A stretch of DNA of 59,150 nt, taken from the NCBI GenBank assembly GCA_016936255.1, contig JAFGYE010000110.1, forward strand, positions 1-59,150. Direction: 5' to 3'. This DNA comes from Marinifilaceae bacterium (GTDB taxonomy: Bacteria; Bacteroidota; Bacteroidia; Bacteroidales; Marinifilaceae). Below the pieces are notes generated by a model. That model had not been told where the DNA came from. It was given only the letters and a program-made list of their open reading frames with translations, and did no database searches. Below, piece by piece: positions 1-59,150 of the stretch (its first letter is position 1; every line of letters begins with the position of its first letter). The position numbers and the translations under genes were made by a program.

Positions 1-13
1 GATGAGTTTTCTG

Positions 14-87
14 TGAACGCGGAGGGATTCGAACCCCCAACCTCTACGGCCGTAACGTAGTGCACTATCCAGTTATGCTACGCATCC
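14..87 (-). tRNA. tRNA-Arg (anticodon ACG)
   Basis: Read on the minus strand, the segment folds as a complete cloverleaf. It has a 7-bp acceptor stem (with G-U pairs), a 4-bp D stem, and an anticodon stem CTACG/CGTAG closing the loop TTACGGC with anticodon ACG. The T arm carries the TTCGAAT loop. The discriminator base is A and no CCA is encoded, so CCA must be added after transcription. The ACG anticodon (inosine-modified in bacteria) would read CGU/CGC/CGA. The next gene lies about 250 bp away on the other strand. Confidence 0.95.
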
Positions 88-305
88 ATGATTACCTCGG
101 TAATGCGGTGCAAATATAGATAAATTTTACATTTTAGGTTTACAATTGGTGTCTTTTTTTTTATAAAAATGAGACGCCGGAAGAGAGCTTGTATTAAAAA
201 ACTCTAAATCTTTTAGTTAGGATTTTAGTTGCGGTTTAAAAAAACTAAATTTACGTTATTCATGATTATTTTTTCATTGAATCAAGTATAATGCTTCAGG
301 TTTTG

Positions 306-313
306 TACTTTTG
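306..313 (+). promoter_or_regulatory. Candidate -7 promoter element for the AsmA-like gene
   Basis: TACTTTTG matches the Bacteroidota -7 consensus TAnnTTTG exactly and lies 30 bp before the start codon. The nearest upstream TTG (277-279) is further away than usual, so the -33 element is uncertain. Nothing else was seen between the tRNA and this gene. Confidence 0.3.
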
Positions 314-343
314 TTATGTAAAACCATATAAATAAATGATATA

Positions 344-2821
344 ATGAAGAAGTTTCTAAAATTTTTTGGAGGATTTGTAGTCTTACTTTTAGCGCTGCTA
401 ATCATTTTACCCTTTTTCTTTAAAGATAAAATACTGGAGCGGGTAAAAACCGAAATTAATAATACGATAGATGCCAAGGTTGAAATAGGAGGTTTGTCAT
501 TATCGATGTTCAAAAATTTCCCAAACCTTTATGTTGAGCTTGAAGATGTGACTGTTGTTGGTAAAAATGAATTTGCAAACGACACTTTAGCTTCAGTTGG
601 TAGTTTATATACAGCAGTCGATTTGGGTTCAGCATTGTCCGGCACTCAAATAAAAGTTGGGGCAATTGTGCTGGCCAACGCAAAAGTAAATGCTGTTGTT
701 TTGGAATCGGGTAAAGCAAATTGGGATATTGTAAAAGAATCTGATGAGGCAGTGGTGGAAGAGGAGACTGGTGGGGCTTCCGATTTTAAAGTGATTTTTG
801 AAGAAGTGCGTATTGAAGATTTCTTTTTGCGTTATGCGGATGCATCCATAAAAACTGTTCTTGTTGTAGATGATTTGGATTTGACGTTAAATGGTGATTT
901 TACAGTGAAATCGACGAATTTGAATGTAAAATCGCAAATTACAGGAATTGATTTGGATTACGATGGCGTAAAATATTTGAAAAAGGCGAGTGTAACGCTT
1001 GATGCGGTTATTGGAGCTGATCTTCAGAATATGATATTCACATTTAAAGAGAATAAACTAACCTTAAATGAACTGGTGTTCGGTATAGATGGAAATGTTG
1101 GAATGTTAGAGGATGGTTATAGTTTGGATCTGAAAATGAATGCTCAGAAGGCAGATTTTAAAACCTTGCTTTCAATGGTTCCTGATGTATTCAAAGCCGA
1201 TCTTAAAGGATTGGAGACTAACGGAACTCTGGTATTAACAGCTTTCGTAAAAGGGGATTATAAAGAAGATTATATGCCGTCATTTGGTGCTAAAATAGCA
1301 GTTGATAAGGCTACTCTAAAATATCCTGATCTAAAAGAATCGATTAACAATATTACCATAAATGCAGAAGTAAAACATCCGGGAGGAGATCTGGATTTAT
1401 TGACAGCTGATGTAAATTCATTTCATTTTGAGGTTGCCAACAATCCGTTCGATGCAGAAATTCATGTGAAAAACCCAATATCTGATCCTTACATGAATGG
1501 TTTATTCAAAGGAGTGATTGATTTTGCCAAAATTCGCCATGCAATCCCAATGGATAGCATTAAAATTACAGGTGTTGTTACTTCTGATGTTAGTTTTAGC
1601 GGAAAGATGTCTGCTATAGAAAAGGAGGAATATGAAAAAATTACGACCAAAGGGGATGTGAAATTGAAAAACTTCGAATTCTCAACTCCTGATTTTCCGC
1701 AGGGAATTAAGATCATAAGTTCTGTTCTGAATTTTACGCCAAAATACATCAGCCTGACTTCTTTTAATTCCAAAATTGGATTTTCGGATATTCAGTTAAT
1801 TGGAAAAATAGAGGACTATATCCCTTACGTTTTAAAAGATAAAGTTTTAAAAGGAAACTTCATTTTGAGTTCAAATTTATTTGATATAAATGAATTTATG
1901 ACTGAGGAAGAGGATGCAAAAACAGTTTCGGATACAATTCCATTAAGCGTGATTGAAATTCCGGCTAATTTAGACTTAAAATTGGTTTCTTCGATGAAAC
2001 TGATACGGTTCGATAAAATGAATATCGAAAATATGAAGGGACTAATTATTGTTAAAAATGCTAAAGCACAGTTAACTGACTTATCCATGGACATGCTAAA
2101 AGGGTCGATGACGATGAATGGTTCCTATAATACTAAGAATATTCAGAAGCCTGCTATTGATTTTGGTTTGGATGTGAAGGATTTTGATATCAATTCAGCA
2201 TACGAATCATTAAGCATGATTAAAAAGATGCTCCCAATTGCTATGAATTGTTCCGGTAAGATTTCATCCGATTTAAAGATTACATCTTTGCTTGATCAGG
2301 AAATGAATCCGGTAATGAATACATTGAATGGAAATGGAGCAATTCATTCCAAAATGATTGTGATAAAAGATAATAAAGCTTTCGACGCCTTAGCTGCAGC
2401 ATTAAAAAATGACAAATACAAACGGATTTCGATAACTCAATTCGATATGAATTTTGTAATTACTGATGGAAATGTGGAGGTAAAGCCGTTTGAAGCTAAA
2501 GTTGCAGGTCATCCGGCACAAATTTACGGAACTCAGTCTGTTGATGGAAAATTGAATTTTACCATGGATATGAAATTGCCAAAAGATGAGTTGGGCAAAG
2601 AGGTAAATCAGTATTTCGATAAATTACCTGGTTTCGATGAAGTTAAAGAGCTTGATGTTGCTGTGAAGATTACAGGTACAGTTGATAATCCTAATGTGAA
2701 GCTTGATTTAAGTAAAGCAATTAAGCAGGCTCAGCAGGCTGTGGCCAAAGAGTTGGAACGACGGGCCAAGAAAGAATTGGAAAAGAAAGGGAAAGATTTA
2801 CTGAAGAAATTATTTAAGTAG
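344..2821 (+). CDS. AsmA family envelope protein
   Basis: The 825-residue protein starts with one membrane segment (about residues 8-28, rich in L/V/I and ending in FFFKD). A long beta-rich periplasmic region follows, of the AsmA/AsmA_2 type. The opening pattern after the anchor (LSLSMFKNFPNLYVELEDV) and the late AsmA-like block around residues 590-790 fit the family. The C-terminus is Lys/Glu rich and helical. Family knowledge: AsmA-like proteins are inner-membrane anchored, form long beta-groove structures, and are linked to outer-membrane assembly or phospholipid traffic between membranes. The gene stands alone and ends in a clear terminator. The exact role of this paralogue cannot be read from the sequence. 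Confidence 0.85.
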   Translation: MKKFLKFFGGFVVLLLALLIILPFFFKDKILERVKTEINNTIDAKVEIGGLSLSMFKNFPNLYVELEDVTVVGKNEFANDTLASVGSLYTAVDLGSALSGTQIKVGAIVLANAKVNAVVLESGKANWDIVKESDEAVVEEETGGASDFKVIFEEVRIEDFFLRYADASIKTVLVVDDLDLTLNGDFTVKSTNLNVKSQITGIDLDYDGVKYLKKASVTLDAVIGADLQNMIFTFKENKLTLNELVFGIDGNVGMLEDGYSLDLKMNAQKADFKTLLSMVPDVFKADLKGLETNGTLVLTAFVKGDYKEDYMPSFGAKIAVDKATLKYPDLKESINNITINAEVKHPGGDLDLLTADVNSFHFEVANNPFDAEIHVKNPISDPYMNGLFKGVIDFAKIRHAIPMDSIKITGVVTSDVSFSGKMSAIEKEEYEKITTKGDVKLKNFEFSTPDFPQGIKIISSVLNFTPKYISLTSFNSKIGFSDIQLIGKIEDYIPYVLKDKVLKGNFILSSNLFDINEFMTEEEDAKTVSDTIPLSVIEIPANLDLKLVSSMKLIRFDKMNIENMKGLIIVKNAKAQLTDLSMDMLKGSMTMNGSYNTKNIQKPAIDFGLDVKDFDINSAYESLSMIKKMLPIAMNCSGKISSDLKITSLLDQEMNPVMNTLNGNGAIHSKMIVIKDNKAFDALAAALKNDKYKRISITQFDMNFVITDGNVEVKPFEAKVAGHPAQIYGTQSVDGKLNFTMDMKLPKDELGKEVNQYFDKLPGFDEVKELDVAVKITGTVDNPNVKLDLSKAIKQAQQAVAKELERRAKKELEKKGKDLLKKLFK

Positions 2822-2845
2822 AAGGAGCACTGCATTTAATATAGA

Positions 2846-2877
2846 ACGGAGAATCATTAAGGTTCTCCGTTTTTTTA
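2846..2877 (+). terminator. Rho-independent terminator after the AsmA-like gene
   Basis: An ACGGAGAA/TTCTCCGT stem with a 9-base loop is followed by a run of T. It begins 25 bases after the stop codon. Confidence 0.85.
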
Positions 2878-2992
2878 TTGTTAGAATATAATTTTGCTTG
2901 ATAAGGAGATTGTGGAATGATTATTGTTATAATCATAAAGTTGAAAATTTTAATCGTTTTCAACTTTACACCAATCATTAAAAATTAATCAA

Positions 2993-3532
2993 ATGATAAG
3001 AATTCTTCTTGTAATATTAGTGTCAGTTTTATATATAAGCGAAGTCCAGGCGCAAAGCCATTTACATACGGATTATGCTTCAATTCCTGATCCGACAAAA
3101 CAATCTTTGGTTTTGTTGGATGGGGAACAGTATTTAGATCCTGAGTTTATGCATAGTATTGATGCAAACACAATTCAAAACCTTGAAATTCTTAAAGGTG
3201 ATGATGTACAATCTTATGTCGATAAATATGGTGTTTTGGCGCTCAATGGTATAATTGTTTATCAAACCAAGAGTTTTGTGGCAAAAGGATGGTACAATCG
3301 ATTTGCAAAGCATCAGTTAGAAATCAATAATATCTTGCAACAGGCAAATTTCGACTATAAAGATTACAGAGTATTTGTAAATGATGAGTTATTGGATAAT
3401 GGCAATCTGCAGACTTGGGAACCTCTATTGGAGAACAAACAAATTACACATGTTGGTTTTCAATCAATAGGATTTGGTGAGGAAAAAGGGGAGATACGAG
3501 TTGTATGCAAAGCTCAGGATGAAGAAAAATAG
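2993..3532 (+). CDS. Small secreted protein with TonB-receptor plug-like segment
   Basis: The 179-residue protein has a signal peptide (residues 1 to about 20, ending VQAQS). Its middle part, around residues 45-80 (NTIQNLEILKGDDVQSYVDK, then GVLALNGIIVYQTK), closely follows the 'IESIEVLKDASA..YG..G.NGVIIITTK' pattern. That pattern occurs in plug domains of Bacteroidota TonB-dependent receptors and in the C-terminal part of BlaR1/M56-type proteins. There is no barrel and no peptidase motif, so it is neither a receptor nor a sensor by itself. It is probably a free-standing periplasmic module of that fold. It appears to be a single-gene unit followed by hairpin terminators. I do not recognise a specific function. 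Confidence 0.7.
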   Translation: MIRILLVILVSVLYISEVQAQSHLHTDYASIPDPTKQSLVLLDGEQYLDPEFMHSIDANTIQNLEILKGDDVQSYVDKYGVLALNGIIVYQTKSFVAKGWYNRFAKHQLEINNILQQANFDYKDYRVFVNDELLDNGNLQTWEPLLENKQITHVGFQSIGFGEEKGEIRVVCKAQDEEK

Positions 3533-3597
3533 AGTTTAAATTTAGTCTTCATAAAGTACAACGAAATTATCTGGAATTTTATAAAATTAAAGGCATG

Positions 3598-3630
3598 AAA
3601 AAGGGATGGCAACCACTCCATCCCTTCTCT
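3598..3630. terminator. First of two related hairpins (terminator-like)
   Basis: AAGGGATGG (3601-3609) pairs with CCATCCCTT (3618-3626) around an 8-base loop. The T run is better on the minus strand, where TTTTTC follows the stem. It sits between convergent genes. Confidence 0.6.
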
Positions 3631-3754
3631 AATTCACTTTATAACCTGAATTTTCAATTGAGAATTCAACTTAAATATAGGAATAAATTTTTTATTGTCA
3701 AGTAATTGATAAATATATTGATAATTTACGATGAAAAATACTAATTATTGGACA

Positions 3755-3790
3755 ACAAAAAAGGATGGTAACCACCCCATCCTTTTTTAA
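3755..3790. terminator. Second related hairpin, bidirectional terminator
   Basis: A perfect 12-bp stem, AAAAAAGGATGG (3757-3768) with CCATCCTTTTTT (3777-3788), gives a T run on both strands. It separates the convergent plug-like gene and the efflux operon. The stem, the loop (taaccacc) and the downstream ATTCACTTT..AACCT segment match the hairpin 160 bp upstream. The rest of the 3533-3897 gap holds nothing else recognisable. Confidence 0.8.
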
Positions 3791-3897
3791 TCTATTCACT
3801 TTAAACCTTAAAAACGGAAACCGTTTTGCTACTTCTACGCTAAGGGTTTCAAAAAAGTTATACGAAAAGTGATATTTTTAATGAATCTACATAAGTA

Positions 3898-5073
3898 TTA
3901 AAGTAGATACCTTAGTATTTTCGCCTTGTTGATGTTGTATTCATGTTCAATTTCAAGATAAGTATCGAAACTTTCGTAGTAGTAAATGCTCTCCATAAGA
4001 TATTCAATTCCAGATATTTCGCCGAAATCAAGAGCCTTGCGCAAAAGAGAATCATATTTCTTTTCTGAAAACACATTTTGATAATCGGACAGACTTGATT
4101 TTAGACTGAAAAAAGTTTGAAAAAGTTTCTCATACTCATTTTCTTTATCCATTTTTTCGAAGGATAGCTCTTCTTTTCGAAAGTGTTCCATCAGTTTTGC
4201 CTGCTTAAGCTTATTTCTATTTTCCCACAAAGGAATGCTGATTCCGAGTTTCATACCGTTGGTTTCTTTCATCAAACCTGAACCTAAATAGCGATATCCG
4301 ATTGATATCTTAGGAAGAGAATTTGTTTTTACCAAGGAAGTTTCTTTCGCCGCCATCTTCTCATTCGAACTTAGTTGATTTAGATATGGATCAGCATTAA
4401 CAGCTTTTTCTAATATCTGTTTTGCATCTTCTTCAATACTCACCGAGGGATATTCCAGTTCATTCAAGTTGAGTTCCAGTCCGCCATTTTGTTTTATTAA
4501 ATCAGCTTTCAAATTGGTTATTTTATTTTGAACCAGCTGTAATTGATTCTTGGTGTTGAGAGAGAGCATTTTAATTTTGTTCACCTCAAGTATGTTGGCA
4601 TCCCCTTCTTGCAGCCTCTTCTCAAAAAAGCGTGTTAATTTTTCGGCATTATCCAATCTTTCACTCAACTCGATATTTTGTTTGTTTCGATAAATAAGCT
4701 CAAAACAAATCAATTCTGTTTCCAGTAAAATGTCTTGTCTTACTTTTGCCTGTATATTTTGCAGATTCGTTATTTTCTCATCTCGAATCTGATTTTTGTA
4801 GATATAGCTGGTTGGAAAATCAAAACTCTGACTTACTAAAATTTCGTAGGGTTTGCCTTCCTGAGAAGAAAAACTTTTTTCCCATTCCAATTCAGGATTG
4901 GCCAAATTATTTTGAGACCGTATTCCTAATTTTTGTGCCTCTAAATATTGCTGATGTGCCTGAAGTTTTGGATTGTTTTTTTCAATCTCTTTTAGAATTT
5001 CCTGAACGGAGGATTGAGCCATTCCTTGAAAGCCCAATCCAGTTATGATGATAAATAATAAAGTTTTAAGCAT
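3898..5073 (-). CDS. czcC: Outer-membrane efflux protein, TolC/CzcC family
   Basis: The 391-residue protein has a signal peptide (residues 1-19, ending GMAQ). Two long helical/coiled-coil blocks separated by short beta segments follow, as in outer-membrane factors of RND pumps. The length is typical of the CzcC branch. Its start overlaps the end of czcA by 8 bp, so the two are translationally coupled. It would form the outer-membrane exit channel for the CzcA pump. The family assignment is firm from fold pattern and operon position; the exact metal is not visible here. Confidence 0.88.
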   Translation of the reverse strand: MLKTLLFIIITGLGFQGMAQSSVQEILKEIEKNNPKLQAHQQYLEAQKLGIRSQNNLANPELEWEKSFSSQEGKPYEILVSQSFDFPTSYIYKNQIRDEKITNLQNIQAKVRQDILLETELICFELIYRNKQNIELSERLDNAEKLTRFFEKRLQEGDANILEVNKIKMLSLNTKNQLQLVQNKITNLKADLIKQNGGLELNLNELEYPSVSIEEDAKQILEKAVNADPYLNQLSSNEKMAAKETSLVKTNSLPKISIGYRYLGSGLMKETNGMKLGISIPLWENRNKLKQAKLMEHFRKEELSFEKMDKENEYEKLFQTFFSLKSSLSDYQNVFSEKKYDSLLRKALDFGEISGIEYLMESIYYYESFDTYLEIEHEYNINKAKILRYLL

Positions 5074-8000
5074 TTCCTTTGGTTTTAGTATTCAGTAGCA
5101 GATACACGATCGGAATAATATAAATATTCAAGAGGGTAGAACTCAATAGGCCGCCAAGAATTACCACAGCCATCGGACTCTGAATTTCATTTCCTGGCTG
5201 GTCACCAGCTATTGCCATTGGAATTAACGCCAGTGCTGCTGTTAAAGCTGTCATTAGGATTGGACTCAATCTGTGAACAGATCCCTGAACAATAATATCC
5301 TTGATTGTATTGCCTTTCCCTTTCATACTTTGGTAGTTCGAGATGAGTAAAATACCATTTCGGGTAGCAATACCAAACAGGGTGATGAATCCAATGATTG
5401 CCGGTATACTAAGCATTCCGGATGTGAAATAAATTGTAAAAACACCTCCAATAAGCGCCAGGGGTAAATTCAACAAAATGATCCCCGCCAGTTGAGTACT
5501 TCTAAATTCTTGAAATAGCAGAAGGAAAATAATAAGCAAACTGAAAATTGAGGCAATCATTAATACCCGGGAAGCTTTTGCTTCACTTTCAAACTGACCA
5601 CCGTATTCAATTCTATACCCCTCAGGAGATGTTACATCTTTTTCAACTATGTTTTGAATATCAGTAACCACACTTCGAAGATCGCGGTCGGCAACATTGG
5701 CCGAAACAACTAGTTTGCGTTGAACGTTTTCTCGGTGAATGGTATTTGGACCCGATAGTGATTGAATTTCTGCGACATAACTAAAAGGGATTTTTTTTCC
5801 ATCCCATGTATCAATTAAGGCATTTTGAATGGCATCATAACTGCCTCTGTTTTCTTCGTTGTACTTTACGACCAAATCGAAAGCCCTGATTCCTTCAAAC
5901 ACATCCGAAACTTTCGATCCACCAAATGCTACATGAATAAATTCGGAGAATTGAGCGATTGAAATTCCATATTTAGCCAGCATATCACGCTTTGGCAAAA
6001 TTCTAATTTGTGGAATTTCTACTTGTTGTTCCACATTCACATCAACAACACCTTTTATTGGAGAAATTGATGCTTTGATATCATTTGCCAGCTTGAACAT
6101 TAAATTCAAATCATCACCAAAAATTTTGATCGCAATATTGGCTTTAGTACCGGAAAGAATATGATCTATTCGGTGTCCTAAGGGTTGTCCTATCGCAAAA
6201 TTGACTCCGGATATGTGATTCAGTTTTTCACGAACTTCCAGAAGGAATTCAGATTTAGTTCGTTCAGTCAATGTAAAAGGCACTTCAATTTCAGAAGTAT
6301 TTACACCAAACGAATGCTCATCCAGTTCAGATCGGCCTGTTCGTCGGGCAGTTAAACTGATTTCAGGAACTGTTCTCAATGCATTTTCGGCCAAAACTTT
6401 AATCTTGTTTGATTCTTCCAAGGAAATTCCCGGTTTGGTTATCGCAGTAATGGTTAGAGAGCCTTCGTTGAATTCGGGAAGGAAATTTCTGCCTAATCCC
6501 GAAAGGATAAAAATTGAGATAACAAATAGGAGGGCGGCACTTCCCAATATCCATTTTTTATACTGCAGGGCTTTCTTAAGAGAATGGCCATACCATTTGT
6601 TTAAATGAGTAACCAGCCAGCTTTCTTTGTTCTTTCTGTCGAGCATCTTATTGCTGGTAAGCATAAAACTGCACAAAACAGGAGTAAGAGTAAGCGCAAC
6701 AACCAACGATGCAAAAAGAGAAACGATAAATGCAATGCCAAGTGGCTGAAGCATTCGGCCTTCCATTCCGCTTAGGAAAAATAAGGGCAAAAAGGCAGCG
6801 ATAATAATAAAGGTTGCGTTGATAATGGAAGAACGGATCTCACAGGATGCAGAATAAATAATTTTAATTGGCTTTTTTCTCTGTTCTTTTGGTAGAAGAT
6901 GATTTTGCTTTAGTCGTTTGTATACGTTCTCAACATCAATGATCGCATCATCAACTAAATCTCCAACAGCAATGGCCATACCTCCTAAAGTCATAGTGTT
7001 AATGGTAATGCCCAGAAACTTGAGGGTGATCATGGTTACCAAAAGCGAAATTGGAATTGCTAAAAGTGAAATTATGGTTGTTCTGTAGTTCATCAGAAAT
7101 ACCAGTAAAATCACAATCACAAAAATGGAACCTTCCATCAGTGCTTTTTTAACATTCCCAATAGATGAGTTAATAAAATCCGCCTGACGGAAAATGTGTG
7201 TGTTCACAGTAACCCCTGCCTGTAATGATTTTGATAATTCTGCAATAGACTGATCCAATTTTTCGGTCAGCTTTAGTGTATTGATGCCTGGTTGTTTTTT
7301 TACCGTTAACAAGACTGCCTGCTCACTGTTAATGGTTCCCAAACCAAGTTTTGGAGCTGCGGCAGCTTTTATTTCAGCAATATCGCTGATTCGTACGGGT
7401 ATATTGTTGTACATTTTCACAACAGAGTTACCCAATTCTTCAAAATCTGATGTGCGGGCAATCCCTCTTATGTTGTACTGGTTTCCGTATTCGTTGATAA
7501 ATCCACCGGCAGAATTCTGGTTGGTAGCCCGGGCCGCTTTCATTAGTTCATCAATACCGACTTTGAAATACCTCATTTTTTGAGGATTGGCTAAGATCTG
7601 ATATTGCTTGAATTCGCCGCCAATAACTACCACCTGAGCAACTCCGTTTATGGCCAGCAAATGTGGACGAATGGTCCAGTCTGCCAGAGTTCTTAGTTCC
7701 ATTGGGGAAATGCTGTCCGATTGCAGTCCAATCATCAAAACTTCTCCCATTATTGACGATTGAGGAGCCAAACTTGGATTTCCAGCTCCTTCGGGCAGGC
7801 TTTCGGCAACCGCCAACAGCTTTTCGCTTACAATTTGCCGGGCTTTATAAATGTCGGTTCCCCATTCGAATTCGATCCATACAATGGAGAATCCTGCTGA
7901 TGAGGAGGAACGTAATCTTCTAACATTGGTAGCTCCGTTAACAGCTGTTTCGATGGGGAAGGTGACCAGTTTTTCAACTTCCTCGGGAGCCATTCCGTGA

Positions 8001-8158
8001 GCTTCAGTCATAACTACCACAGTTGGGGCAGTCAGATCGGGAAACACATCCACATCCATGTTTGCTGTGGTGTAACTGCCACCTAAAATTAGGAGGATGG
8101 ATACAAACAGCACAAGAATACGATTGTGTAACGCATATTGTATGATTTTATTTAACAC
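5066..8158 (-). CDS. czcA: Heavy-metal RND efflux pump subunit (CzcA/CusA type)
   Basis: The 1030-residue inner-membrane antiporter has the RND layout: TM1 near residues 12-30, a large periplasmic porter loop, TM2-TM6 (about 335-500), a second porter loop, and TM8-TM12 (about 870-1020). TM4 carries the charged proton-relay motif GDLVDDAIIDVEN, with D400, D403, D404, D408 and E410. This places it in the heavy-metal (HME) RND group rather than the multidrug group. It partners with the adjacent CzcB adaptor and CzcC channel. The substrate is probably a divalent cation (Co/Zn/Cd) or Cu/Ag; the TM4 motif alone does not settle this. The His-rich small proteins upstream support a soft-metal role. 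Confidence 0.92.
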   Translation of the reverse strand: MLNKIIQYALHNRILVLFVSILLILGGSYTTANMDVDVFPDLTAPTVVVMTEAHGMAPEEVEKLVTFPIETAVNGATNVRRLRSSSSAGFSIVWIEFEWGTDIYKARQIVSEKLLAVAESLPEGAGNPSLAPQSSIMGEVLMIGLQSDSISPMELRTLADWTIRPHLLAINGVAQVVVIGGEFKQYQILANPQKMRYFKVGIDELMKAARATNQNSAGGFINEYGNQYNIRGIARTSDFEELGNSVVKMYNNIPVRISDIAEIKAAAAPKLGLGTINSEQAVLLTVKKQPGINTLKLTEKLDQSIAELSKSLQAGVTVNTHIFRQADFINSSIGNVKKALMEGSIFVIVILLVFLMNYRTTIISLLAIPISLLVTMITLKFLGITINTMTLGGMAIAVGDLVDDAIIDVENVYKRLKQNHLLPKEQRKKPIKIIYSASCEIRSSIINATFIIIAAFLPLFFLSGMEGRMLQPLGIAFIVSLFASLVVALTLTPVLCSFMLTSNKMLDRKNKESWLVTHLNKWYGHSLKKALQYKKWILGSAALLFVISIFILSGLGRNFLPEFNEGSLTITAITKPGISLEESNKIKVLAENALRTVPEISLTARRTGRSELDEHSFGVNTSEIEVPFTLTERTKSEFLLEVREKLNHISGVNFAIGQPLGHRIDHILSGTKANIAIKIFGDDLNLMFKLANDIKASISPIKGVVDVNVEQQVEIPQIRILPKRDMLAKYGISIAQFSEFIHVAFGGSKVSDVFEGIRAFDLVVKYNEENRGSYDAIQNALIDTWDGKKIPFSYVAEIQSLSGPNTIHRENVQRKLVVSANVADRDLRSVVTDIQNIVEKDVTSPEGYRIEYGGQFESEAKASRVLMIASIFSLLIIFLLLFQEFRSTQLAGIILLNLPLALIGGVFTIYFTSGMLSIPAIIGFITLFGIATRNGILLISNYQSMKGKGNTIKDIIVQGSVHRLSPILMTALTAALALIPMAIAGDQPGNEIQSPMAVVILGGLLSSTLLNIYIIPIVYLLLNTKTKGNA

Positions 8159-8317
8159 GATATTTTATTTTTATCGACGATTATAATTGATTTAATTTTA
8201 TGTTGCTTTCTTTTTCAGGGTGTTATCTGCAGCATTTCTGCAAATCGTTGCCTGAAAAGAATTTTGTATTAGTCTCATCGGATCCGAAGGGAGGATACGA
8301 ATAAGAAACAGCAGGTT

Positions 8318-9868
8318 CTAATGCTCGTGCGTATGTGCTGGTAATGCACCTGCCATTGAGGCTAGTTTTACAAAATAAACACCCTTACTTACAACACGTT
8401 CGCCGGCTCTTAGTCCTGACGTAATTTCTACTTCGCGGCCATTGCTGACACCAATTGTCACAAATCGTTTTTCGAAGCTTTCACCGGACAATTGCACAAA
8501 CACATATTTTAGTCCCTGATCTTCCAGAACAGCGGATTTTTCGATATGAAGAACATTTGATGACCGCTCTGATTTCAAATAAACCTCAACAAACGATCCG
8601 GCATATAAATCCGGAGTAAGGTCCAGTTCGAAATACAGAGGTGTTGTATAATCTTCTTCGTGTATGTCTTTACCATAGGCTATTAATCTTCCGTTCAGCT
8701 TTTCTGTATCGAATACCTGTTCGCTATACGGTAATTTAAAGTTCGCCGATTTAATATGTGCCAATTGCTGAAGGTGTTTCTGATACACATCCGCTTTGAG
8801 TAATAATTTTGATCCCTGATCGACTTTTGCCAATACATCTCCTTTTTCAACATACTGTCCTTCGTTCACATAAACATCACAAATAAATCCGCTGACAGGC
8901 GAAGCAATCAAAAAACCATTTGAATTGTAATCTTTATTGATGCTCTTGTAATTTACGTTTGCATTCTCGAAATTGCTTTTTGCCTCTAAATAATCTTTTT
9001 CAGATATAATTTGATCTTTGTGTAATGTTTTGGCTCTCTCGAAATTCGATTTAGCTTTTTCCAGATTGGTTTTGGCTTCGGTAAATTGTGTGGTAATATT
9101 ATTGCCGGCCAAGCCATTTCCTGAAAGGTTGAATATAGGATCGTTCTTTTTAATGGTTTTGCCCGGAACAAGATCCTGGGATTGAAAATGAACAATACCG
9201 TTGCTTTTGGCTACAATTTGTTTTTCCATGTTAACAGCTGGTATTAAACTTCCGGTTGTTTTAATGATTTGCTGAAACGGACTTAGTTTGGCTTCGGAGG
9301 TGGCAAAATCAATTTTCCAGGCTTGTTCTTTCAGGAAACTGGTTGCTTCTTTTTCCTCTGCAGGTATAGCTTGTTCAGCTTCTTCGTGATCTTTGTAAAC
9401 ACGAACATTATCTGCCTCGAACCTTTCTTTACCGTATTTCGATTCAACTTCGAAAGCCAAAGTGTAAATTCCGGCTTCCTTTGCCATTAGGCTGGGAGTA
9501 AATATTCCTTCTCTTTCCGGAGCATCAACTATTTGTCGAACTCCTTTTTTTCCTTTTATCAGGCTAACGGTTAACTTTCCTTCTGTGTATGGCTTGTAGC
9601 TTTCCAAATTGGTGAGGTGAGCCAAAAATTGACTTGTATGTCCCAGCATCAAGGTCGGAAACTCAACAAATAGTTCAGTTTGGTCATTAAACAAGGTCAG
9701 GCTTTCTGTTGCATGATCCTCGTGTGTTTCTGCACCGGCAGAATGATCGTGCCCTTCGTGTCCGGCATTTGAATTGACTGAAGGTTTACAGGCTGCAAAT
9801 AGAATTGATAAGCAAAAGCTTATCCATATATATTGTCTCATATTTTCTGTTTTATTATGGATTCTCAA
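8318..9868 (-). CDS. czcB: Periplasmic adaptor of the metal efflux pump, CzcB type
   Basis: The 516-residue membrane-fusion protein has a His-rich segment right after its lipoprotein-like signal peptide (residues 37-53, including HEGHDH and HEDHA), a probable metal-binding or sensing tail. A beta domain (about 55-155) precedes the canonical adaptor core: beta-barrel/lipoyl halves around 190-250 and 320-350, split by a helical hairpin (about 255-315), then the membrane-proximal domain. It bridges CzcA and CzcC. The ORF opens with nine extra residues before MRQYIWISF; that inner ATG (9841) is the better start because it begins the signal peptide. A 159-bp gap without a gene separates it from czcA. 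Confidence 0.88.
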   Translation of the reverse strand: MRIHNKTENMRQYIWISFCLSILFAACKPSVNSNAGHEGHDHSAGAETHEDHATESLTLFNDQTELFVEFPTLMLGHTSQFLAHLTNLESYKPYTEGKLTVSLIKGKKGVRQIVDAPEREGIFTPSLMAKEAGIYTLAFEVESKYGKERFEADNVRVYKDHEEAEQAIPAEEKEATSFLKEQAWKIDFATSEAKLSPFQQIIKTTGSLIPAVNMEKQIVAKSNGIVHFQSQDLVPGKTIKKNDPIFNLSGNGLAGNNITTQFTEAKTNLEKAKSNFERAKTLHKDQIISEKDYLEAKSNFENANVNYKSINKDYNSNGFLIASPVSGFICDVYVNEGQYVEKGDVLAKVDQGSKLLLKADVYQKHLQQLAHIKSANFKLPYSEQVFDTEKLNGRLIAYGKDIHEEDYTTPLYFELDLTPDLYAGSFVEVYLKSERSSNVLHIEKSAVLEDQGLKYVFVQLSGESFEKRFVTIGVSNGREVEITSGLRAGERVVSKGVYFVKLASMAGALPAHTHEH

Positions 9869-9922
9869 AAATCAATTGGTAATGAATAAGAGGAATGTTT
9901 CCCCCGATTCATTTGCTGTTTT

Positions 9923-10165
9923 CTAGTGCTGTTGCCCGTGTTCTTCTTCGTGAACATGAGTGTGTTCAGCAACTGTATCATTTGTTGCGTGCTTGGTTGA
10001 ATCTACTGTAAATTCTTCCTGATGACTGGCATCTGCATGGTGAGAATGTGTGGCATCACCATGATTGTGATCTTCAGTGGTTTCATTTTTTGCTTTTTTT
10101 TCTGAATTGGCACAAGATATGAATACCAATCCACTGATTGCCAGAATAAGTAGTAATTTTTTCAT
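9923..10165 (-). CDS. His-rich small lipoprotein (candidate metal-binding)
   Basis: I chose the start at MKKLLLILA (10165), which begins a classic lipoprotein signal ending FISC; the upstream in-frame ATG (10222) would add 19 charged residues before it. The mature part is about 60 residues and very rich in His, Asp and Glu (clusters DHNHGDATHSHHADASH and HTHVHEEEH). It lies 54 bp upstream of czcB on the same strand, so it is probably in the efflux operon and could bind or hand over periplasmic metal ions. No named family is recognised. Its signal peptide resembles that of the Cys-rich lipoprotein at 12540-12797. Confidence 0.75.
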   Translation of the reverse strand: MKKLLLILAISGLVFISCANSEKKAKNETTEDHNHGDATHSHHADASHQEEFTVDSTKHATNDTVAEHTHVHEEEHGQQH

Positions 10166-10400
10166 TCGATTAATTTTTGAGTAATGCTTGTGTCTTGAAA
10201 ATGCATGTTTCTTATAGATCAAACAGATCTACAAAAAGATACATTACAATGCCAAGGCAGGTGATTGTAATATTAACCTTTTCGCGGATTTGAAAGGGTG
10301 CAGTTTTGGCAGGCAAACTATTCACTCTCTGTCGGATTAAATAGCAGAGTTTTGTTCATAGAATCTTCTGCCAACTAATAATCTGTAATTATCAGTAAGT

Positions 10401-10820
10401 CTACACTAAGGTTGAACGTGGAGGACCTCTTCTAAGAGGTGAGAACCGGAGCGGTTCAGGAATCAGGATGTAGTTGTGAACCCTGAATTTTTTAACTTTT
10501 TGTATGTTTTCCGAATCAAGCCGAATTGCATCTGCTTTAAGGAAGATTTGGTATTTAGCTTCTTTTTGAACCCGGTTGTGAGTAAGAATGCAACAAGATT
10601 CACTATTGGTTTCGCGTTGATGGTTCCAATTCGCTTCACCATGATTGTGGTGATTGCAGGCATTGGAAACTACATGTTGATGAACATGAAGAATCGAAAC
10701 CTGCTGATCTTCATTGATGTTGTGAATGTGGTGGTTGTGAGGAATTACATCATGAGCAAGCAATACCAACATTGGTATTAACATGAGCAGACATAACATT
10801 TGTTTCTTGAAATTCCTCAT
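10401..10820 (-). CDS. His-rich membrane-anchored or secreted small protein
   Basis: From the ATG at 10820 the protein has 139 residues. It has a hydrophobic N-terminus (about residues 5-22), then a His/Cys-rich stretch (HNHHIHN, HVHQHVV, CNHHNHGE, SCC) and a basic, proline-containing tail. An upstream ATG (10868) would add 16 residues without signal character. Such short His-rich proteins often precede metal efflux operons in Bacteroidota. It lies upstream of the His-rich lipoprotein with a 235-bp gap, so it may have its own transcript. Metal sensing or buffering is an inference. Confidence 0.6.
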   Translation of the reverse strand: MRNFKKQMLCLLMLIPMLVLLAHDVIPHNHHIHNINEDQQVSILHVHQHVVSNACNHHNHGEANWNHQRETNSESCCILTHNRVQKEAKYQIFLKADAIRLDSENIQKVKKFRVHNYILIPEPLRFSPLRRGPPRSTLV

Positions 10821-10949
10821 TTGCGAAAAATATGCAGCAAATATAGATGTTCGTTGACTGATATCCAATACCTAATTGTTGGGATTGCAATTTCATGAAC
10901 CGAAATAGTTTGTTGTCTGATTGGAAAAATTGTATTTACTCAATTAGAA

Positions 10950-10980
10950 TTGGAGCATTCGATTGTGATGTTTACATTTG
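10950..10980 (+). promoter_or_regulatory. Promoter of the MATE exporter gene
   Basis: TTG (10950-10952) and TACATTTG (10973-10980) are separated by 20 bp, matching the Bacteroidota -33/-7 consensus. They lie about 70 bp before the start codon. Confidence 0.55.
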
Positions 10981-11051
10981 TCGGCCCTAAGACAGATGTC
11001 CTTCCCCAAATGGAATATCCAACTTATTTTTGAGTTACATTTTAAATTAGC

Positions 11052-12425
11052 ATGAACAGAATATCGAAAGCCTTTTGCCTGCAAGCATATTTGCCTCATT
11101 ACGGTCCAATTGTAAAACTTGGATTGCCGGTAGTTTTAGCGCAATTGGGACAAATCACCGTTGGATTGGTTGACAACATGATGATTGGTCATTTGGGAAC
11201 GCATGAACTTGCAGCTGCTTCTTTTGCCAATACAATTTTTTGGTTGGTGATTATTTTCGGTACCGGATTTTCATATTCAATTACTCCTTTGGTGGGTGAG
11301 GCCAGGGGTGATTTCAAGAAATTGAAAATTGGATCGTGGTTTAAAAACGGCATGTTGGCAATGATATTTATGGGAATATTACTAAGCGTTGTAATTTTAT
11401 TGCTTAGCCTTTTTATGGGAAGAATGGGACAGCCATCGGAAATAATCAATGATGCGAAAAGTTATCTGTGGATTTTGGCAGCCAGTATATTGCCCATGAT
11501 GATTTTTATGGGATACAAGCAATTTGGCGAAGGACTTGCCAATACTAAAGTAGCTATGAATATCATGCTGCTTGCCAATTTGGTAAATGTAATTGCAAAC
11601 TACATATTGATTAACGGGAAATTTGGTTTGCCGGCAATGGGTTTAAACGGAGCGGGTTATGGTACCTTAATTGCCCGTGGGTTTATGGCAATTGCCTTTT
11701 TCTGGGTTTTTCGGACTGGAGGATTTTTTAAGCCATATCGGGAAATGATCAAAGAGTCGGTTTATTGTTTGAAAGATTTTTGGCGAATTTGGCAATTGGG
11801 ATTACCCATTGGTTCGCAGCTGGTAATGGAAGCTTCGGCATTTATGCTGAGTACCATAATGATGGGCTGGATTAGCGTTGAAGGGTTGGCAGCACATCAA
11901 ATTGTATTGAGTTTATCTACGGTTAGTTTTATGATTTATCAGGGAATTGCGGCAAGCACAACCATTCGGATTTCGTCTTTGCTGGGCGAGAAACGTATCC
12001 GCGAAATGAAGAATTCTGGTTGGGCTGCAATTCATTTGGTGCTGGTGATAGTAGTGGTTATGTGTATACTTTTTGTAAGCTTTCGGCATATTTTACCCAC
12101 TTGGTTTACGCAAGAGCCGGCAGTTATTCAATTAGCAGCTCAGTTTCTGATTGTGATGGTAATCTATCAGTTTTTTGATGCCCTTCAGATTGTATTTGGA
12201 AGTATTTTAAGGGGAATGTCGGATGTGAATATTCCTACCTTACTTACATTTATTGCCTACTTTCTGGTTTCATTGCCTACCGGATATTTGTGTGCCTTTG
12301 TTTTTGGAATGGATGAAGTGGGAATTTGGTGGGGATTGCCTGCTGGATTAGGGGTAGCCTCTTTTCTTTTCATGATTCGGTTTAGGGGGCTTTCCAATAA
12401 GCTTTTGCAGGCAGTAAAAATGTAA
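11052..12425 (+). CDS. MATE family multidrug/Na+ efflux transporter
   Basis: The 457-residue protein has about 12 membrane segments. The N-terminal MATE signature region (LGLPVVLAQLGQITVGLVDN, then MMIGHLGTHELAAASFAN) is clear, with the pseudo-repeat starting near residue 250 (WQLGLPIGSQLVMEASAF). It is of the NorM-like branch. Family knowledge: MATE proteins export cationic drugs or metabolites using Na+ or H+ gradients. The gene stands alone with its own promoter and a shared downstream terminator. It is not part of the metal efflux operon, which runs on the opposite strand. Confidence 0.92.
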   Translation: MNRISKAFCLQAYLPHYGPIVKLGLPVVLAQLGQITVGLVDNMMIGHLGTHELAAASFANTIFWLVIIFGTGFSYSITPLVGEARGDFKKLKIGSWFKNGMLAMIFMGILLSVVILLLSLFMGRMGQPSEIINDAKSYLWILAASILPMMIFMGYKQFGEGLANTKVAMNIMLLANLVNVIANYILINGKFGLPAMGLNGAGYGTLIARGFMAIAFFWVFRTGGFFKPYREMIKESVYCLKDFWRIWQLGLPIGSQLVMEASAFMLSTIMMGWISVEGLAAHQIVLSLSTVSFMIYQGIAASTTIRISSLLGEKRIREMKNSGWAAIHLVLVIVVVMCILFVSFRHILPTWFTQEPAVIQLAAQFLIVMVIYQFFDALQIVFGSILRGMSDVNIPTLLTFIAYFLVSLPTGYLCAFVFGMDEVGIWWGLPAGLGVASFLFMIRFRGLSNKLLQAVKM

Positions 12426-12439
12426 TTTCTATTCGATTT

Positions 12440-12480
12440 TAAAAAAAAAGCCATAGAGAAAAACTCCATGGCTGATTTTT
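12440..12480. terminator. Bidirectional terminator between the MATE gene and the Cys-rich lipoprotein gene
   Basis: GCCATAGAG (12450-12458) pairs with CTCCATGGC (12464-12472) with one mismatch. There is an A9 run before the stem (T run on the minus strand) and T5 after it. A second small hairpin (CCTGCA/TGCAGG, 12505-12527) lies just downstream of the minus-strand stop codon. Confidence 0.7.
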
Positions 12481-12539
12481 ACTTTGTTTGTATTCTGTTT
12501 ATTTCCTGCAACATTTTTTGGTGCAGGCAGAGTACCTTC

Positions 12540-12797
12540 TTATTTTGCTTCTTCCGCAGCAACCTCTTCAACAACAACTTCTTCTGTAGCTGTTACTTCT
12601 TCTGCTGCAGTAGTATCCTTTGTACATTCAGCTTTAGCAGAACAACATTTATCAGCATCTTTTTCAAGTTCTGCAGAAGCTTCAGTTTTTTCTTTTGAAC
12701 AACATGCTTTTTCTTCAGAAGCAGCAGCTTTGGTTTTGTTTCCACAAGAAGTAAATACGAATCCGCAGATTGCAACAGCAAATAATAATTTTTTCAT
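12540..12797 (-). CDS. Cys/Glu-rich small lipoprotein
   Basis: The 85-residue protein has a lipoprotein signal (MKKLLFAVAICGFVFTSC). The mature part contains two CC pairs and further Cys (ACCSKEK, KCCSAKAECTK), followed by an acidic Val/Glu/Ala tail with repeated EE pairs. No family is recognised. The Cys pairs and acidic residues would suit soft-metal binding, but that is inference. Its signal peptide closely resembles that of the His-rich lipoprotein at 9923-10165. The ORF on the opposite strand across this region is a shadow. Confidence 0.75.
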   Translation of the reverse strand: MKKLLFAVAICGFVFTSCGNKTKAAASEEKACCSKEKTEASAELEKDADKCCSAKAECTKDTTAAEEVTATEEVVVEEVAAEEAK

Positions 12798-12947
12798 AAT
12801 AATTAATTAATAGTGGTATAATTGGTTTTAAAAATACATTTTTTTATCCTTAAAAAAGAAAGTGAATATATCCTTTCTTATTTATTTTAACAAATGTTTT
12901 TGTTTAAGTATAATCTGTTATATAATAGTTTTTTAGGTTAGGTAATA

Positions 12948-13976
12948 TTAAATTTCTTTAAACGAGAATTCTTTACTGTAATTTGCACTTGTTTTTCCAT
13001 CTTCTTCCAAAAGAGGATAGATAAAAAAGTTAACCAAACCATTTTTATAGTTTTCCAATTCAAGATCTCTTCCCTGAGTAAATTCAACTCTGTTTTCATC
13101 AAGATTTCCGAAATAATATTCAGCTTTACCAGCATCTTTGTCTGCTTCCGAAATATCCACAGGAGTCCACGTGTTGTTATTTTGGGAAAAATCAGCCCAG
13201 CAATGATAACCTTCAATGTTTCCTTCATTCCCTAAAGGAATAGAGAAACCTATGTGGAATCGGGCCGGAACATGTAAGCTTCTAGATAAAGACATGAAAT
13301 AAGAATGGAAATCGGTACAATTACCTACCGAAATATCACATGCATAGTTGGCATTGCCATTCCCAAATGTGTATTCTCCGCCATATTCTTTAGACCGCTC
13401 ATATAAATTCACAACACTGTCTTTCGTAATGCCATTTTTAATTACATCAGGCAAACTGGTATAATAGGAATCCGATTCATTCTTCGCTTTGGGTTTTCCG
13501 TAGTGCATTTCATTCAATACAAAATTGTATACAGCCTTCATATCTTTGGAGCTAAAGGCATTTGCCCCGATAATAGAATCAAATCTACCACCTACAGGAA
13601 CAAGTCTGTTCGAATTTAAAGCGTTCGATTGGTTTATTTCTTCAATATCAATATTACCCATTTGTTTTCTGTTCACCCTAAAACGGATGTTGATATCAGT
13701 CGGTTTGGCAAGTCCGCCATTTATTGCACTATAAAGGTATGTGTTGCCATTCTTCTGTTCCTTTTTCATCTCGTATTCCAAATCAGTATCAATTGATAGT
13801 TCACTGATGTTTTGAACCTTGTTGCTTGTAGGTATAGGAATCCAAATTTTAATATTTTGTGCAGAATTGGCCGGCAAACTAACTTTGTAATTGAATTCGA
13901 AATTTCTTTCGGGCAAATGACTGCAGCTGCACAGCAGGACAGCAGTTATAATTAGTAGTAGTCTCATTCTTTTCAT
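12948..13976 (-). CDS. Transglutaminase-like lipoprotein
   Basis: I chose the ATG at 13976 because it begins a lipoprotein signal (MKRMRLLLIITAVLLCSC); upstream ATGs add residues without signal character. The 342-residue protein has an N-terminal beta-rich domain (about 25-150) and a transglutaminase/protease-like domain. A full catalytic triad is visible: C220 (GNCTDFHS), H258 (GYHCWADF) and D274 (PVDIS). Family knowledge: such bacterial proteins can be peptidases or amidases or cross-link proteins; the substrate is unknown. It is a single gene. The anchor suggests attachment to the outer or inner membrane facing the periplasm. Confidence 0.85.
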   Translation of the reverse strand: MKRMRLLLIITAVLLCSCSHLPERNFEFNYKVSLPANSAQNIKIWIPIPTSNKVQNISELSIDTDLEYEMKKEQKNGNTYLYSAINGGLAKPTDINIRFRVNRKQMGNIDIEEINQSNALNSNRLVPVGGRFDSIIGANAFSSKDMKAVYNFVLNEMHYGKPKAKNESDSYYTSLPDVIKNGITKDSVVNLYERSKEYGGEYTFGNGNANYACDISVGNCTDFHSYFMSLSRSLHVPARFHIGFSIPLGNEGNIEGYHCWADFSQNNNTWTPVDISEADKDAGKAEYYFGNLDENRVEFTQGRDLELENYKNGLVNFFIYPLLEEDGKTSANYSKEFSFKEI

Positions 13977-14045
13977 TTTAGATGGGATTTCCCCGGTTTT
14001 TAGCAAAATTGGATGCAAAAGTAGTCCAATGCATTTGCATAACAA

Positions 14046-14789
14046 AGCAAAGATTGATTTTTAAATTTCTAAATAAAGAGAGTTGATTTTTTTAATCGAA
14101 ATTGGGTCTGATCTGTTCCTAAATCGGTTTTACAGGTTGGGAAAAATCATGTTTTTAATGATGATTCTCATTATCATGCTTCCTGCAACTCAATGTTTCA
14201 TGGGGTTTTGTTATATGTAAAATTAATGTTAAAATATTTGATGAATTATGCGGAATAAACTAATTTAGGTATGCTTTCAATATCTTTATACTTATTTGCT
14301 GATAGTTTCGTCGTTCTTTTTGATTGTTTTCGTTTTTGTTGTCTGGTAAAGAGTTGTTTGTGTCAGTGGTTTTGTTTGGGGTTGGATTGGAAAGAAGTGA
14401 ATTGCTGGCTTTGTAACTGAGAAATAAACTTTATTTACTGCAGATGTTATCAAAGGGAGTTTAAATGTTGTTTGAAGTGCTTTGTATGTTAACTAAGGGG
14501 CTGTGAATGTAAGTCAGGGGACTTGGATTGTAAGCAAAGGGATTTATGATGCAGCTCAAGGGAGTCGAAATGTAGCTTCAGGGAGTTGGAATGTAATTCA
14601 AGGGAGTAAAAATAGGTTTTAAGTTATTGAATTGAAAAGATAAAATTTGAAGGGTATAACAGTCTGTTATTTATTGAAAGTAAAAAGTTTAAAAATAAAT
14701 ATGAAGTGTGCTTGGGGAGTTGGTTAGTTGAGATTTGGAATAAATTATTTTAAAATCAACATAGTATTAATCAAACTAATTATTTACAC
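14046..14789. other. 744-bp intergenic region without a recognised gene
   Basis: Six-frame inspection shows no credible gene. The first 380 bp are AT-rich and featureless. The region then holds a degenerate tandem repeat (14446-14625, entered separately), followed by about 160 bp of AT-rich leader before the next gene. Confidence 0.6.
14446..14625. repeat. Degenerate 21-bp tandem repeat array
   Basis: Units of the form aaGGGagtnnnaatGtannntc recur with GGG anchors at about 14455, 14498, 14518, 14539, 14560, 14581 and 14602; the spacing is 20-21 bp, with one double step. Units differ by several bases, so the array is old or under loose constraint. On the minus strand one frame reads as 7-residue repeats (LELHSNS, LKLHFDS, LELHHKS, LCLQSKS). 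No start or conserved ORF supports translation. The anchors are spaced at close to two helical turns. Confidence 0.75.
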
Positions 14790-15563
14790 ATGGGTTTATA
14801 TTATAAATTCAGACAAGAAGAGCTGCCGGTAGTGGGAGAGATTCTATTGCAATTATTTTTACGCGATCGTGAAAAATTCTCAAATTTTTCGACGGAGTTT
14901 AATGATGAGTTTGTTGCTGATTTACAAACCGGGATTAATCGTGTGGCCGATCTTACTCAGTCGAAAACACAAACTGCTGAGATTAAAAAAATTACTTCTG
15001 ATTTGTATAGTAGCCTTGATGCAATTCTTCATAAGTTGGAATTGATCTCGGCTTATACTCAACGGGCAAACAAGTTAATGCTTGTTAAAGCCTCCGATTT
15101 TGGGGTAAAAGAAGCGAAGAAAATGATCCGCTTAAGGAATGTTGAAGGCTATTGTGCCAAAATAAAAGTGATTCAGCAAAATATTGCTAAAAATCTTGAT
15201 GCATTAAAAGAGAAAGGCTATAAAGAGAATTTAGGAACTGAGCTGGAGCAGATGACTCAGAAAGTATATGATTTAAACTTGTTACAGGAACAAAAAACGA
15301 GTGAACGCAAGCAATTGGTTGTTGATAATAATGCCGAACTGAATCGTTTTTGGAAGCAGTTAAGCGATATCTCGAAAACTGGGAAAATGCTCATGAAAGA
15401 AGATGAATCAAAAGCTGAAGAGTATATGTTTAGCTACTTAATTCATAAGGTGCGAAAAATGAATGCCAAAATTGAATTAAAGAAGAAGAGGATCCCTGCA
15501 GCACCGCTTGGTGAGATTCCTGTTTCAAAAGAAGAAGCTTTTAGTCAGTCAGAAGAGTTGTAA
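14790..15563 (+). CDS. Unrecognised helical cytoplasmic protein
   Basis: The 257-residue protein has no signal peptide or membrane segment. It is rich in Lys, Glu, Gln and Leu and looks almost entirely alpha-helical, with probable coiled coil around residues 90-180. It ends in a low-complexity segment (PVSKEEAFSQSEEL). The composition is not that of a shadow ORF, and a terminator follows the stop codon, so I believe it is a real gene. I do not recognise a family. The upstream 21-bp repeat array and the lack of operon partners give no functional clue. Confidence 0.7.
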   Translation: MGLYYKFRQEELPVVGEILLQLFLRDREKFSNFSTEFNDEFVADLQTGINRVADLTQSKTQTAEIKKITSDLYSSLDAILHKLELISAYTQRANKLMLVKASDFGVKEAKKMIRLRNVEGYCAKIKVIQQNIAKNLDALKEKGYKENLGTELEQMTQKVYDLNLLQEQKTSERKQLVVDNNAELNRFWKQLSDISKTGKMLMKEDESKAEEYMFSYLIHKVRKMNAKIELKKKRIPAAPLGEIPVSKEEAFSQSEEL

Positions 15564-15593
15564 TTATTGAAGTTTTAATTGAGAAAGAATAAA

Positions 15594-15618
15594 ATGCCTT
15601 CTGCGGGAGGCGTTTTTT
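15594..15618 (+). terminator. Terminator after the helical protein gene
   Basis: An ATGCCT/AGGCGT stem with an 8-base loop is followed by TTTTTT. Confidence 0.75.
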
Positions 15619-15624
15619 ATAAAG

Positions 15625-15670
15625 CAAAAAAATAAGTGTAGGTCCGATTTCTCTGGGCTTACACTTATTA
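15625..15670 (-). terminator. Terminator of the secreted beta-rich protein gene
   Basis: AATAAGTGTA (15631-15640) pairs perfectly with TACACTTATT (15660-15669). An A-rich run before the stem supplies the T run on the minus strand. Confidence 0.75.
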
Positions 15671-15720
15671 TATAGGAATGATTCTTTTGAATCATCTGGT
15701 CATTGGAACCGCTTTGGTCA

Positions 15721-16317
15721 CTATTTTCTGAAGGCATAGTTGTACTCTTTTTTATCCGACACTAAACGAACTTTATAATCTCCTTTTGGCAATGCTTCTA
15801 CATTGAATTTTTTAGAGAAAGTCGGTTCTGATGCATAAGAGCCATTAAATACTTCATTTCCAAATTCATCATTTATTGAAATGTTGAATGCTTTGTTTTC
15901 AAAAGACAGGTAGGTTACAAACAAATTGTTATCCTCTGTTCTGAAAAGAGTTTTTTCTGCAGTGTTCTCAGCTAATTCTGCAACAAGTTTGTTGTTGGCA
16001 ACTACAAATTCTTTTTCAATATTATCTCCTTTACCAGTTAAAACAATTTTGTAGGTTCCATCTTCAAGATAAGAGAAATCAAACAGTTTTTGAGCTGTTG
16101 TTTCACCACCTACTTTTTTTGAATAATACAAGTTTCCAGCTTCATCGTAAATTTTCATTTTAAGCAATGATTCGGTTGGATTGATAATAGATACAATTGA
16201 TAAATCAGTATCCAAATAAGGGTTAATTCGAATGTTTCCGGTTGCAAATGCTGAACTTGCGCCTAAAAATAGTATTGCTCCGAATACCAATCCTTTAAAT
16301 GTGTTTTTTGTTTTCAT
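15721..16317 (-). CDS. Secreted beta-rich protein with two similar domains
   Basis: The 198-residue protein has a signal peptide (residues 1-26, ending ASSAFATG). The rest looks like two beta-sandwich units: about 30-110 with KIYDEAGNLYYSKKVGG and LEDGTYKIVL, and about 115-198 with SINDEFGNEVFNGSY and LPKGDYKVRL. The 'G.Y.v.l' ending of each unit resembles the C-terminal modules of Bacteroidota secreted proteins (type 9 secretion sorting domains and DUF3244-like proteins). Whether it is itself sorted or is simply periplasmic is unclear. It is a single gene with its own terminator. Confidence 0.75.
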   Translation of the reverse strand: MKTKNTFKGLVFGAILFLGASSAFATGNIRINPYLDTDLSIVSIINPTESLLKMKIYDEAGNLYYSKKVGGETTAQKLFDFSYLEDGTYKIVLTGKGDNIEKEFVVANNKLVAELAENTAEKTLFRTEDNNLFVTYLSFENKAFNISINDEFGNEVFNGSYASEPTFSKKFNVEALPKGDYKVRLVSDKKEYNYAFRK

Positions 16318-16744
16318 CTTTTAAAAATTTAAATGAGTAATAATTTACAAAATCAACCATCGGTTATTTGTGATTGGCTGACATTGTAAATCTAGAAATA
16401 AATCATAGAAATGATCTAAATAATAACTCCCGAAATTGAAGAAATAACAAAAAAAACAACTTAAAACGGTTGCGAAAGCTCCCGAAATTGTTTGCGTTAC
16501 AAGGATTTAATAAAGAATTTTGTCATTATTAACCTTGAAATGGCAAATTTGTTTTTATGATAACGTTTTCGAATTTTGTGAAAAATGGCCAAAACGTCAT
16601 TTTTTTATCTGATGAGTGAAAAAAGGATTCAGAAATAGATAGTAAGGGGGGTGTTAAAATGATCATTTAAAACTATTTTTGATGTGAATTTTTAAACAGC
16701 CCCTTAATTTTGTGGTTGTGTTGGTGAAAAATACATTATTATAT
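16318..16744. other. 427-bp divergent intergenic region
   Basis: AT-rich spacer between divergent genes, presumably holding both promoters. No cobalamin aptamer, RNA gene or repeat was seen before the TIM-barrel gene. Confidence 0.5.
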
Positions 16745-17743
16745 ATGAATTATAAAAATTTAATGGACTTCTCTGTTTATCCATCTGATGTGAGTCGTTT
16801 TGAGAACGGATGGAAAGGATTGGAAGAATATGTAACTGAAAAAAAAATAGATGGGGTTGAATTATTAATCGGTTATGATTCTCCATCCGAAGAAATCCCA
16901 AAAGGAATAGTTAAAAGTGTTCATTTGCCATTTTGGGTAACCTGGTTGGATGTTTGGCGAAAAGGAGAGGATGCTGCCAAATATTATTTTCCTAATATGT
17001 CAGCCGAGCATTTGCAATTTTGCTGCGGAGGTACGAATGCTGCAGAAATGATTGCTTCTCAGAGGAAATTGTGGGAATACGCAGCACATTTTCAACCAGC
17101 TCATGCTGTTATACATGCGGCACATGTCGAATTGGAACATGCTTTTACGCGTGATTTTAACTATAAAAGCACTGAGGTAATGACGGGTTTAGCAGAAATA
17201 CTGAACAGAACGGCTCAGGAATTTGGTGATGGAGAACCTCCGGTTACATTAGCCATCGAAAATTTGTGGTGGCCTGGTCTGGATTTTTTGTTTCCGGCTG
17301 AGGCCGATGATTTTGCATCCCGATTGAATTTTTCAAATTGGAATTTACTTTTGGATACAGGACATTTAATGAATACCAATATTGCATTGAGATGTGAGGA
17401 TGAGGCCATTGATTTTGTTTTGGATCGCGTATCACGATTGTCTAAGGATATTCAGGCGAAAATTAAGAGTCTTCATTTGAACTTGAGTTTATCCGGAGAA
17501 TATCAGACGAAACAGGTTATGAATGGTTTGCCAGCAGGATGGACGGACTTAAATCACACCGGGAAATATACTGCTGCGCGTAATCATGTTTTGCAGATTG
17601 ATCAGCATTTGCCATTTACGAGTAAGCGTGTAAAAGAAATAATTTATGAGATAACACCTGAAATTGTAATTCATGAATTCATTACAAAGGATATCAACGA
17701 ATATTCAGAGAAATTGGATGTTCAGCTGAATGCCTTACGGTAG
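16745..17743 (+). CDS. cbiR: Xylose-isomerase-like TIM-barrel protein, candidate CbiR cobamide hydrolase
   Basis: From ATG 16745 the protein has 332 residues. It is a COG1082/AP-endonuclease-2-like TIM barrel with metal-ligand-type residues at strand ends: SVHLPFW, VIHAAHVELEHAF, LAIENLWWPG, LLLDTGHLMN, SLHLNLS and VIHEF. Cytoplasmic, no signal peptide. Established knowledge: CbiR of Akkermansia belongs to this superfamily and removes the lower-ligand nucleotide from cobamides so that they can be remodelled. The location directly before a cobalamin riboswitch and the B12 transport operon makes CbiR the best guess. It is separated from that operon by its own terminator and lacks a riboswitch of its own. 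The alternative is a sugar isomerase/epimerase. The start could also be ATG 16760 (MDFSVYP). Confidence 0.65.
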   Translation: MNYKNLMDFSVYPSDVSRFENGWKGLEEYVTEKKIDGVELLIGYDSPSEEIPKGIVKSVHLPFWVTWLDVWRKGEDAAKYYFPNMSAEHLQFCCGGTNAAEMIASQRKLWEYAAHFQPAHAVIHAAHVELEHAFTRDFNYKSTEVMTGLAEILNRTAQEFGDGEPPVTLAIENLWWPGLDFLFPAEADDFASRLNFSNWNLLLDTGHLMNTNIALRCEDEAIDFVLDRVSRLSKDIQAKIKSLHLNLSLSGEYQTKQVMNGLPAGWTDLNHTGKYTAARNHVLQIDQHLPFTSKRVKEIIYEITPEIVIHEFITKDINEYSEKLDVQLNALR

Positions 17744-17801
17744 TAACTCGCCAGGGCGAGTCCCTGCAATATCATTTTTTACGCTTTCATACCTTATAAT
17801 T

Positions 17802-17838
17802 AAAGACTGTTTCGCACGATACGATTCAGTCTTTTTGT
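17802..17838 (+). terminator. Terminator after the CbiR-like gene
   Basis: AAAGACTG (17802-17809) pairs with CAGTCTTT (17827-17834), followed by a T-rich run. A second perfect hairpin, ACTCGCC/GGCGAGT, lies at 17746-17761 right after the stop codon. Confidence 0.7.
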
Positions 17839-17900
17839 TTTTGTAAGACAGTTATTCTTGATTGCTTTTTTAAAACCTCTTCTTTTTCCGAAATATTCCA

Positions 17901-18098
17901 TAGATTTGCAGGAATTGGGTTTCTCTCTTTTGAGAATTAAAATGGGAATCCGGTGTAATACCGGAGCTGTCCCCGCAGCTGTAAGCCCTCAATGATTTTT
18001 CATTGATAAGTTCTAACAATTCAGCCACTATGTAAATACAGTTTTATGTGGGAAGGCGTTAGAATGGGTAAGCCAGAAGACCTGCCTGATAAATTGAA
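17901..18098 (+). promoter_or_regulatory. Cobalamin riboswitch 1 with promoter element (btuF-btuC-btuD operon)
   Basis: The segment holds the conserved cobalamin aptamer blocks in order: GGGAATCCGGTG..ATACCGGA, GCTGTCCCCGCAGCTGTAAGC (B12 box), GCCACT, TGGGAAGGCG, and AAGCCAGAAGACCTGCC. The GCAGG at 17908-17912 pairs with CCTGC to close P1. The -7 promoter element TAGATTTG (17901-17908) runs directly into P1, so the transcript should start almost at the aptamer. Family knowledge: cobalamin binding represses downstream B12 transport genes. Confidence 0.95.
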
Positions 18099-18170
18099 CT
18101 GTTTCGTAACTTCGGGGAACTGAGTAACGAAGGTATAATTGTAGTAATTGTATTTTCTTGTCTGCTATCC

Positions 18171-18185
18171 CCACAATTATTGTGG
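18171..18185 (+). promoter_or_regulatory. Hairpin next to the ribosome binding site of the first btuF
   Basis: CCACAAT/ATTGTGG with a one-base centre ends directly at the GGAAG Shine-Dalgarno-like sequence, 7 bp before the ATG. It could be the output helix of riboswitch 1 acting on translation; no T-run terminator was seen in this leader. Confidence 0.45.
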
Positions 18186-18191
18186 AAGAAA

Positions 18192-19376
18192 ATGAATTTA
18201 TTAAAATCAAGCTGTTGGGCATTACTCCTAATCCTGTTATTGGGTGCTATTTCCTGTCAATCCAGCGACCTAAAAAAGAAAGAGAAGCAATCGGTATCTA
18301 ATTTTGCCATCGATTCATCTTTTTATCATCAATCTCAATTAAAGTACGCCAAAGGCTTTCAAATTAAACTTCTTGCCAATGGCTTAAAAGAATTGATTGT
18401 TTGGGATCCTTGGAACGAAGGCAAAATTTTCCTAAAATATTATTTGAAGAATCGTGGGGAAAAAACGGATATTCCGGTTCCTGCTGATGGTTTGTTGGTA
18501 GAGGTTCCTGTAAGAAGTATTGCCGCGCTATCGAGTACTCAAATCGGAATTTTGAAGTTCTTAAATGTTCAGGATCGAATTGTTGCAGTTTCTTTGCGCG
18601 ATCGTATTTACGATGAGGAGTTGGATAAAAAGGCCCAAAATGGAACCATACAAGCGGTAGGTCATTCGGAAAGTCTGAATTTTGAGAAAATTGTTGAGTT
18701 GGATCCTGAATTGGTAATGGTTGCCGGTTTTATGAACATCACCGACAAGGAAACTAAATTAATGAACGCAGGTTTACCGGTTGCTTATAATATAGAGTGG
18801 ATGGAAACTTCACCCTTGGCACGTGCTGAATGGGCAAAATTTATTGCAGCCTTTTTTAATGAGGAGGCCGAGGCCGAAAAACATTTTAATGCTGTAGAAA
18901 GGAGATACAATGATTTAAAAATGTTGGTGGAAGATGTGGAGAGTAAACCAAGTATTCTTTCGGGCTATAATTTTAAAGGCACTTGGTATATGCCAGGCGG
19001 ACAAAGCTACTTAGCGCAATTCCTTCGCGACGGAAAAGCAGATTATTGTTGGTTTTCTGATAGCACCAGTGGCAGTATGCCATTAAGTTTTGAGATTGTT
19101 TTCGATAAGCAGGGAGAAGCAGATATTTGGTTTGGCCCCGGACAATGCAGAACTTTGGAGGATATGAAAAACATGGATGAGCGTTACACTTTATTTCGAT
19201 CATATAAAACAGCTCATGTTTTTTGTTCAACAAAACGAATGAAAGATAGTGGCGCCAACGATTGGTTTGAGTCTGGTGTAATGCAACCCGATGTTGTGTT
19301 TAAAGATGTGATTAAGATTTTACATCCTGAATTGCTGCCAAATTATGAATTGTATTACTATCAACAATTGAAATAG
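18192..19376 (+). CDS. btuF: Periplasmic cobalamin-binding lipoprotein, BtuF type (copy 1)
   Basis: I chose ATG 18192, which follows GGAAG; a TTG four codons earlier is possible but less likely. The 394-residue protein has a lipoprotein signal (LLGAISC) and a type III substrate-binding fold. The N-lobe motifs (ALSSTQIGILKFL, DPELVMVAGF) and the C-lobe motifs (GTWYMPGGQSYLAQFLRDGK, DVVFKDVIKILHPELLP) fit. It delivers cobalamin to the BtuCD transporter encoded directly downstream. It heads the riboswitch-controlled operon, with 7 bp to btuC. A paralogue is the fourth gene of the operon. Confidence 0.88.
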   Translation: MNLLKSSCWALLLILLLGAISCQSSDLKKKEKQSVSNFAIDSSFYHQSQLKYAKGFQIKLLANGLKELIVWDPWNEGKIFLKYYLKNRGEKTDIPVPADGLLVEVPVRSIAALSSTQIGILKFLNVQDRIVAVSLRDRIYDEELDKKAQNGTIQAVGHSESLNFEKIVELDPELVMVAGFMNITDKETKLMNAGLPVAYNIEWMETSPLARAEWAKFIAAFFNEEAEAEKHFNAVERRYNDLKMLVEDVESKPSILSGYNFKGTWYMPGGQSYLAQFLRDGKADYCWFSDSTSGSMPLSFEIVFDKQGEADIWFGPGQCRTLEDMKNMDERYTLFRSYKTAHVFCSTKRMKDSGANDWFESGVMQPDVVFKDVIKILHPELLPNYELYYYQQLK

Positions 19377-19383
19377 GAGAGCT

Positions 19384-20439
19384 ATGCTGTTGAATAAAAA
19401 TGGAAGATTGTTTTCGCTTGTATTTGGGATACTATTCCTTCTCATTTGTGGAGTTTTCCTGTTGGATTTGATATACGGAAGTGTAAATATTCCCTTTAAA
19501 AAGGTGTTTGCAATTCTATATGGTGCTGATGTGAAAAACTCATGGAACTACATCATTTTAAATTTTCGTTTGCCGAAAGCTTTAACTGCCATTTTTGTTG
19601 GAGCCGGATTATCGGTTACAGGCTTAATGATGCAGACACTTTTCAGAAATCCATTGGCAGGACCTTACGTTTTGGGAATTAGTTCTGGAGCAAGTCTGGG
19701 AGTTGCTTTAATGGTAATGGCATCGGCTTTAATGCCGGTTGCTTTTGGTGTAATTTCGGCTTTTCTGGGTAGTTGGGCTTTGGTTGTTGCTGCTGTTTTA
19801 GGTGCATCATTAGTATTTATGCTGGTTGCTTTGGCCTCTCTTAAAATATCCGATAGTGTTTCATTGCTGATTATCGGGATCATGTTTGGAAGTATTACCG
19901 GTGCTGTTGTAAATATTCTTCAATACTTTAGCGATCCGGAGCAAATACAAAGTTTTATAATATGGACTTTTGGTAGTTTGGCAGGTGTTACATGGACCGA
20001 AATGAAAGTAATGGTACCCATTGTTTTTAGTGGCTTGATCATTGCTTTTTTTCTGATAAAACCATTGGACGCACTTTTGTTGGGCGAGAATTATGCGCGG
20101 GGAGTTGGAATATCAGTTAATAAGACTCGTATAGCCGTTATTATTAGTACAGCATTAATTGCAGGAACATTAACCGCATTTACTGGTCCTATTGCTTTTG
20201 TTGGTGTTGCAGTGCCGCATATTGCACGATCTATTTTCAGAACCGCAAGTCATAAAGTACTAATGCCGGCGGTAATATTAATTGGTGCGGCTATTATGCT
20301 TGCTTGTGATATTATTTCTCAAATACCTGGAAATCAGAATACATTACCAATTAATTCGGTAACAGCATTGTTTGGAGGGCCGGTTGTAATTTGGGTGATT
20401 ATGCGTAGTAGAAATGTGAAGGCTTCTTTTGCCGGGTAA
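19384..20439 (+). CDS. btuC: ABC transporter permease, BtuC/FecCD family
   Basis: The 351-residue protein has about 10 membrane helices and FecCD-family motifs: LRLPKALTAIFVGAGLSVTG-like (here FRLPKALTAIFVGAGLS), RNPLAGPYVLGISSGASLG, and GPIAFVGVAVPHIAR near the C-terminal third. It forms the membrane channel for cobalamin as a homodimer. It sits between btuF and btuD in the operon behind riboswitch 1. Specificity for B12 comes from this context; heme or siderophore permeases look alike. Confidence 0.92.
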   Translation: MLLNKNGRLFSLVFGILFLLICGVFLLDLIYGSVNIPFKKVFAILYGADVKNSWNYIILNFRLPKALTAIFVGAGLSVTGLMMQTLFRNPLAGPYVLGISSGASLGVALMVMASALMPVAFGVISAFLGSWALVVAAVLGASLVFMLVALASLKISDSVSLLIIGIMFGSITGAVVNILQYFSDPEQIQSFIIWTFGSLAGVTWTEMKVMVPIVFSGLIIAFFLIKPLDALLLGENYARGVGISVNKTRIAVIISTALIAGTLTAFTGPIAFVGVAVPHIARSIFRTASHKVLMPAVILIGAAIMLACDIISQIPGNQNTLPINSVTALFGGPVVIWVIMRSRNVKASFAG

Positions 20440-20449
20440 GGATTGGGTT

Positions 20450-21484
20450 ATGAGTGAAATTAAAGAAGTACAAAAAGACATATTGGTAACTCAGGATCTT
20501 TCCATTGGATACAAGCAAGGGAAAAAGGAACAGCTATGCTTGCTTTCAGATATTAACCTGACAATCAGGCGGGGCGAGATGGTCTGTCTTTTAGGACCAA
20601 ACGGAGCAGGTAAATCAACTCTTATGCGAACCATTGCCGGTATTCAATCGCCTTTGGCGGGATATACCTTGGTAGAAGGAATTCCTATTCGTGATCGTAA
20701 TTTTAAAGAGATTGCCCAATTGCTAAGCATCGTTTTAACTGAGCGAATTAATGTGGGAAACCTGACCGTTTACCATATCGTTTCTTTGGGTCGACATCCT
20801 TATACTTCATGGATGGGACGTTTATCGGAAGAGGATAACGATAAAATTAAATGGGCATTGGAACAAGTTGGTTTATTGCATTATGCCGATCATTTCATCA
20901 ATCAGTTGAGTGATGGAGAACGGCAACGTGTGATGATTGCCAAGGCTTTGGCACAGGACACTCCGTTAATCATGCTCGATGAACCTACTGCGCATTTGGA
21001 TTTACCAAACCGTGTTGACATCATGCGATTGTTGCATCGTTTGGCTCGTGAAACCAATAAGGCAATTTTACTTTCTACCCACGAATTGGATTTAGCACTT
21101 CAGGCTGCAGATGTTATTTGGCTGATGGCACGGGGGCAGACGATTAAAGTTGGTGCTCCTGAGGATTTGGTTTTGAATGGCAGTATTGAGGAAACTTTCC
21201 ATAATAAATCCTTCATTTTTGATCGGAAAACAGGCAATTTTATTATGAATTACCAAAAGAAGCAAATCATTCAGCTGTTGGGTAATGATGTAATGGGGTT
21301 CTGGACGCAAAGGGCATTGTCCCGCGAAGGATATCAGGTTACCTGCGAAGAAGTTGGAAATTGTTCCGTGAAGTTAATTGAAGATTCTATGGAGTGGGAG
21401 ATTCATAATAATGGGGAAACACGTAAATGCCAAAGTATACAGGACTTACTAGCTTATCTTAGAACTTCTTTTTCTGTAGATTAA
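20450..21484 (+). CDS. btuD: ABC transporter ATPase, BtuD type, with C-terminal extension
   Basis: I chose ATG 20450; an upstream TTG at 20429 would overlap btuC by 11 bp. The 344-residue protein has Walker A GPNGAGKS (49-56), the signature LSDGERQR, Walker B LIMLDEPTAHLD and the switch histidine in STHELDLAL. FecE/BtuD ATPases are usually near 250-260 residues. This one carries about 85 extra residues (from about 260), with a small alpha/beta look (FWTQRALSREGYQVTCEE). The extension may be regulatory. It energises BtuC. Confidence 0.9.
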   Translation: MSEIKEVQKDILVTQDLSIGYKQGKKEQLCLLSDINLTIRRGEMVCLLGPNGAGKSTLMRTIAGIQSPLAGYTLVEGIPIRDRNFKEIAQLLSIVLTERINVGNLTVYHIVSLGRHPYTSWMGRLSEEDNDKIKWALEQVGLLHYADHFINQLSDGERQRVMIAKALAQDTPLIMLDEPTAHLDLPNRVDIMRLLHRLARETNKAILLSTHELDLALQAADVIWLMARGQTIKVGAPEDLVLNGSIEETFHNKSFIFDRKTGNFIMNYQKKQIIQLLGNDVMGFWTQRALSREGYQVTCEEVGNCSVKLIEDSMEWEIHNNGETRKCQSIQDLLAYLRTSFSVD

Positions 21485-21511
21485 CTCAAAGATCATAAAA
21501 TAAAAAGTGAA

Positions 21512-22678
21512 ATGATACAAAGATTAGCTCTTGTACTGTGTATGTCATGTTTGTATGCTTGTAATCCAAGTAAAACAAGACTGAAAAATGTTGTGTCAGA
21601 TGTTGAAATTAACAATGGTTATGAGTTTACCAGTTCGATATTGTATGCAAAAGGATTTACAATTGAAAAAAAAGAGAATTATAAAAAAATAAGTGTTTAT
21701 AATCCTTGGAAAGAGAATGCTGTTTTGCGGGAATATGCTTTAATTCCTAGAAATGAAAGCATTCCTGATAATCTTCCTGATAATCTTATAGTAGTTAAGG
21801 TACCTGTAAATTCTGTGTGCACATTTTCTAATACACATATCGGTTCGATTGTTACGCTTGGTTTGGAGGATAAGTTGTTAGGGATGACACGAGCAGAGAA
21901 AGTTTATAATAAAAGTATCTCGGAAAAAGTAACGAGTGGCGAAATTTCAAATTTAGGCGGAGCACACAATAAGAATATTGATTTTGAGAAAATGATTGAT
22001 CTGGCGCCGGAATTAGTTATTTTATCTGCCTTAAATGGGATGAAAGCGGACGAAGGTCAAATGGAAGAGCTTGGCTTTAAATTGGCATATTCCTTGAATT
22101 GGATGGAAGAAACCCCATTGGGAAGAGCTGAATGGTTGAAATTCACAGCTGCTTTTTTTAACAAAGAAAAGATGGCAGACTCTTTATTTAAGCAGATTGA
22201 AATAAACTATAAACAACTTAAAGCTAAAGTGGTAAGTCTTAAAACTAAACCAAATGTTTTGTTGGGATGGAGTTATAAGGGAATATGGTATGTTCCCGGA
22301 GGAAAGAATTATATGGTAAGCTATTTGAGGGATGCTGGAGCAAATTATTTCTTGTTTTCGGATAGTTCCCGCGGTAATATTCCGATGAGTGTAGAATCGG
22401 TTTTGGATCAATGCAGTCAAGCTGATATATGGATTTATCCCGGAACCACTAAAAGTTTAGCTGATATTGAAAATAACGGCGAAATATTTACACAATTTGC
22501 GGCCTATCAAAATAAAGAAATCTACAATATCTACAAAAGATCTAATTCTAATGGAGGGAGTGACTGGTGGGAGACCGGCAGTCTTAGACCGGATCTTGTG
22601 TTAAAGGATTTTATAAAGGTGCTGCATCCTGATTTATTAGCTCAGGACACAACATATTATATTAATAAGCTGAATTGA
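21512..22678 (+). CDS. btuF: Periplasmic cobalamin-binding lipoprotein, BtuF type (copy 2)
   Basis: The 388-residue protein has a lipoprotein signal (LCMSCLYAC) and the same substrate-binding fold as the first gene of the operon. Shared landmarks are VPVNSVCTFSNTHIG, the Asp/Glu-rich FEKMIDLAPELVIL, EETPLGRAEWLKFTAAFFN, GIWYVPGGKNYMVSYLRDAG and LVLKDFIKVLHPDLL. The copies have clearly diverged. It lies 27 bp after btuD and closes the operon. A second binder could favour a different corrinoid (for example a cobamide with another lower ligand, or cobinamide); that is inference. Confidence 0.85.
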   Translation: MIQRLALVLCMSCLYACNPSKTRLKNVVSDVEINNGYEFTSSILYAKGFTIEKKENYKKISVYNPWKENAVLREYALIPRNESIPDNLPDNLIVVKVPVNSVCTFSNTHIGSIVTLGLEDKLLGMTRAEKVYNKSISEKVTSGEISNLGGAHNKNIDFEKMIDLAPELVILSALNGMKADEGQMEELGFKLAYSLNWMEETPLGRAEWLKFTAAFFNKEKMADSLFKQIEINYKQLKAKVVSLKTKPNVLLGWSYKGIWYVPGGKNYMVSYLRDAGANYFLFSDSSRGNIPMSVESVLDQCSQADIWIYPGTTKSLADIENNGEIFTQFAAYQNKEIYNIYKRSNSNGGSDWWETGSLRPDLVLKDFIKVLHPDLLAQDTTYYINKLN

Positions 22679-22755
22679 TATAATGAACAGTAATATATTG
22701 CCTTCATTTTCAGAGAGGATCAAATAAAGTTTCTTTTATTTCTGTAGAAATTATT

Positions 22756-22975
22756 TTGTGCAATAAAAAAAATCATACATTTGCGTCGCATTTGGTATTT
22801 TGTTCCTCATTATTCAGGAATGAAATGAAAAGGGAATTCGGTGAAAATCCGAGACTATACCCGTAGCTGTAAGTTCTAAAAAGAGCTTTTTGAAAGTCCT
22901 ATGCCACTGTTCCGATTTTGGAATGGGAAGGCCTCAAAAAGTAGAACAAGTCAGAAGACCTGCCTTTGCAATCAA
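22756..22975 (+). promoter_or_regulatory. Cobalamin riboswitch 2 with promoter (first btuB)
   Basis: The promoter TTG (22756-22758) plus TACATTTG (22776-22783), 17 bp apart, is followed at once by the aptamer. The conserved blocks are GGGAATTCGGTGAAAATCCGA, CCCGTAGCTGTAAG (B12 box), GCCACTG, GGGAAGGC and AAGTCAGAAGACCTGCC. The closing TTTGC echoes the 5' end. A roughly 170-base leader without an obvious terminator separates the aptamer from the receptor start. Confidence 0.95.
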
Positions 22976-23146
22976 TTTTTAGTCATTGCTTTCGGGAAAA
23001 AGAGCAAGTGAACGAAAACTTTATCGAACATTGATACAAGGATTGATCTGCCATAACCGGTTCTCTATGTCATGTTGTGAAATTTTCTTTTAGCTCCCTG
23101 TCTGCATTGCATTGGTTAAACTTATTTTCATTTATTCTTAAAAAAC

Positions 23147-25270
23147 ATGAAAAGAACATTTTTAACGGCTTTTGCATTGCTGTCATTATTAAATACTTCA
23201 GTAAAAGCTGATGAGATTCCAAATCCTGCCAAAGATACAACGGCAGTGAAACACCTGAATTTATCAGAAGTTAAGATTAACGCATCACGTGTAAATGCAA
23301 AAATGAAGGATCTTCCTCAAAAGGTTGAGGTGCTTACGCGAAGAATGATTGAAGCGACTCCTGCAGTTGATATGGGTGAGTTGTTAAAGAAGACTTCAGG
23401 TGTTGATATTATTCAATATCCAGGAATTTCTTCAGCTGTTAGTATGAGAGGTTTTGCACCATCTACATCAAACAAATACAATGTGATTTTAATCGATGGA
23501 AAACCTGCAGGAACTACAAATATTGCAACAATAGATATGTCGAATGTAGAGCGGGTTGAAATTTTAAAAGGCCCTTTTTCAGCACAATATGGCTCTTCGG
23601 CTATGGCCGGAGTAATCAATATTGTTACCAAAGAGAGTACGCAAAGTATTACCGGAAATGCAAGTGTTTCTTACGGAAGCTTCGAAACATATACAGGTAG
23701 TTTAAATGCCGGTGGTGCTTTATCTGAATCTATGGATTTTGATGTGAGCTGCAATTACCAAAAACAAGGGAAGGATTATAAAATTGGGAAAAATAATATT
23801 TATGATAAGGATTATGCAGAAACCATATTAGATCCAACTACCTACGGTGAGAAAATGGAGCACTCGCAATTCGAAAGACAGAATGCAAGTGCACGTTTAG
23901 GTTTTATTTTAGATGAGAACTGGAAAATCAATATACATCAGTCGGTGTTTATTGCCAATGATGTTGAAACACCAGGTTCTTTTTGGCATGTGAATGGTAT
24001 GAATTCAAAAGATATGAATAAGTATACAACAAGTGCGGATGTACTGGGAAAAATAGGAAATCATAAGCTTAGTTTATCACCTTTTCATACAAAAGAAGAA
24101 TCAACTACGTTCAATTCTAAATATGGAGATACAGAAAATATTCATAAAAATTACGGTTTTATTCTTCAGGATGCTTTTAAAGTAGGAGAGCACTCTTTTG
24201 CTTTTGGTATTGATAATAAAAATGATGTTTCCGAAAGTAATAAATGGAATACTTTGGGTGATATTACAGCCCCTTCTACTCCAAAATATAAAAATGTATC
24301 GACTGGTATTTTTGGTCAGGTAAATACAAATACTTTAGATGGAAAATTGAATATTGCCATAGGAGCGAGATATGATTTGGTGAAATTGAAATTGGAAGCA
24401 GACGATTTATTAGGAAATGAAGCAAGTTCAGAGGAATACAACGTGTTTACGCAAAATGTGGGGGTAAAATATGAATTTCTTGAAGGATTAGCGGTTCATT
24501 CAAGTTGGGGAAATGCATTTTATGCTCCTGATGCTTTTCAAAAGGCAGGAATGTATACCACTGCATATGGAACCACAAAGGGAAATTCAAATTTGAAGGA
24601 TGAGCAAAGTAATACTTTTGATGTTGGATTTGAATATAAGAATTTTGGGAAAGGATTTAATTTCGATTTTACTTATTTTAAAACACATCATAATAACATG
24701 ATCGTTAGTTATTCTGTAGACCCGGATGGCACAGCCTGCAATGGTGATGAGTATAAAACATACAAAAATGCCAATTTTGCCGATATGGATGGAATTGAAA
24801 TTGAATCATCATTTGATTTCGGCGCATTGGCAGATTACAATTATTCCTTGAAACTATATGCAAATTATACTCATATCATTGATGCGATAGTAACTCAGCG
24901 AGTGAAACAAACTGATGGAACTTATAAAAATGAAGAAAGTCAGATGAGATATGTTCGCGATAATAATGCCAATTTCGGTATCGAATTCGATAATTTAAAT
25001 GGACTCTCTACTCGTTTAAATGCGCGTTATATTGGTCATAGATATGAAGATAATTGGTATACATATTATCCAATTCGTACTAATGTTACTGAAAAAGTTC
25101 TTCGTCACCCTGTTTCAATGGTATTTGATTATTCAGCAAGCTATACAATTAAAGAAAAATATACCATTGGTTTGTCGGTATCTAACTTATTGGATGAAAA
25201 CTATACCGAAAAAGATGGATACAATATGCCGGGTAGGGCAATAACTGCTAAGTTCGGTTATAAATTCTAA
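23147..25270 (+). CDS. btuB: TonB-dependent cobalamin receptor, BtuB type (copy 1)
   Basis: The 707-residue outer-membrane receptor has a signal peptide (residues 1-22, ending VKADE) and a plug domain (about 45-170 with VSMRGFAPSTSNKYNVILID and VERVEILKGPFSAQYGSSAM). A 22-stranded barrel follows, ending in LLDENYTEKDGYNMPGR and a terminal aromatic (YKF). Riboswitch control and neighbours mark it as a B12 receptor that uses TonB energy. Unlike the second receptor of this island it has no lipoprotein partner directly downstream; instead a 42-bp repeat array starts 10 bp after its stop codon. Confidence 0.93.
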   Translation: MKRTFLTAFALLSLLNTSVKADEIPNPAKDTTAVKHLNLSEVKINASRVNAKMKDLPQKVEVLTRRMIEATPAVDMGELLKKTSGVDIIQYPGISSAVSMRGFAPSTSNKYNVILIDGKPAGTTNIATIDMSNVERVEILKGPFSAQYGSSAMAGVINIVTKESTQSITGNASVSYGSFETYTGSLNAGGALSESMDFDVSCNYQKQGKDYKIGKNNIYDKDYAETILDPTTYGEKMEHSQFERQNASARLGFILDENWKINIHQSVFIANDVETPGSFWHVNGMNSKDMNKYTTSADVLGKIGNHKLSLSPFHTKEESTTFNSKYGDTENIHKNYGFILQDAFKVGEHSFAFGIDNKNDVSESNKWNTLGDITAPSTPKYKNVSTGIFGQVNTNTLDGKLNIAIGARYDLVKLKLEADDLLGNEASSEEYNVFTQNVGVKYEFLEGLAVHSSWGNAFYAPDAFQKAGMYTTAYGTTKGNSNLKDEQSNTFDVGFEYKNFGKGFNFDFTYFKTHHNNMIVSYSVDPDGTACNGDEYKTYKNANFADMDGIEIESSFDFGALADYNYSLKLYANYTHIIDAIVTQRVKQTDGTYKNEESQMRYVRDNNANFGIEFDNLNGLSTRLNARYIGHRYEDNWYTYYPIRTNVTEKVLRHPVSMVFDYSASYTIKEKYTIGLSVSNLLDENYTEKDGYNMPGRAITAKFGYKF

Positions 25271-25280
25271 AGGATAACTT

Positions 25281-25574
25281 GTAAGCTTACACGTATCGTT
25301 TTCCAATAATAAAATGATCTATGTAAGCTTACATGGCACATTATCAGAAAAAGAAATGGTGTTTGTTTCCTTACAAAGCATACTTTCGAAAAAAGAAATA
25401 GCAATTGTAAGCTTGCATGCTATACTTTCTAAAAAGAAAATGGTAATTGCAACCTTACACAGTATACTTTTAAAAAGAAAAGTGGTAGTTGTAAGCTTAC
25501 ACGGTATACTTTTTAAAAAGGAAATGGTAATTGTAAGCTTACAAAGCATACTTTTAAAAAAACAGATATATTTT
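25281..25574. repeat. 42-bp tandem repeat array with GTAAGCTTAC palindromes
   Basis: Seven units recur at exactly 42 bp, anchored at 25281, 25323, 25365, 25407, 25449, 25491 and 25533. Each begins with the 10-bp palindrome GTAAGCTTAC or a 1-3 base variant, followed by a unit like atggcatactttnnaaaaagaaatggtaatt. On the plus strand one frame reads 14-residue repeats (VSLHGIL, then FKKEMVI and variants), but that frame is probably not a gene. The array fills the space between the btuB stop codon and a receptor C-terminal remnant. Confidence 0.9.
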
Positions 25575-25677
25575 GGGACTAATATTGTCAAATTTGCTTG
25601 GTGAAAATTACACCGAAAAAGATGGTTATAATATGTATGGTCGATTGATAACAGTCAAATTTGCTTATCGATTCTAA
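25564..25677 (+). pseudogene. Remnant of a TonB-dependent receptor C-terminus (btuB-like)
   Basis: In frame with the stop codon at 25675-25677, the segment reads as the last 37 or so residues of a receptor. It includes LSNLLGENYTEKDGYNM, then YGRLITVKFAYRF, against SNLLDENYTEKDGYNM and PGRAITAKFGYKF in the intact btuB just upstream. There is no start codon, plug or barrel. It is therefore a fragment left by partial duplication or by deletion of another receptor gene. It is followed by a good terminator, which may serve the upstream btuB transcript. Confidence 0.85.
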
Positions 25678-25696
25678 AACAATTTTTATTCAGTAT

Positions 25697-25734
25697 AAAA
25701 GGGGTGTTCCAGTTTTGGAATGTCCCTTTTTTTA
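25697..25734 (+). terminator. Terminator after the btuB region
   Basis: GGGGTGTTCCA pairs with TGGAATGTCCC (with G-U pairs) around a short loop, followed by a T7 run. Confidence 0.8.
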
Positions 25735-25824
25735 TTATTTACCGGTTATTAGTGGTTGATTTGCAATGTGTTTTATAATATTTTATAAATAAGAGATTCC
25801 TAAATCTGATTTTGATTTTTTTTA

Positions 25825-26023
25825 TACATTTGCAATGCAATTGGTTCTCATATATCTGAATTAATCAGATAGAGATGAAAAGGGAATCCGGTTAAAGTCC
25901 GGAACTGTTCCCGTAGCTGTAAGCTCAGAAAAAAGCTTTTTCACCACAATGCCACTGTTCCGATACCTCGGGATGGGAAGGCCGAAAAAGTTGAGTAAGT
26001 CAGAAGACCTGCCAATGCAAACT
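25825..26023 (+). promoter_or_regulatory. Cobalamin riboswitch 3 with promoter element (second btuB and btuG-like gene)
   Basis: The -7 element TACATTTG (25825-25832) is followed directly by the aptamer. The blocks are GGGAATCCGGTTAAAGTCCGG, TGTTCCCGTAGCTGTAAGC (B12 box), GCCACTG, GGGAAGGC and AAGTCAGAAGACCTGCC. CCAATGCAA at the 3' end pairs with the 5' TTGCAATGCAATTGG region to close P1. A good -33 TTG at normal distance was not found. Confidence 0.95.
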
Positions 26024-26120
26024 TAATTTTCAAAACATTCGGAGAAGATGTTTGGAAGACGATTGAATCATCTATTTCTTTTGTTCTGTCCTTGTGTTTT
26101 CTTCTTTATCAAATTATAAG

Positions 26121-28031
26121 ATGAAGTTGAAATTTTTATTTACAGTAATTGTAAGCTTTTTGAGTTTCGGTGTTTGGTCGCAAACCTTAGGTGTGGATAC
26201 CATCCAGATTGAATCCATTGATATTGTGGCGCCAAGACTTCAACATTTTTCTTCTACCGAAAAAACTGTGCAAATTGATTCTATTCTTATCCAGAGGTAC
26301 GATGGAAAGGATTTGTCGAGCTTACTTCAGAAAACATCTTTGGTAAATATTTCTTCAAATGGTGCGTTTGGGGCTCTTGCTACGGCTGGGATGCGGGGTG
26401 CATCAGGAACACATACATCTGTGAATTGGAATGGGATTCCTGTTAATTCATTAACAACAGGTTCGGCAGATTTATCTTTAATAAATGCAGGTTCTTTTGA
26501 TCAAGTTCAGGTGATATACGGCGCCGTAGGATCTTTATATGGTTCTGGAACATTGGGTGGTGCTATTGAATTGTCAAATAAACCCGATTGGAAGAAAAAG
26601 TCGGAAATAGGATTGAGTTCTGAAATAGGCAGCTTCTCAAATTATAAAACAAAACTTTTTGGGAAATATTCCAACAAGTCAATTTCCTATTCCGGACAAG
26701 CTTTTTTTCAATATGGAAAGAATGATTTTTCATACACCGATTTTCATGATTTTGGATTGCCCACTGAACGATTAAATAACAATGAAAACAGAGCATTTGG
26801 GACGATTCAAGACCTGCATTTAAAAATTAACGAACACTATATTGATTTTGGGGTCTGGTATCAGGTGAAAGAGAAGAATATTGGAGGATTAATGGGAATT
26901 GGAGCACCAACCAGCTATCAAAAACAACGGGATTCATCTTTTAAAGCTTATGTGGGATGGAAAAAGTTAATTGGTAAATTTCGGATAGAAGCAAAATCGG
27001 CTTATTTATCAGATTATTTGAAATATACCGACAGAGGAAGTGCAACAAGTACTGGATATAAAATATTTTCAGAGATAGAATCGAGACGTTGGTTAAATGA
27101 TGTCAACTTGAGATATTATTTCTCAGATAAATGGAGTGTTGACATAAATGGTAAATACAATTGGTTGAAAGGAATTACCAATAATTACGATGGTAATATT
27201 CATGAAAATGAGTCGCGTGCTACACTAGCAACTAAGTATACACCATTAATCGGAACATTCATTTTTACTTATGCTAAGGAGTGGAATTCGGAGGTTAATC
27301 CACCGGAAATGTATTCATTTAGTTCTCTTATTCATCTATTTCCTGCTATTATAGATATTCGCAGCAAAGCATCAACTCATTATAAAAGACCAACATTTAA
27401 TGAACGTTACTGGAATAACTCAGGGAATGTTGATTTAAAATCAGAGAATGGATGGAATTACGAATTAGGAGTAGTGATGCTATCACAAAAGGCGTTGTAT
27501 GGTGATATTACTCTTGATTTTAATGCGTATAAGGCCCGTAATGATGATTTAATTGCATGGCAACCAGGATCAGGAACACTTTGGAAACCGATCAATATTG
27601 GTAAAACAGTAATTCAAGGTGTTGATATTGAGGTAACTCATTTTCTGAAGGTCAAAAATAATAGCCTTCGAACTTCATTAAAATATGCCTATAACGATGC
27701 TTACAATAATGATAAGGAAAGCGATAACTATAAGAAAACATTGGCCTATCGTCCGCATCACATAGTCAAATTTTCTTCGGATTATTTGTTTGGAAAATGG
27801 GAATTTGGAATACTTGGAACGGTTCGCTCCAATACCAATACCTGGGAAGGAGATCAGGTTGATGGAAACATGCTGATAGATTTAAATGGAGGATATCGTT
27901 TCGATACCAATTTTGCGAAAATAAAACTGACAGGTAGAGTTGAAAACCTGTTAGATGAATCATATGAAATTGTCAGGTTTTACCCCATGCCTGGCCGAGC
28001 TTATTATTTGGGGCTTAATGTAATTTTCTAA
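26121..28031 (+). CDS. btuB: TonB-dependent cobalamin receptor, BtuB type (copy 2)
   Basis: I chose ATG 26121, which begins a signal peptide (MKLKFLFTVIVSFLSFGVWS); a GTG 27 bp upstream is in frame but would precede it with polar residues. The 636-residue receptor has a plug domain (about 35-150, with TAGMRGASGTHTSVNWNGIP and DQVQVIYGAVGSLYGSGTLG) and a barrel ending in LLDESYEIVRFYPMPGR and a terminal Phe. It is only distantly similar to the first btuB. It is transcribed from riboswitch 3 with the BtuG-like lipoprotein 10 bp downstream, the arrangement known for Bacteroides B12 loci. Confidence 0.92.
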   Translation: MKLKFLFTVIVSFLSFGVWSQTLGVDTIQIESIDIVAPRLQHFSSTEKTVQIDSILIQRYDGKDLSSLLQKTSLVNISSNGAFGALATAGMRGASGTHTSVNWNGIPVNSLTTGSADLSLINAGSFDQVQVIYGAVGSLYGSGTLGGAIELSNKPDWKKKSEIGLSSEIGSFSNYKTKLFGKYSNKSISYSGQAFFQYGKNDFSYTDFHDFGLPTERLNNNENRAFGTIQDLHLKINEHYIDFGVWYQVKEKNIGGLMGIGAPTSYQKQRDSSFKAYVGWKKLIGKFRIEAKSAYLSDYLKYTDRGSATSTGYKIFSEIESRRWLNDVNLRYYFSDKWSVDINGKYNWLKGITNNYDGNIHENESRATLATKYTPLIGTFIFTYAKEWNSEVNPPEMYSFSSLIHLFPAIIDIRSKASTHYKRPTFNERYWNNSGNVDLKSENGWNYELGVVMLSQKALYGDITLDFNAYKARNDDLIAWQPGSGTLWKPINIGKTVIQGVDIEVTHFLKVKNNSLRTSLKYAYNDAYNNDKESDNYKKTLAYRPHHIVKFSSDYLFGKWEFGILGTVRSNTNTWEGDQVDGNMLIDLNGGYRFDTNFAKIKLTGRVENLLDESYEIVRFYPMPGRAYYLGLNVIF

Positions 28032-28041
28032 TATCGTAACT

Positions 28042-29433
28042 ATGAAAAGGTTTTTAAAATTGGGTTTGGGCTTGTTAATTGCAAGTTCTTTATTCGTATC
28101 GTGTTCTGATGACGATGATAATGCAATGCCGAATCTGTCGGTGAATAATGGTATTGTTCTTGAAAATAGTGCTACAGCAGCTATTACAGGATCAGAATTA
28201 AATGTTGTAGATACTGATACAGATGAAATTGATATTATATATACGGTAACAATTGCTCCTGAGAATGGTTTTCTTGCTAATACTGCTGATATTACAACTT
28301 CTGTAGCAAACTTTACTCAAGCCGATTTGACTGCTTCTAAAATTGTATACGTGCACGATGGAAGCCAAGCTTTAACTGATGAGTTTTCTTTTACAGTTAC
28401 AGATGGAGACAATATATTGACAGGTATTTTTAATATTAGTATTGGTGAAAAGCAGATCGGCTATTTTTATGTGTTGAACGAAGGAAGTTCTAATGGTTCA
28501 GTTACAATGATCAATAGAAATAATGAGGTAACCAATAATTATTTTTCATCAGTAAATAGTGGAGTTACTTTAGGTCAATATCCTCAATCTATGGCAATTA
28601 ATGATGAATATGCATTTATTGTTGTAACAACGGCAAGTGGTGCCGGTTATGTTGAAGTTGTTACTGCTTCCGATTTTGTACATTACGCGACTATTGATGG
28701 TTTCTCTTATCCTAGAGAAATTGCTTTTGCAAATGGAAAGGCTTACGTTTCAAATGGTAACGGAGCTGATGCTAATTATTCAAAACAGAATAATGAGGTT
28801 TACGTTATTGATTTAAAAACAATGACTAAAACCGGACAAATTGCGGTTGGTGCAGGACCAGAAAAAATGATTGTTTCAGGTGATAAGCTATATGTTGCAA
28901 ACAGTGGCGGATGGTCGAACGACGACAATACTGTTTCGGTAATTGATGTTGATACAGATAAAGTCGTTGAAACAGTAACAGTAAAATCTTGTCCTAAAGA
29001 TCTGGTTGTTGATGCGAATGGAAACGTCTGGGTTTATTGCGGAGGTGCTCCTGATTATTCAAACTATCCCAATGTGACTTATGTGAATGCTGGAATTTCT
29101 AAGATCAACACATCGTCCAGTGCGGTAACATCTTATGATCTATCCAATTTAACCACAACAGGAATCAAGAATATTGCGATCAGTAAAGATGAAAAAACAG
29201 TATATTATATGTCTGATGCAGTATACGCAATGAATATTACCGATACAGCTTTACCAACAACTAAATTTATTGATGCTACTTTCTACGGTATGGATGTTAA
29301 TTTTGTTAATGGAAACCTTTGGTTGTGTGAAGGAACAAATCCTGGAAAAGTAATTGTTTACTCTCCTGCAGGCAACAAATTAAAAGAATTTACCGTTGGG
29401 GCAATGCCTAATTCAACTACTTTTTCTTACTAA
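28042..29433 (+). CDS. btuG: BtuG-like surface lipoprotein: cadherin-like domain plus beta-propeller
   Basis: The 463-residue protein has a lipoprotein signal with an acidic surface-export-like stretch just after the Cys (SCSDDDDN). Residues about 30-135 look like a cadherin/CSPG-type repeat (TVTIAPENGFLA, DEFSFTVTDGDN). Residues about 140-463 form a YncE/DUF5074-like beta-propeller (YVLNEGSSNGSVTMINR, VYVIDLKTMTKTGQIAVG, NTVSVIDVDTDKVVETV). Established knowledge: BtuG is a propeller lipoprotein on the cell surface that captures B12 with extreme affinity and passes it to BtuB. The partner gene and riboswitch strongly support this role here. The extra N-terminal domain is the unusual part. Confidence 0.8.
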   Translation: MKRFLKLGLGLLIASSLFVSCSDDDDNAMPNLSVNNGIVLENSATAAITGSELNVVDTDTDEIDIIYTVTIAPENGFLANTADITTSVANFTQADLTASKIVYVHDGSQALTDEFSFTVTDGDNILTGIFNISIGEKQIGYFYVLNEGSSNGSVTMINRNNEVTNNYFSSVNSGVTLGQYPQSMAINDEYAFIVVTTASGAGYVEVVTASDFVHYATIDGFSYPREIAFANGKAYVSNGNGADANYSKQNNEVYVIDLKTMTKTGQIAVGAGPEKMIVSGDKLYVANSGGWSNDDNTVSVIDVDTDKVVETVTVKSCPKDLVVDANGNVWVYCGGAPDYSNYPNVTYVNAGISKINTSSSAVTSYDLSNLTTTGIKNIAISKDEKTVYYMSDAVYAMNITDTALPTTKFIDATFYGMDVNFVNGNLWLCEGTNPGKVIVYSPAGNKLKEFTVGAMPNSTTFSY

Positions 29434-29456
29434 GAAATCGATTTTAATAAGATATT

Positions 29457-29492
29457 GGTGGTATTCCTAAATTTTAGGGATACCATTTTTTT
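29457..29492 (+). terminator. Terminator of the second btuB-btuG operon
   Basis: GGTATTCCTAAA pairs with TTTAGGGATACC around a minimal loop, followed by T7. Confidence 0.85.
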
Positions 29493-29588
29493 ATATATGC
29501 TAATTATAAAAATATGGGAAGAGGAGGAATTATTTGCTTATTTTTAAAGCTCCAAAAGCCTAACATAAACCAATAATCAATTAATTCT

Positions 29589-31841
29589 ATGAGAACTTCT
29601 ATTTTGTTCTTGTTGCTGGTAAGCGCACAAGTTATGAATTCCTTTACTTCCACTGCACAAACAAGTAATTCTGTGAATATAATTCCAAAGCCATCAAGAA
29701 TTATTAATGCAAAGGGTAGTTTATTGTTAAAAGAAGATGTGAAAATATTCTTTTCGAACGAAGTGGAAGGCAAAGAGTTATTACTTTCCTATTTGTGCGA
29801 TCAGATAAATCAATTAACAGGTGTTGAAATTCCTAAAAAGATAACGGGAAAGTTACCGGCATCTAATAAAATCATTTTTAGAAAATTTAATGATAACAAT
29901 TGGGGAGAAGAAGAATACTCTTTGATTGTTGATGTTACAGGAGTTTTGATTGAGGCTAAATCGGGTAAAGGTTTTTTTTACGGAATACAATCCCTTTTGC
30001 AATTGGTGCCTTTAAATACCGAGTTGAAAATTCCTTACGTAAAGATATTGGATGAGCCAAGGTATCCGTATCGGGGAATGCATTTGGATGTTTGCCGTCA
30101 TTTCTTTTCTGTTGATTTTATCAAGAAGTATATCGACTTAATGGCAATGTATAAGATGAATACTTTTCATTGGCATTTAACCGAGGATCAGGGGTGGAGA
30201 ATTGAGATCAAGAAATATCCTAAATTGACAGAAGTAGGAGCTTGGCGTACCGAAAAAGACGGAAGTCGATATGGCGGGTTTTACACTCAGGAACAAATAA
30301 AAGAGATTGTTGCATATGCCTCAGATCGATTCATTACGGTAATACCTGAAATTGAACTGCCCGGACATTCTGTTGCAGCATTGGCTGCTTATCCCGAATT
30401 GGCTTGTAACAAAGGTCCTTTTGAAGTTGAGAATGAATGGGGTGTTTTCGATGATGTTTATTGTGCAGGAAAGGAAAGTACTTTCGAATTTTTGCAAAAT
30501 GTAATGCTTGAGGTTATTGAATTATTTCCATCTAAATATATTCACATTGGAGGCGATGAGTGTCCAAAGGCAAGTTGGGAGAAATGTCCTTTATGTCAAA
30601 AGAGAATGAAAGAAGAGGGACTGAAAGACGAACATGAACTACAGTCTTATTTTATCCAGCGAATGGAGAAATTTCTTTTGACAAAAGACCGCAAAATAAT
30701 TGGTTGGGATGAAATTTTAGAAGGCGGGTTGGCACCAGAGGCAACTGTAATGTCATGGCGGGGAATTAAAGGAGGAATAGAAGCGGCAAAACAACATCAC
30801 GATGTAATTATGACTCCGGGAACTCATTGCTATTTTGACCATTACCAAGATGTGAATTATATTGAACCAACTGCTATTGGAGGCTTTACTTCTCTGCAAA
30901 AAGTGTATGAATTTGAACCAACACCTTCTGAATTAAATGAAGATGAGGCAAAATATATTTTAGGAGCACAAGCAAATGTTTGGACTGAATACATGCAGAC
31001 TTCTGATCAGGTAGAGTATATGCTTGCTCCAAGGATTTGTGCTTTGGCAGAAGTTGTATGGTCGGCTAAAGGTCAACGAAATTGGAATGATTTTCAGGAC
31101 AGAATGAATCATCAGTACAAATTATTGCATAAATATGATATAAATACATTCATTCAGGCACCGCACGGAGGAGTTAATAAAAATTTCTTTTTTAATAAAA
31201 TGGTATTGCCTTTAGAGATCGATTCTGAGGATACAAAAATTCGATACACACTTGATGGTACAGATCCTGATATTTATTCTACAATTTATAAGGAGGCAAT
31301 AGAATTACAGACAACAACATTGGTTAAAGCTCAGAGTTTTCATGAATCGGGTGCTAAAAGTAGAATAAGGAATATCGGGTGTATTAAAATTGAGCCTTTG
31401 GTATCCGATACCATTTCAGAATTAAATGAAGGTTTGAAATACAAAATCTTAAAGGGAAAATTTTCTTCGATTCATAATGTGATTGAGGAAGAGGTGATTA
31501 ATTGTGGAATTGTTGAGGAACTTAAATTTCCGGAAAATATTGAGGAGGAATTTTATGCCGTTGAAATAACCGGATATCTTACAATTGATGAAAATGCTAC
31601 CTATACTTTTTATAACTATTCAGTAGATCCGGCTCTTTTTAGTATTGGTAAGCATGTTGTGATAGAATCGGATGGATTAAATTCAAGATTTGAACGAAGA
31701 GGACGCATTTACTTGAAACAAGGAGTGTATCCAATCCGGATGTTGTTGGTGAAAAACACACCTTATGCCAATCAAAAATTAACATGGAGTTCAAAATTAT
31801 TTGATCAAATGTCAATACCCTCAACTCATTTATGCCATTAG
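29589..31841 (+). CDS. Beta-N-acetylhexosaminidase, GH20 family
   Basis: The 750-residue secreted enzyme has a signal peptide (residues 1-24, ending TSTAQT). The GH20b-like alpha/beta domain (about 35-150) precedes the GH20 barrel (about 155-500): YRGMHLDVCRHFF, HWHLTEDQGWRIEIKKYP, and the catalytic pair D323-E324 in HIGGDECPKASW. A C-terminal chitobiase-type beta domain (about 535-600, RYTLDGTDP) and a further beta-rich segment complete it. It would release terminal GlcNAc/GalNAc from glycans, chitin oligomers or peptidoglycan fragments. It is a single gene with its own terminator, probably unrelated to B12 uptake. Confidence 0.93.
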   Translation: MRTSILFLLLVSAQVMNSFTSTAQTSNSVNIIPKPSRIINAKGSLLLKEDVKIFFSNEVEGKELLLSYLCDQINQLTGVEIPKKITGKLPASNKIIFRKFNDNNWGEEEYSLIVDVTGVLIEAKSGKGFFYGIQSLLQLVPLNTELKIPYVKILDEPRYPYRGMHLDVCRHFFSVDFIKKYIDLMAMYKMNTFHWHLTEDQGWRIEIKKYPKLTEVGAWRTEKDGSRYGGFYTQEQIKEIVAYASDRFITVIPEIELPGHSVAALAAYPELACNKGPFEVENEWGVFDDVYCAGKESTFEFLQNVMLEVIELFPSKYIHIGGDECPKASWEKCPLCQKRMKEEGLKDEHELQSYFIQRMEKFLLTKDRKIIGWDEILEGGLAPEATVMSWRGIKGGIEAAKQHHDVIMTPGTHCYFDHYQDVNYIEPTAIGGFTSLQKVYEFEPTPSELNEDEAKYILGAQANVWTEYMQTSDQVEYMLAPRICALAEVVWSAKGQRNWNDFQDRMNHQYKLLHKYDINTFIQAPHGGVNKNFFFNKMVLPLEIDSEDTKIRYTLDGTDPDIYSTIYKEAIELQTTTLVKAQSFHESGAKSRIRNIGCIKIEPLVSDTISELNEGLKYKILKGKFSSIHNVIEEEVINCGIVEELKFPENIEEEFYAVEITGYLTIDENATYTFYNYSVDPALFSIGKHVVIESDGLNSRFERRGRIYLKQGVYPIRMLLVKNTPYANQKLTWSSKLFDQMSIPSTHLCH

Positions 31842-31844
31842 GTG

Positions 31845-31887
31845 TAAACAATCACCTATTTTCACTTAAATAGGAGGTTGTTTTTCT
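31845..31887 (+). terminator. Terminator after the GH20 gene
   Basis: AACAATCACCTATTT (31847-31861) pairs with AAATAGGAGGTTGTT (31868-31882) with one mismatch, followed by T5. Confidence 0.85.
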
Positions 31888-31960
31888 ATTAAAAAAAATC
31901 ATCATTGTCTCATGCTTGTAATTTTCTGATTTTATGTATCTTGTATGTAAAAATTGAAAG

Positions 31961-32773
31961 ATGCAGTTTAAAGAAGAAAATACTAAGTTAAGTTCGTTTT
32001 ATAGAGAAAGGTTTGATTCTTTTTTGATTAATTTGTCCGTGGCCAAACAAATTAAAGAAGAGGACATTCACAAGTTGCGTGTTGATATTAAATACATACG
32101 CAGCTTACTGCTATTGATTGAAGAATTTGATTTGGATACTGATGTAGGCTCGAAGCTATTGAAACAGTTGAAAGGTATATTTAATAGTGCCGGTAAACTT
32201 CGTGCGCTTCAAGTTTCTAAATCATTATTGTTGAACAGCAATATTGATATACCTTCCGGGATAATGCATGTTTTAGATGATGGGCTGAATTCGAGGGGGG
32301 AAATTTTTAAAGATAAATTATCTAAATTCGAGATTCTTACGTTTAAAAAAAGAGTAACAAGTTTATGCTCTCTATTAGATCAGGTGAATATTTCAGTGCT
32401 GAAAATAAAAGGAGACAGTATTATTCATGATGAATTGGAAATAGTAGACAAGTTATTTAATTCATCACAAGGAGAGGAATATCATCATGAAATCAGAAAA
32501 CTACTTAAGGTTGTTAAGTCTCTACAGCAATTACTGCTCACCCTGCAGGACGATGAGAAAAGAAAACAGGCTTTAGAAATTGTAAATTTAACCGAAACAT
32601 TACTAGGCAATTGGCACAATTATCTGGTAATGGATAAGTTCTTGATTAAACTGGACAAGGAATTAACTCAACCTGCTGTGAAGAGAACTCTTAAAAACTT
32701 AAAAAATCAGAACAATAAACTAAAGCTGGAATTTAAAAATGAAGCTGATAAATACTTGAGGAAGCATTTCTAG
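31961..32773 (+). CDS. CHAD domain protein
   Basis: The 270-residue, all-helical cytoplasmic protein has CHAD features: HKLRVDIKYIRSLLLLIEEF near residues 42-62, a second basic helix (HEIRKLLKVVKSLQQLL, about 175-192) and LGNWHNYLVMDKFL. Family knowledge: CHAD domains carry conserved His/Lys/Arg that bind inorganic polyphosphate and often localise to polyphosphate granules. There is no CYTH (triphosphatase) domain beside it. It overlaps by 4 bp the end of the convergent PBP gene. A phosphate-type transporter occurs elsewhere in the window but is not linked. Confidence 0.82.
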   Translation: MQFKEENTKLSSFYRERFDSFLINLSVAKQIKEEDIHKLRVDIKYIRSLLLLIEEFDLDTDVGSKLLKQLKGIFNSAGKLRALQVSKSLLLNSNIDIPSGIMHVLDDGLNSRGEIFKDKLSKFEILTFKKRVTSLCSLLDQVNISVLKIKGDSIIHDELEIVDKLFNSSQGEEYHHEIRKLLKVVKSLQQLLLTLQDDEKRKQALEIVNLTETLLGNWHNYLVMDKFLIKLDKELTQPAVKRTLKNLKNQNNKLKLEFKNEADKYLRKHF

Positions 32774-35166
32774 TTTTTACGTCTAAATATGTTTTTAATT
32801 TTTTGATAAATTGATTTTTTCTCATTTCTACGTGTTTCCCGTCTTGCTTTTCGTTTCATTAATTTATCTTTATCTGTTGTTGCAACACCAAATAAATGAT
32901 CGAAAAAGTTTGATTCCGGGGGCAAATAGTGCGGCATATCCAAGTCTGCCAAGATATCGCTGTCAGGTTTTGCAATAGATGAATCTGTATAGCGTTTAAA
33001 GTTTTTATTTGTGCTTAATTTATTCATAAATTTACCGTAAATGGGTAAAGCCATACTTGCTCCTTGTCCAAGGCTTAAAGAGTTAAAATGAATACGCATA
33101 TCTTCGGCACCAACCCATGCTCCAGCCACTAAATTGGAATTGTAACCAATATACCAGCCGTCAGCCTGATCTTGTGTGGTACCTGTTTTTCCGGCTAATT
33201 CGCCCTTTAATCCATAAACTGAACGAAGTGATTTTGCCGTACCATCATTCACTACAGCCTGCAGCATATAATTAATAATGTCGGCATTTTGAGGAGATAT
33301 TACAAACCTGTTTTCTTCCCTTTCAACAGAAAGGTCTACAATTAAATTACCCTTGTGATCTTCAATTTTTGATATATAGTAAGGATCTGTGTGCACACCT
33401 CTGTTAGCCAGTGTAGCATAAACCTGAATCATTTCAAACAAAGAAATATTCGCAGTACCTAAGGCTAGAGATGGTACTTTTGGCAAGCTGCTGTCAATTC
33501 CCATTTCTTCAGCCAGCACTATGGTATTGCGTATTCCGGTTTCCAAAAGAACATCTACAGCAATCGTGTTTACCGATTCTGCAAGAGCTCCCTCCATGCT
33601 GTAACTTCCTTCGTAAAGGTTATCCGCATTTCGCGGCGACCAATTATCGTATTCTTCATAAATTTTGCGTTCGTTGGGAAGGTACTCAAAAGGGGAAATT
33701 CCTTCTTCCAAAGCAGCAGTATAAACAATTGGCTTAAATATCGATCCTACCTGCCGCTTTGCTTTTACATGATCATATTTAAAATGATCAAAATTGATTC
33801 CGCCAACCCAAGCTTTAATTTTGCCAGTATGAGGTTCCATGGCTAAAAATCCAGTATTTAATATTTGGATGTAATGTTTTATAGAGTCAAGAGGAGACAT
33901 TTTTACAGTTTTATCTCCATTCCAGGTGAAAATTTTCATGTTCACCTTCTCGGTAAATATTTTATTAATTTCCGATGTTGATTTTCCTTTTAGCTTAAGG
34001 GATTTGTAACGGTCAGATCGTAATTTTGCATCCTCTATTACATCTGTATTTTCTCCCCAGGGAGATTTTTTGCCCCAATGTTGAACGAATTGGGTTTGCA
34101 AACCTTTCATGTGTTCTGCAACTGCTTTTTCTGCATGCATTTGCATTCTAGCATCTAGTGTAGTAATGATGTTTAGTCCATCACGATAAATATCATAGTA
34201 GGTACCATCTTCTTTTGGGTGTTTTTTTAATATTGTATTTGTTTCAATTCTTATTTTTTCGCGAAGATATGACGCCAGACCTGTTTGTGTTGATTGCTTC
34301 TGATAATTGATAATTAATGGCCTGGCCTGAATTTTATTCAATTCACTATCAGTAATGAACTTATACTTAGCCATTTGACTCAGGACAATATTTCTTCTTT
34401 GTTTGGATCTTTCAGGATGAAGTCTTGGATTATAGGATGTTGGCGCTTTTAGCATGCCGATAAGTACGGCACATTCATGAATCTCAAGTTGTGATGCAGG
34501 CTTACTAAAGAATTGTCGGGATGCACTTTCAATGCCAAAAACATTCTCACCAAATGAAACTGTATTTAAATACAGTTGAAGTATTTCCTTTTTGGAGTAA
34601 ATTTTTTCCAGACGAGATGCTGTTATGGTCTCTTTAATTTTGTTTACCGGCATGCTTAGTAGGCCAAAATTTCCTCTGGGATAAAGATTTTTTGATAGTT
34701 GCTGACTCAAAGTACTTCCTCCTCCTGAACTTTTATCCCCCAGAACTAAGGATTTTACCAATACGCGCATCAAACTTCTCTGATCAATGCCTTGATGTTG
34801 GTAAAAACGGGCATCTTCAGTAGCGATTAAAGCGTTGATTGCATCTGGAGAAATGTCTTTAAAATTTACATTGGTTCGGTTTTCAGCATAAACTCTTCCC
34901 AAAATAACACCATCTTCAGAATAAATTTCAGATGCATTTGCATTTTTAATGTTTTTAAGAGTATAGTAATCCGGCAATTTACCCCAAAGGCCTATGTATA
35001 CACTACCGAGTAAAATACCAATAGTTGTCAGGAATAATAGTAGCCCGAATCCTAAAAAACGGATTAAGTAATTAGAAAATGAACGTTTTTCAGTGTTCTT
35101 TTTGTTACTGTTATTTTTCTTTTTTGAAGTCGTTTTCCCCTTAAAAGGTTTTTTTGCTGTTGCCAT
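32770..35166 (-). CDS. Class A penicillin-binding protein (PBP1A type)
   Basis: I chose ATG 35166 (MATAKKPFKGK) rather than the ATG 13 codons upstream. The 798-residue protein has a basic cytoplasmic tail and one membrane segment (about 32-55). The GT51 glycosyltransferase domain carries the catalytic Glu in ATEDARFYQHQGID and GGSTLSQQLSKNLYP. The transpeptidase has the nucleophile S475 in VGSIFKP, ESVNT as the SxN motif and AGKTGTTQDQADGW as the KTG motif. The C-terminus is strongly basic. It polymerises and cross-links peptidoglycan. It is a single gene with no partner nearby. Confidence 0.94.
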   Translation of the reverse strand: MATAKKPFKGKTTSKKKNNSNKKNTEKRSFSNYLIRFLGFGLLLFLTTIGILLGSVYIGLWGKLPDYYTLKNIKNANASEIYSEDGVILGRVYAENRTNVNFKDISPDAINALIATEDARFYQHQGIDQRSLMRVLVKSLVLGDKSSGGGSTLSQQLSKNLYPRGNFGLLSMPVNKIKETITASRLEKIYSKKEILQLYLNTVSFGENVFGIESASRQFFSKPASQLEIHECAVLIGMLKAPTSYNPRLHPERSKQRRNIVLSQMAKYKFITDSELNKIQARPLIINYQKQSTQTGLASYLREKIRIETNTILKKHPKEDGTYYDIYRDGLNIITTLDARMQMHAEKAVAEHMKGLQTQFVQHWGKKSPWGENTDVIEDAKLRSDRYKSLKLKGKSTSEINKIFTEKVNMKIFTWNGDKTVKMSPLDSIKHYIQILNTGFLAMEPHTGKIKAWVGGINFDHFKYDHVKAKRQVGSIFKPIVYTAALEEGISPFEYLPNERKIYEEYDNWSPRNADNLYEGSYSMEGALAESVNTIAVDVLLETGIRNTIVLAEEMGIDSSLPKVPSLALGTANISLFEMIQVYATLANRGVHTDPYYISKIEDHKGNLIVDLSVEREENRFVISPQNADIINYMLQAVVNDGTAKSLRSVYGLKGELAGKTGTTQDQADGWYIGYNSNLVAGAWVGAEDMRIHFNSLSLGQGASMALPIYGKFMNKLSTNKNFKRYTDSSIAKPDSDILADLDMPHYLPPESNFFDHLFGVATTDKDKLMKRKARRETRRNEKKSIYQKIKNIFRRKN

Positions 35167-35422
35167 TCTAAATTTAATAACGTCGTATTTATTACAATAA
35201 CGCATAAATTCCTAAAAGATTATAACCTGAATAAATCCATTCCGGAAATTTCGCGTTCAAATGTAAACAATAATACTTATTTTTTTAGTATCTTAATGGA
35301 ACAGTCTGAATTATTCATCGTATGACATATATTGATGAAATAACTTTTAACTGTTGTTAATTGATGTAAATGTGTGATTTATTTGATGCTGTTGGTACGT
35401 CTTATTTCTTAAATTTATATAG

Positions 35423-36559
35423 GTGGAGATAGAAAAAGTAATCATAAGTTCGAAGGGTGAGTTTTCTAAAATAGAAGAAATTCGGCTTGCCGCGGATTTG
35501 CTGTTTATTTTTGGCGATGGAGATTTAATGTGCGAAAAAGAATTTAAGTTAGCAATTAGGAATTCTTTTCCCGACGCAAAGATTTTTGGATGTTCAAGTT
35601 CTGGTGAAATTTCAGGTTTGGAGGTATTCGAAAACAGTATTTCAATTGCAGCAGTTAAATTTTCTTCCACAACGATAAGAATAGAATCTGTTGATCTTGC
35701 AAAGTATAAGAACAATATTGAATGTGGTGAGAAATTGTGTGAGAAATTTCCTCAGAAGGATTTGAAACATTTAATAGTTTTATCCGATGGGATTAATGTT
35801 AATGGATGTAATCTTATTGAAGGGATTCAAAATAAATTGTCGAAGAAAGTTGCAGTTACAGGAGGATTGGCCGGAGATGGGATAAGATTTTCAAAAACCC
35901 TTGTGTTTGACGAAAAAGGAGAGGTAAAATCAAATTGTGTTTGTGCTTTGGGATTCTATGGAGATTCTATTTCCGTAGGATACGGAACCAATGGAGGATG
36001 GGAGAATTTTGGCATTGAACGGCTTGTTACAAAATCAAAGAACAATATTTTATACGAATTGGATCATCAACCAGCTCTATTATTATACAAACAATTCTTG
36101 GGGGAAAGAGCAAAAGACTTGCCAGTGTCAGGCATGTCGTTTCCATTAAGCTGTAGGGTGGGAGATTCTCAAAATGCTGTGGTTCGCACCGTGCATGGAA
36201 TCAATGAAAAGGATCAAAGCCTCATTTTTGGTGGTAATATTCCTGATGGAGTATATGTAAAATTGATGAAAGCAAATGTAGATCGATTAATTGCAGGAGC
36301 TGAATTATCAGCAAAAGCAAGTACTGATATGATTCCCAAAGGAGAGTCAGAATTCGCTATTTTGATTAGTTGTGTTGGCCGCAAATTAGTGCTTAAGCAA
36401 TTGGTTGAAGAAGAAGTTGAAGTTGTTGCTGATGTGATAGGTAAACAGGCTATTCTTACCGGATTTTATTCTTACGGTGAAATATCTCCGTTTAAAGAAG
36501 ATAGTCCTAGTTTTCTACACAATCAAACCATGACTATAACCACCTTTTCTGAAAAATAA
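35423..36559 (+). CDS. FIST domain sensory protein
   Basis: The 378-residue protein starts at GTG 35423; the FIST_N domain begins within the first 30 residues, so later ATGs would cut it. FIST_N spans about 20-215 (FGCSSSGEISGLEVF, KKVAVTGGLAGDG, NCVCALGFYGDSISVGYG). FIST_C spans about 220-365 (AVVRTVHGINEKD, ILISCVGRKLVL, TGFYSYGEISPF). Family knowledge: FIST is a small-ligand (possibly amino acid) sensor module often linked to signalling proteins. The gene ends 5 bp before the hybrid kinase gene, so it probably supplies the input signal to that kinase. Confidence 0.88.
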   Translation: MEIEKVIISSKGEFSKIEEIRLAADLLFIFGDGDLMCEKEFKLAIRNSFPDAKIFGCSSSGEISGLEVFENSISIAAVKFSSTTIRIESVDLAKYKNNIECGEKLCEKFPQKDLKHLIVLSDGINVNGCNLIEGIQNKLSKKVAVTGGLAGDGIRFSKTLVFDEKGEVKSNCVCALGFYGDSISVGYGTNGGWENFGIERLVTKSKNNILYELDHQPALLLYKQFLGERAKDLPVSGMSFPLSCRVGDSQNAVVRTVHGINEKDQSLIFGGNIPDGVYVKLMKANVDRLIAGAELSAKASTDMIPKGESEFAILISCVGRKLVLKQLVEEEVEVVADVIGKQAILTGFYSYGEISPFKEDSPSFLHNQTMTITTFSEK

Positions 36560-36564
36560 AGCAT

Positions 36565-38703
36565 ATGCATCGATTATTGAAAAGGCAAGTCCGTAAGTAT
36601 TTATCTACAGAAGATGAAAGTAAATTTAAAGATTTTCTGAATGCTGTGGAAGAAGCGTATGAGGATTACGATAAAGATATAAAACAGACGGAGAATATTT
36701 TAGAAACTTGTTCTCTGGAACTTTTTACGCTTAATAAGGAACTGCGAAAAGCGGTTGATAATAAGACACAAGAGGTTGAAGCTACATCCTCTAGAATGGA
36801 ATCAATTGTAAATAATATCTCAGAGGTTATTTTTCAAACTAATTTTAACGGAGAATGGCTGTATTTAAATTCAGCATGGACAAAAATTACAGGGTTTAGT
36901 ATTGAAAAAAGTATTGGCTCCAATGCATTTGAATTTGCTCATCCTGATGATATAGAGAGTTGTATGTTGAAATTGAGAACTTTAATTGAGCATAAAACCA
37001 GTTTTTGTTTTATTAAAGTTCGGATAGTAACTAATAGTGGTAGTTACAAATGGTTCGAAGCTGCAATTAGAGTCACAAGAGGTACTGATGGAAAGAGAAA
37101 TGGTTTTACAGGCACTTTAAAAGATATTACCGATAGAAAAAGACTAGAGGATGAGAAGAAGAAAACAGAAGAAAAATTCAAATTGATATTTGAAAAATCA
37201 TCTGTTGCCTACCTTCTAATTAAAGAATCCCGATTTATTGAATGTAATCAGGCATGTCTTGATTTATTTGGTGTAAGCTCGAAAGAGAATTTTATTGGCA
37301 AATATGTAAAAGATTTTTCACCTGAATATCAACCTGATGGATTGTTGTCTTTGGATAAAGCTAAATTGTTTATTAAAGAAGGTAAGGTTAATGGAAATGC
37401 TAAGTTTGATTGGATTCACTGCAAAGAAAATGGAATGGAATTTCCTGTTGAAGTTGCATTAAACAAAGTGCCTTTGATGGATGGAAATGTGTTGTTTGTT
37501 GTGCTAAACGATTTATCGGAAAGAAAACGAGTGGAACAAGAGTTGATCATTGCCAAAGAGAAGGCAGAGGAGGCAACTTATGCAAAAGCGCAGTTTTTGT
37601 CTACTATGTCGCACGAAATACGTACTCCCATGAATGCTGTTATAGGAGTTACTCATTTATTGTCGGAGGATAATCCAAGAGAGGATCAAATTCAGAATAT
37701 CAATATTCTGAAACTATCTGCAGATAATTTAATGACTTTAATTAATGATATTTTAGACTTTAGTAAGATTGAGGCTGGTCGTGTTGATATTGAATCGGTA
37801 GATTTCAATTTCAGGAATCTGATTCAGAACATAGCTTCAGGCTTTGATATGAAATCAAAAGAGAAAGGTTTGGATTTTATTGTAGATGTAGATCCTAAAA
37901 TTCCGGCTTACTTGATTGGTGATCCGACCCGTATCTCACAAGTTCTTAATAACTTGTGTGGTAATGCAGTTAAATTTACCGATAAGGGAAATGTTCAGGT
38001 GGTAGTTTCTTATCAGGAAAAATATGATGATAAAGTAAAATTGAAATTTGAAATTAAAGATACAGGTATTGGAATTCCGGAGGATAAACAAGATCAAATA
38101 TTTCAGTCTTTTTCTCAGGCAGACTCAAATACCACTAGATTATATGGAGGAACCGGTCTTGGCTTAACAATTTCAAAAAAGTTAATTGAGATTATGGGTG
38201 GCCAGATTAATGTTAAGAGCGATCTTGAATTTGGAACTACTTTTTCTTTTGATTTGTGTTTGACAATTAGTCATAAGTCAAAATCCAAATTGGATTTTAT
38301 TACCGAAGGTTATCAAAATAGTGATAAAATGAAAGGTTTGCATATTTTGCTGGCTGAAGACAATCAGATGAATATATTGATTTTGAGGCAATTCCTTAAA
38401 AAATGGGAGATTACCTATGAAATTGCAATGAATGGACAGATAGCTTTTGAAAAGGTGCAGACGGGCAATTTTGATATGGTGTTGATGGATTTACAGATGC
38501 CAATAATGGATGGTTATAAAGCCACACAAAGTATTCGGAGTCTGCCCGACGAGAAATACAAAACAATGCCCATTTTAGCAATAACTGCTTCTGCATTTAG
38601 CGAAATTCGTAAAAAAGTATTGAATGCAGGAATGAATGATTTTGTAACCAAGCCAATAAATCCAGAAGACTTGTATCAGAAGATTGAAAAATACATTATC
38701 TAA
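36565..38703 (+). CDS. Hybrid histidine kinase with two PAS domains and a receiver
   Basis: The 712-residue cytoplasmic protein has, in order, a helical/coiled-coil N-terminus (1-80), PAS/PAC 1 (about 80-195), PAS 2 (about 205-325), HisKA with H350 in FLSTMSHEIRTPMNAVIG, and HATPase_c (NAVKFTDKG, DTGIGIPEDKQ, GGTGLGLTISKK). The C-terminal receiver has D642 in LMDLQMPIMDGY. There is no membrane segment and no output domain, so the phosphate must pass to another protein or the receiver acts locally. It is translated 5 bp after the FIST gene. Its stop codon directly abuts the end of convergent truA. Confidence 0.93.
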   Translation: MHRLLKRQVRKYLSTEDESKFKDFLNAVEEAYEDYDKDIKQTENILETCSLELFTLNKELRKAVDNKTQEVEATSSRMESIVNNISEVIFQTNFNGEWLYLNSAWTKITGFSIEKSIGSNAFEFAHPDDIESCMLKLRTLIEHKTSFCFIKVRIVTNSGSYKWFEAAIRVTRGTDGKRNGFTGTLKDITDRKRLEDEKKKTEEKFKLIFEKSSVAYLLIKESRFIECNQACLDLFGVSSKENFIGKYVKDFSPEYQPDGLLSLDKAKLFIKEGKVNGNAKFDWIHCKENGMEFPVEVALNKVPLMDGNVLFVVLNDLSERKRVEQELIIAKEKAEEATYAKAQFLSTMSHEIRTPMNAVIGVTHLLSEDNPREDQIQNINILKLSADNLMTLINDILDFSKIEAGRVDIESVDFNFRNLIQNIASGFDMKSKEKGLDFIVDVDPKIPAYLIGDPTRISQVLNNLCGNAVKFTDKGNVQVVVSYQEKYDDKVKLKFEIKDTGIGIPEDKQDQIFQSFSQADSNTTRLYGGTGLGLTISKKLIEIMGGQINVKSDLEFGTTFSFDLCLTISHKSKSKLDFITEGYQNSDKMKGLHILLAEDNQMNILILRQFLKKWEITYEIAMNGQIAFEKVQTGNFDMVLMDLQMPIMDGYKATQSIRSLPDEKYKTMPILAITASAFSEIRKKVLNAGMNDFVTKPINPEDLYQKIEKYII

Positions 38704-39516
38704 TTATAGCGGCACATTATTTATTACTATCCACTGATTCATTTTTAATAGGGGACAGAAATCGTTAGTGGGCTCTGTTTTAAAAAAAGGGTATTGAACC
38801 TGCGATAGATACAAACCTTGAGGATGTGCTATGTTTAAAAATTGTTGAGGTGTTTTGTTTTTAATCATTTCTTCGAATTCGTCAATACTCTTTTGCCCTG
38901 TTCCGACCTCGATTAATTCGTGAACAAGAATTCGGATCATCCCTCTTAAAAATCGATTAGCCGATATTTCCAAACGGAAGTTTGTTTTCGAAGCATCGGT
39001 AAAAAATTTTACTGAGAATATATTGCAACGTGTGTGGTTGTGGCTATCCGGTGATTTACACAAAGCTCTAAAATCATTGTATTTTGTAATTATAGAGGAC
39101 GCTTTAGCCATTTTATCCACATCAGGAGTTATATTGTAAAGTGTACTTATTTCATTTAGAAAAGGGTTTTTTTTGGTGTGGATAAAGTAATTGTACGTTC
39201 TTTTGCTTGCGCTTGCCTGTGCATGATTGTTGTTGTCCACTTCAAAAACATCGTAAACCGAAATATCCGATGGAAGGATTTTATTTAAAACAAAAAGATG
39301 ATGATCGTTCCAGATTTTGTCCGTATTGATATGGAAAAAATACTGTGAGGAGTGCACGCCAGCATCTGTTCTGCCACATCCAATACAAACGATCTTCTCC
39401 TTCAGTAAATTGGATAATTTGTCCTCAATTACCTCTTGAACACTCATCACATTTTTCTGTCGTTGCCAACCTCTGTATTCGGTTCCCTTGTATCCGATGT
39501 GAAAAAAGTACCTCAC
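38704..39516 (-). CDS. truA: tRNA pseudouridine synthase A
   Basis: The 270-residue protein has the TruA motifs YKGTEYRGWQRQ near the N-terminus and the catalytic D51 in GCGRTDAGVHSSQYF, plus SANRFLRGMIRILVHELIEVG late in the protein. It modifies U38-40 in the tRNA anticodon arm. The length matches the family. It is convergent with the hybrid kinase gene with zero spacer, and no terminator is visible between them. Confidence 0.95.
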   Translation of the reverse strand: MRYFFHIGYKGTEYRGWQRQKNVMSVQEVIEDKLSNLLKEKIVCIGCGRTDAGVHSSQYFFHINTDKIWNDHHLFVLNKILPSDISVYDVFEVDNNNHAQASASKRTYNYFIHTKKNPFLNEISTLYNITPDVDKMAKASSIITKYNDFRALCKSPDSHNHTRCNIFSVKFFTDASKTNFRLEISANRFLRGMIRILVHELIEVGTGQKSIDEFEEMIKNKTPQQFLNIAHPQGLYLSQVQYPFFKTEPTNDFCPLLKMNQWIVINNVPL

Positions 39517-39727
39517 TCTTATTTGTTTTAGCTTTTGAAATTTTCAATTCAGCAAAGGTATTAATTCATAGGATCTATTTTTAAAATGATCAGAAATTCT
39601 CTAAACTCCTTTTAAATTATAAGCTTATTGCCAATAAATATTAGCAATAAGTTATCTTAGAGCTCATTTTTGGAAAAATACGAACACGATTTAATGTTTT
39701 TTTGAGCACAAACTAAAACAACAAACA

Positions 39728-41341
39728 ATGAAGAAATTATTGATTGCCATTTTGGTGATTTTTGCAATTGGTACTCAGCAATCCTATGCTCAGTCGGTAT
39801 TCGATCAGGTGAACGATCCTTATTTTGGAGAAAGCTGTACAAGTATTATGGTTGGGAAAAAGGCTACAACAGATGGATCTGTAATTACCAGTCATACTTG
39901 TGATGGTAAATACCGAACTTGGTTACAGGTTGAAAAAGGACAAAAATTTGAGAAGGATACCATCCTTGAAATTTATAAAGGCAGTTTGAAGACAGAAACA
40001 GCCTGGGACAGACGAAAAATGTATGTGGCTGGCACAATACCTCAGGCAAAGGAAACTTATGCCTATTTAAATACAGCTTATCCCTGTTTGAATGAGAAGC
40101 AATTGGCTATTGGCGAAACAACCATTGTTGGTCCGAAAGAGTTGGTGAATGATAAAGGGATGTTTCTGATTGAAGAGTTGGAGCGTATTGCACTTCAGCG
40201 TTGCACAACGGCCCGTGAAGCTATTGCATTGATTGGAAAATTGATTAAAGATTATGGTTATGGTGATTGGGGTGAATGCATTACGATTGCTGATAAAAAA
40301 GAAGTTTGGCAATTGGAAATTTTTGGTGAAGGCCCGGATAAAGTTGGTGGTGTTTGGGCTGCGCAGCGCATTCCGGATGATCATATAGGTGTATCGGCAA
40401 ATATATCAAGAATAGGTGTGATTGATAAAAAGAGTAAAGATTACTTTATGTATTCGGAAAATGTTTTTTCTGTAGCAAAAGAATTAGGCCGGTGGGATGG
40501 AGAAGAGGAATTTAAATTCTGGAAGGCTTATGGTAAGGTTGAAAAGCCATTTAAAATCCGGGAGTTTTTTATTATGAATGCTTTGGCTCCATCGTTAAAA
40601 TTAGATTTTGAGGCTGAAGAATTACCATTTTCGGTAAAACCGGATCAAAAAGTTTCAGTACGGGATATTATTGCTTTGTATCGGGAAACCTACGAAGGGA
40701 CTAAGTATGATATGACTCAGAATTTGAATGTGATAAAGAAAAAATACAACGAGGAAAAAGAGGAAATAGGTGCAGATACCATTACTGCACTAAACGCACA
40801 TCCTTGGCCAAATGGTGACAATCGAAAGCTTTACAATTACCTGGAAGATGGATCGGTTGAGTATCAGCGGACAGTTGCCGTATCGTGGTGTTCTTACTCA
40901 CACATCATTCAATTAAGAGATTGGTTACCTGATGAAATTGGTGGAAGAGCGTGGTTTTCTTTCGACAATCCAGGTCAAAGCCCTCGTATTCCTATTTACT
41001 CAGGAACAAGCGAATTGCCTGAAAGCTTTCAGTATTGTGGTCAGCATCGTTACCGCAACGATGCTGCTATTTGGCAATATCGCAAGGCGAACAAATTGGC
41101 TACTTTGCAATGGCAAACTACCCGGGAAGGAATGATGAAAGAGGTTGCTTATTTTGAGGAGAAAGGTTTTGAGGAGTCGGCTGCGCTTGAAGGACAAATT
41201 CAGAAGCTGTTGAAAGATGGTAAAACAAAAGAGGCAAAAGTATTGTTGAACAAATATACACGCGATTTTACAGGCGCTACCATGTTACGATGGAAAGAGC
41301 TGGAAAATGAATATTGGGGAAGGTTCGGTTTGGGATTTTAA
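39728..41341 (+). CDS. Secreted peptidase family C69 (dipeptidase PepD-like)
   Basis: The 537-residue protein has a signal peptide (residues 1-21, ending QSYAQ). The N-terminal nucleophile region of family C69 has C37 in ESCTSIMVGKKATTDGS, followed by SHTCDG. The Ntn-hydrolase body includes LNEKQLAIGETTIVG and DYGYGDWGECITIADKKEVW. Family knowledge: C69 enzymes cleave dipeptides after removal of residues before the Cys. In Bacteroidota they are commonly exported. It is a single gene with a strong terminator. Confidence 0.9.
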   Translation: MKKLLIAILVIFAIGTQQSYAQSVFDQVNDPYFGESCTSIMVGKKATTDGSVITSHTCDGKYRTWLQVEKGQKFEKDTILEIYKGSLKTETAWDRRKMYVAGTIPQAKETYAYLNTAYPCLNEKQLAIGETTIVGPKELVNDKGMFLIEELERIALQRCTTAREAIALIGKLIKDYGYGDWGECITIADKKEVWQLEIFGEGPDKVGGVWAAQRIPDDHIGVSANISRIGVIDKKSKDYFMYSENVFSVAKELGRWDGEEEFKFWKAYGKVEKPFKIREFFIMNALAPSLKLDFEAEELPFSVKPDQKVSVRDIIALYRETYEGTKYDMTQNLNVIKKKYNEEKEEIGADTITALNAHPWPNGDNRKLYNYLEDGSVEYQRTVAVSWCSYSHIIQLRDWLPDEIGGRAWFSFDNPGQSPRIPIYSGTSELPESFQYCGQHRYRNDAAIWQYRKANKLATLQWQTTREGMMKEVAYFEEKGFEESAALEGQIQKLLKDGKTKEAKVLLNKYTRDFTGATMLRWKELENEYWGRFGLGF

Positions 41342-41366
41342 TAAAATCAGATTTATTCAAAAGCAT

Positions 41367-41407
41367 AAAAAAGCCGGTTGAGCATCTGTCTCAACCGGCT
41401 TTTTTTA
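41367..41407 (+). terminator. Strong terminator after the C69 peptidase gene
   Basis: AAAAGCCGGTTGAG pairs perfectly with CTCAACCGGCTTTT around a 7-base loop, followed by T7. The A run before it could also serve the minus strand. Confidence 0.92.
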
Positions 41408-41563
41408 TAGTGAAAAAAATCAAAATTGGAATCCAAACCCATAATCCCAATACAAGGAACCTGATTCTATACTTAGTATATAGAAAAAGCATAATCTGCT
41501 ATTTGAGGGAATTGACAGGTATGTGAAATAAATGTGCATAATGGGAAGATTCTTGAATGGATA

Positions 41564-41952
41564 TTAAAACTGTAACAGGCTTATGAGTTTGGGAATGAAA
41601 ATCAGTAATCCTATAATTACTGAAGAGAGTGAGCTCAATAAAACGGCACCAGCAGATAGATCTTTTATTTTTTTTATGTGATAGTTGTTTTCGAGAGTAA
41701 GAAAATCTGCCATATTTTCAATGGCAGAATTAATCGTCTCAACAGTTATTACCAATGCAATAGAAAAAATAATGAAGCCCCATTCAATAGGATTGATATT
41801 CAGTACAATCGATAGAATTATGACTGTTAATCCCAAAAAAATGTGAATTCTGGAATTGTGCTCTTCCTTGAGTAGAATTCTTAATCCGCTGAAAGCGTAT
41901 TTAAAACTTTTTAAGCGATTAATTATCGAGAATTTTTGTTCTGCTTTTTCAT
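41564..41952 (-). pseudogene. dgkA: Diacylglycerol/undecaprenol kinase DgkA, apparently frameshifted near its start
   Basis: The frame ending at 41564 encodes a typical DgkA: FKYAFSGLRILLKEEHNSRIH, then VETINSAIENMADFLT (the family signature) and a last membrane helix. This frame has no ATG, GTG or TTG before a stop at 41954-41956, except a TTG inside TM1 that would delete the amphipathic N-terminus. A well-placed ATG (41952, 22 bp after creD) opens another frame that stops after nine codons. Adding one A to the A5 tract (41933-41937) would join the two as MKKQNKKFSIINRLKSF. So it is either a true single-base loss, a slippage-switched gene, or a sequencing error. If functional it would recycle diacylglycerol or undecaprenol. 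Confidence 0.8.
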
Positions 41953-41974
41953 TTTATATTGCATTGGTAATAAT

Positions 41975-43318
41975 TTACTCAGTCTTCATATTCAACTTGT
42001 ACCAGTTAATATTTCTAGTGAAGTACATGGTGACTCCCAGTATTAATGCTAAGCCAATACTTCCCATTAATAAAGCATAATCGGCTAATTGCAGGGTGAC
42101 AAATAAAAAGCCGTAAATACCCAGTATGGTAGCTGTTAAAACTCCTGTGAACTTTCGCGATTTAAATACACTTTTGGCATAAATTAATATCATCAGTGAT
42201 GTTATGCCTGCTGAAATTAAATAGGCAATGTTAAAATTGGAATGCTCCGATATGGATATCAGTAATATGTAGAAAAGACAAAGAGCCAGACCAACCAAAG
42301 TGTACTGAAACGGATGTATTTTCCGTCCATTCAAAATCTCGACTAAGAAGAATACCAAGAATATTAAGGCAATAGTCATAACTGCATATTTGGAGGAGCG
42401 CATGGATTTTTGATAATCGTCCAGAGGCATAATCAGATCAACACCCAAGGCTGAATACAGCATTTCGTTTCGCATATTTTTATCGATCCATGTTTGTGGA
42501 TAGTTTCGGTTTAGTTGCAGAATTTTCCAGTCGGCAGAAAAACCTTCATCGCTTACTTCTCGGTTGTCGGGAAGAAAGTTGCCATTAAAACTTGGCGAAG
42601 ACCAGGTGGAAGATAGTTTTACTTTTGTAGTGCTGCCAAGCGGTATAAAGGAAAGGTTCTGGCTTCCCTGTAAATTTAATTGGAATGAGAAATCAATATT
42701 TGAGTTGATTTGTTCCCTCAAATCAGGCAAATCGATGCTAATGCCCGAACTAATCATATCGTTTAGTTTAGAACCGGCTTGTACATCCAGTTTTTGATTC
42801 CCCCAGTTCAGGGTAATCTGATCTTTTATGCCTCGAAGATCCGATATTCCAACAGTTAAGAAAGCTTTGTCGTAATTAATTTCTTTCAATCCATTTTGAT
42901 CAATTTTGGTATTTGGTTTAAATTGACCCTTGAAGTCTAAAATACTTTTGTATACGACTACTTCGTAGATTCCTCTTTTTAGTTTTTCCGGTTCAATGTC
43001 TCCGTTTATGTTAAGCTTTTCGGGTAGTATGTATAAATATTTCGTTTCCGTAATTGTTTTATTATCCTCAGAGCTGTGTTCGTAAGTTAAAGGTATTGTT
43101 AGGATTGGGCCGTTAATTTGCTGTTTGCCAGCCCATTTTTGACTGACTTCGTTTAATACCGACTGATTGAGCATTTCTCTCTCGCTGATGATTGATTTAA
43201 TCATGCTGGCAGGAATCAGCAGTAAGAGCATTAAAATGGTGATGGTACCTAGTTTTAGTCCAACCGAATTCTTAATCCAGCTGTTTACTTTGTCGAATGG
43301 TGATTGGGTATTGTTCAT
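41975..43318 (-). CDS. creD: CreD-like inner-membrane protein
   Basis: The 447-residue protein has one N-terminal membrane helix (about 20-40), a large periplasmic beta-rich domain (about 45-310) and five or so C-terminal helices (about 325-440), the CreD/CET layout. Motifs such as KWAGKQQINGPILTIPLTYE fit the family. CreD is an envelope-integrity protein, in enterobacteria controlled by CreBC. Here it follows a winged-helix regulator, as in many Bacteroidota. Its own start is preceded by an inverted repeat that matches the one before the membrane protein-regulator operon. dgkA follows after 22 bp. Confidence 0.9.
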   Translation of the reverse strand: MNNTQSPFDKVNSWIKNSVGLKLGTITILMLLLLIPASMIKSIISEREMLNQSVLNEVSQKWAGKQQINGPILTIPLTYEHSSEDNKTITETKYLYILPEKLNINGDIEPEKLKRGIYEVVVYKSILDFKGQFKPNTKIDQNGLKEINYDKAFLTVGISDLRGIKDQITLNWGNQKLDVQAGSKLNDMISSGISIDLPDLREQINSNIDFSFQLNLQGSQNLSFIPLGSTTKVKLSSTWSSPSFNGNFLPDNREVSDEGFSADWKILQLNRNYPQTWIDKNMRNEMLYSALGVDLIMPLDDYQKSMRSSKYAVMTIALIFLVFFLVEILNGRKIHPFQYTLVGLALCLFYILLISISEHSNFNIAYLISAGITSLMILIYAKSVFKSRKFTGVLTATILGIYGFLFVTLQLADYALLMGSIGLALILGVTMYFTRNINWYKLNMKTE

Positions 43319-43337
43319 TTTTATTTTGTTTTAAAAG

Positions 43338-43356
43338 TACTCTGAAATTCAAAGTA
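43338..43356. promoter_or_regulatory. Inverted-repeat operator before creD
   Basis: TACTCTGAAATTCAAAGTA is a near-perfect inverted repeat 20 bp before the creD start. It differs by two bases from the box at 44310-44328. It is a likely binding site for the winged-helix regulator encoded next door. Confidence 0.6.
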
Positions 43357-43371
43357 GATAATGAAAAAAAT

Positions 43372-43662
43372 TTATTTAAGCAGTTGCTCTATGGCCTTTA
43401 TGTGTTTGATAAAGGCCAGTTTGCCTTCATCCGAAGCAGAATATTTAGTGTTGGGTTTCCGATCCATAAACTCTTTTTGTACACGAATGTACCCGCTTTT
43501 TTCAAGCGACTTTAAATGGCTCGCTAAATTACCATCAGTAACGCCCAACAGGTTTTTAAGGGCATTAAAATCGAGGTAATCGTTTACCACCAAAGCCGAC
43601 ATGATTCCCAGCCGGATTCGGTTTTCAAAAGCTTTATTTAAATCTTTAAGCAGTTCTTTCAC
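43372..43662 (-). CDS. Winged-helix transcriptional regulator (ArsR/MarR-like)
   Basis: I chose GTG 43662, which overlaps the stop of the upstream gene as GTGA (4-bp overlap); the longer frame upstream is a shadow of the membrane-protein gene. The 96-residue protein is a single winged-helix domain: ENRIRLGIMSALVVNDYLDF, LLGVTDGNLASHLKSLEKSG (recognition helix) and a wing (YIRVQKEFMDRKPNTKYSAS). This type (HTH_34) is common beside creD in Bacteroidota. It probably represses its own operon and creD through the shared inverted repeat. No metal-site Cys is present, so metal sensing is unlikely. Confidence 0.85.
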   Translation of the reverse strand: MKELLKDLNKAFENRIRLGIMSALVVNDYLDFNALKNLLGVTDGNLASHLKSLEKSGYIRVQKEFMDRKPNTKYSASDEGKLAFIKHIKAIEQLLK

Positions 43663-44303
43663 GATTTGTATTTTAACTCCATTACTATCCCATAAATGAT
43701 ATGTAGCAGACCGAATCCGATGCACCAAAAGATTAAACCATATCCGATGCACCAAAAGATTAAACCATATCCGATGAAATAAGTGGCGGTCAAACCTAGT
43801 AAAATTTCAAGTATTCCCAAACTGCGGATTTCGCTTATTGTGTATTTACTGGCATTTACCAGTGCCAAACCATAAAATAGTAAGGTTAGTGGTGCAATCA
43901 ATCCAATGTATCCTTTCATCAAAAGGAGAAGGCAAAATATACCACCGCTAATCAATGGAATTAACAAATTAATCAGAAGTGTTTTGGTTTGAGAATCCCA
44001 CACTTTTTGTTTCAATTTTTTTGTCTTTAATCTGGTAAAAAACAGTCCAAAACTTAATGCGAGTATCAAGGTTACAAAACCAATGGTCAGCAATTCTATC
44101 AACTGATCAATATTTAAAAGGGTTCGGTTAAAGTCTTGATATTCAGATCTGGAATAAATTGTTGCCCAGGCAAAATAAGCACCAATAAGTGCAATTATAC
44201 CTGCTGATATACCAGATAAACCACTCAAAGAGATGAATTTAGACGATTTGTTCATCATTTCTTTGATGTCCTTTAAGTCTTCGATGTATTTTTGCTGATT
44301 CAT
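43659..44303 (-). CDS. Integral membrane protein of the creD locus
   Basis: From ATG 44303 the protein has 214 residues with six or so membrane helices: about 25-45, 65-90, 110-130, 135-155, 160-180 and 185-205. It is a typical unnamed partner of the winged-helix regulator and may serve as its membrane signal input. The last helix contains a duplicated 9-residue block (YGLIFWCIG twice) caused by a 27-bp DNA tandem repeat. An ATG seven codons upstream lies inside the operator box and is less likely. Function unknown. Confidence 0.75.
   Translation of the reverse strand: MNQQKYIEDLKDIKEMMNKSSKFISLSGLSGISAGIIALIGAYFAWATIYSRSEYQDFNRTLLNIDQLIELLTIGFVTLILALSFGLFFTRLKTKKLKQKVWDSQTKTLLINLLIPLISGGIFCLLLLMKGYIGLIAPLTLLFYGLALVNASKYTISEIRSLGILEILLGLTATYFIGYGLIFWCIGYGLIFWCIGFGLLHIIYGIVMELKYKS
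43717..43770. repeat. Two tandem copies of a 27-bp unit inside a membrane-protein gene
   Basis: The 27-bp unit at 43717-43743 is repeated base for base at 43744-43770, followed by a 6-base start of a third copy. It is in frame (9 codons), so it lengthens the last membrane helix region without breaking the gene. Confidence 0.9.
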
Positions 44304-44309
44304 AAAAAG

Positions 44310-44328
44310 TACTTTGTAATTCAAAGTA
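44310..44328. promoter_or_regulatory. Inverted-repeat operator before the membrane protein-regulator operon
   Basis: TACTTTGTAATTCAAAGTA is a perfect 7-bp inverted repeat (TACTTTG/CAAAGTA) around TAATT, ending 7 bp before the start codon. It nearly matches the box before creD. TACTTTG also resembles a -7 element, so binding would block transcription. Confidence 0.6.
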
Positions 44329-44534
44329 AATATAAGGGAAAAATATGAATTTGAAATATTTTACTAAAAAAAAAGTGGTTTTATTTTTGTTCTGGCACTA
44401 CTTTTTTATTGTATCTGTGTGATTTTAAATATACATACGTACAAAAACCTATTCTCATAATACGCTCATAAGCTGTTTCTTCTGATTGGAATAAGCTTGA
44501 ACTTTGTTCCATATCAATTTGAACGGAGTAGCTT

Positions 44535-45338
44535 ATGGAAATACATCAGATTACAATACAGGCAGGTATTGACAAGTTAGGCAATACGGAACGTTTGCCC
44601 GATTTGCGAATCAATAAAGGTGAAATATATGGAATTGTGGGACCTACCGGCAGCGGAAAAAGTCAGCTGATTGCTGATATTGAGCAGTTGGCACAAGGAG
44701 ATACGGCGAGCAAGCGCAAAATTTTAATTAATGGGGCAATTCCTTCCCATGAACTTCGGAGCAATCCCAGAAAGAAAATGGTGGCGCAATTGTCACAGAA
44801 TATGAATTTTTTCGCGGATATGCCCGTTGCCGATTTTTTGAAACTTCATGCCAGGTGCCGGGGGAAAAATAAGGTTGATATTAAGCAGGTAATTTCGATT
44901 GCGAATACACTTACCGGCGAGCCAATCAACGCAGGCGATAATCTAACAATTTTGAGTGGAGGACAAACCAGGGCTTTAATGGTCGCAGATGTTGCTATTA
45001 TCAGCGAATCGCCGATTGTTTTAATCGATGAAATTGAAAATGCCGGAATTAAAAAACATGAGGCTTTGCAGTTGTTGTCGGGAGAGGGGAAAATAATTCT
45101 TGTGGTTACTCACGATCCGGTTTTGGCTTTAAGCGCCCAAAAAAGAATTATTATGAGGAATGGCGGCATGCGCGATATTATAGAAAGTACGTACCGGGAG
45201 AAACAAATTTCTCTGCAATTAAATGATATCGATCAGTATATCTTGACTTTGAGAGAGGATGTGCGGGCGGGTAAAAAAATAGAAGAAGTCAATTTTGATG
45301 CATTGCTTCAAGAATCGAGTTTTTTGAAATGCTTATAA
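44535..45338 (+). CDS. Soluble ABC-type ATPase of an unnamed three-gene cluster
   Basis: The 267-residue protein has a complete nucleotide-binding domain: Walker A GPTGSGKS (36-43), Q-loop around Q88, signature LSGGQ (140-144), Walker B IVLIDE (161-166) and switch H193 (VVTHDP). In place of the usual DEPT it has DEIENAG. A helical tail of about 65 residues follows. No permease is encoded nearby, so it is probably not a transporter. It could be an energy-coupling factor like the ATPases that help activate metallo-enzymes. It lies 121 bp upstream of a CobW/HypB-like GTPase on the same strand. The function is not recognised. Confidence 0.8.
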
Positions 45339-45459
45339 TCGATGAGTGATTGAGTTGAACATGTGGAAATAACAGATTAGTGAAACGAGCCATGCAAAAT
45401 CATTTACTGCAACGAATAATGATTGCCAAGCTGTTTTCAAAGGTCTTAATTAGAAAAAT

Positions 45460-46161
45460 ATGAAATTTATTATTGTTGCCGGAACACCTGGTGCCGGAAA
45501 AACGGCTGTTCTGATTCACACCCTAAAAATATTATTGCAGCAGAATGTAAAGCCATCGGTTGTAAAGATCGACTGTTTGTATTCTGATGATCCCAAACGC
45601 TTTGCAAAATTGGGCATTCCGGTTCAATTGGGTTTGTCGATGGACATGTGTCCCGATCATTTCTCAATTTACAATACCGATGCAATATTGGAGTTTGCCA
45701 AAGAGCAAAATTCGGAGTTTCTGATTATGGAGACGGCTGGTTTGTGTCATCGATGTGCACCTTATACCGATAATAGTTTGGGTGTTTGTGTGATTGATGC
45801 GACCAGCGGACCCAATAATCCTATGAAAGTCGGTCCTTTTCTGAGTTGTGCTGATATTGTGGTGATCACAAAAGGCGATATGATATCGCAGGCGGAGCGG
45901 GAGATATTTCGGGAGTGTATTTTGGAAACCAATCCGAACTGCTCAATCATAGAGGCAAATGGATTAAGCGGACAAGGAGCTTCAGAACTGGCTTTGCAAA
46001 TTAAAAGTACTGAAAAAGTAGTGTCTGAAAATGAAAGTTTGCGGCACAATGCACCTTTTGCGGTTTGTACGCTTTGTGCGGGTGAAAAAAGAGTTGGTGC
46101 TGAACATCACCGTGGTTTGTTGCGCAAAATGAATGGCATGCAGGAATATGTAGGCGAATAA
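45460..46161 (+). CDS. CobW/HypB/UreG-like GTPase with Cys motifs
   Basis: The 233-residue P-loop GTPase has Walker A GTPGAGKT (8-15), a METAG G3-like motif (90-94), and TKGD (137-140) in the NKxD position, with the HypB-like run [14 protein letters not shown]. Possible metal ligands are C39 (DCLY), C64 (DMCPDH), the pair C96/C99 (GLCHRCAPY) and the pair C203/C206 (CTLCAGEK). Family knowledge: these GTPases deliver Ni, Co or Zn to enzymes or prime cofactor insertion. It is followed after 27 bp by a [4Fe-4S] protein gene. A chaperone role for a metallo-cofactor is inferred. No hydrogenase, urease or CODH gene is present. Confidence 0.82.
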
Positions 46162-46188
46162 GTTGTTGCTGTTTTAAGGAATAGAAAT

Positions 46189-46848
46189 ATGGAAAAAAAG
46201 ATAATAGAGTTTCTTCCCGGGTTCAATTGCGGGCGTTGCGGCTTTGGTGCATGTACTGATCTTGCTGAAGCGATTAAAGTTAAACCGTCAAGTCTGGATT
46301 TATGTCCTTTTTTGACACAGGAACGATTTATTGCTAATAAAATAGAAATTGGGAGATTAGTTGCGGGTGAGCCGAATGCTTGTCAGAAAAAAACAGTAGG
46401 AGTAATTGATGCTTACGAAGCTGATATTGTTTTGGATCCTCTGAAAGGAGAAATTTCATGCCGGGAAGTGCTGATGCCTATGGCTTTAGTTAAATTACAG
46501 ATAGGGGAAGTGATTGAGTACAGACCCTTGGGATGTCCGATAGTACATTACGGAAAAGTGATAAAGATTGATCATTTGTTGGTTACTGTACACCTGATTG
46601 GGCCGTGCAGAAGGAGAGAAAGCGAGACTAAGTTTACACCGGTGGGTTGTTGTATGGTCATTGCTTTTGAGGGACGGTTTCATGGGAAAAATGTAAAAGT
46701 GGGTGAAACGGTGAGGTTTTTACCAAAACATTGCATGATGCAAAAGGTTCACTCAGGAGTAGTGGTTAAAATTGAAGATGAGAATGTCCTGATTGAAGGA
46801 ATTGACTTGAAAGTGTGGCAGCCACCTGTTGTTCATGCTATTAAATAA
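46189..46848 (+). CDS. [4Fe-4S]-binding protein of the ATPase/GTPase cluster
   Basis: The 219-residue protein begins with the Fe-S motif C14-x2-C17-G-x3-C22...C39 (FNCGRCGFGACTDL ... LDLCPF), as in the PF04060 domain of the corrinoid Fe-S protein of acetyl-CoA synthase and in Rnf/RsxB-like proteins. The remaining 170 residues are beta-rich with more Cys (NACQ, SCRE, LGCPIVHYGK, GPCRRRE, GCCMV, HCMMQ). They do not match a domain I know. It ends the three-gene run and is followed by a terminator. It may accept electrons, or hold a metal or corrinoid target in an ATP/GTP-driven activation step; this is inference. Confidence 0.8.
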   Translation: MEKKIIEFLPGFNCGRCGFGACTDLAEAIKVKPSSLDLCPFLTQERFIANKIEIGRLVAGEPNACQKKTVGVIDAYEADIVLDPLKGEISCREVLMPMALVKLQIGEVIEYRPLGCPIVHYGKVIKIDHLLVTVHLIGPCRRRESETKFTPVGCCMVIAFEGRFHGKNVKVGETVRFLPKHCMMQKVHSGVVVKIEDENVLIEGIDLKVWQPPVVHAIK

Positions 46849-46854
46849 ATTTTT

Positions 46855-46895
46855 AAGCGCTCTTCGAGTTTTTTTAATCGCTTAGAGCGCTTTTG
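46855..46895 (+). terminator. Terminator of the ATPase/GTPase/Fe-S cluster
   Basis: AAGCGCTCT (46855-46863) pairs perfectly with AGAGCGCTT (46884-46892), followed by TTTT. Confidence 0.75.
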
Positions 46896-46924
46896 AATTT
46901 TATGCTTATAAATCAATATTGTCC

Positions 46925-47170
46925 AATTTGTTTTTTTGTATTGGGCTGTCCGCCCAAACCCGACTTCATTTTTTTGGCTTGATCCAAAAAACGAAGCAAA
47001 AAAAATCAAGGCTACTTTTTAAATAACTTCCTTATTTATCTCACACTTAAGTGCGGTCGGGCGATTTTCGAACAAGTTCTCAACTTCCCGGTCTTACTAA
47101 AGCGTCGAGTTAAAACAAAAGCTATTTAAAAAAATGCCAAAAAATCATGGCGCAAAAAAGCGAGACCTAC
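46925..47170. other. Non-coding segment resembling a dispersed Bacteroidota repeat
   Basis: In the 408-bp gap before the PiT gene, this part has higher G+C islands and internal complementarity. cgcccaaacccgac (about 46950) is complementary to gtcgggcg (about 47057), and ttttttggcttgat to atgccaaaaaatcat further on. The motif ggcttgatccaaaaaacgaag, then aaaaaaatcaaggc, looks like intergenic elements I associate with this phylum. No ORF with start is supported. Confidence 0.4.
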
Positions 47171-47256
47171 AAAACATTACATCGGCATTAGACTAATACC
47201 TCATCTAAATAAAAATACAATATTTAAAAAGAATCTCATATCTCACGATCTATTGC

Positions 47257-48282
47257 TTATAAATGAATGAGTCCCATTATATCCAGCAGATAGGTGAACA
47301 ACATCGACAAAGAAAAAGCAACAATGGGAGCAATGATCCACATTACAAAAAAACGATCGACTTCGGTTTTACGAAATATATTTCGGAATCCCAGTTTCGC
47401 GACGCCAATTCCTATAATAGCACCAACATTAAGCTGTACCAGTGAAGTTGGAATCCCTTTGATTAGTGACGCGCTAAGTAACAGACTTGCTGAGATAAAA
47501 GCGATGATGACTGCTTCGATTCTTCCAAACAGCACGATTTCTTTGCCCGTATTCTGCAATATTTTATCTCCAAAAATTGAGCTGCCAATGGAAAAACTTG
47601 GTGCGACTATTAATGTGGCCAGTATCATTACCTGCAAGTAGCGGTTTTGACTCACCATTAGCTCGTTGCAGGCCATTGATGATAAGGGGCCGGCAGCATT
47701 GGCAACATTATTGGTTCCTATGGAAAAGGCCACATATAAGGACATAATTACAATTAGGCCTTTTAACAGATAGCTGTCGTTTACTTTTTTGGAGATGGTG
47801 TAACCACGTTTTCGTATGGGTTTGTATATGTATTTGCCAATAAAAAATGCCAGTGCAAAAGCCACAATTGGCATGATGAACCAGGTTGGGAGAATTTCGA
47901 ATAATAGTTTGTTGGTATTTAGTGAATTGAAATAGATTGCCGGTGCAGTTACGGCCATTACAGTCGACTGACTGGTTGATTGAGGGATACCAAAGAGATT
48001 GGCAATTAGTAAGGAAACCGCTACGGCTAATAATATGGCGGAGACAACCGAAAAGCTCATTAATTGTGGATTCAGAAGGCCTTTTCCTACAGTTTTGGCT
48101 GTTTCTTCACCACCAACAATTGCACCTGTAAAAACCATCAGTCCAAATAAGCCTGGAATCAGACTCTTTTTAATAACATTAGAACCATAGGCTGCAGAAA
48201 AGGCTGGTCCGGTACCACTTCCTCCCATATTTATGGATAAAAGAATGGCAATTACAAATGGAATTACAAATGGGATCAGCAT
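47257..48282 (-). CDS. Inorganic phosphate transporter, PiT family
   Basis: The 341-residue protein has about 10 membrane helices and the PiT pseudo-repeat. The second repeat has the typical SIGTNNVANAAGPLSS, while the first has the altered INMGGSGTGPAFSAAYGS instead of the usual GANDxxNA motif. It ends in a helix pair (FFVMWIIAPIVAFSLSMLFT). The family moves phosphate (some members sulfate) with H+ or Na+. The altered first motif leaves the substrate open. It is a single gene between the repeat-like segment and a two-component system. Confidence 0.85.
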   Translation of the reverse strand: MLIPFVIPFVIAILLSINMGGSGTGPAFSAAYGSNVIKKSLIPGLFGLMVFTGAIVGGEETAKTVGKGLLNPQLMSFSVVSAILLAVAVSLLIANLFGIPQSTSQSTVMAVTAPAIYFNSLNTNKLLFEILPTWFIMPIVAFALAFFIGKYIYKPIRKRGYTISKKVNDSYLLKGLIVIMSLYVAFSIGTNNVANAAGPLSSMACNELMVSQNRYLQVMILATLIVAPSFSIGSSIFGDKILQNTGKEIVLFGRIEAVIIAFISASLLLSASLIKGIPTSLVQLNVGAIIGIGVAKLGFRNIFRKTEVDRFFVMWIIAPIVAFSLSMLFTYLLDIMGLIHL

Positions 48283-48486
48283 AGCATATTGTTTTGATTT
48301 GTTATCATCAAAAGTATTCCATATGCAAGCTATATATCAGCGTATAAAAACGTAATTGCGTAATAGGTATTTGTACGTAGAGGGCCGGGAGTAATAGGAA
48401 TGTTTTTAGCCTTTTCAGATTTTGGTTGGCAGTCCTCGTAAAATTGAAATGACTGAATTTCTCATTAAATTTTGTTTCCGTCTTTT

Positions 48487-49131
48487 TTACACCTCAAAAA
48501 TGTGATTTTTAATGGCATAAATAACTAAAGATGCTGTGTTTTTCGATTGGGTTTTTAGCAGGATATTTTCACGGTGTTTGTCAACCGTACGTTTGCTGAT
48601 AAAGAGCATTTCGGCTATTTCCTGATTCGATAAGCCCTTGCAAATGTTGTATAGAATTTCAACTTCCCGCTGTGTTAAATCAGATTTTGAGGGCTGATTT
48701 TTTTTTCGGTTCAAATTGGCAATAATACTTTCCAATATTTCGGGTGAAAAATAGTTTCGTCCCTCCATAACGGCTTCGATGGCTTGCTGAACTTCTTCGA
48801 AACTGGAATTTTTCAGCAAAAAGGCTTTGGCTCCGGCATCTATCATCTCCGAATAATAATTCTCATTGGCATGCATCGAGAGAGCAATTATTTTGGAGGC
48901 TGGATATTTTTTCATCACCTCATTACTTGCCTCTATTCCATTCATTACCGGCATTTCAATATCCATAAGAATAATGTCAGCCTGCCAGTTGGCCAGCAAA
49001 TCCAATAATTCCTGACCATTACTTACTTCCTTAATTTCAGGTTTGCTGTTTTGATTGTTGAGAAGAAAGGATAGCCCTTCACGAAACAAATCGTGATCAT
49101 CAACCAGTGCCAATTTTAAAGCTTCAGTCAT
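48487..49131 (-). CDS. LuxR/NarL-type response regulator (first system)
   Basis: The 214-residue protein has a receiver domain with acidic pocket DDHD (11-14), phospho-acceptor D57 (LMDIEMPVMNG) and K near residue 107, then a LuxR-type HTH (about 150-210; TQREVEILYNICKGLSNQEI, then AEMLFISKRTVDKHR). It overlaps the kinase gene by 4 bp (49128-49131) and is its direct partner. The targets are unknown; the ammonium transporter locus is 1.6 kb away on the same strand. Confidence 0.93.
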   Translation of the reverse strand: MTEALKLALVDDHDLFREGLSFLLNNQNSKPEIKEVSNGQELLDLLANWQADIILMDIEMPVMNGIEASNEVMKKYPASKIIALSMHANENYYSEMIDAGAKAFLLKNSSFEEVQQAIEAVMEGRNYFSPEILESIIANLNRKKNQPSKSDLTQREVEILYNICKGLSNQEIAEMLFISKRTVDKHRENILLKTQSKNTASLVIYAIKNHIFEV

Positions 49132-50069
49132 GATATAGGTATTTCAATTTTGAGATAAACCCCTTCATTTTTCCTGCTGTTTATTTCAATGGTTCCGTCC
49201 AACGATTTTACCCTCGTGTGGATGTTCGATAAGCCCATTCCTTTTACCGGTTTTGGTTCCGTGGAAAAGCCGATACCATTATCACTATACATTAATTCTA
49301 ATTTCCGGTGATAGGTGAGGAGCGAAAGGTCGATTTTAGATGCCGAAGCATGTTTTATGGTGTTGTTGAATAATTCACCTATGATCCGATAGAGGATTAA
49401 CTCAACGTTGTAGTCGAAACGTTTTCCGCACAATTGAATATTCAATTGAATCCGGTATTGATCTGTCAGCTGAATTCCCCCTATAAATGTTTTAATGGCT
49501 TTTTCCAAACCATATCGTTCCAAAATATGCGGGCTCAATTTGTTCGATATCTCCTTAACGGTGATAATGGCTTCGTTGATGGCTTGATCTGTTTTGTGAA
49601 TGATTTGTTGGTTGTTTGGATTCTCAACAGACTTGTTTATCGCGGAGTTTGTCATTTTAACCGCAGAAAGGATAGGACCCAATCCATCGTGTAATTCTTT
49701 GGCAAAGCGGTAGCGTTCCTGTTCTTCGGTCTTGATAACTGCACTCAGCACTTTTGCTTCATTTTCTTTTCTCTCTTTATCTACCTTATCCTGCAGTTGA
49801 AAAATACGCCGAATGTAAAAAGCACCCAAAAACATGAGCAATGAAATTACTACAGCCATCCAGTTGGTGATGAATGTTTCCGGTTTGCTTTGGTTTGCAG
49901 TGAACACATTAAAAAGTTCTGTAAATCTGCGCACAGCCATTAGCAAGAAACCCATGGAAACCATAATCCAGGAGCTGTTGAAGCGTGTTTTTGGAATCAG
50001 GCTAATGGTAATGAAAAAAGCTCCGAATTGTAATAGAACAGATATTATTAGTGCAATTTGTAAAAACAT
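49128..50069 (-). CDS. NarX-like histidine kinase (first system)
   Basis: The 313-residue protein has three membrane helices (about 3-25, 33-48 and 70-90), a short coiled coil, a HisKA_3 domain with H127 in RFAKELHDGLGPIL, and HATPase_c (NNTIKHASASKI, DNGIGF, GMGLSNIHTRV). There is no periplasmic sensor domain of any size, so it probably senses a signal within or at the membrane. It is translationally coupled to the response regulator. Confidence 0.92.
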   Translation of the reverse strand: MFLQIALIISVLLQFGAFFITISLIPKTRFNSSWIMVSMGFLLMAVRRFTELFNVFTANQSKPETFITNWMAVVISLLMFLGAFYIRRIFQLQDKVDKERKENEAKVLSAVIKTEEQERYRFAKELHDGLGPILSAVKMTNSAINKSVENPNNQQIIHKTDQAINEAIITVKEISNKLSPHILERYGLEKAIKTFIGGIQLTDQYRIQLNIQLCGKRFDYNVELILYRIIGELFNNTIKHASASKIDLSLLTYHRKLELMYSDNGIGFSTEPKPVKGMGLSNIHTRVKSLDGTIEINSRKNEGVYLKIEIPIS

Positions 50070-50216
50070 AAAACAAGAATAAGAATTCTGTTGTTTTGAA
50101 ATATACGCTTAAAACCGTATTTTATGATCTTCACATGATAAGCCAGACATCTGTTCAGATTACCATGCGAAGTTTCTTGTTCTGAAAATGCAGTTAATTT
50201 GTTACCGAAACGTTTT

Positions 50217-50516
50217 TTACTGGATATTCTCTTTTTTGATAATTCGTTTGTATCCGGTATAGGCATTAAGCTGCATGATTTTAAATTTGATCAGCTTTTC
50301 TTTCACCAAGGGAAGCTCATCTAAAATTTCTTTTGCGTGTTCCAGACTCTTGCATTCCATTATTAAAACAGCATTATTGTGTTCATTAAAATAGATTTCA
50401 CGCAGGTATTCCGATATGTATAATTGGTGAACATGGTGGGCTTCCTGCTCTAAAATGTAGCTTTTGTTGCTCCAGTCAACATCTTTAAATTCTTTTTCTA
50501 TAGCTAATATTTTCAT
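50217..50516 (-). CDS. YciI/muconolactone-isomerase-like small protein
   Basis: The 99-residue protein has a ferredoxin-like alpha-beta pattern of the dimeric alpha/beta-barrel group. A central strand-helix segment (AVLIMECKSLEHAKEILDEL) is followed by PLVKEKLIKFKIMQLNAYTG, the typical ending of YciI-like domains. Cytoplasmic, no signal. The function is unknown; the family contains isomerases and stress-related proteins. It sits alone between the kinase gene and the ammonium transporter. Confidence 0.7.
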   Translation of the reverse strand: MKILAIEKEFKDVDWSNKSYILEQEAHHVHQLYISEYLREIYFNEHNNAVLIMECKSLEHAKEILDELPLVKEKLIKFKIMQLNAYTGYKRIIKKENIQ

Positions 50517-50705
50517 AATTACAGTTTTATGTATTTTGGGTTTAAGAATGGGCAGTTACAACGAACTGCAGGTCTTATTGCAATTTGCTTCTGTGATGAT
50601 CAAAGAAACTGATACACTAATGTATTAAAATATATTTCAATGCAAACAGAAAAATTTACACTTTTATTTCGTTTGATTGATTTCTGTTTTTAATACCTGT
50701 TCAAT

Positions 50706-50738
50706 AGAAAAAAGCAGCTCCCAAAAGAAGCTGCTTTG
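50706..50738 (-). terminator. Terminator of the ammonium transporter gene
   Basis: AAAGCAGCT pairs with AGCTGCTTT; the A run at 50708-50713 gives a T run on the minus strand. It lies 26 bp beyond the amt stop codon. Confidence 0.85.
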
Positions 50739-50763
50739 AATCAATTTAAATGTAATAATATGA

Positions 50764-51981
50764 TTAAAGGGCTCCTTCATCATATGCTTTTTCGCCATGC
50801 AGGGATGCATCCAAGCCCAGGTCTTCGTCAATTTGATTCACCTTTACCGGAGTAATGTAGTTGATGATTGCCAGCATTAAATAGGTAAATACAAATGCAT
50901 AACTGGCACTTATCAGCACTGCAGCAAGTTCTTTCAGAAAGAAGGCACTGTCGCCTTCGAGCAGGCCTGCCTGGGTGTTAACCGTTGCAGATGCAAAAAT
51001 ACCTAATGCGATGGTTCCAAAAACACCACCCATACCGTGAACCCCCCAAACATCGAGAGCATCATCCCAGCCCCATTTGTTTTTAAGCTGCACAGCAAAA
51101 TAGCAAAGAGCACCTGCAGCGATTCCAATAATCATGGCTGCCCACAATGGAACAAATCCTGCCGCAGGAGTGATGGTTGCCAAACCGGCAACAGCACCCG
51201 TTAAAAGTCCTACGAATTTTGGCTTTCCTTCGCGTGCCCATTCAATAATCAACCAGGTAATGGCAGCAAACGAAGCCGCTACATCTGTATTTAAAAAAGA
51301 AAGAGTTGAAATGGCATCTACATCCAATTCGCTGCCGGCATTAAATCCATACCATCCGAACCAAAGCAAACCGGTGCCAATTGCAACCAAAGGAATGCTG
51401 TTTGGAGGAGTTTGATTGTCGCGGCGTTTGCCAACGTAGAATACAGATGCCAAGGCTGCAAAACCTGCTGTTGCGTGCACCACAACACCACCGGCAAAAT
51501 CAAGAACACCCCATTGGGCAAGAATACCGCCCCCCCAAATCATATGTACAAATGGGTAGTAAACAAATAATTGCCACAATACCAGAAAGATGAGGTAAGC
51601 TTTAAAAGTTACACGATTCACAAATGCTCCTGTTATCAGCGCAGGTGTAATAATGGCAAACATCATCTGATAAGAGATGAAAATATAAGTTGGATATTTG
51701 CCACCGGCTCCGGCAAAGGGAGAATTGAAATCAATTCCATTTAAAAAAGCAAGATCGAGGTTTCCGATGATTCCTCCTTCGCCGCCGCTAAAGCATAGGG
51801 AATAGCCAAGAGTTACCCACATAATTGTGGTGATACCTAATGATACAAAGGTTTGCATCATTACGCCTAAAATATTTCGTTTTCCGGCTAATCCGCCGTA
51901 GAAAAAGGCCAGTCCTGGTGTCATTAACATCACCAGACTGGTACATAAAATCATAAAAGTAGTTGATCCTGTATCAAACAT
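50764..51981 (-). CDS. amt: Ammonium transporter, Amt family
   Basis: The 405-residue protein has 11 membrane helices and Amt signatures: MTPGLAFFYGGLAGKRN near the N-terminus, HMIWGGG, DFAGGVVVHATAGFAALAS and DALDVWGVHGMGG with the pore histidines. There is no N-terminal signal peptide, and the C-terminal tail is short (INQIDEDLGLDASLHGEKAYD-like, ending DEGAL). It moves ammonium/ammonia inward. It lies 22 bp downstream of a porin-like gene. No glnB-type PII gene is adjacent, which is less common for amt loci. Confidence 0.95.
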   Translation of the reverse strand: MFDTGSTTFMILCTSLVMLMTPGLAFFYGGLAGKRNILGVMMQTFVSLGITTIMWVTLGYSLCFSGGEGGIIGNLDLAFLNGIDFNSPFAGAGGKYPTYIFISYQMMFAIITPALITGAFVNRVTFKAYLIFLVLWQLFVYYPFVHMIWGGGILAQWGVLDFAGGVVVHATAGFAALASVFYVGKRRDNQTPPNSIPLVAIGTGLLWFGWYGFNAGSELDVDAISTLSFLNTDVAASFAAITWLIIEWAREGKPKFVGLLTGAVAGLATITPAAGFVPLWAAMIIGIAAGALCYFAVQLKNKWGWDDALDVWGVHGMGGVFGTIALGIFASATVNTQAGLLEGDSAFFLKELAAVLISASYAFVFTYLMLAIINYITPVKVNQIDEDLGLDASLHGEKAYDEGAL

Positions 51982-52003
51982 GATAGTTAGGTTTTAGTGT
52001 TTG

Positions 52004-52813
52004 TTAAAAAGAAAATCCAAAAACAAAATAGATTTTTTCATCTGCCGGATTGGTTATGACTGAAGCTGAAAGGGGGAAAGAAAGTTTTTCGTTGACGGCA
52101 ACTTCTTTTGAAAGAGTTACACCCAGATTAACAACACCTGCTTTGCTTCCATAGTAACCGCTCTCGCCATTAAATCCTGTAGAGGTTTTTGCTTCAGCAG
52201 GTTTGGTCAGATTCATACCTAAAAAGGCATCGAGAGTTACGTCGTTTGCCATTTTATGACTGTATGACAACTCTGTGTAAGTGGAGTACTGGAGTCCGGT
52301 TTTCTGATTGAAATCAGCTGCGTTTGGATGATCTCCAAGTGTAACAGCATCTGCTCCCCAGAAGTTAACTGCGACCATTAATCCAAATGGAATTTTGCTG
52401 CTGCCGTTAAAACTGAAGGTTCCTTCCAGAACATGACCTGTATGATCATTGTTGAATTCAAAATACCTGTAATCTTCGCCTTCGTTTGGGAAGAAGTAAT
52501 CTGTTAGTGCAAGACTAAACTGATCTTTTGCAAAAGTATAGCTCAAATACAGGTCGAATTCCTGACCTGCATTGTTTCCGCCTAAGGAATAAGCTCCCCA
52601 TGCACCCAATTCCCAACCTTTGCAGCTAAGGCTTGCAGATGGCTGAAGACTCGGACTTGTGCCTCCAAATTGTGTTCCCCGCCAAACATAGCGGCTCATT
52701 ACATCGGCACCAAAGTCAAGTACCGCTTTCTCTTTTTGTCCAAAGGAATAGCTGCTAATGCTCAGCATAAAAGCCAATAGCAGATATACGCCTGATCGTT
52801 TCATAGAATTCAT
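52004..52813 (-). CDS. TorF-like porin/outer-membrane barrel protein
   Basis: The 269-residue protein has a signal peptide (residues 1-25, ending YSFGQ; ATG 52804, MKRSG, is an equally good start). It shows alternating beta strands to the end, closing with VFGFSF, a terminal aromatic typical of outer-membrane barrels. The opening SRYVWRGTQFGGTSPSLQPS is the mark of the Gcw_chp/TorF group of putative porins. It probably shares an operon with amt and could provide outer-membrane passage for a nitrogen source. Confidence 0.8.
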   Translation of the reverse strand: MNSMKRSGVYLLLAFMLSISSYSFGQKEKAVLDFGADVMSRYVWRGTQFGGTSPSLQPSASLSCKGWELGAWGAYSLGGNNAGQEFDLYLSYTFAKDQFSLALTDYFFPNEGEDYRYFEFNNDHTGHVLEGTFSFNGSSKIPFGLMVAVNFWGADAVTLGDHPNAADFNQKTGLQYSTYTELSYSHKMANDVTLDAFLGMNLTKPAEAKTSTGFNGESGYYGSKAGVVNLGVTLSKEVAVNEKLSFPLSASVITNPADEKIYFVFGFSF

Positions 52814-53410
52814 GTTAGTTTGTTATTGTGTGAATTATACTATGACGAATATAGGAGAGAGCAAATCAGCCCGAAATAGAGAATTACCCCTAAAATGCAT
52901 TACGGAAAATGGCGGTACACTAGGAAAATTACCTAGTGTGGGAATAAAGTAGAATCAGGAGATAATTTAGGTCACTTTAATAATCAGGCATAAATTTTAG
53001 TTCATCTACATCCTCGAAAGATTGAGACCTTGAATATTCAAAGAACAGAGGGGTGTATGTTTACAATCAAATTCTTGTCTGGGAAAGCGAATATTTGTGT
53101 ATAAAGAGTAGCTCCCAAAGGAGAAGGGAAAACAGCTTCATTTTTTTTGTTTGTTGGATTTGTAAAGCTCCTTCTCCTTTAGGAGAGGATTGGGATGAGG
53201 TTTTTAAAAGTCTGTTAAGCAGTAAATAATTCTGATAATTGTAATTTTTACAATGCACCCTTTTGCCTGTCGGCACCTTCCCTTAAAAAGGAAGGATTCA
53301 TTTATTTAAGGTGTTTCTCCCTTTTTTAAGGGGAGATGTTTGAAGAACAGAGGGGTGTATGTTTATAATTAAACTCTTGTCTGGGAAAGCGAATATTTGT
53401 GTATATTTTG
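52814..53410. other. 597-bp intergenic region with repeated sequence
   Basis: A 63-bp sequence occurs twice as a direct repeat, 53041-53103 and 53343-53405, with three mismatches. Between the copies are C/T-rich segments (agctccttctcctttaggag, ggcaccttcccttaaaaagg, tttctcccttttttaagggg) of the kind seen in dispersed Bacteroidota intergenic repeats. No gene is supported; an ORF read across it is composed of the repeats. Confidence 0.75.
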
Positions 53411-54064
53411 CTAATTAAGTTCCAATTCGATGATGTGGTTTATGATGGCATATTTCACCAATTCGGCAGTGGTGTTTAAACTTAATTTGCTCATAATGTT
53501 GTTTTTATGGCAATCAACAGTGCGGACACTGATGTTGAGTTGATCAGCCACTTCTTTATTCATGAATCCATCAGCCACCAGACGAAGAACTTCGGTTTCG
53601 CGTTTGGTTAGTTCTCCGTGATTTTTGTCGTCTTTATTGCTTCGCATAAGGCTTCTCATCACAATATTACTGATTACCTGATTAAAGTATTCGTTGCCCT
53701 TGTTCACTTCATGAATGGCCTGGCTAAGTTCATCGCCTGCGATATCTTTGGGCAAATACGCTTTGGTTCCTGCATCCATGGCACTTAAAATAAATTCCTT
53801 ATTGTTGTGCATGGATAGAATGATGGTTTTTATGCAGGGATGTTTTTTTGCCAGATATTGAGTGAGTTCAATGCCATTAATTCCAGGCATGCTAATATCA
53901 GTAATGATAATTTGAGCAGCCAATTGATCCAATTTTTCAATCAAATCATTTGCGTTTCCAAATTCTCCAATAACATTTATGTCTTTGCTGTTGTGCAGTA
54001 AGGATTTTAATCCGTCGCGAAACAATTTGTGATCGTCAACCAAAACAACATTAATCTTATTCAT
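53411..54064 (-). CDS. LuxR/NarL-type response regulator (second system)
   Basis: The 217-residue protein has a receiver domain with D56 (IITDISMPGINGIEL) and a LuxR-type HTH (about 150-212; TKRETEVLRLVADGFMNKEV, then ADQLNISVRTVDCHK). It is similar in size and arrangement to the regulator at 48487-49131 but clearly a separate paralogue. The partner kinase gene is 107 bp upstream on the same strand. One copy of the 63-bp repeat ends 5 bp beyond its stop codon. Confidence 0.92.
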   Translation of the reverse strand: MNKINVVLVDDHKLFRDGLKSLLHNSKDINVIGEFGNANDLIEKLDQLAAQIIITDISMPGINGIELTQYLAKKHPCIKTIILSMHNNKEFILSAMDAGTKAYLPKDIAGDELSQAIHEVNKGNEYFNQVISNIVMRSLMRSNKDDKNHGELTKRETEVLRLVADGFMNKEVADQLNISVRTVDCHKNNIMSKLSLNTTAELVKYAIINHIIELELN

Positions 54065-54095
54065 ATGTTTATAATTTTAAGTTTTTGCCATATGG

Positions 54096-54113
54096 TCCCG
54101 AAAGCTTTCGGGA
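54096..54113. repeat. 18-bp perfect palindrome between kinase and regulator genes
   Basis: TCCCGAAAGCTTTCGGGA is fully self-complementary. It lies in the 107-bp gap of the second two-component pair and could be an operator, an mRNA processing hairpin or a dispersed palindromic repeat. Confidence 0.6.
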
Positions 54114-54171
54114 TTACCATGCACGGAATAATCATCTCCCTGTGTGTAAAAACACCTTTGGCATGGACGTT

Positions 54172-55938
54172 TCATACTGATATTTTTAGTAATGGAATTT
54201 TACATTGTACCTTTAATCCGTGAGGATATTCTTCCTCTAAAAATACATTTCCTCCTAAAATGGAAATGCGTTCTTTAATATTTGATAAGCCGTTGCCGTT
54301 TTTAGGAATTCCATTCAGGGGCAATCCGATGCCATCATCTTTAATCTCGAAAAACAGGCAATCTGCTTTTTGGGCCAGATGAATGCTGATGTTTTTAGCC
54401 TGGGCGTGTTTGATGATATTGTTTGCAGCTTCCTGCGCAATCCGGTAGAGGTAGGTTTCTGCTTTTTTGCTGATTTTTGGTAATTCATTTTGTATTTGCA
54501 AATCGGTAAGCAAAGCACTGTTTCCTTCAATTCGCTGCAGCAGACTGCCAAGAGCATGATTCAATCCGAATTCCCGTAAAACAGCAGGCATTAAATCATT
54601 TGACATGCTCCGGATCTCTGTCATTAAATCGGTAAACATTTCCCGCGATTCTCCCAATACGGCAGCTGCATTTTCCGGAGCCGTGTTTTCCAGCCGCATT
54701 TTAATGGCCAAAATAGTTTGAGCCAATCCATCATGCAGTTCCCTGGCCAACCGGCTTCGTTCTGCTTCCTGTCCATCTATCATCGATGAAATACTTTGGT
54801 CTTTGGCAATTTGAAGGTTCTCCTGCTGTTCTTTAATTTTCCGGGTCATTTGGTTGAAAGCCGCAAGCAATTCCATGATTTCGCCATCGGCTTTTATATC
54901 GGTAACCTGTTCGTAAATTCCCGATGAAATTTTCTCCGTTTCGGCCCGCAGTTTCCGGATAGGAGCTGTTATGGTGTTGGCAATTATGGCAACTACACCT
55001 AATAAAAGCAGACTTAGAATAATTAAAATATAAAACATAGAGTTCCCGTAATTCCGAATGGGAATCATGGCTTCGTGTTGATCTATTTCAGCAAGAATCA
55101 CCCAATTTAAATCCGGCAGATTCATTTTGCTGTAAGAGCTTAGCACCTGAACGCCTCGGTAATCTTTAAAAATATCAGAACCAATACTATCCTGAAATGC
55201 CAGTTTTACACCTTTGGTTGAGGCTTTAAGCGCGTAAGTAGAATTTTCCTGAAAGCGGCTTGTACTTCTCAACAGATGATCTTCTCCCACCAGATAAGCT
55301 TCGCCGGATTTACCCAATCCGTTCAACGGATTTCGATCGAGCATAATGGAATTGATAATTTCTGTATTGATACTAAAAGCCACAACGGCCTTTTGCTCTT
55401 GAAAGCTGATTGTTCGGCAAATAAGGATTTCTGTTTTTGACTGATCTTTTGTGTTGAGCAGTTCCCGAACCGAAATTTCATTTTTAGGAAGCAGACCGGC
55501 AAACAATTGAAGATGCTCAGGCTGTAATTTTGTTTGGCTCAGATCACCGGTTTTTGGCTTGATTTGGAAACCCGAAGAAACTGTATTCGACTGATAGATG
55601 TAAATGCTTTTATAATTTTGTTTGCCGGTAAGTAAGGAAGCAAAACCAGTTTTAAAAATGCGATGATCACTAATGAAATGGGAGAGATTCACCTTACTTT
55701 TTTCAGGAGGGAAACTGAATGTAAGAGTACTGATTGCTTCTATTTCATGAATGCATTGCCGGAAAAAATCTTCAACGCGCTTTTTCTTTTCAATCCGCAC
55801 GGATGTAAGCTGGTTAAAGGTGCGTAAAATAAGAGCATCTTTTGCCTGTGTATAGGCAAATATACCAACAATAAGTATTGATAATAAGTTGAGTACGACA
55901 AAGTATATCAGGAGCTTGTTAGCTAAAGATTTCCTCAT
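54172..55938 (-). CDS. Membrane histidine kinase with periplasmic sensor, HAMP and HisKA_3 (second system)
   Basis: The 588-residue protein has TM1 (about 9-30), a periplasmic region of about 270 residues with a Cache-like end (GEAYLVGEDHLLRSTSRF, LNWVILAEIDQHEA), TM2 (about 300-320), HAMP (about 321-375), HisKA_3 with H402 (RLARELHDGLAQTIL) and HATPase_c (NNIIKHAQAKNI, DDGIGLPLNG, GNGLSNIKERI). The periplasmic domain should bind a small ligand. Partner: the LuxR-type regulator downstream. The ammonium transporter lies between this system and the first one. Confidence 0.92.
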   Translation of the reverse strand: MRKSLANKLLIYFVVLNLLSILIVGIFAYTQAKDALILRTFNQLTSVRIEKKKRVEDFFRQCIHEIEAISTLTFSFPPEKSKVNLSHFISDHRIFKTGFASLLTGKQNYKSIYIYQSNTVSSGFQIKPKTGDLSQTKLQPEHLQLFAGLLPKNEISVRELLNTKDQSKTEILICRTISFQEQKAVVAFSINTEIINSIMLDRNPLNGLGKSGEAYLVGEDHLLRSTSRFQENSTYALKASTKGVKLAFQDSIGSDIFKDYRGVQVLSSYSKMNLPDLNWVILAEIDQHEAMIPIRNYGNSMFYILIILSLLLLGVVAIIANTITAPIRKLRAETEKISSGIYEQVTDIKADGEIMELLAAFNQMTRKIKEQQENLQIAKDQSISSMIDGQEAERSRLARELHDGLAQTILAIKMRLENTAPENAAAVLGESREMFTDLMTEIRSMSNDLMPAVLREFGLNHALGSLLQRIEGNSALLTDLQIQNELPKISKKAETYLYRIAQEAANNIIKHAQAKNISIHLAQKADCLFFEIKDDGIGLPLNGIPKNGNGLSNIKERISILGGNVFLEEEYPHGLKVQCKIPLLKISV

Positions 55939-56123
55939 ACCGGTTTCTGTAAGTTAGTGTGTTTGTTGCTGTCAAAGGTATTATTTCTCCTCAAATCAGG
56001 CTTTCGAAAACGATTGTTTTTATTGAAAGAAGTTATTTTTATAATGAATCCACATTAAGCCGGGGGCAATTGTTACCTATCTGAAGTATTGCTTTTTGTT
56101 CTTTACTGCAGAAAGTAACTGTT

Positions 56124-56822
56124 TTAGTTGGATTTGCTGATCAACAGCAAACTTCGGTCAATTTCCTGAAGCAATCGAAGCGTATTAATTTGTTGTTTTT
56201 GATCCAGCAGGAAGGTTTTGCTTTCAGGAAATCCACTCATGGCGCGAATAATTTTCCACTGAAGTAAGTTGTTGTCCATATATTGACGATAACATTCCAG
56301 CAGGTGTTTCAATAGTTCTGGTTCGGAATCGTAAAAGTTAATAAATCCAATGGCATCAATGGCTTCGGAAATTTGTTTCGGTTTATTTGCTTCGAGTACA
56401 GTAAGCAGCAGCGGAAGAGCTTTTTTTCCGAAACGAATAAGAGTACGGGCAGCAATATCCCTTGGCAAAGGATAACTGATTTTTTTGAATTCCTTTGCCG
56501 GGATTTCCTGATGTTGATTGCTTCCTATTTTGCCTAATTGTGCCAGTAAAGGCTCAATAGACAAAGAACCTATCTTTACCAGCGAATCGCAGATTTCAAG
56601 TTTAGAATACAGCTTTGTTTCTACCTGCAGTGCCGAAATCAGAGCAAATACAGATTCTTGAGTTTGGTGTTTCGCAAGTAAATTGGCAGCAATGGTTCTT
56701 TCGCCTGCAATTGAACTGCTGATAAGCGCAGTTAGTTCCTTACATGTTAGATGATCAAATTTTGTTTTTTCGGCATTTGATGCGTAACCACGGGATATTT
56801 TTTGAGCTTCTTTTAGGTTCAT
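56124..56822 (-). CDS. HEAT-repeat-like protein
   Basis: The 232-residue cytoplasmic protein is all helical with HEAT/PBS-like pairs (ERTIAANLLAKHQTQESVFA, KLEICDSLVKIGSLSIEPLL, DIAARTLIRFGKKALPLLLT). The repeats give a protein-binding scaffold; the partner is unknown. It is a single gene 185 bp upstream of the kinase start on the same strand and possibly unlinked. No catalytic motif is seen. Confidence 0.75.
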   Translation of the reverse strand: MNLKEAQKISRGYASNAEKTKFDHLTCKELTALISSSIAGERTIAANLLAKHQTQESVFALISALQVETKLYSKLEICDSLVKIGSLSIEPLLAQLGKIGSNQHQEIPAKEFKKISYPLPRDIAARTLIRFGKKALPLLLTVLEANKPKQISEAIDAIGFINFYDSEPELLKHLLECYRQYMDNNLLQWKIIRAMSGFPESKTFLLDQKQQINTLRLLQEIDRSLLLISKSN

Positions 56823-57012
56823 TAAGCTTTATAAATCGATTCTGTTTTTTGCAAAAGTATTTAATTTGGAGGAGTAAAAGCCAAAATAGGATGCGGTTTC
56901 GTGATGCATGCTGCCAAATTGGTTTTCAGTTCGCAGATCGCGTCTTTTTGATTCGGTCGGTGCGCTCGTTTTTTTTCGCTTTTAATTTTGCCTGAATGCC
57001 GCAACACATTGC

Positions 57013-57432
57013 TTAGTTCGCAATTTTTATATCGATTAATTTTTCGATGTTGTTGATCGGTTTGGCATTGTGAACCTCAATTGAAAGGCCGCGTCCTTCG
57101 GCATATTTTTTAGCACCAGCCAAATCTTCTTTTATGGCTGCATCGATATCGCCCGCCATAACCTGATCCATTGCTTTTTGTCCAAAAACAAAGGCCGCTT
57201 TAAAATATCCTTGCCGGGGAAGAAGGTAAATAATCGCCCGTTTTTTATCTTTTAGGCGAAAGCTCCATCCGTAATTTTTACCGGGATAGTTCCACTCTTC
57301 TTTTGGGTTTGGATATTTTTTTTTCACAATTTCGATAATCTGTTGCCACAGATCAAAAGTCGAATCTAAATTGTTTTTTAAGTCATCAATATTTGGTTCT
57401 ACTGCCTTGTCGGTAAAAATGCTGATGTCCAT
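57013..57432 (-). CDS. DUF3788 family protein
   Basis: The 139-residue cytoplasmic protein has the family pattern: WNYPGKNYGWSFRLKDKKRA, then IIYLLPRQGYFKAAFVFGQKA and an ending near AKKYAEGRGLSIEV. DUF3788 proteins adopt an alpha/beta fold related to YdhG/DUF1801-type domains; their role is unknown. It stands alone at the left border of the non-coding right end of the window. Confidence 0.85.
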   Translation of the reverse strand: MDISIFTDKAVEPNIDDLKNNLDSTFDLWQQIIEIVKKKYPNPKEEWNYPGKNYGWSFRLKDKKRAIIYLLPRQGYFKAAFVFGQKAMDQVMAGDIDAAIKEDLAGAKKYAEGRGLSIEVHNAKPINNIEKLIDIKIAN

Positions 57433-58140
57433 TGTGTTTGGATTTTAGATGTTCAAATTTGTTTGTCATTAAAGTTAAATAAGATTTGGAAGTCGTGCAA
57501 AAAAACAAATGAGGAGGGGAAAAATGGTGAAGTGCTTGCTGTGAGAGGCTTAGGGTGAATTGAAATTGCAAAGCCTGTTTTGCTGCCAAAACAGAATTTT
57601 TTTTCATTTCAATTGAGGCACCTTGGCAAAAAAAATGTCTCATAGTATTCGATAAAATCTTTTTTTAATGATTGTCTGTGCCATGTTACTAATTTTTATT
57701 GGTTGAATATATTGTTTGGGATCCTGTATTAAAGCTAGGAAAGATTTTTTAGTAAAAATGCTTTTTTTTTGATGTTTTTTTCTCAGGAGACTTAACATCG
57801 CAAAAATACTGGGCTTACAGGATGAAAATTAATTGTATTGATAGAGTGTTTGTTACTGAATTTTGAATGTTTTTTTATAAATCAAAAAGCAAAATAATAT
57901 ATGGTTAAGTTTAAATAAAGCCTAAACAGGGCGAAGTTCAAAAAATCACCCCTTTTGTTTTGTGTTGCTGCTATTTAATAAACAGGTTTTTGCATGTGCT
58001 TTAAGCGAAAGGATAAAAAAATGACGTTTTGCTATATTTAATTTGTTTTGTTAATTATTTTGTGTGTGGTGATTGGTTTGAAATACCTGTTTTTATTGTC
58101 TTCTTACTGCAAATTTTGTTTTTGTGAAAAATATGGCGTG
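57433..58140. other. AT-rich region without a recognised gene
   Basis: About 700 bp with many A and T runs. Short ORFs lack signal, motif or composition support. No RNA gene or repeat was identified in this part. Confidence 0.5.
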
Positions 58141-58173
58141 TAAGTGTTTTTCGGAACAAATTGTATCATGCAG

Positions 58174-58367
58174 CAATTTGCAAAAGACATTTTACAATTT
58201 GCAAAAGACCCGTTTGCGTTTGCAAAAGACGTTTTGGAAGTTAATTTTGGCAATTTTGGCGCTTCAAATGAGCCAAATTGTGCCCGTTTTCGTCTCAGAA
58301 AAATCCCAACATGCATTTTGAAACTCCCAACATGCATTTTGGAAATTGCAAAATGCCATTTGAAAGT
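58174..58367. repeat. Two clusters of 21-bp tandem repeats
   Basis: Cluster A (58174-58236): TTGCAAAAGAC recurs at 58178, 58199 and 58220, exactly 21 bp apart. Cluster B (58305-58367): CCCAACATGCATTTTG at 58305 and 58326, 21 bp apart, with a weaker third unit at 58347. Read in frame they give 7-residue repeats (QFAKDIL, QFAKDPF, AFAKDVL; and PTCILKL, PTCILEI), but no gene is convincing here. Confidence 0.8.
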
Positions 58368-58691
58368 TTCCTGAAAGCCAGATTAGTACCTAAAAGATCC
58401 TTTCTGAAGGCAAAATATATTCTTCTGCAGAGACAGAGAATGAAACTATTTTTTTTTGCAGTAAAAAAATACGCGGCTTTCTTTAGCCGAATCCCTGGTC
58501 TCAAAAAACACAAATAGTGTAATACCGATTTACTATCAAAAGCCTGCATAAAATCTTAGGCTGGTCATGCTCCGACTATAAACAAGCCGGTCATGTCAGG
58601 GTACGACTTGATTATAAATCTAAAAGACCTATTTTATAAGATGAGTTTTGATGTTGATTTGGTATAAACATATATTTTTTATGATTTCCTG

Positions 58692-58720
58692 TTGCAATTA
58701 GAAAAAGATTACTACTTTCG
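58692..58720 (+). promoter_or_regulatory. Candidate promoter of the right-end RNA
   Basis: TTG (58692-58694) and TACTTTCG (58713-58720) lie 18 bp apart; the second differs from TAnnTTTG in one position. Transcription would start near 58727. Confidence 0.4.
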
Positions 58721-58726
58721 GTTTCT

Positions 58727-59023
58727 AGTAACTATAAGTAATTACAAACCAGTGCTGCTGTTTCGAGGAGTAAGAACAATACTCTTGTTGGAAACTAATT
58801 TAGGATGCATTTGAGGCCTTAACAAGCAAGCAGACGATTGAAAAATGAAGTTCAACAAAAACGAAACAAACTTAGGTCTTACTCCCTATGTTTCAGAAAA
58901 TGTGGATCACAAATAACCCCGATGAGTTGGGGCCAGCAAACCAATTATTGTTTTGCAATTTTATTTAAAGAACATAATATGTGTACATTACTGCCCGATA
59001 TGGGTCGGTAAATACACTTTTTA
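58727..59023 (+). ncRNA. Candidate structured non-coding RNA
   Basis: The segment of about 295 bases lies between a promoter-like sequence and a good terminator and holds no real protein gene. GGAGTAAGA (58768-58776) pairs perfectly with TCTTACTCC (58877-58885), enclosing about 100 bases. Inside, CTTGTT can pair with AACAAG. Further on, CCCC/GGGG (58917-58932) forms a hairpin. The long closing helix with internal loops is loosely like 6S-type RNAs, but I cannot match conserved bases. A 23-codon ORF (from 58846, MKFNKNETNLGL) overlaps it and may be chance. Confidence 0.35.
58981..59023 (+). terminator. Rho-independent terminator at the right end
   Basis: GTGTA/TACAC forms the base of an imperfect stem whose upper part pairs ATTAC with GGTAA and GCCC with GGGT; it is followed directly by TTTTT. 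No protein gene precedes it on this strand for more than 17 kb, so a short unannotated transcript must end here. Confidence 0.6.
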
Positions 59024-59072
59024 AAAAAATATAAACGAAATAAAGCCCATTGTGTTTATTTAGAAGTTGAAC

Positions 59073-59093
59073 AAAAACCGCCTATGGCGGTAG
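59073..59093 (-). terminator. Probable minus-strand terminator
   Basis: CCGCC/GGCGG around TAT, with AAAAA before it, gives GGTTTTTG on the minus strand. It could end a gene lying beyond the right border. Confidence 0.45.
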
Positions 59094-59150
59094 TTAAGAA
59101 ATAAGCTTGTAACTTGATTGAATATTTATTCATTAAAAATTTAGTCATGA

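Follow-up and report, generated by a model that had tools for sequence, protein, structure and literature searches.

A conserved ABC ATPase, GTPase and Fe-S protein gene set of Labilibaculum and methanogens that seems linked to sulfite and sulfonate metabolism

In this study, we found that three adjacent genes in the genome of a Labilibaculum, a marine anaerobe (Bacteroidota; G000, 4.7 Mb), encoding an ABC-type ATPase, a CobW/HypB-type GTPase and an Fe-S protein, belong to a conserved set which, on the basis of its gene neighbours and genome-wide co-occurrence, seems linked to sulfite and sulfonate metabolism. The set lies in the window, by which we mean the whole 59,150-nucleotide stretch of DNA that was analysed. 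It is very likely the trio that the Fig. 2 legend of PMC12068725 describes beside methanogen coenzyme M genes as an ATPase, a Ni2+-binding GTPase and a COG2000 Fe-S protein, with its role given as unknown; the COG2000 label for the Fe-S protein is taken from that paper and not from a COG-model match of our own. The methanogen trio is already in print, and what is new here is its bacterial branch, a second type of the set, and the pattern of sulfite-fixing enzymes that goes with it. A search of titles and abstract beginnings within one library returned nothing on bacterial sets, and a whole-word search for COG2000 gave nothing relevant beyond PMC12068725.

Results

The three-gene set and its proteins

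Open reading frames and RNA folding confirmed that the three genes are co-directional and end at a hairpin (Table 1), as the initial annotation had described. The genes are separated by 121 bp (ABC-GTPase) and 27 bp (GTPase-Fe-S). The hairpin has a folding energy of -16.3 kcal/mol, matched by 2 of 200 shuffled sequences, and is absent from the list of a simple terminator scan which considers short loops only.

Table 1. Features of the three-gene set and its downstream neighbours in the window
Feature	Coordinates	Strand	Basis
ABC-type ATPase, 267 aa; LSGGQ, DEIENAG at Walker B; no permease in set	44535..45338	+	ORF call, Pfam, alignment
HypB/UreG/CobW-like GTPase, 233 aa; CPDH, two CxxC pairs, H217	45460..46161	+	ORF, Pfam, alignment, solved-structure match
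Fe-S protein, 219 aa; PF04060 (residues 9-41) and C-terminal beta domain (R112, C116, H120, C182, H188)	46189..46848	+	ORF, Pfam, alignment, AlphaFold
Probable terminator, hairpin then T's	46855..46892	+	Folding z -2.9
PiT-family permease (PF01384); also beside the set in L051, L052, L054 and L078	47257..48282	-	Pfam, tblastn
LuxR-type response regulator	48487..49131	-	tblastn
HisKA_3 sensor kinase, paired with the LuxR-type regulator	49128..50069	-	tblastn

Each protein contains one Pfam domain above its cut-off: ABC_tran in the ATPase (53.9 bits, cut-off 25), cobW in the GTPase (39.4 bits, cut-off 20.7) and PF04060 in the Fe-S protein (35.1 bits, cut-off 23). Among the NCBIfam matches listed, all three proteins stayed below the cut-offs. 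The ATPase has complete motifs, with Walker A, Q88, LSGGQ (140-144), D165-E166 and H193 kept in at least 97% of 65 aligned relatives, and no permease lies between or beside the genes as a conserved member, in agreement with its earlier description as an ABC ATPase without a permease. The two CxxC pairs reported for the GTPase are real (C96xxC99 and C203xxC206), and together with H217 and an additional invariant CPDH motif (C64 to H67) they are kept in at least 97% of 66 aligned relatives. The description of the third protein, an Fe-S motif followed by an unfamiliar Cys-containing domain, was borne out as well: in at least 97% of 76 aligned relatives the cluster cysteines C14, C17, C22 and C39 are conserved along with R112, C116, H120, C182 and H188, and the part outside PF04060 matches no Pfam family above cut-off.

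AlphaFold models were confident both for the whole Fe-S protein (pLDDT 88, pTM 0.66) and for the C-terminal part by itself (pLDDT 89, pTM 0.83), in which the C-terminal domain is a small all-beta domain, probably a barrel. Fold searches with the whole model and with this domain returned no solved structure at E<=0.001. An alignment of the C116/H120 region with the C182/H188 region (hhalign P 0.009, probability 4%; two control pairs 0.22 and 0.47) is no more than suggestive of an internal duplication. Without PF04060, the domain is also found in a 122-aa ORF (L049:9924-10292), whose surroundings include Pst-like genes and, judged by eye, thioredoxin-like ones.

The closest named relatives of the Fe-S protein in our scan are those of Labilibaculum euxinus (95% identity) and L. 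manganireducens (93%). It has no match in plasmids or phages and no relative in viral contigs, and a mobile origin of the set was rejected on these grounds.

Conservation of the set and its two types

A scan of named genomes yielded 175 relatives of the Fe-S protein, of which we kept the 80 that ranked best against the protein of the window; their neighbours were counted by tblastn, as ORF calling had missed some genes in GC-rich loci. The complete trio, with ABC and GTPase genes on the same strand as the Fe-S gene and at most 4.5 kb from it, is present in 65 of these 80 loci (best 80 of 175), so that adjacency of the three genes is common elsewhere, and the ABC gene is not regularly paired with a permease, which is no conserved member of the set. 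The rest of the best 80 comprise nine loci cut by a contig end and six otherwise incomplete (L062, L065, L075, L083, L087 and L127).

Assigned by best BLAST match, 35 of the best 80 of 175 loci are of the window's type, which is mostly archaeal (25 archaeal and 10 bacterial loci), and 45 are of a second type. A NifS-like cysteine desulfurase lies within 4.5 kb in 33 of these 45 second-type loci, in 28 of them between the GTPase and Fe-S genes, versus none of the 35 loci of the window's type (best 80 of 175). The two types are also split in a concatenated tree (61 loci, 688 columns, FastTree), which is rooted at its midpoint, so that the direction of transfer between archaea and bacteria is not read from it. 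In the window's half, the bacteria group with one Methanothermococcus genome and one of the Methanobacteriaceae, each of which has ComA (support 0.987, and 0.704 one node deeper); the other half holds Bacteroidales, Omnitrophota, Chloroflexi, Acidobacteria, one Thermoplasmata MAG and others. Full-length archaeal Fe-S proteins share 39-49% identity with that of the window, and in the tree the window's set nests among the archaeal sets. A possible third type is a further, related ABC-GTPase pair (proteins of 338 and 234 aa) at L031:12958-16694, and likewise at L078, on the strand opposite to the nearby trio, together with a small gene, cupin-like by eye, and a DUF1858 domain fused to a solute-binding domain (Pfam).

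Gene neighbours

In archaea, the set is frequently found with coenzyme M genes. At 17 of the 25 archaeal loci of the window's type, one lies no further than 5 kb from the Fe-S gene, and in 16 of the 25 the gene directly before the ABC gene encodes cysteate synthase (14) or ComA (2) (best 80 of 175). At L067, for example, cysteate synthase is followed by ABC, GTPase, Fe-S, ComD and ComE, with a converging HcyBio-family gene, while at L055 ComA (PF02679, E 9e-96) precedes the ABC gene, as does a 50% identical gene at L081. Five of the 25 archaeal loci have HcyBio-family genes no more than 5 kb away from the Fe-S gene (best 80 of 175). The other eight of the 25 (L062, L065, L069, L071, L077, L080, L083 and L097) have no coenzyme M gene within 5 kb (best 80 of 175). 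In the ANME-2 genome of L062 the Fe-S gene is elsewhere, and an ABC gene of 59% identity follows cysteate synthase on another contig.

Unlike the archaeal trio, the window's set is adjoined by a two-component system and a PiT permease instead of coenzyme M genes, none of which was recognised beside it; nor did coenzyme M queries match beside the sets of its close relatives L051 and L052. The sensor kinase and LuxR-type regulator adjoin the trio in eight of the nine named Bacteroidota loci of the window's type, L053 being the exception, and the PiT permease in four of the nine (best 80 of 175). At L032 (G207) neither is present, and Crp- and Rrf2-like genes are found instead.

Among the 45 second-type loci (best 80 of 175), 18 contain genes of sulfur-assimilation type in the kept flank (CysK-, CysE-, MetY-, PstS-, SufE-, MoeB-, CysH- or rhodanese-like), and 28 contain an Rrf2- or Crp-like gene. 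Of these names, MetY is over its cut-off, CysH is assigned by Pfam and CysE is below cut-off; CysK, SufE, MoeB, Rrf2 and Crp are what we take the respective neighbours to be. In L191 a Pst-like transporter is accompanied by CysD, CysN-like, CysK-like and CysH genes; in L225 its companions are CysD, CysN and CysH, and in L227 it stands with CysH. Because these PstSCAB-like transporters stand among sulfate-assimilation genes or beside CysH, they may carry sulfate, as may some other genes named as phosphate transporters.

Sulfite-fixing enzymes and co-occurrence

Each of the 12 bacterial genomes in which we found the window's type contains exactly one sulfite-fixing enzyme, either cysteate synthase (6) or ComA (6) and never both. 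In the window's genome it is cysteate synthase (TIGR03844; C16:6393-7592, loci L145 and L161, 496 bits, over cut-off). Coenzyme M synthase (TIGR03287) is over cut-off in none of the 12; one genome (G302) has a partial relative of 127 bits against a cut-off of 364.

We surveyed 295 Bacteroidales genomes, of which 17 are carriers, that is, contain a full-length match to the Fe-S protein (E<=1.4e-13), in 19 places; the matches in another 89 genomes are short and nearly all to the Fe-S domain. Cysteate synthase or ComA is present in 15 of the 17 carriers of either type, all but G022 and G167, versus 34 of 66 non-carriers, which were chosen by handle number and not at random (p 0.006). Among genomes of at least 3.2 Mb p was 0.026 in the same combined test, and 12 of the 14 carrier families had either enzyme. 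Seven tests involved the trio, the combined one being made later, and none is corrected for kinship. ComA alone is present in 9 of the 17 carriers versus 12 of the same 66 non-carriers (p 0.009), and in the 83 genomes compared it never occurs together with cysteate synthase. Cysteate synthase alone is not enriched (6/17 carriers versus 74/278 non-carriers, p 0.41), nor is the CapB-like gene (14/17 versus 195/278, p 0.41), for which reason a link to sulfonolipids through this gene was rejected. The CapB-like assignment is tentative, being based on the reported capB homologue of L. euxinus and on distance from a serine palmitoyltransferase model (305 of 640 bits). NIR_SIR showed no link to carrier status in the 295 genomes (p 0.30). 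CysH was weakly enriched (14/17 versus 147/278, p 0.02) when its strong set was split at E 1e-60, which leaves out 23 weaker rows, including that of the window's genome, and CysD (E<1e-120) is present in 14 of the 17 carriers. In the window's own genome CysD is present, the gene of a NIR_SIR protein stands next to a CysJ-like one so that the two resemble CysIJ, and CysH is matched only weakly (E 5e-37). Among the 15 non-Bacteroidota genomes with the second type, examined for cysteate synthase only, none has this enzyme over cut-off.

The survey also revealed further patterns in sulfonate genes. Across the 295 genomes CysH is common (184 at E<=1e-12) and NIR_SIR rare (19), and CysH tracks the CapB-like gene (163/184 versus 46/111, p 9e-18, uncorrected for kinship); it looks as though most sulfite went into sulfonolipids. 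An archaeal-type cysteate synthase scores over its cut-off in 80 of the 295 genomes and also in L. euxinus (G295); there it would seem a stronger candidate than the CapA homologue (32% identical) described in PMC12927429. ComA homologues occur in 20 Bacteroidales loci (L260-L279; 12 in carriers, 8 in non-carriers), and a related gene of about 460-510 aa adjoins the homologue in 19 of them. In the spirochaete genome of L059, a cysteate synthase gene is followed directly by a CapB-like gene with a partial match of 45% identity to that of Labilibaculum (L164:2049-4114), hinting at sulfonolipids outside Bacteroidota.

Discussion

The reading we favour, with a probability of roughly 0.4, is that the trio works as an energised redox unit in sulfite or sulfonate metabolism. 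In this scenario, the Fe-S protein would form or pass on sulfite, which cysteate synthase or ComA would then fix into an organic sulfonate, namely coenzyme M in methanogens and, probably, cysteate for capnine lipids in Labilibaculum. The PF04060 cluster would serve in electron transfer and the Arg/Cys/His site of the C-terminal domain in binding sulfur or a metal; the Cys/His-bearing GTPase may load this site, and the ABC ATPase may power assembly or electron transfer. In the second type, the NifS-like desulfurase would supply sulfur from cysteine. For the direction, the substrate and the metal of the reaction, this scenario gives what we infer.

This reading draws on the finding that two unrelated entry enzymes of coenzyme M synthesis, cysteate synthase and ComA, both of which use sulfite, directly precede the ABC gene. 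Since the bacterial carriers lack coenzyme M synthase over cut-off and all 12 have a sulfite-fixing enzyme, coenzyme M itself is disfavoured as the common factor, which leaves sulfite or a sulfonate. Both archaeal pathways and the bacterial carriers thus have in common an enzyme by which sulfite is joined to a carbon skeleton, which makes supply or handling of sulfite the best single reading. Several observations count against it. The 74 non-carriers with cysteate synthase indicate that sulfite fixation does not require the trio, and with CysH in 14 of 17 carriers, and CysD, a CysIJ-like pair and a weak CysH match in the window's genome, sulfite could come from sulfate. Carrier status was linked neither to cysteate synthase alone nor to NIR_SIR or the CapB-like gene. 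Furthermore, eight of the 25 archaeal loci (best 80 of 175) have no coenzyme M gene within 5 kb, and cysteate synthase is over cut-off in none of the 15 non-Bacteroidota genomes of the second type. The stronger proposal that the system is a new oxygen-independent enzyme forming sulfite from sulfide or persulfide, the missing source for coenzyme M in methanogens and one that anaerobic Bacteroidota and a spirochaete would also use to make sulfonates of their own, is doubtful. Also counting against the reading we favour, PMC10322725 reports that sulfide-grown Methanothermococcus thermolithotrophicus yields no sulfate, from which sulfide oxidation was taken to be absent; sulfate, not sulfite, was measured there.

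The desulfurase of the second type invites comparison with SUF-type Fe-S assembly, which employs an ABC ATPase, a desulfurase and an Fe-S protein, and to which the trio's permease-less ABC ATPase adds a further likeness. A sulfur-transfer or Fe-S assembly unit of such logic might mature a sulfur enzyme such as coenzyme M synthase, and the desulfurase in 33 of 45 second-type loci, 28 times between the GTPase and Fe-S genes, as well as the HcyBio-family genes near five of the 25 archaeal sets (best 80 of 175), would fit; we consider it fairly unlikely, as no desulfurase matched within 4.5 kb in the 35 loci of the window's type (best 80 of 175) and the proposed client is over cut-off in none of the 12 bacterial carriers, with one partial 127-bit relative. 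It is also unlikely that the trio acts towards sulfide, as a siroheme-free sulfite reductase or another reductase of sulfur assimilation feeding cysteine or methionine synthesis. CysK-, CysE-, MetY- or Pst-like genes in 18 of the 45 second-type loci (best 80 of 175) would suit this role, as would L191, where a Pst-like transporter stands with cysD, a CysK-like gene and cysH in a genome without a NIR_SIR match, and the 13 of 17 carriers which have CysH (E<1e-60) without NIR_SIR. However, CysH without NIR_SIR is found in 144 of the 295 genomes, of which just 13 carry the trio, for which reason we demoted a general missing sulfite reductase; moreover, the adjoining enzymes of methanogens consume sulfite, and the window's genome has CysIJ-like genes of its own. 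Direct reduction of sulfate to sulfite by the trio, in place of ATP sulfurylase and CysH, would agree with the anion transporters, PiT or Pst-like, that some Bacteroidota have close to the trio, but it is very improbable and was rejected as a main reading, since most carriers match CysD and CysH (14 of 17 each, at E<1e-120 and E<1e-60).

The initial annotation had proposed an ATP- and GTP-using machine for maturation or reductive activation of a metallo-enzyme or corrinoid protein. The parts are consistent with a redox or maturation unit that uses ATP and GTP, but the proposed target is not supported, as the neighbours and co-occurrence point to sulfite-dependent sulfonate synthesis and sulfur assimilation. 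A nickel or corrinoid enzyme as the client is quite improbable, although PMC12068725 calls the GTPase Ni-binding. The window's GTPase is closest to HypB and UreG, which share its nucleotide-binding domain and are its best solved-structure matches, yet it stays below the family cut-offs (49.5 bits against 121.2 for HypB, TIGR00073) and has its own conserved Cys/His set. Similarly, the Fe-S protein has the PF04060 domain in common with RnfB and with the large subunit of the corrinoid Fe-S protein, the closest match of that domain; this likeness, noted earlier, is confined to roughly the first 60 residues, the rest of the protein being a beta domain without a solved match at E<=0.001, and the gamma subunit model of acetyl-CoA decarbonylase/synthase scores 21.9 bits over residues 5-50 only (NCBIfam cut-off 306). 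On reading the locus neighbours, we recognised no corrinoid methyltransferase, CODH or nickel enzyme; the recurrent ones are PLP, TPP and sulfite enzymes.

In summary, a trio shared by methanogens and Bacteroidota seems to belong to sulfite and sulfonate metabolism. In favour of this for Labilibaculum, capnine lipids at 24-33% of the lipids detected, by peak area, and capABC homologues are reported in L. euxinus (PMC12927429). In methanogens, the trio bears on the source of sulfite for coenzyme M, which PMC6286981 and PMC5116941 call unclear or hypothesized. With sulfite or a sulfonate as the likely common factor, the role of the trio can be put to the test, genetically in methanogens or with the three small proteins expressed.
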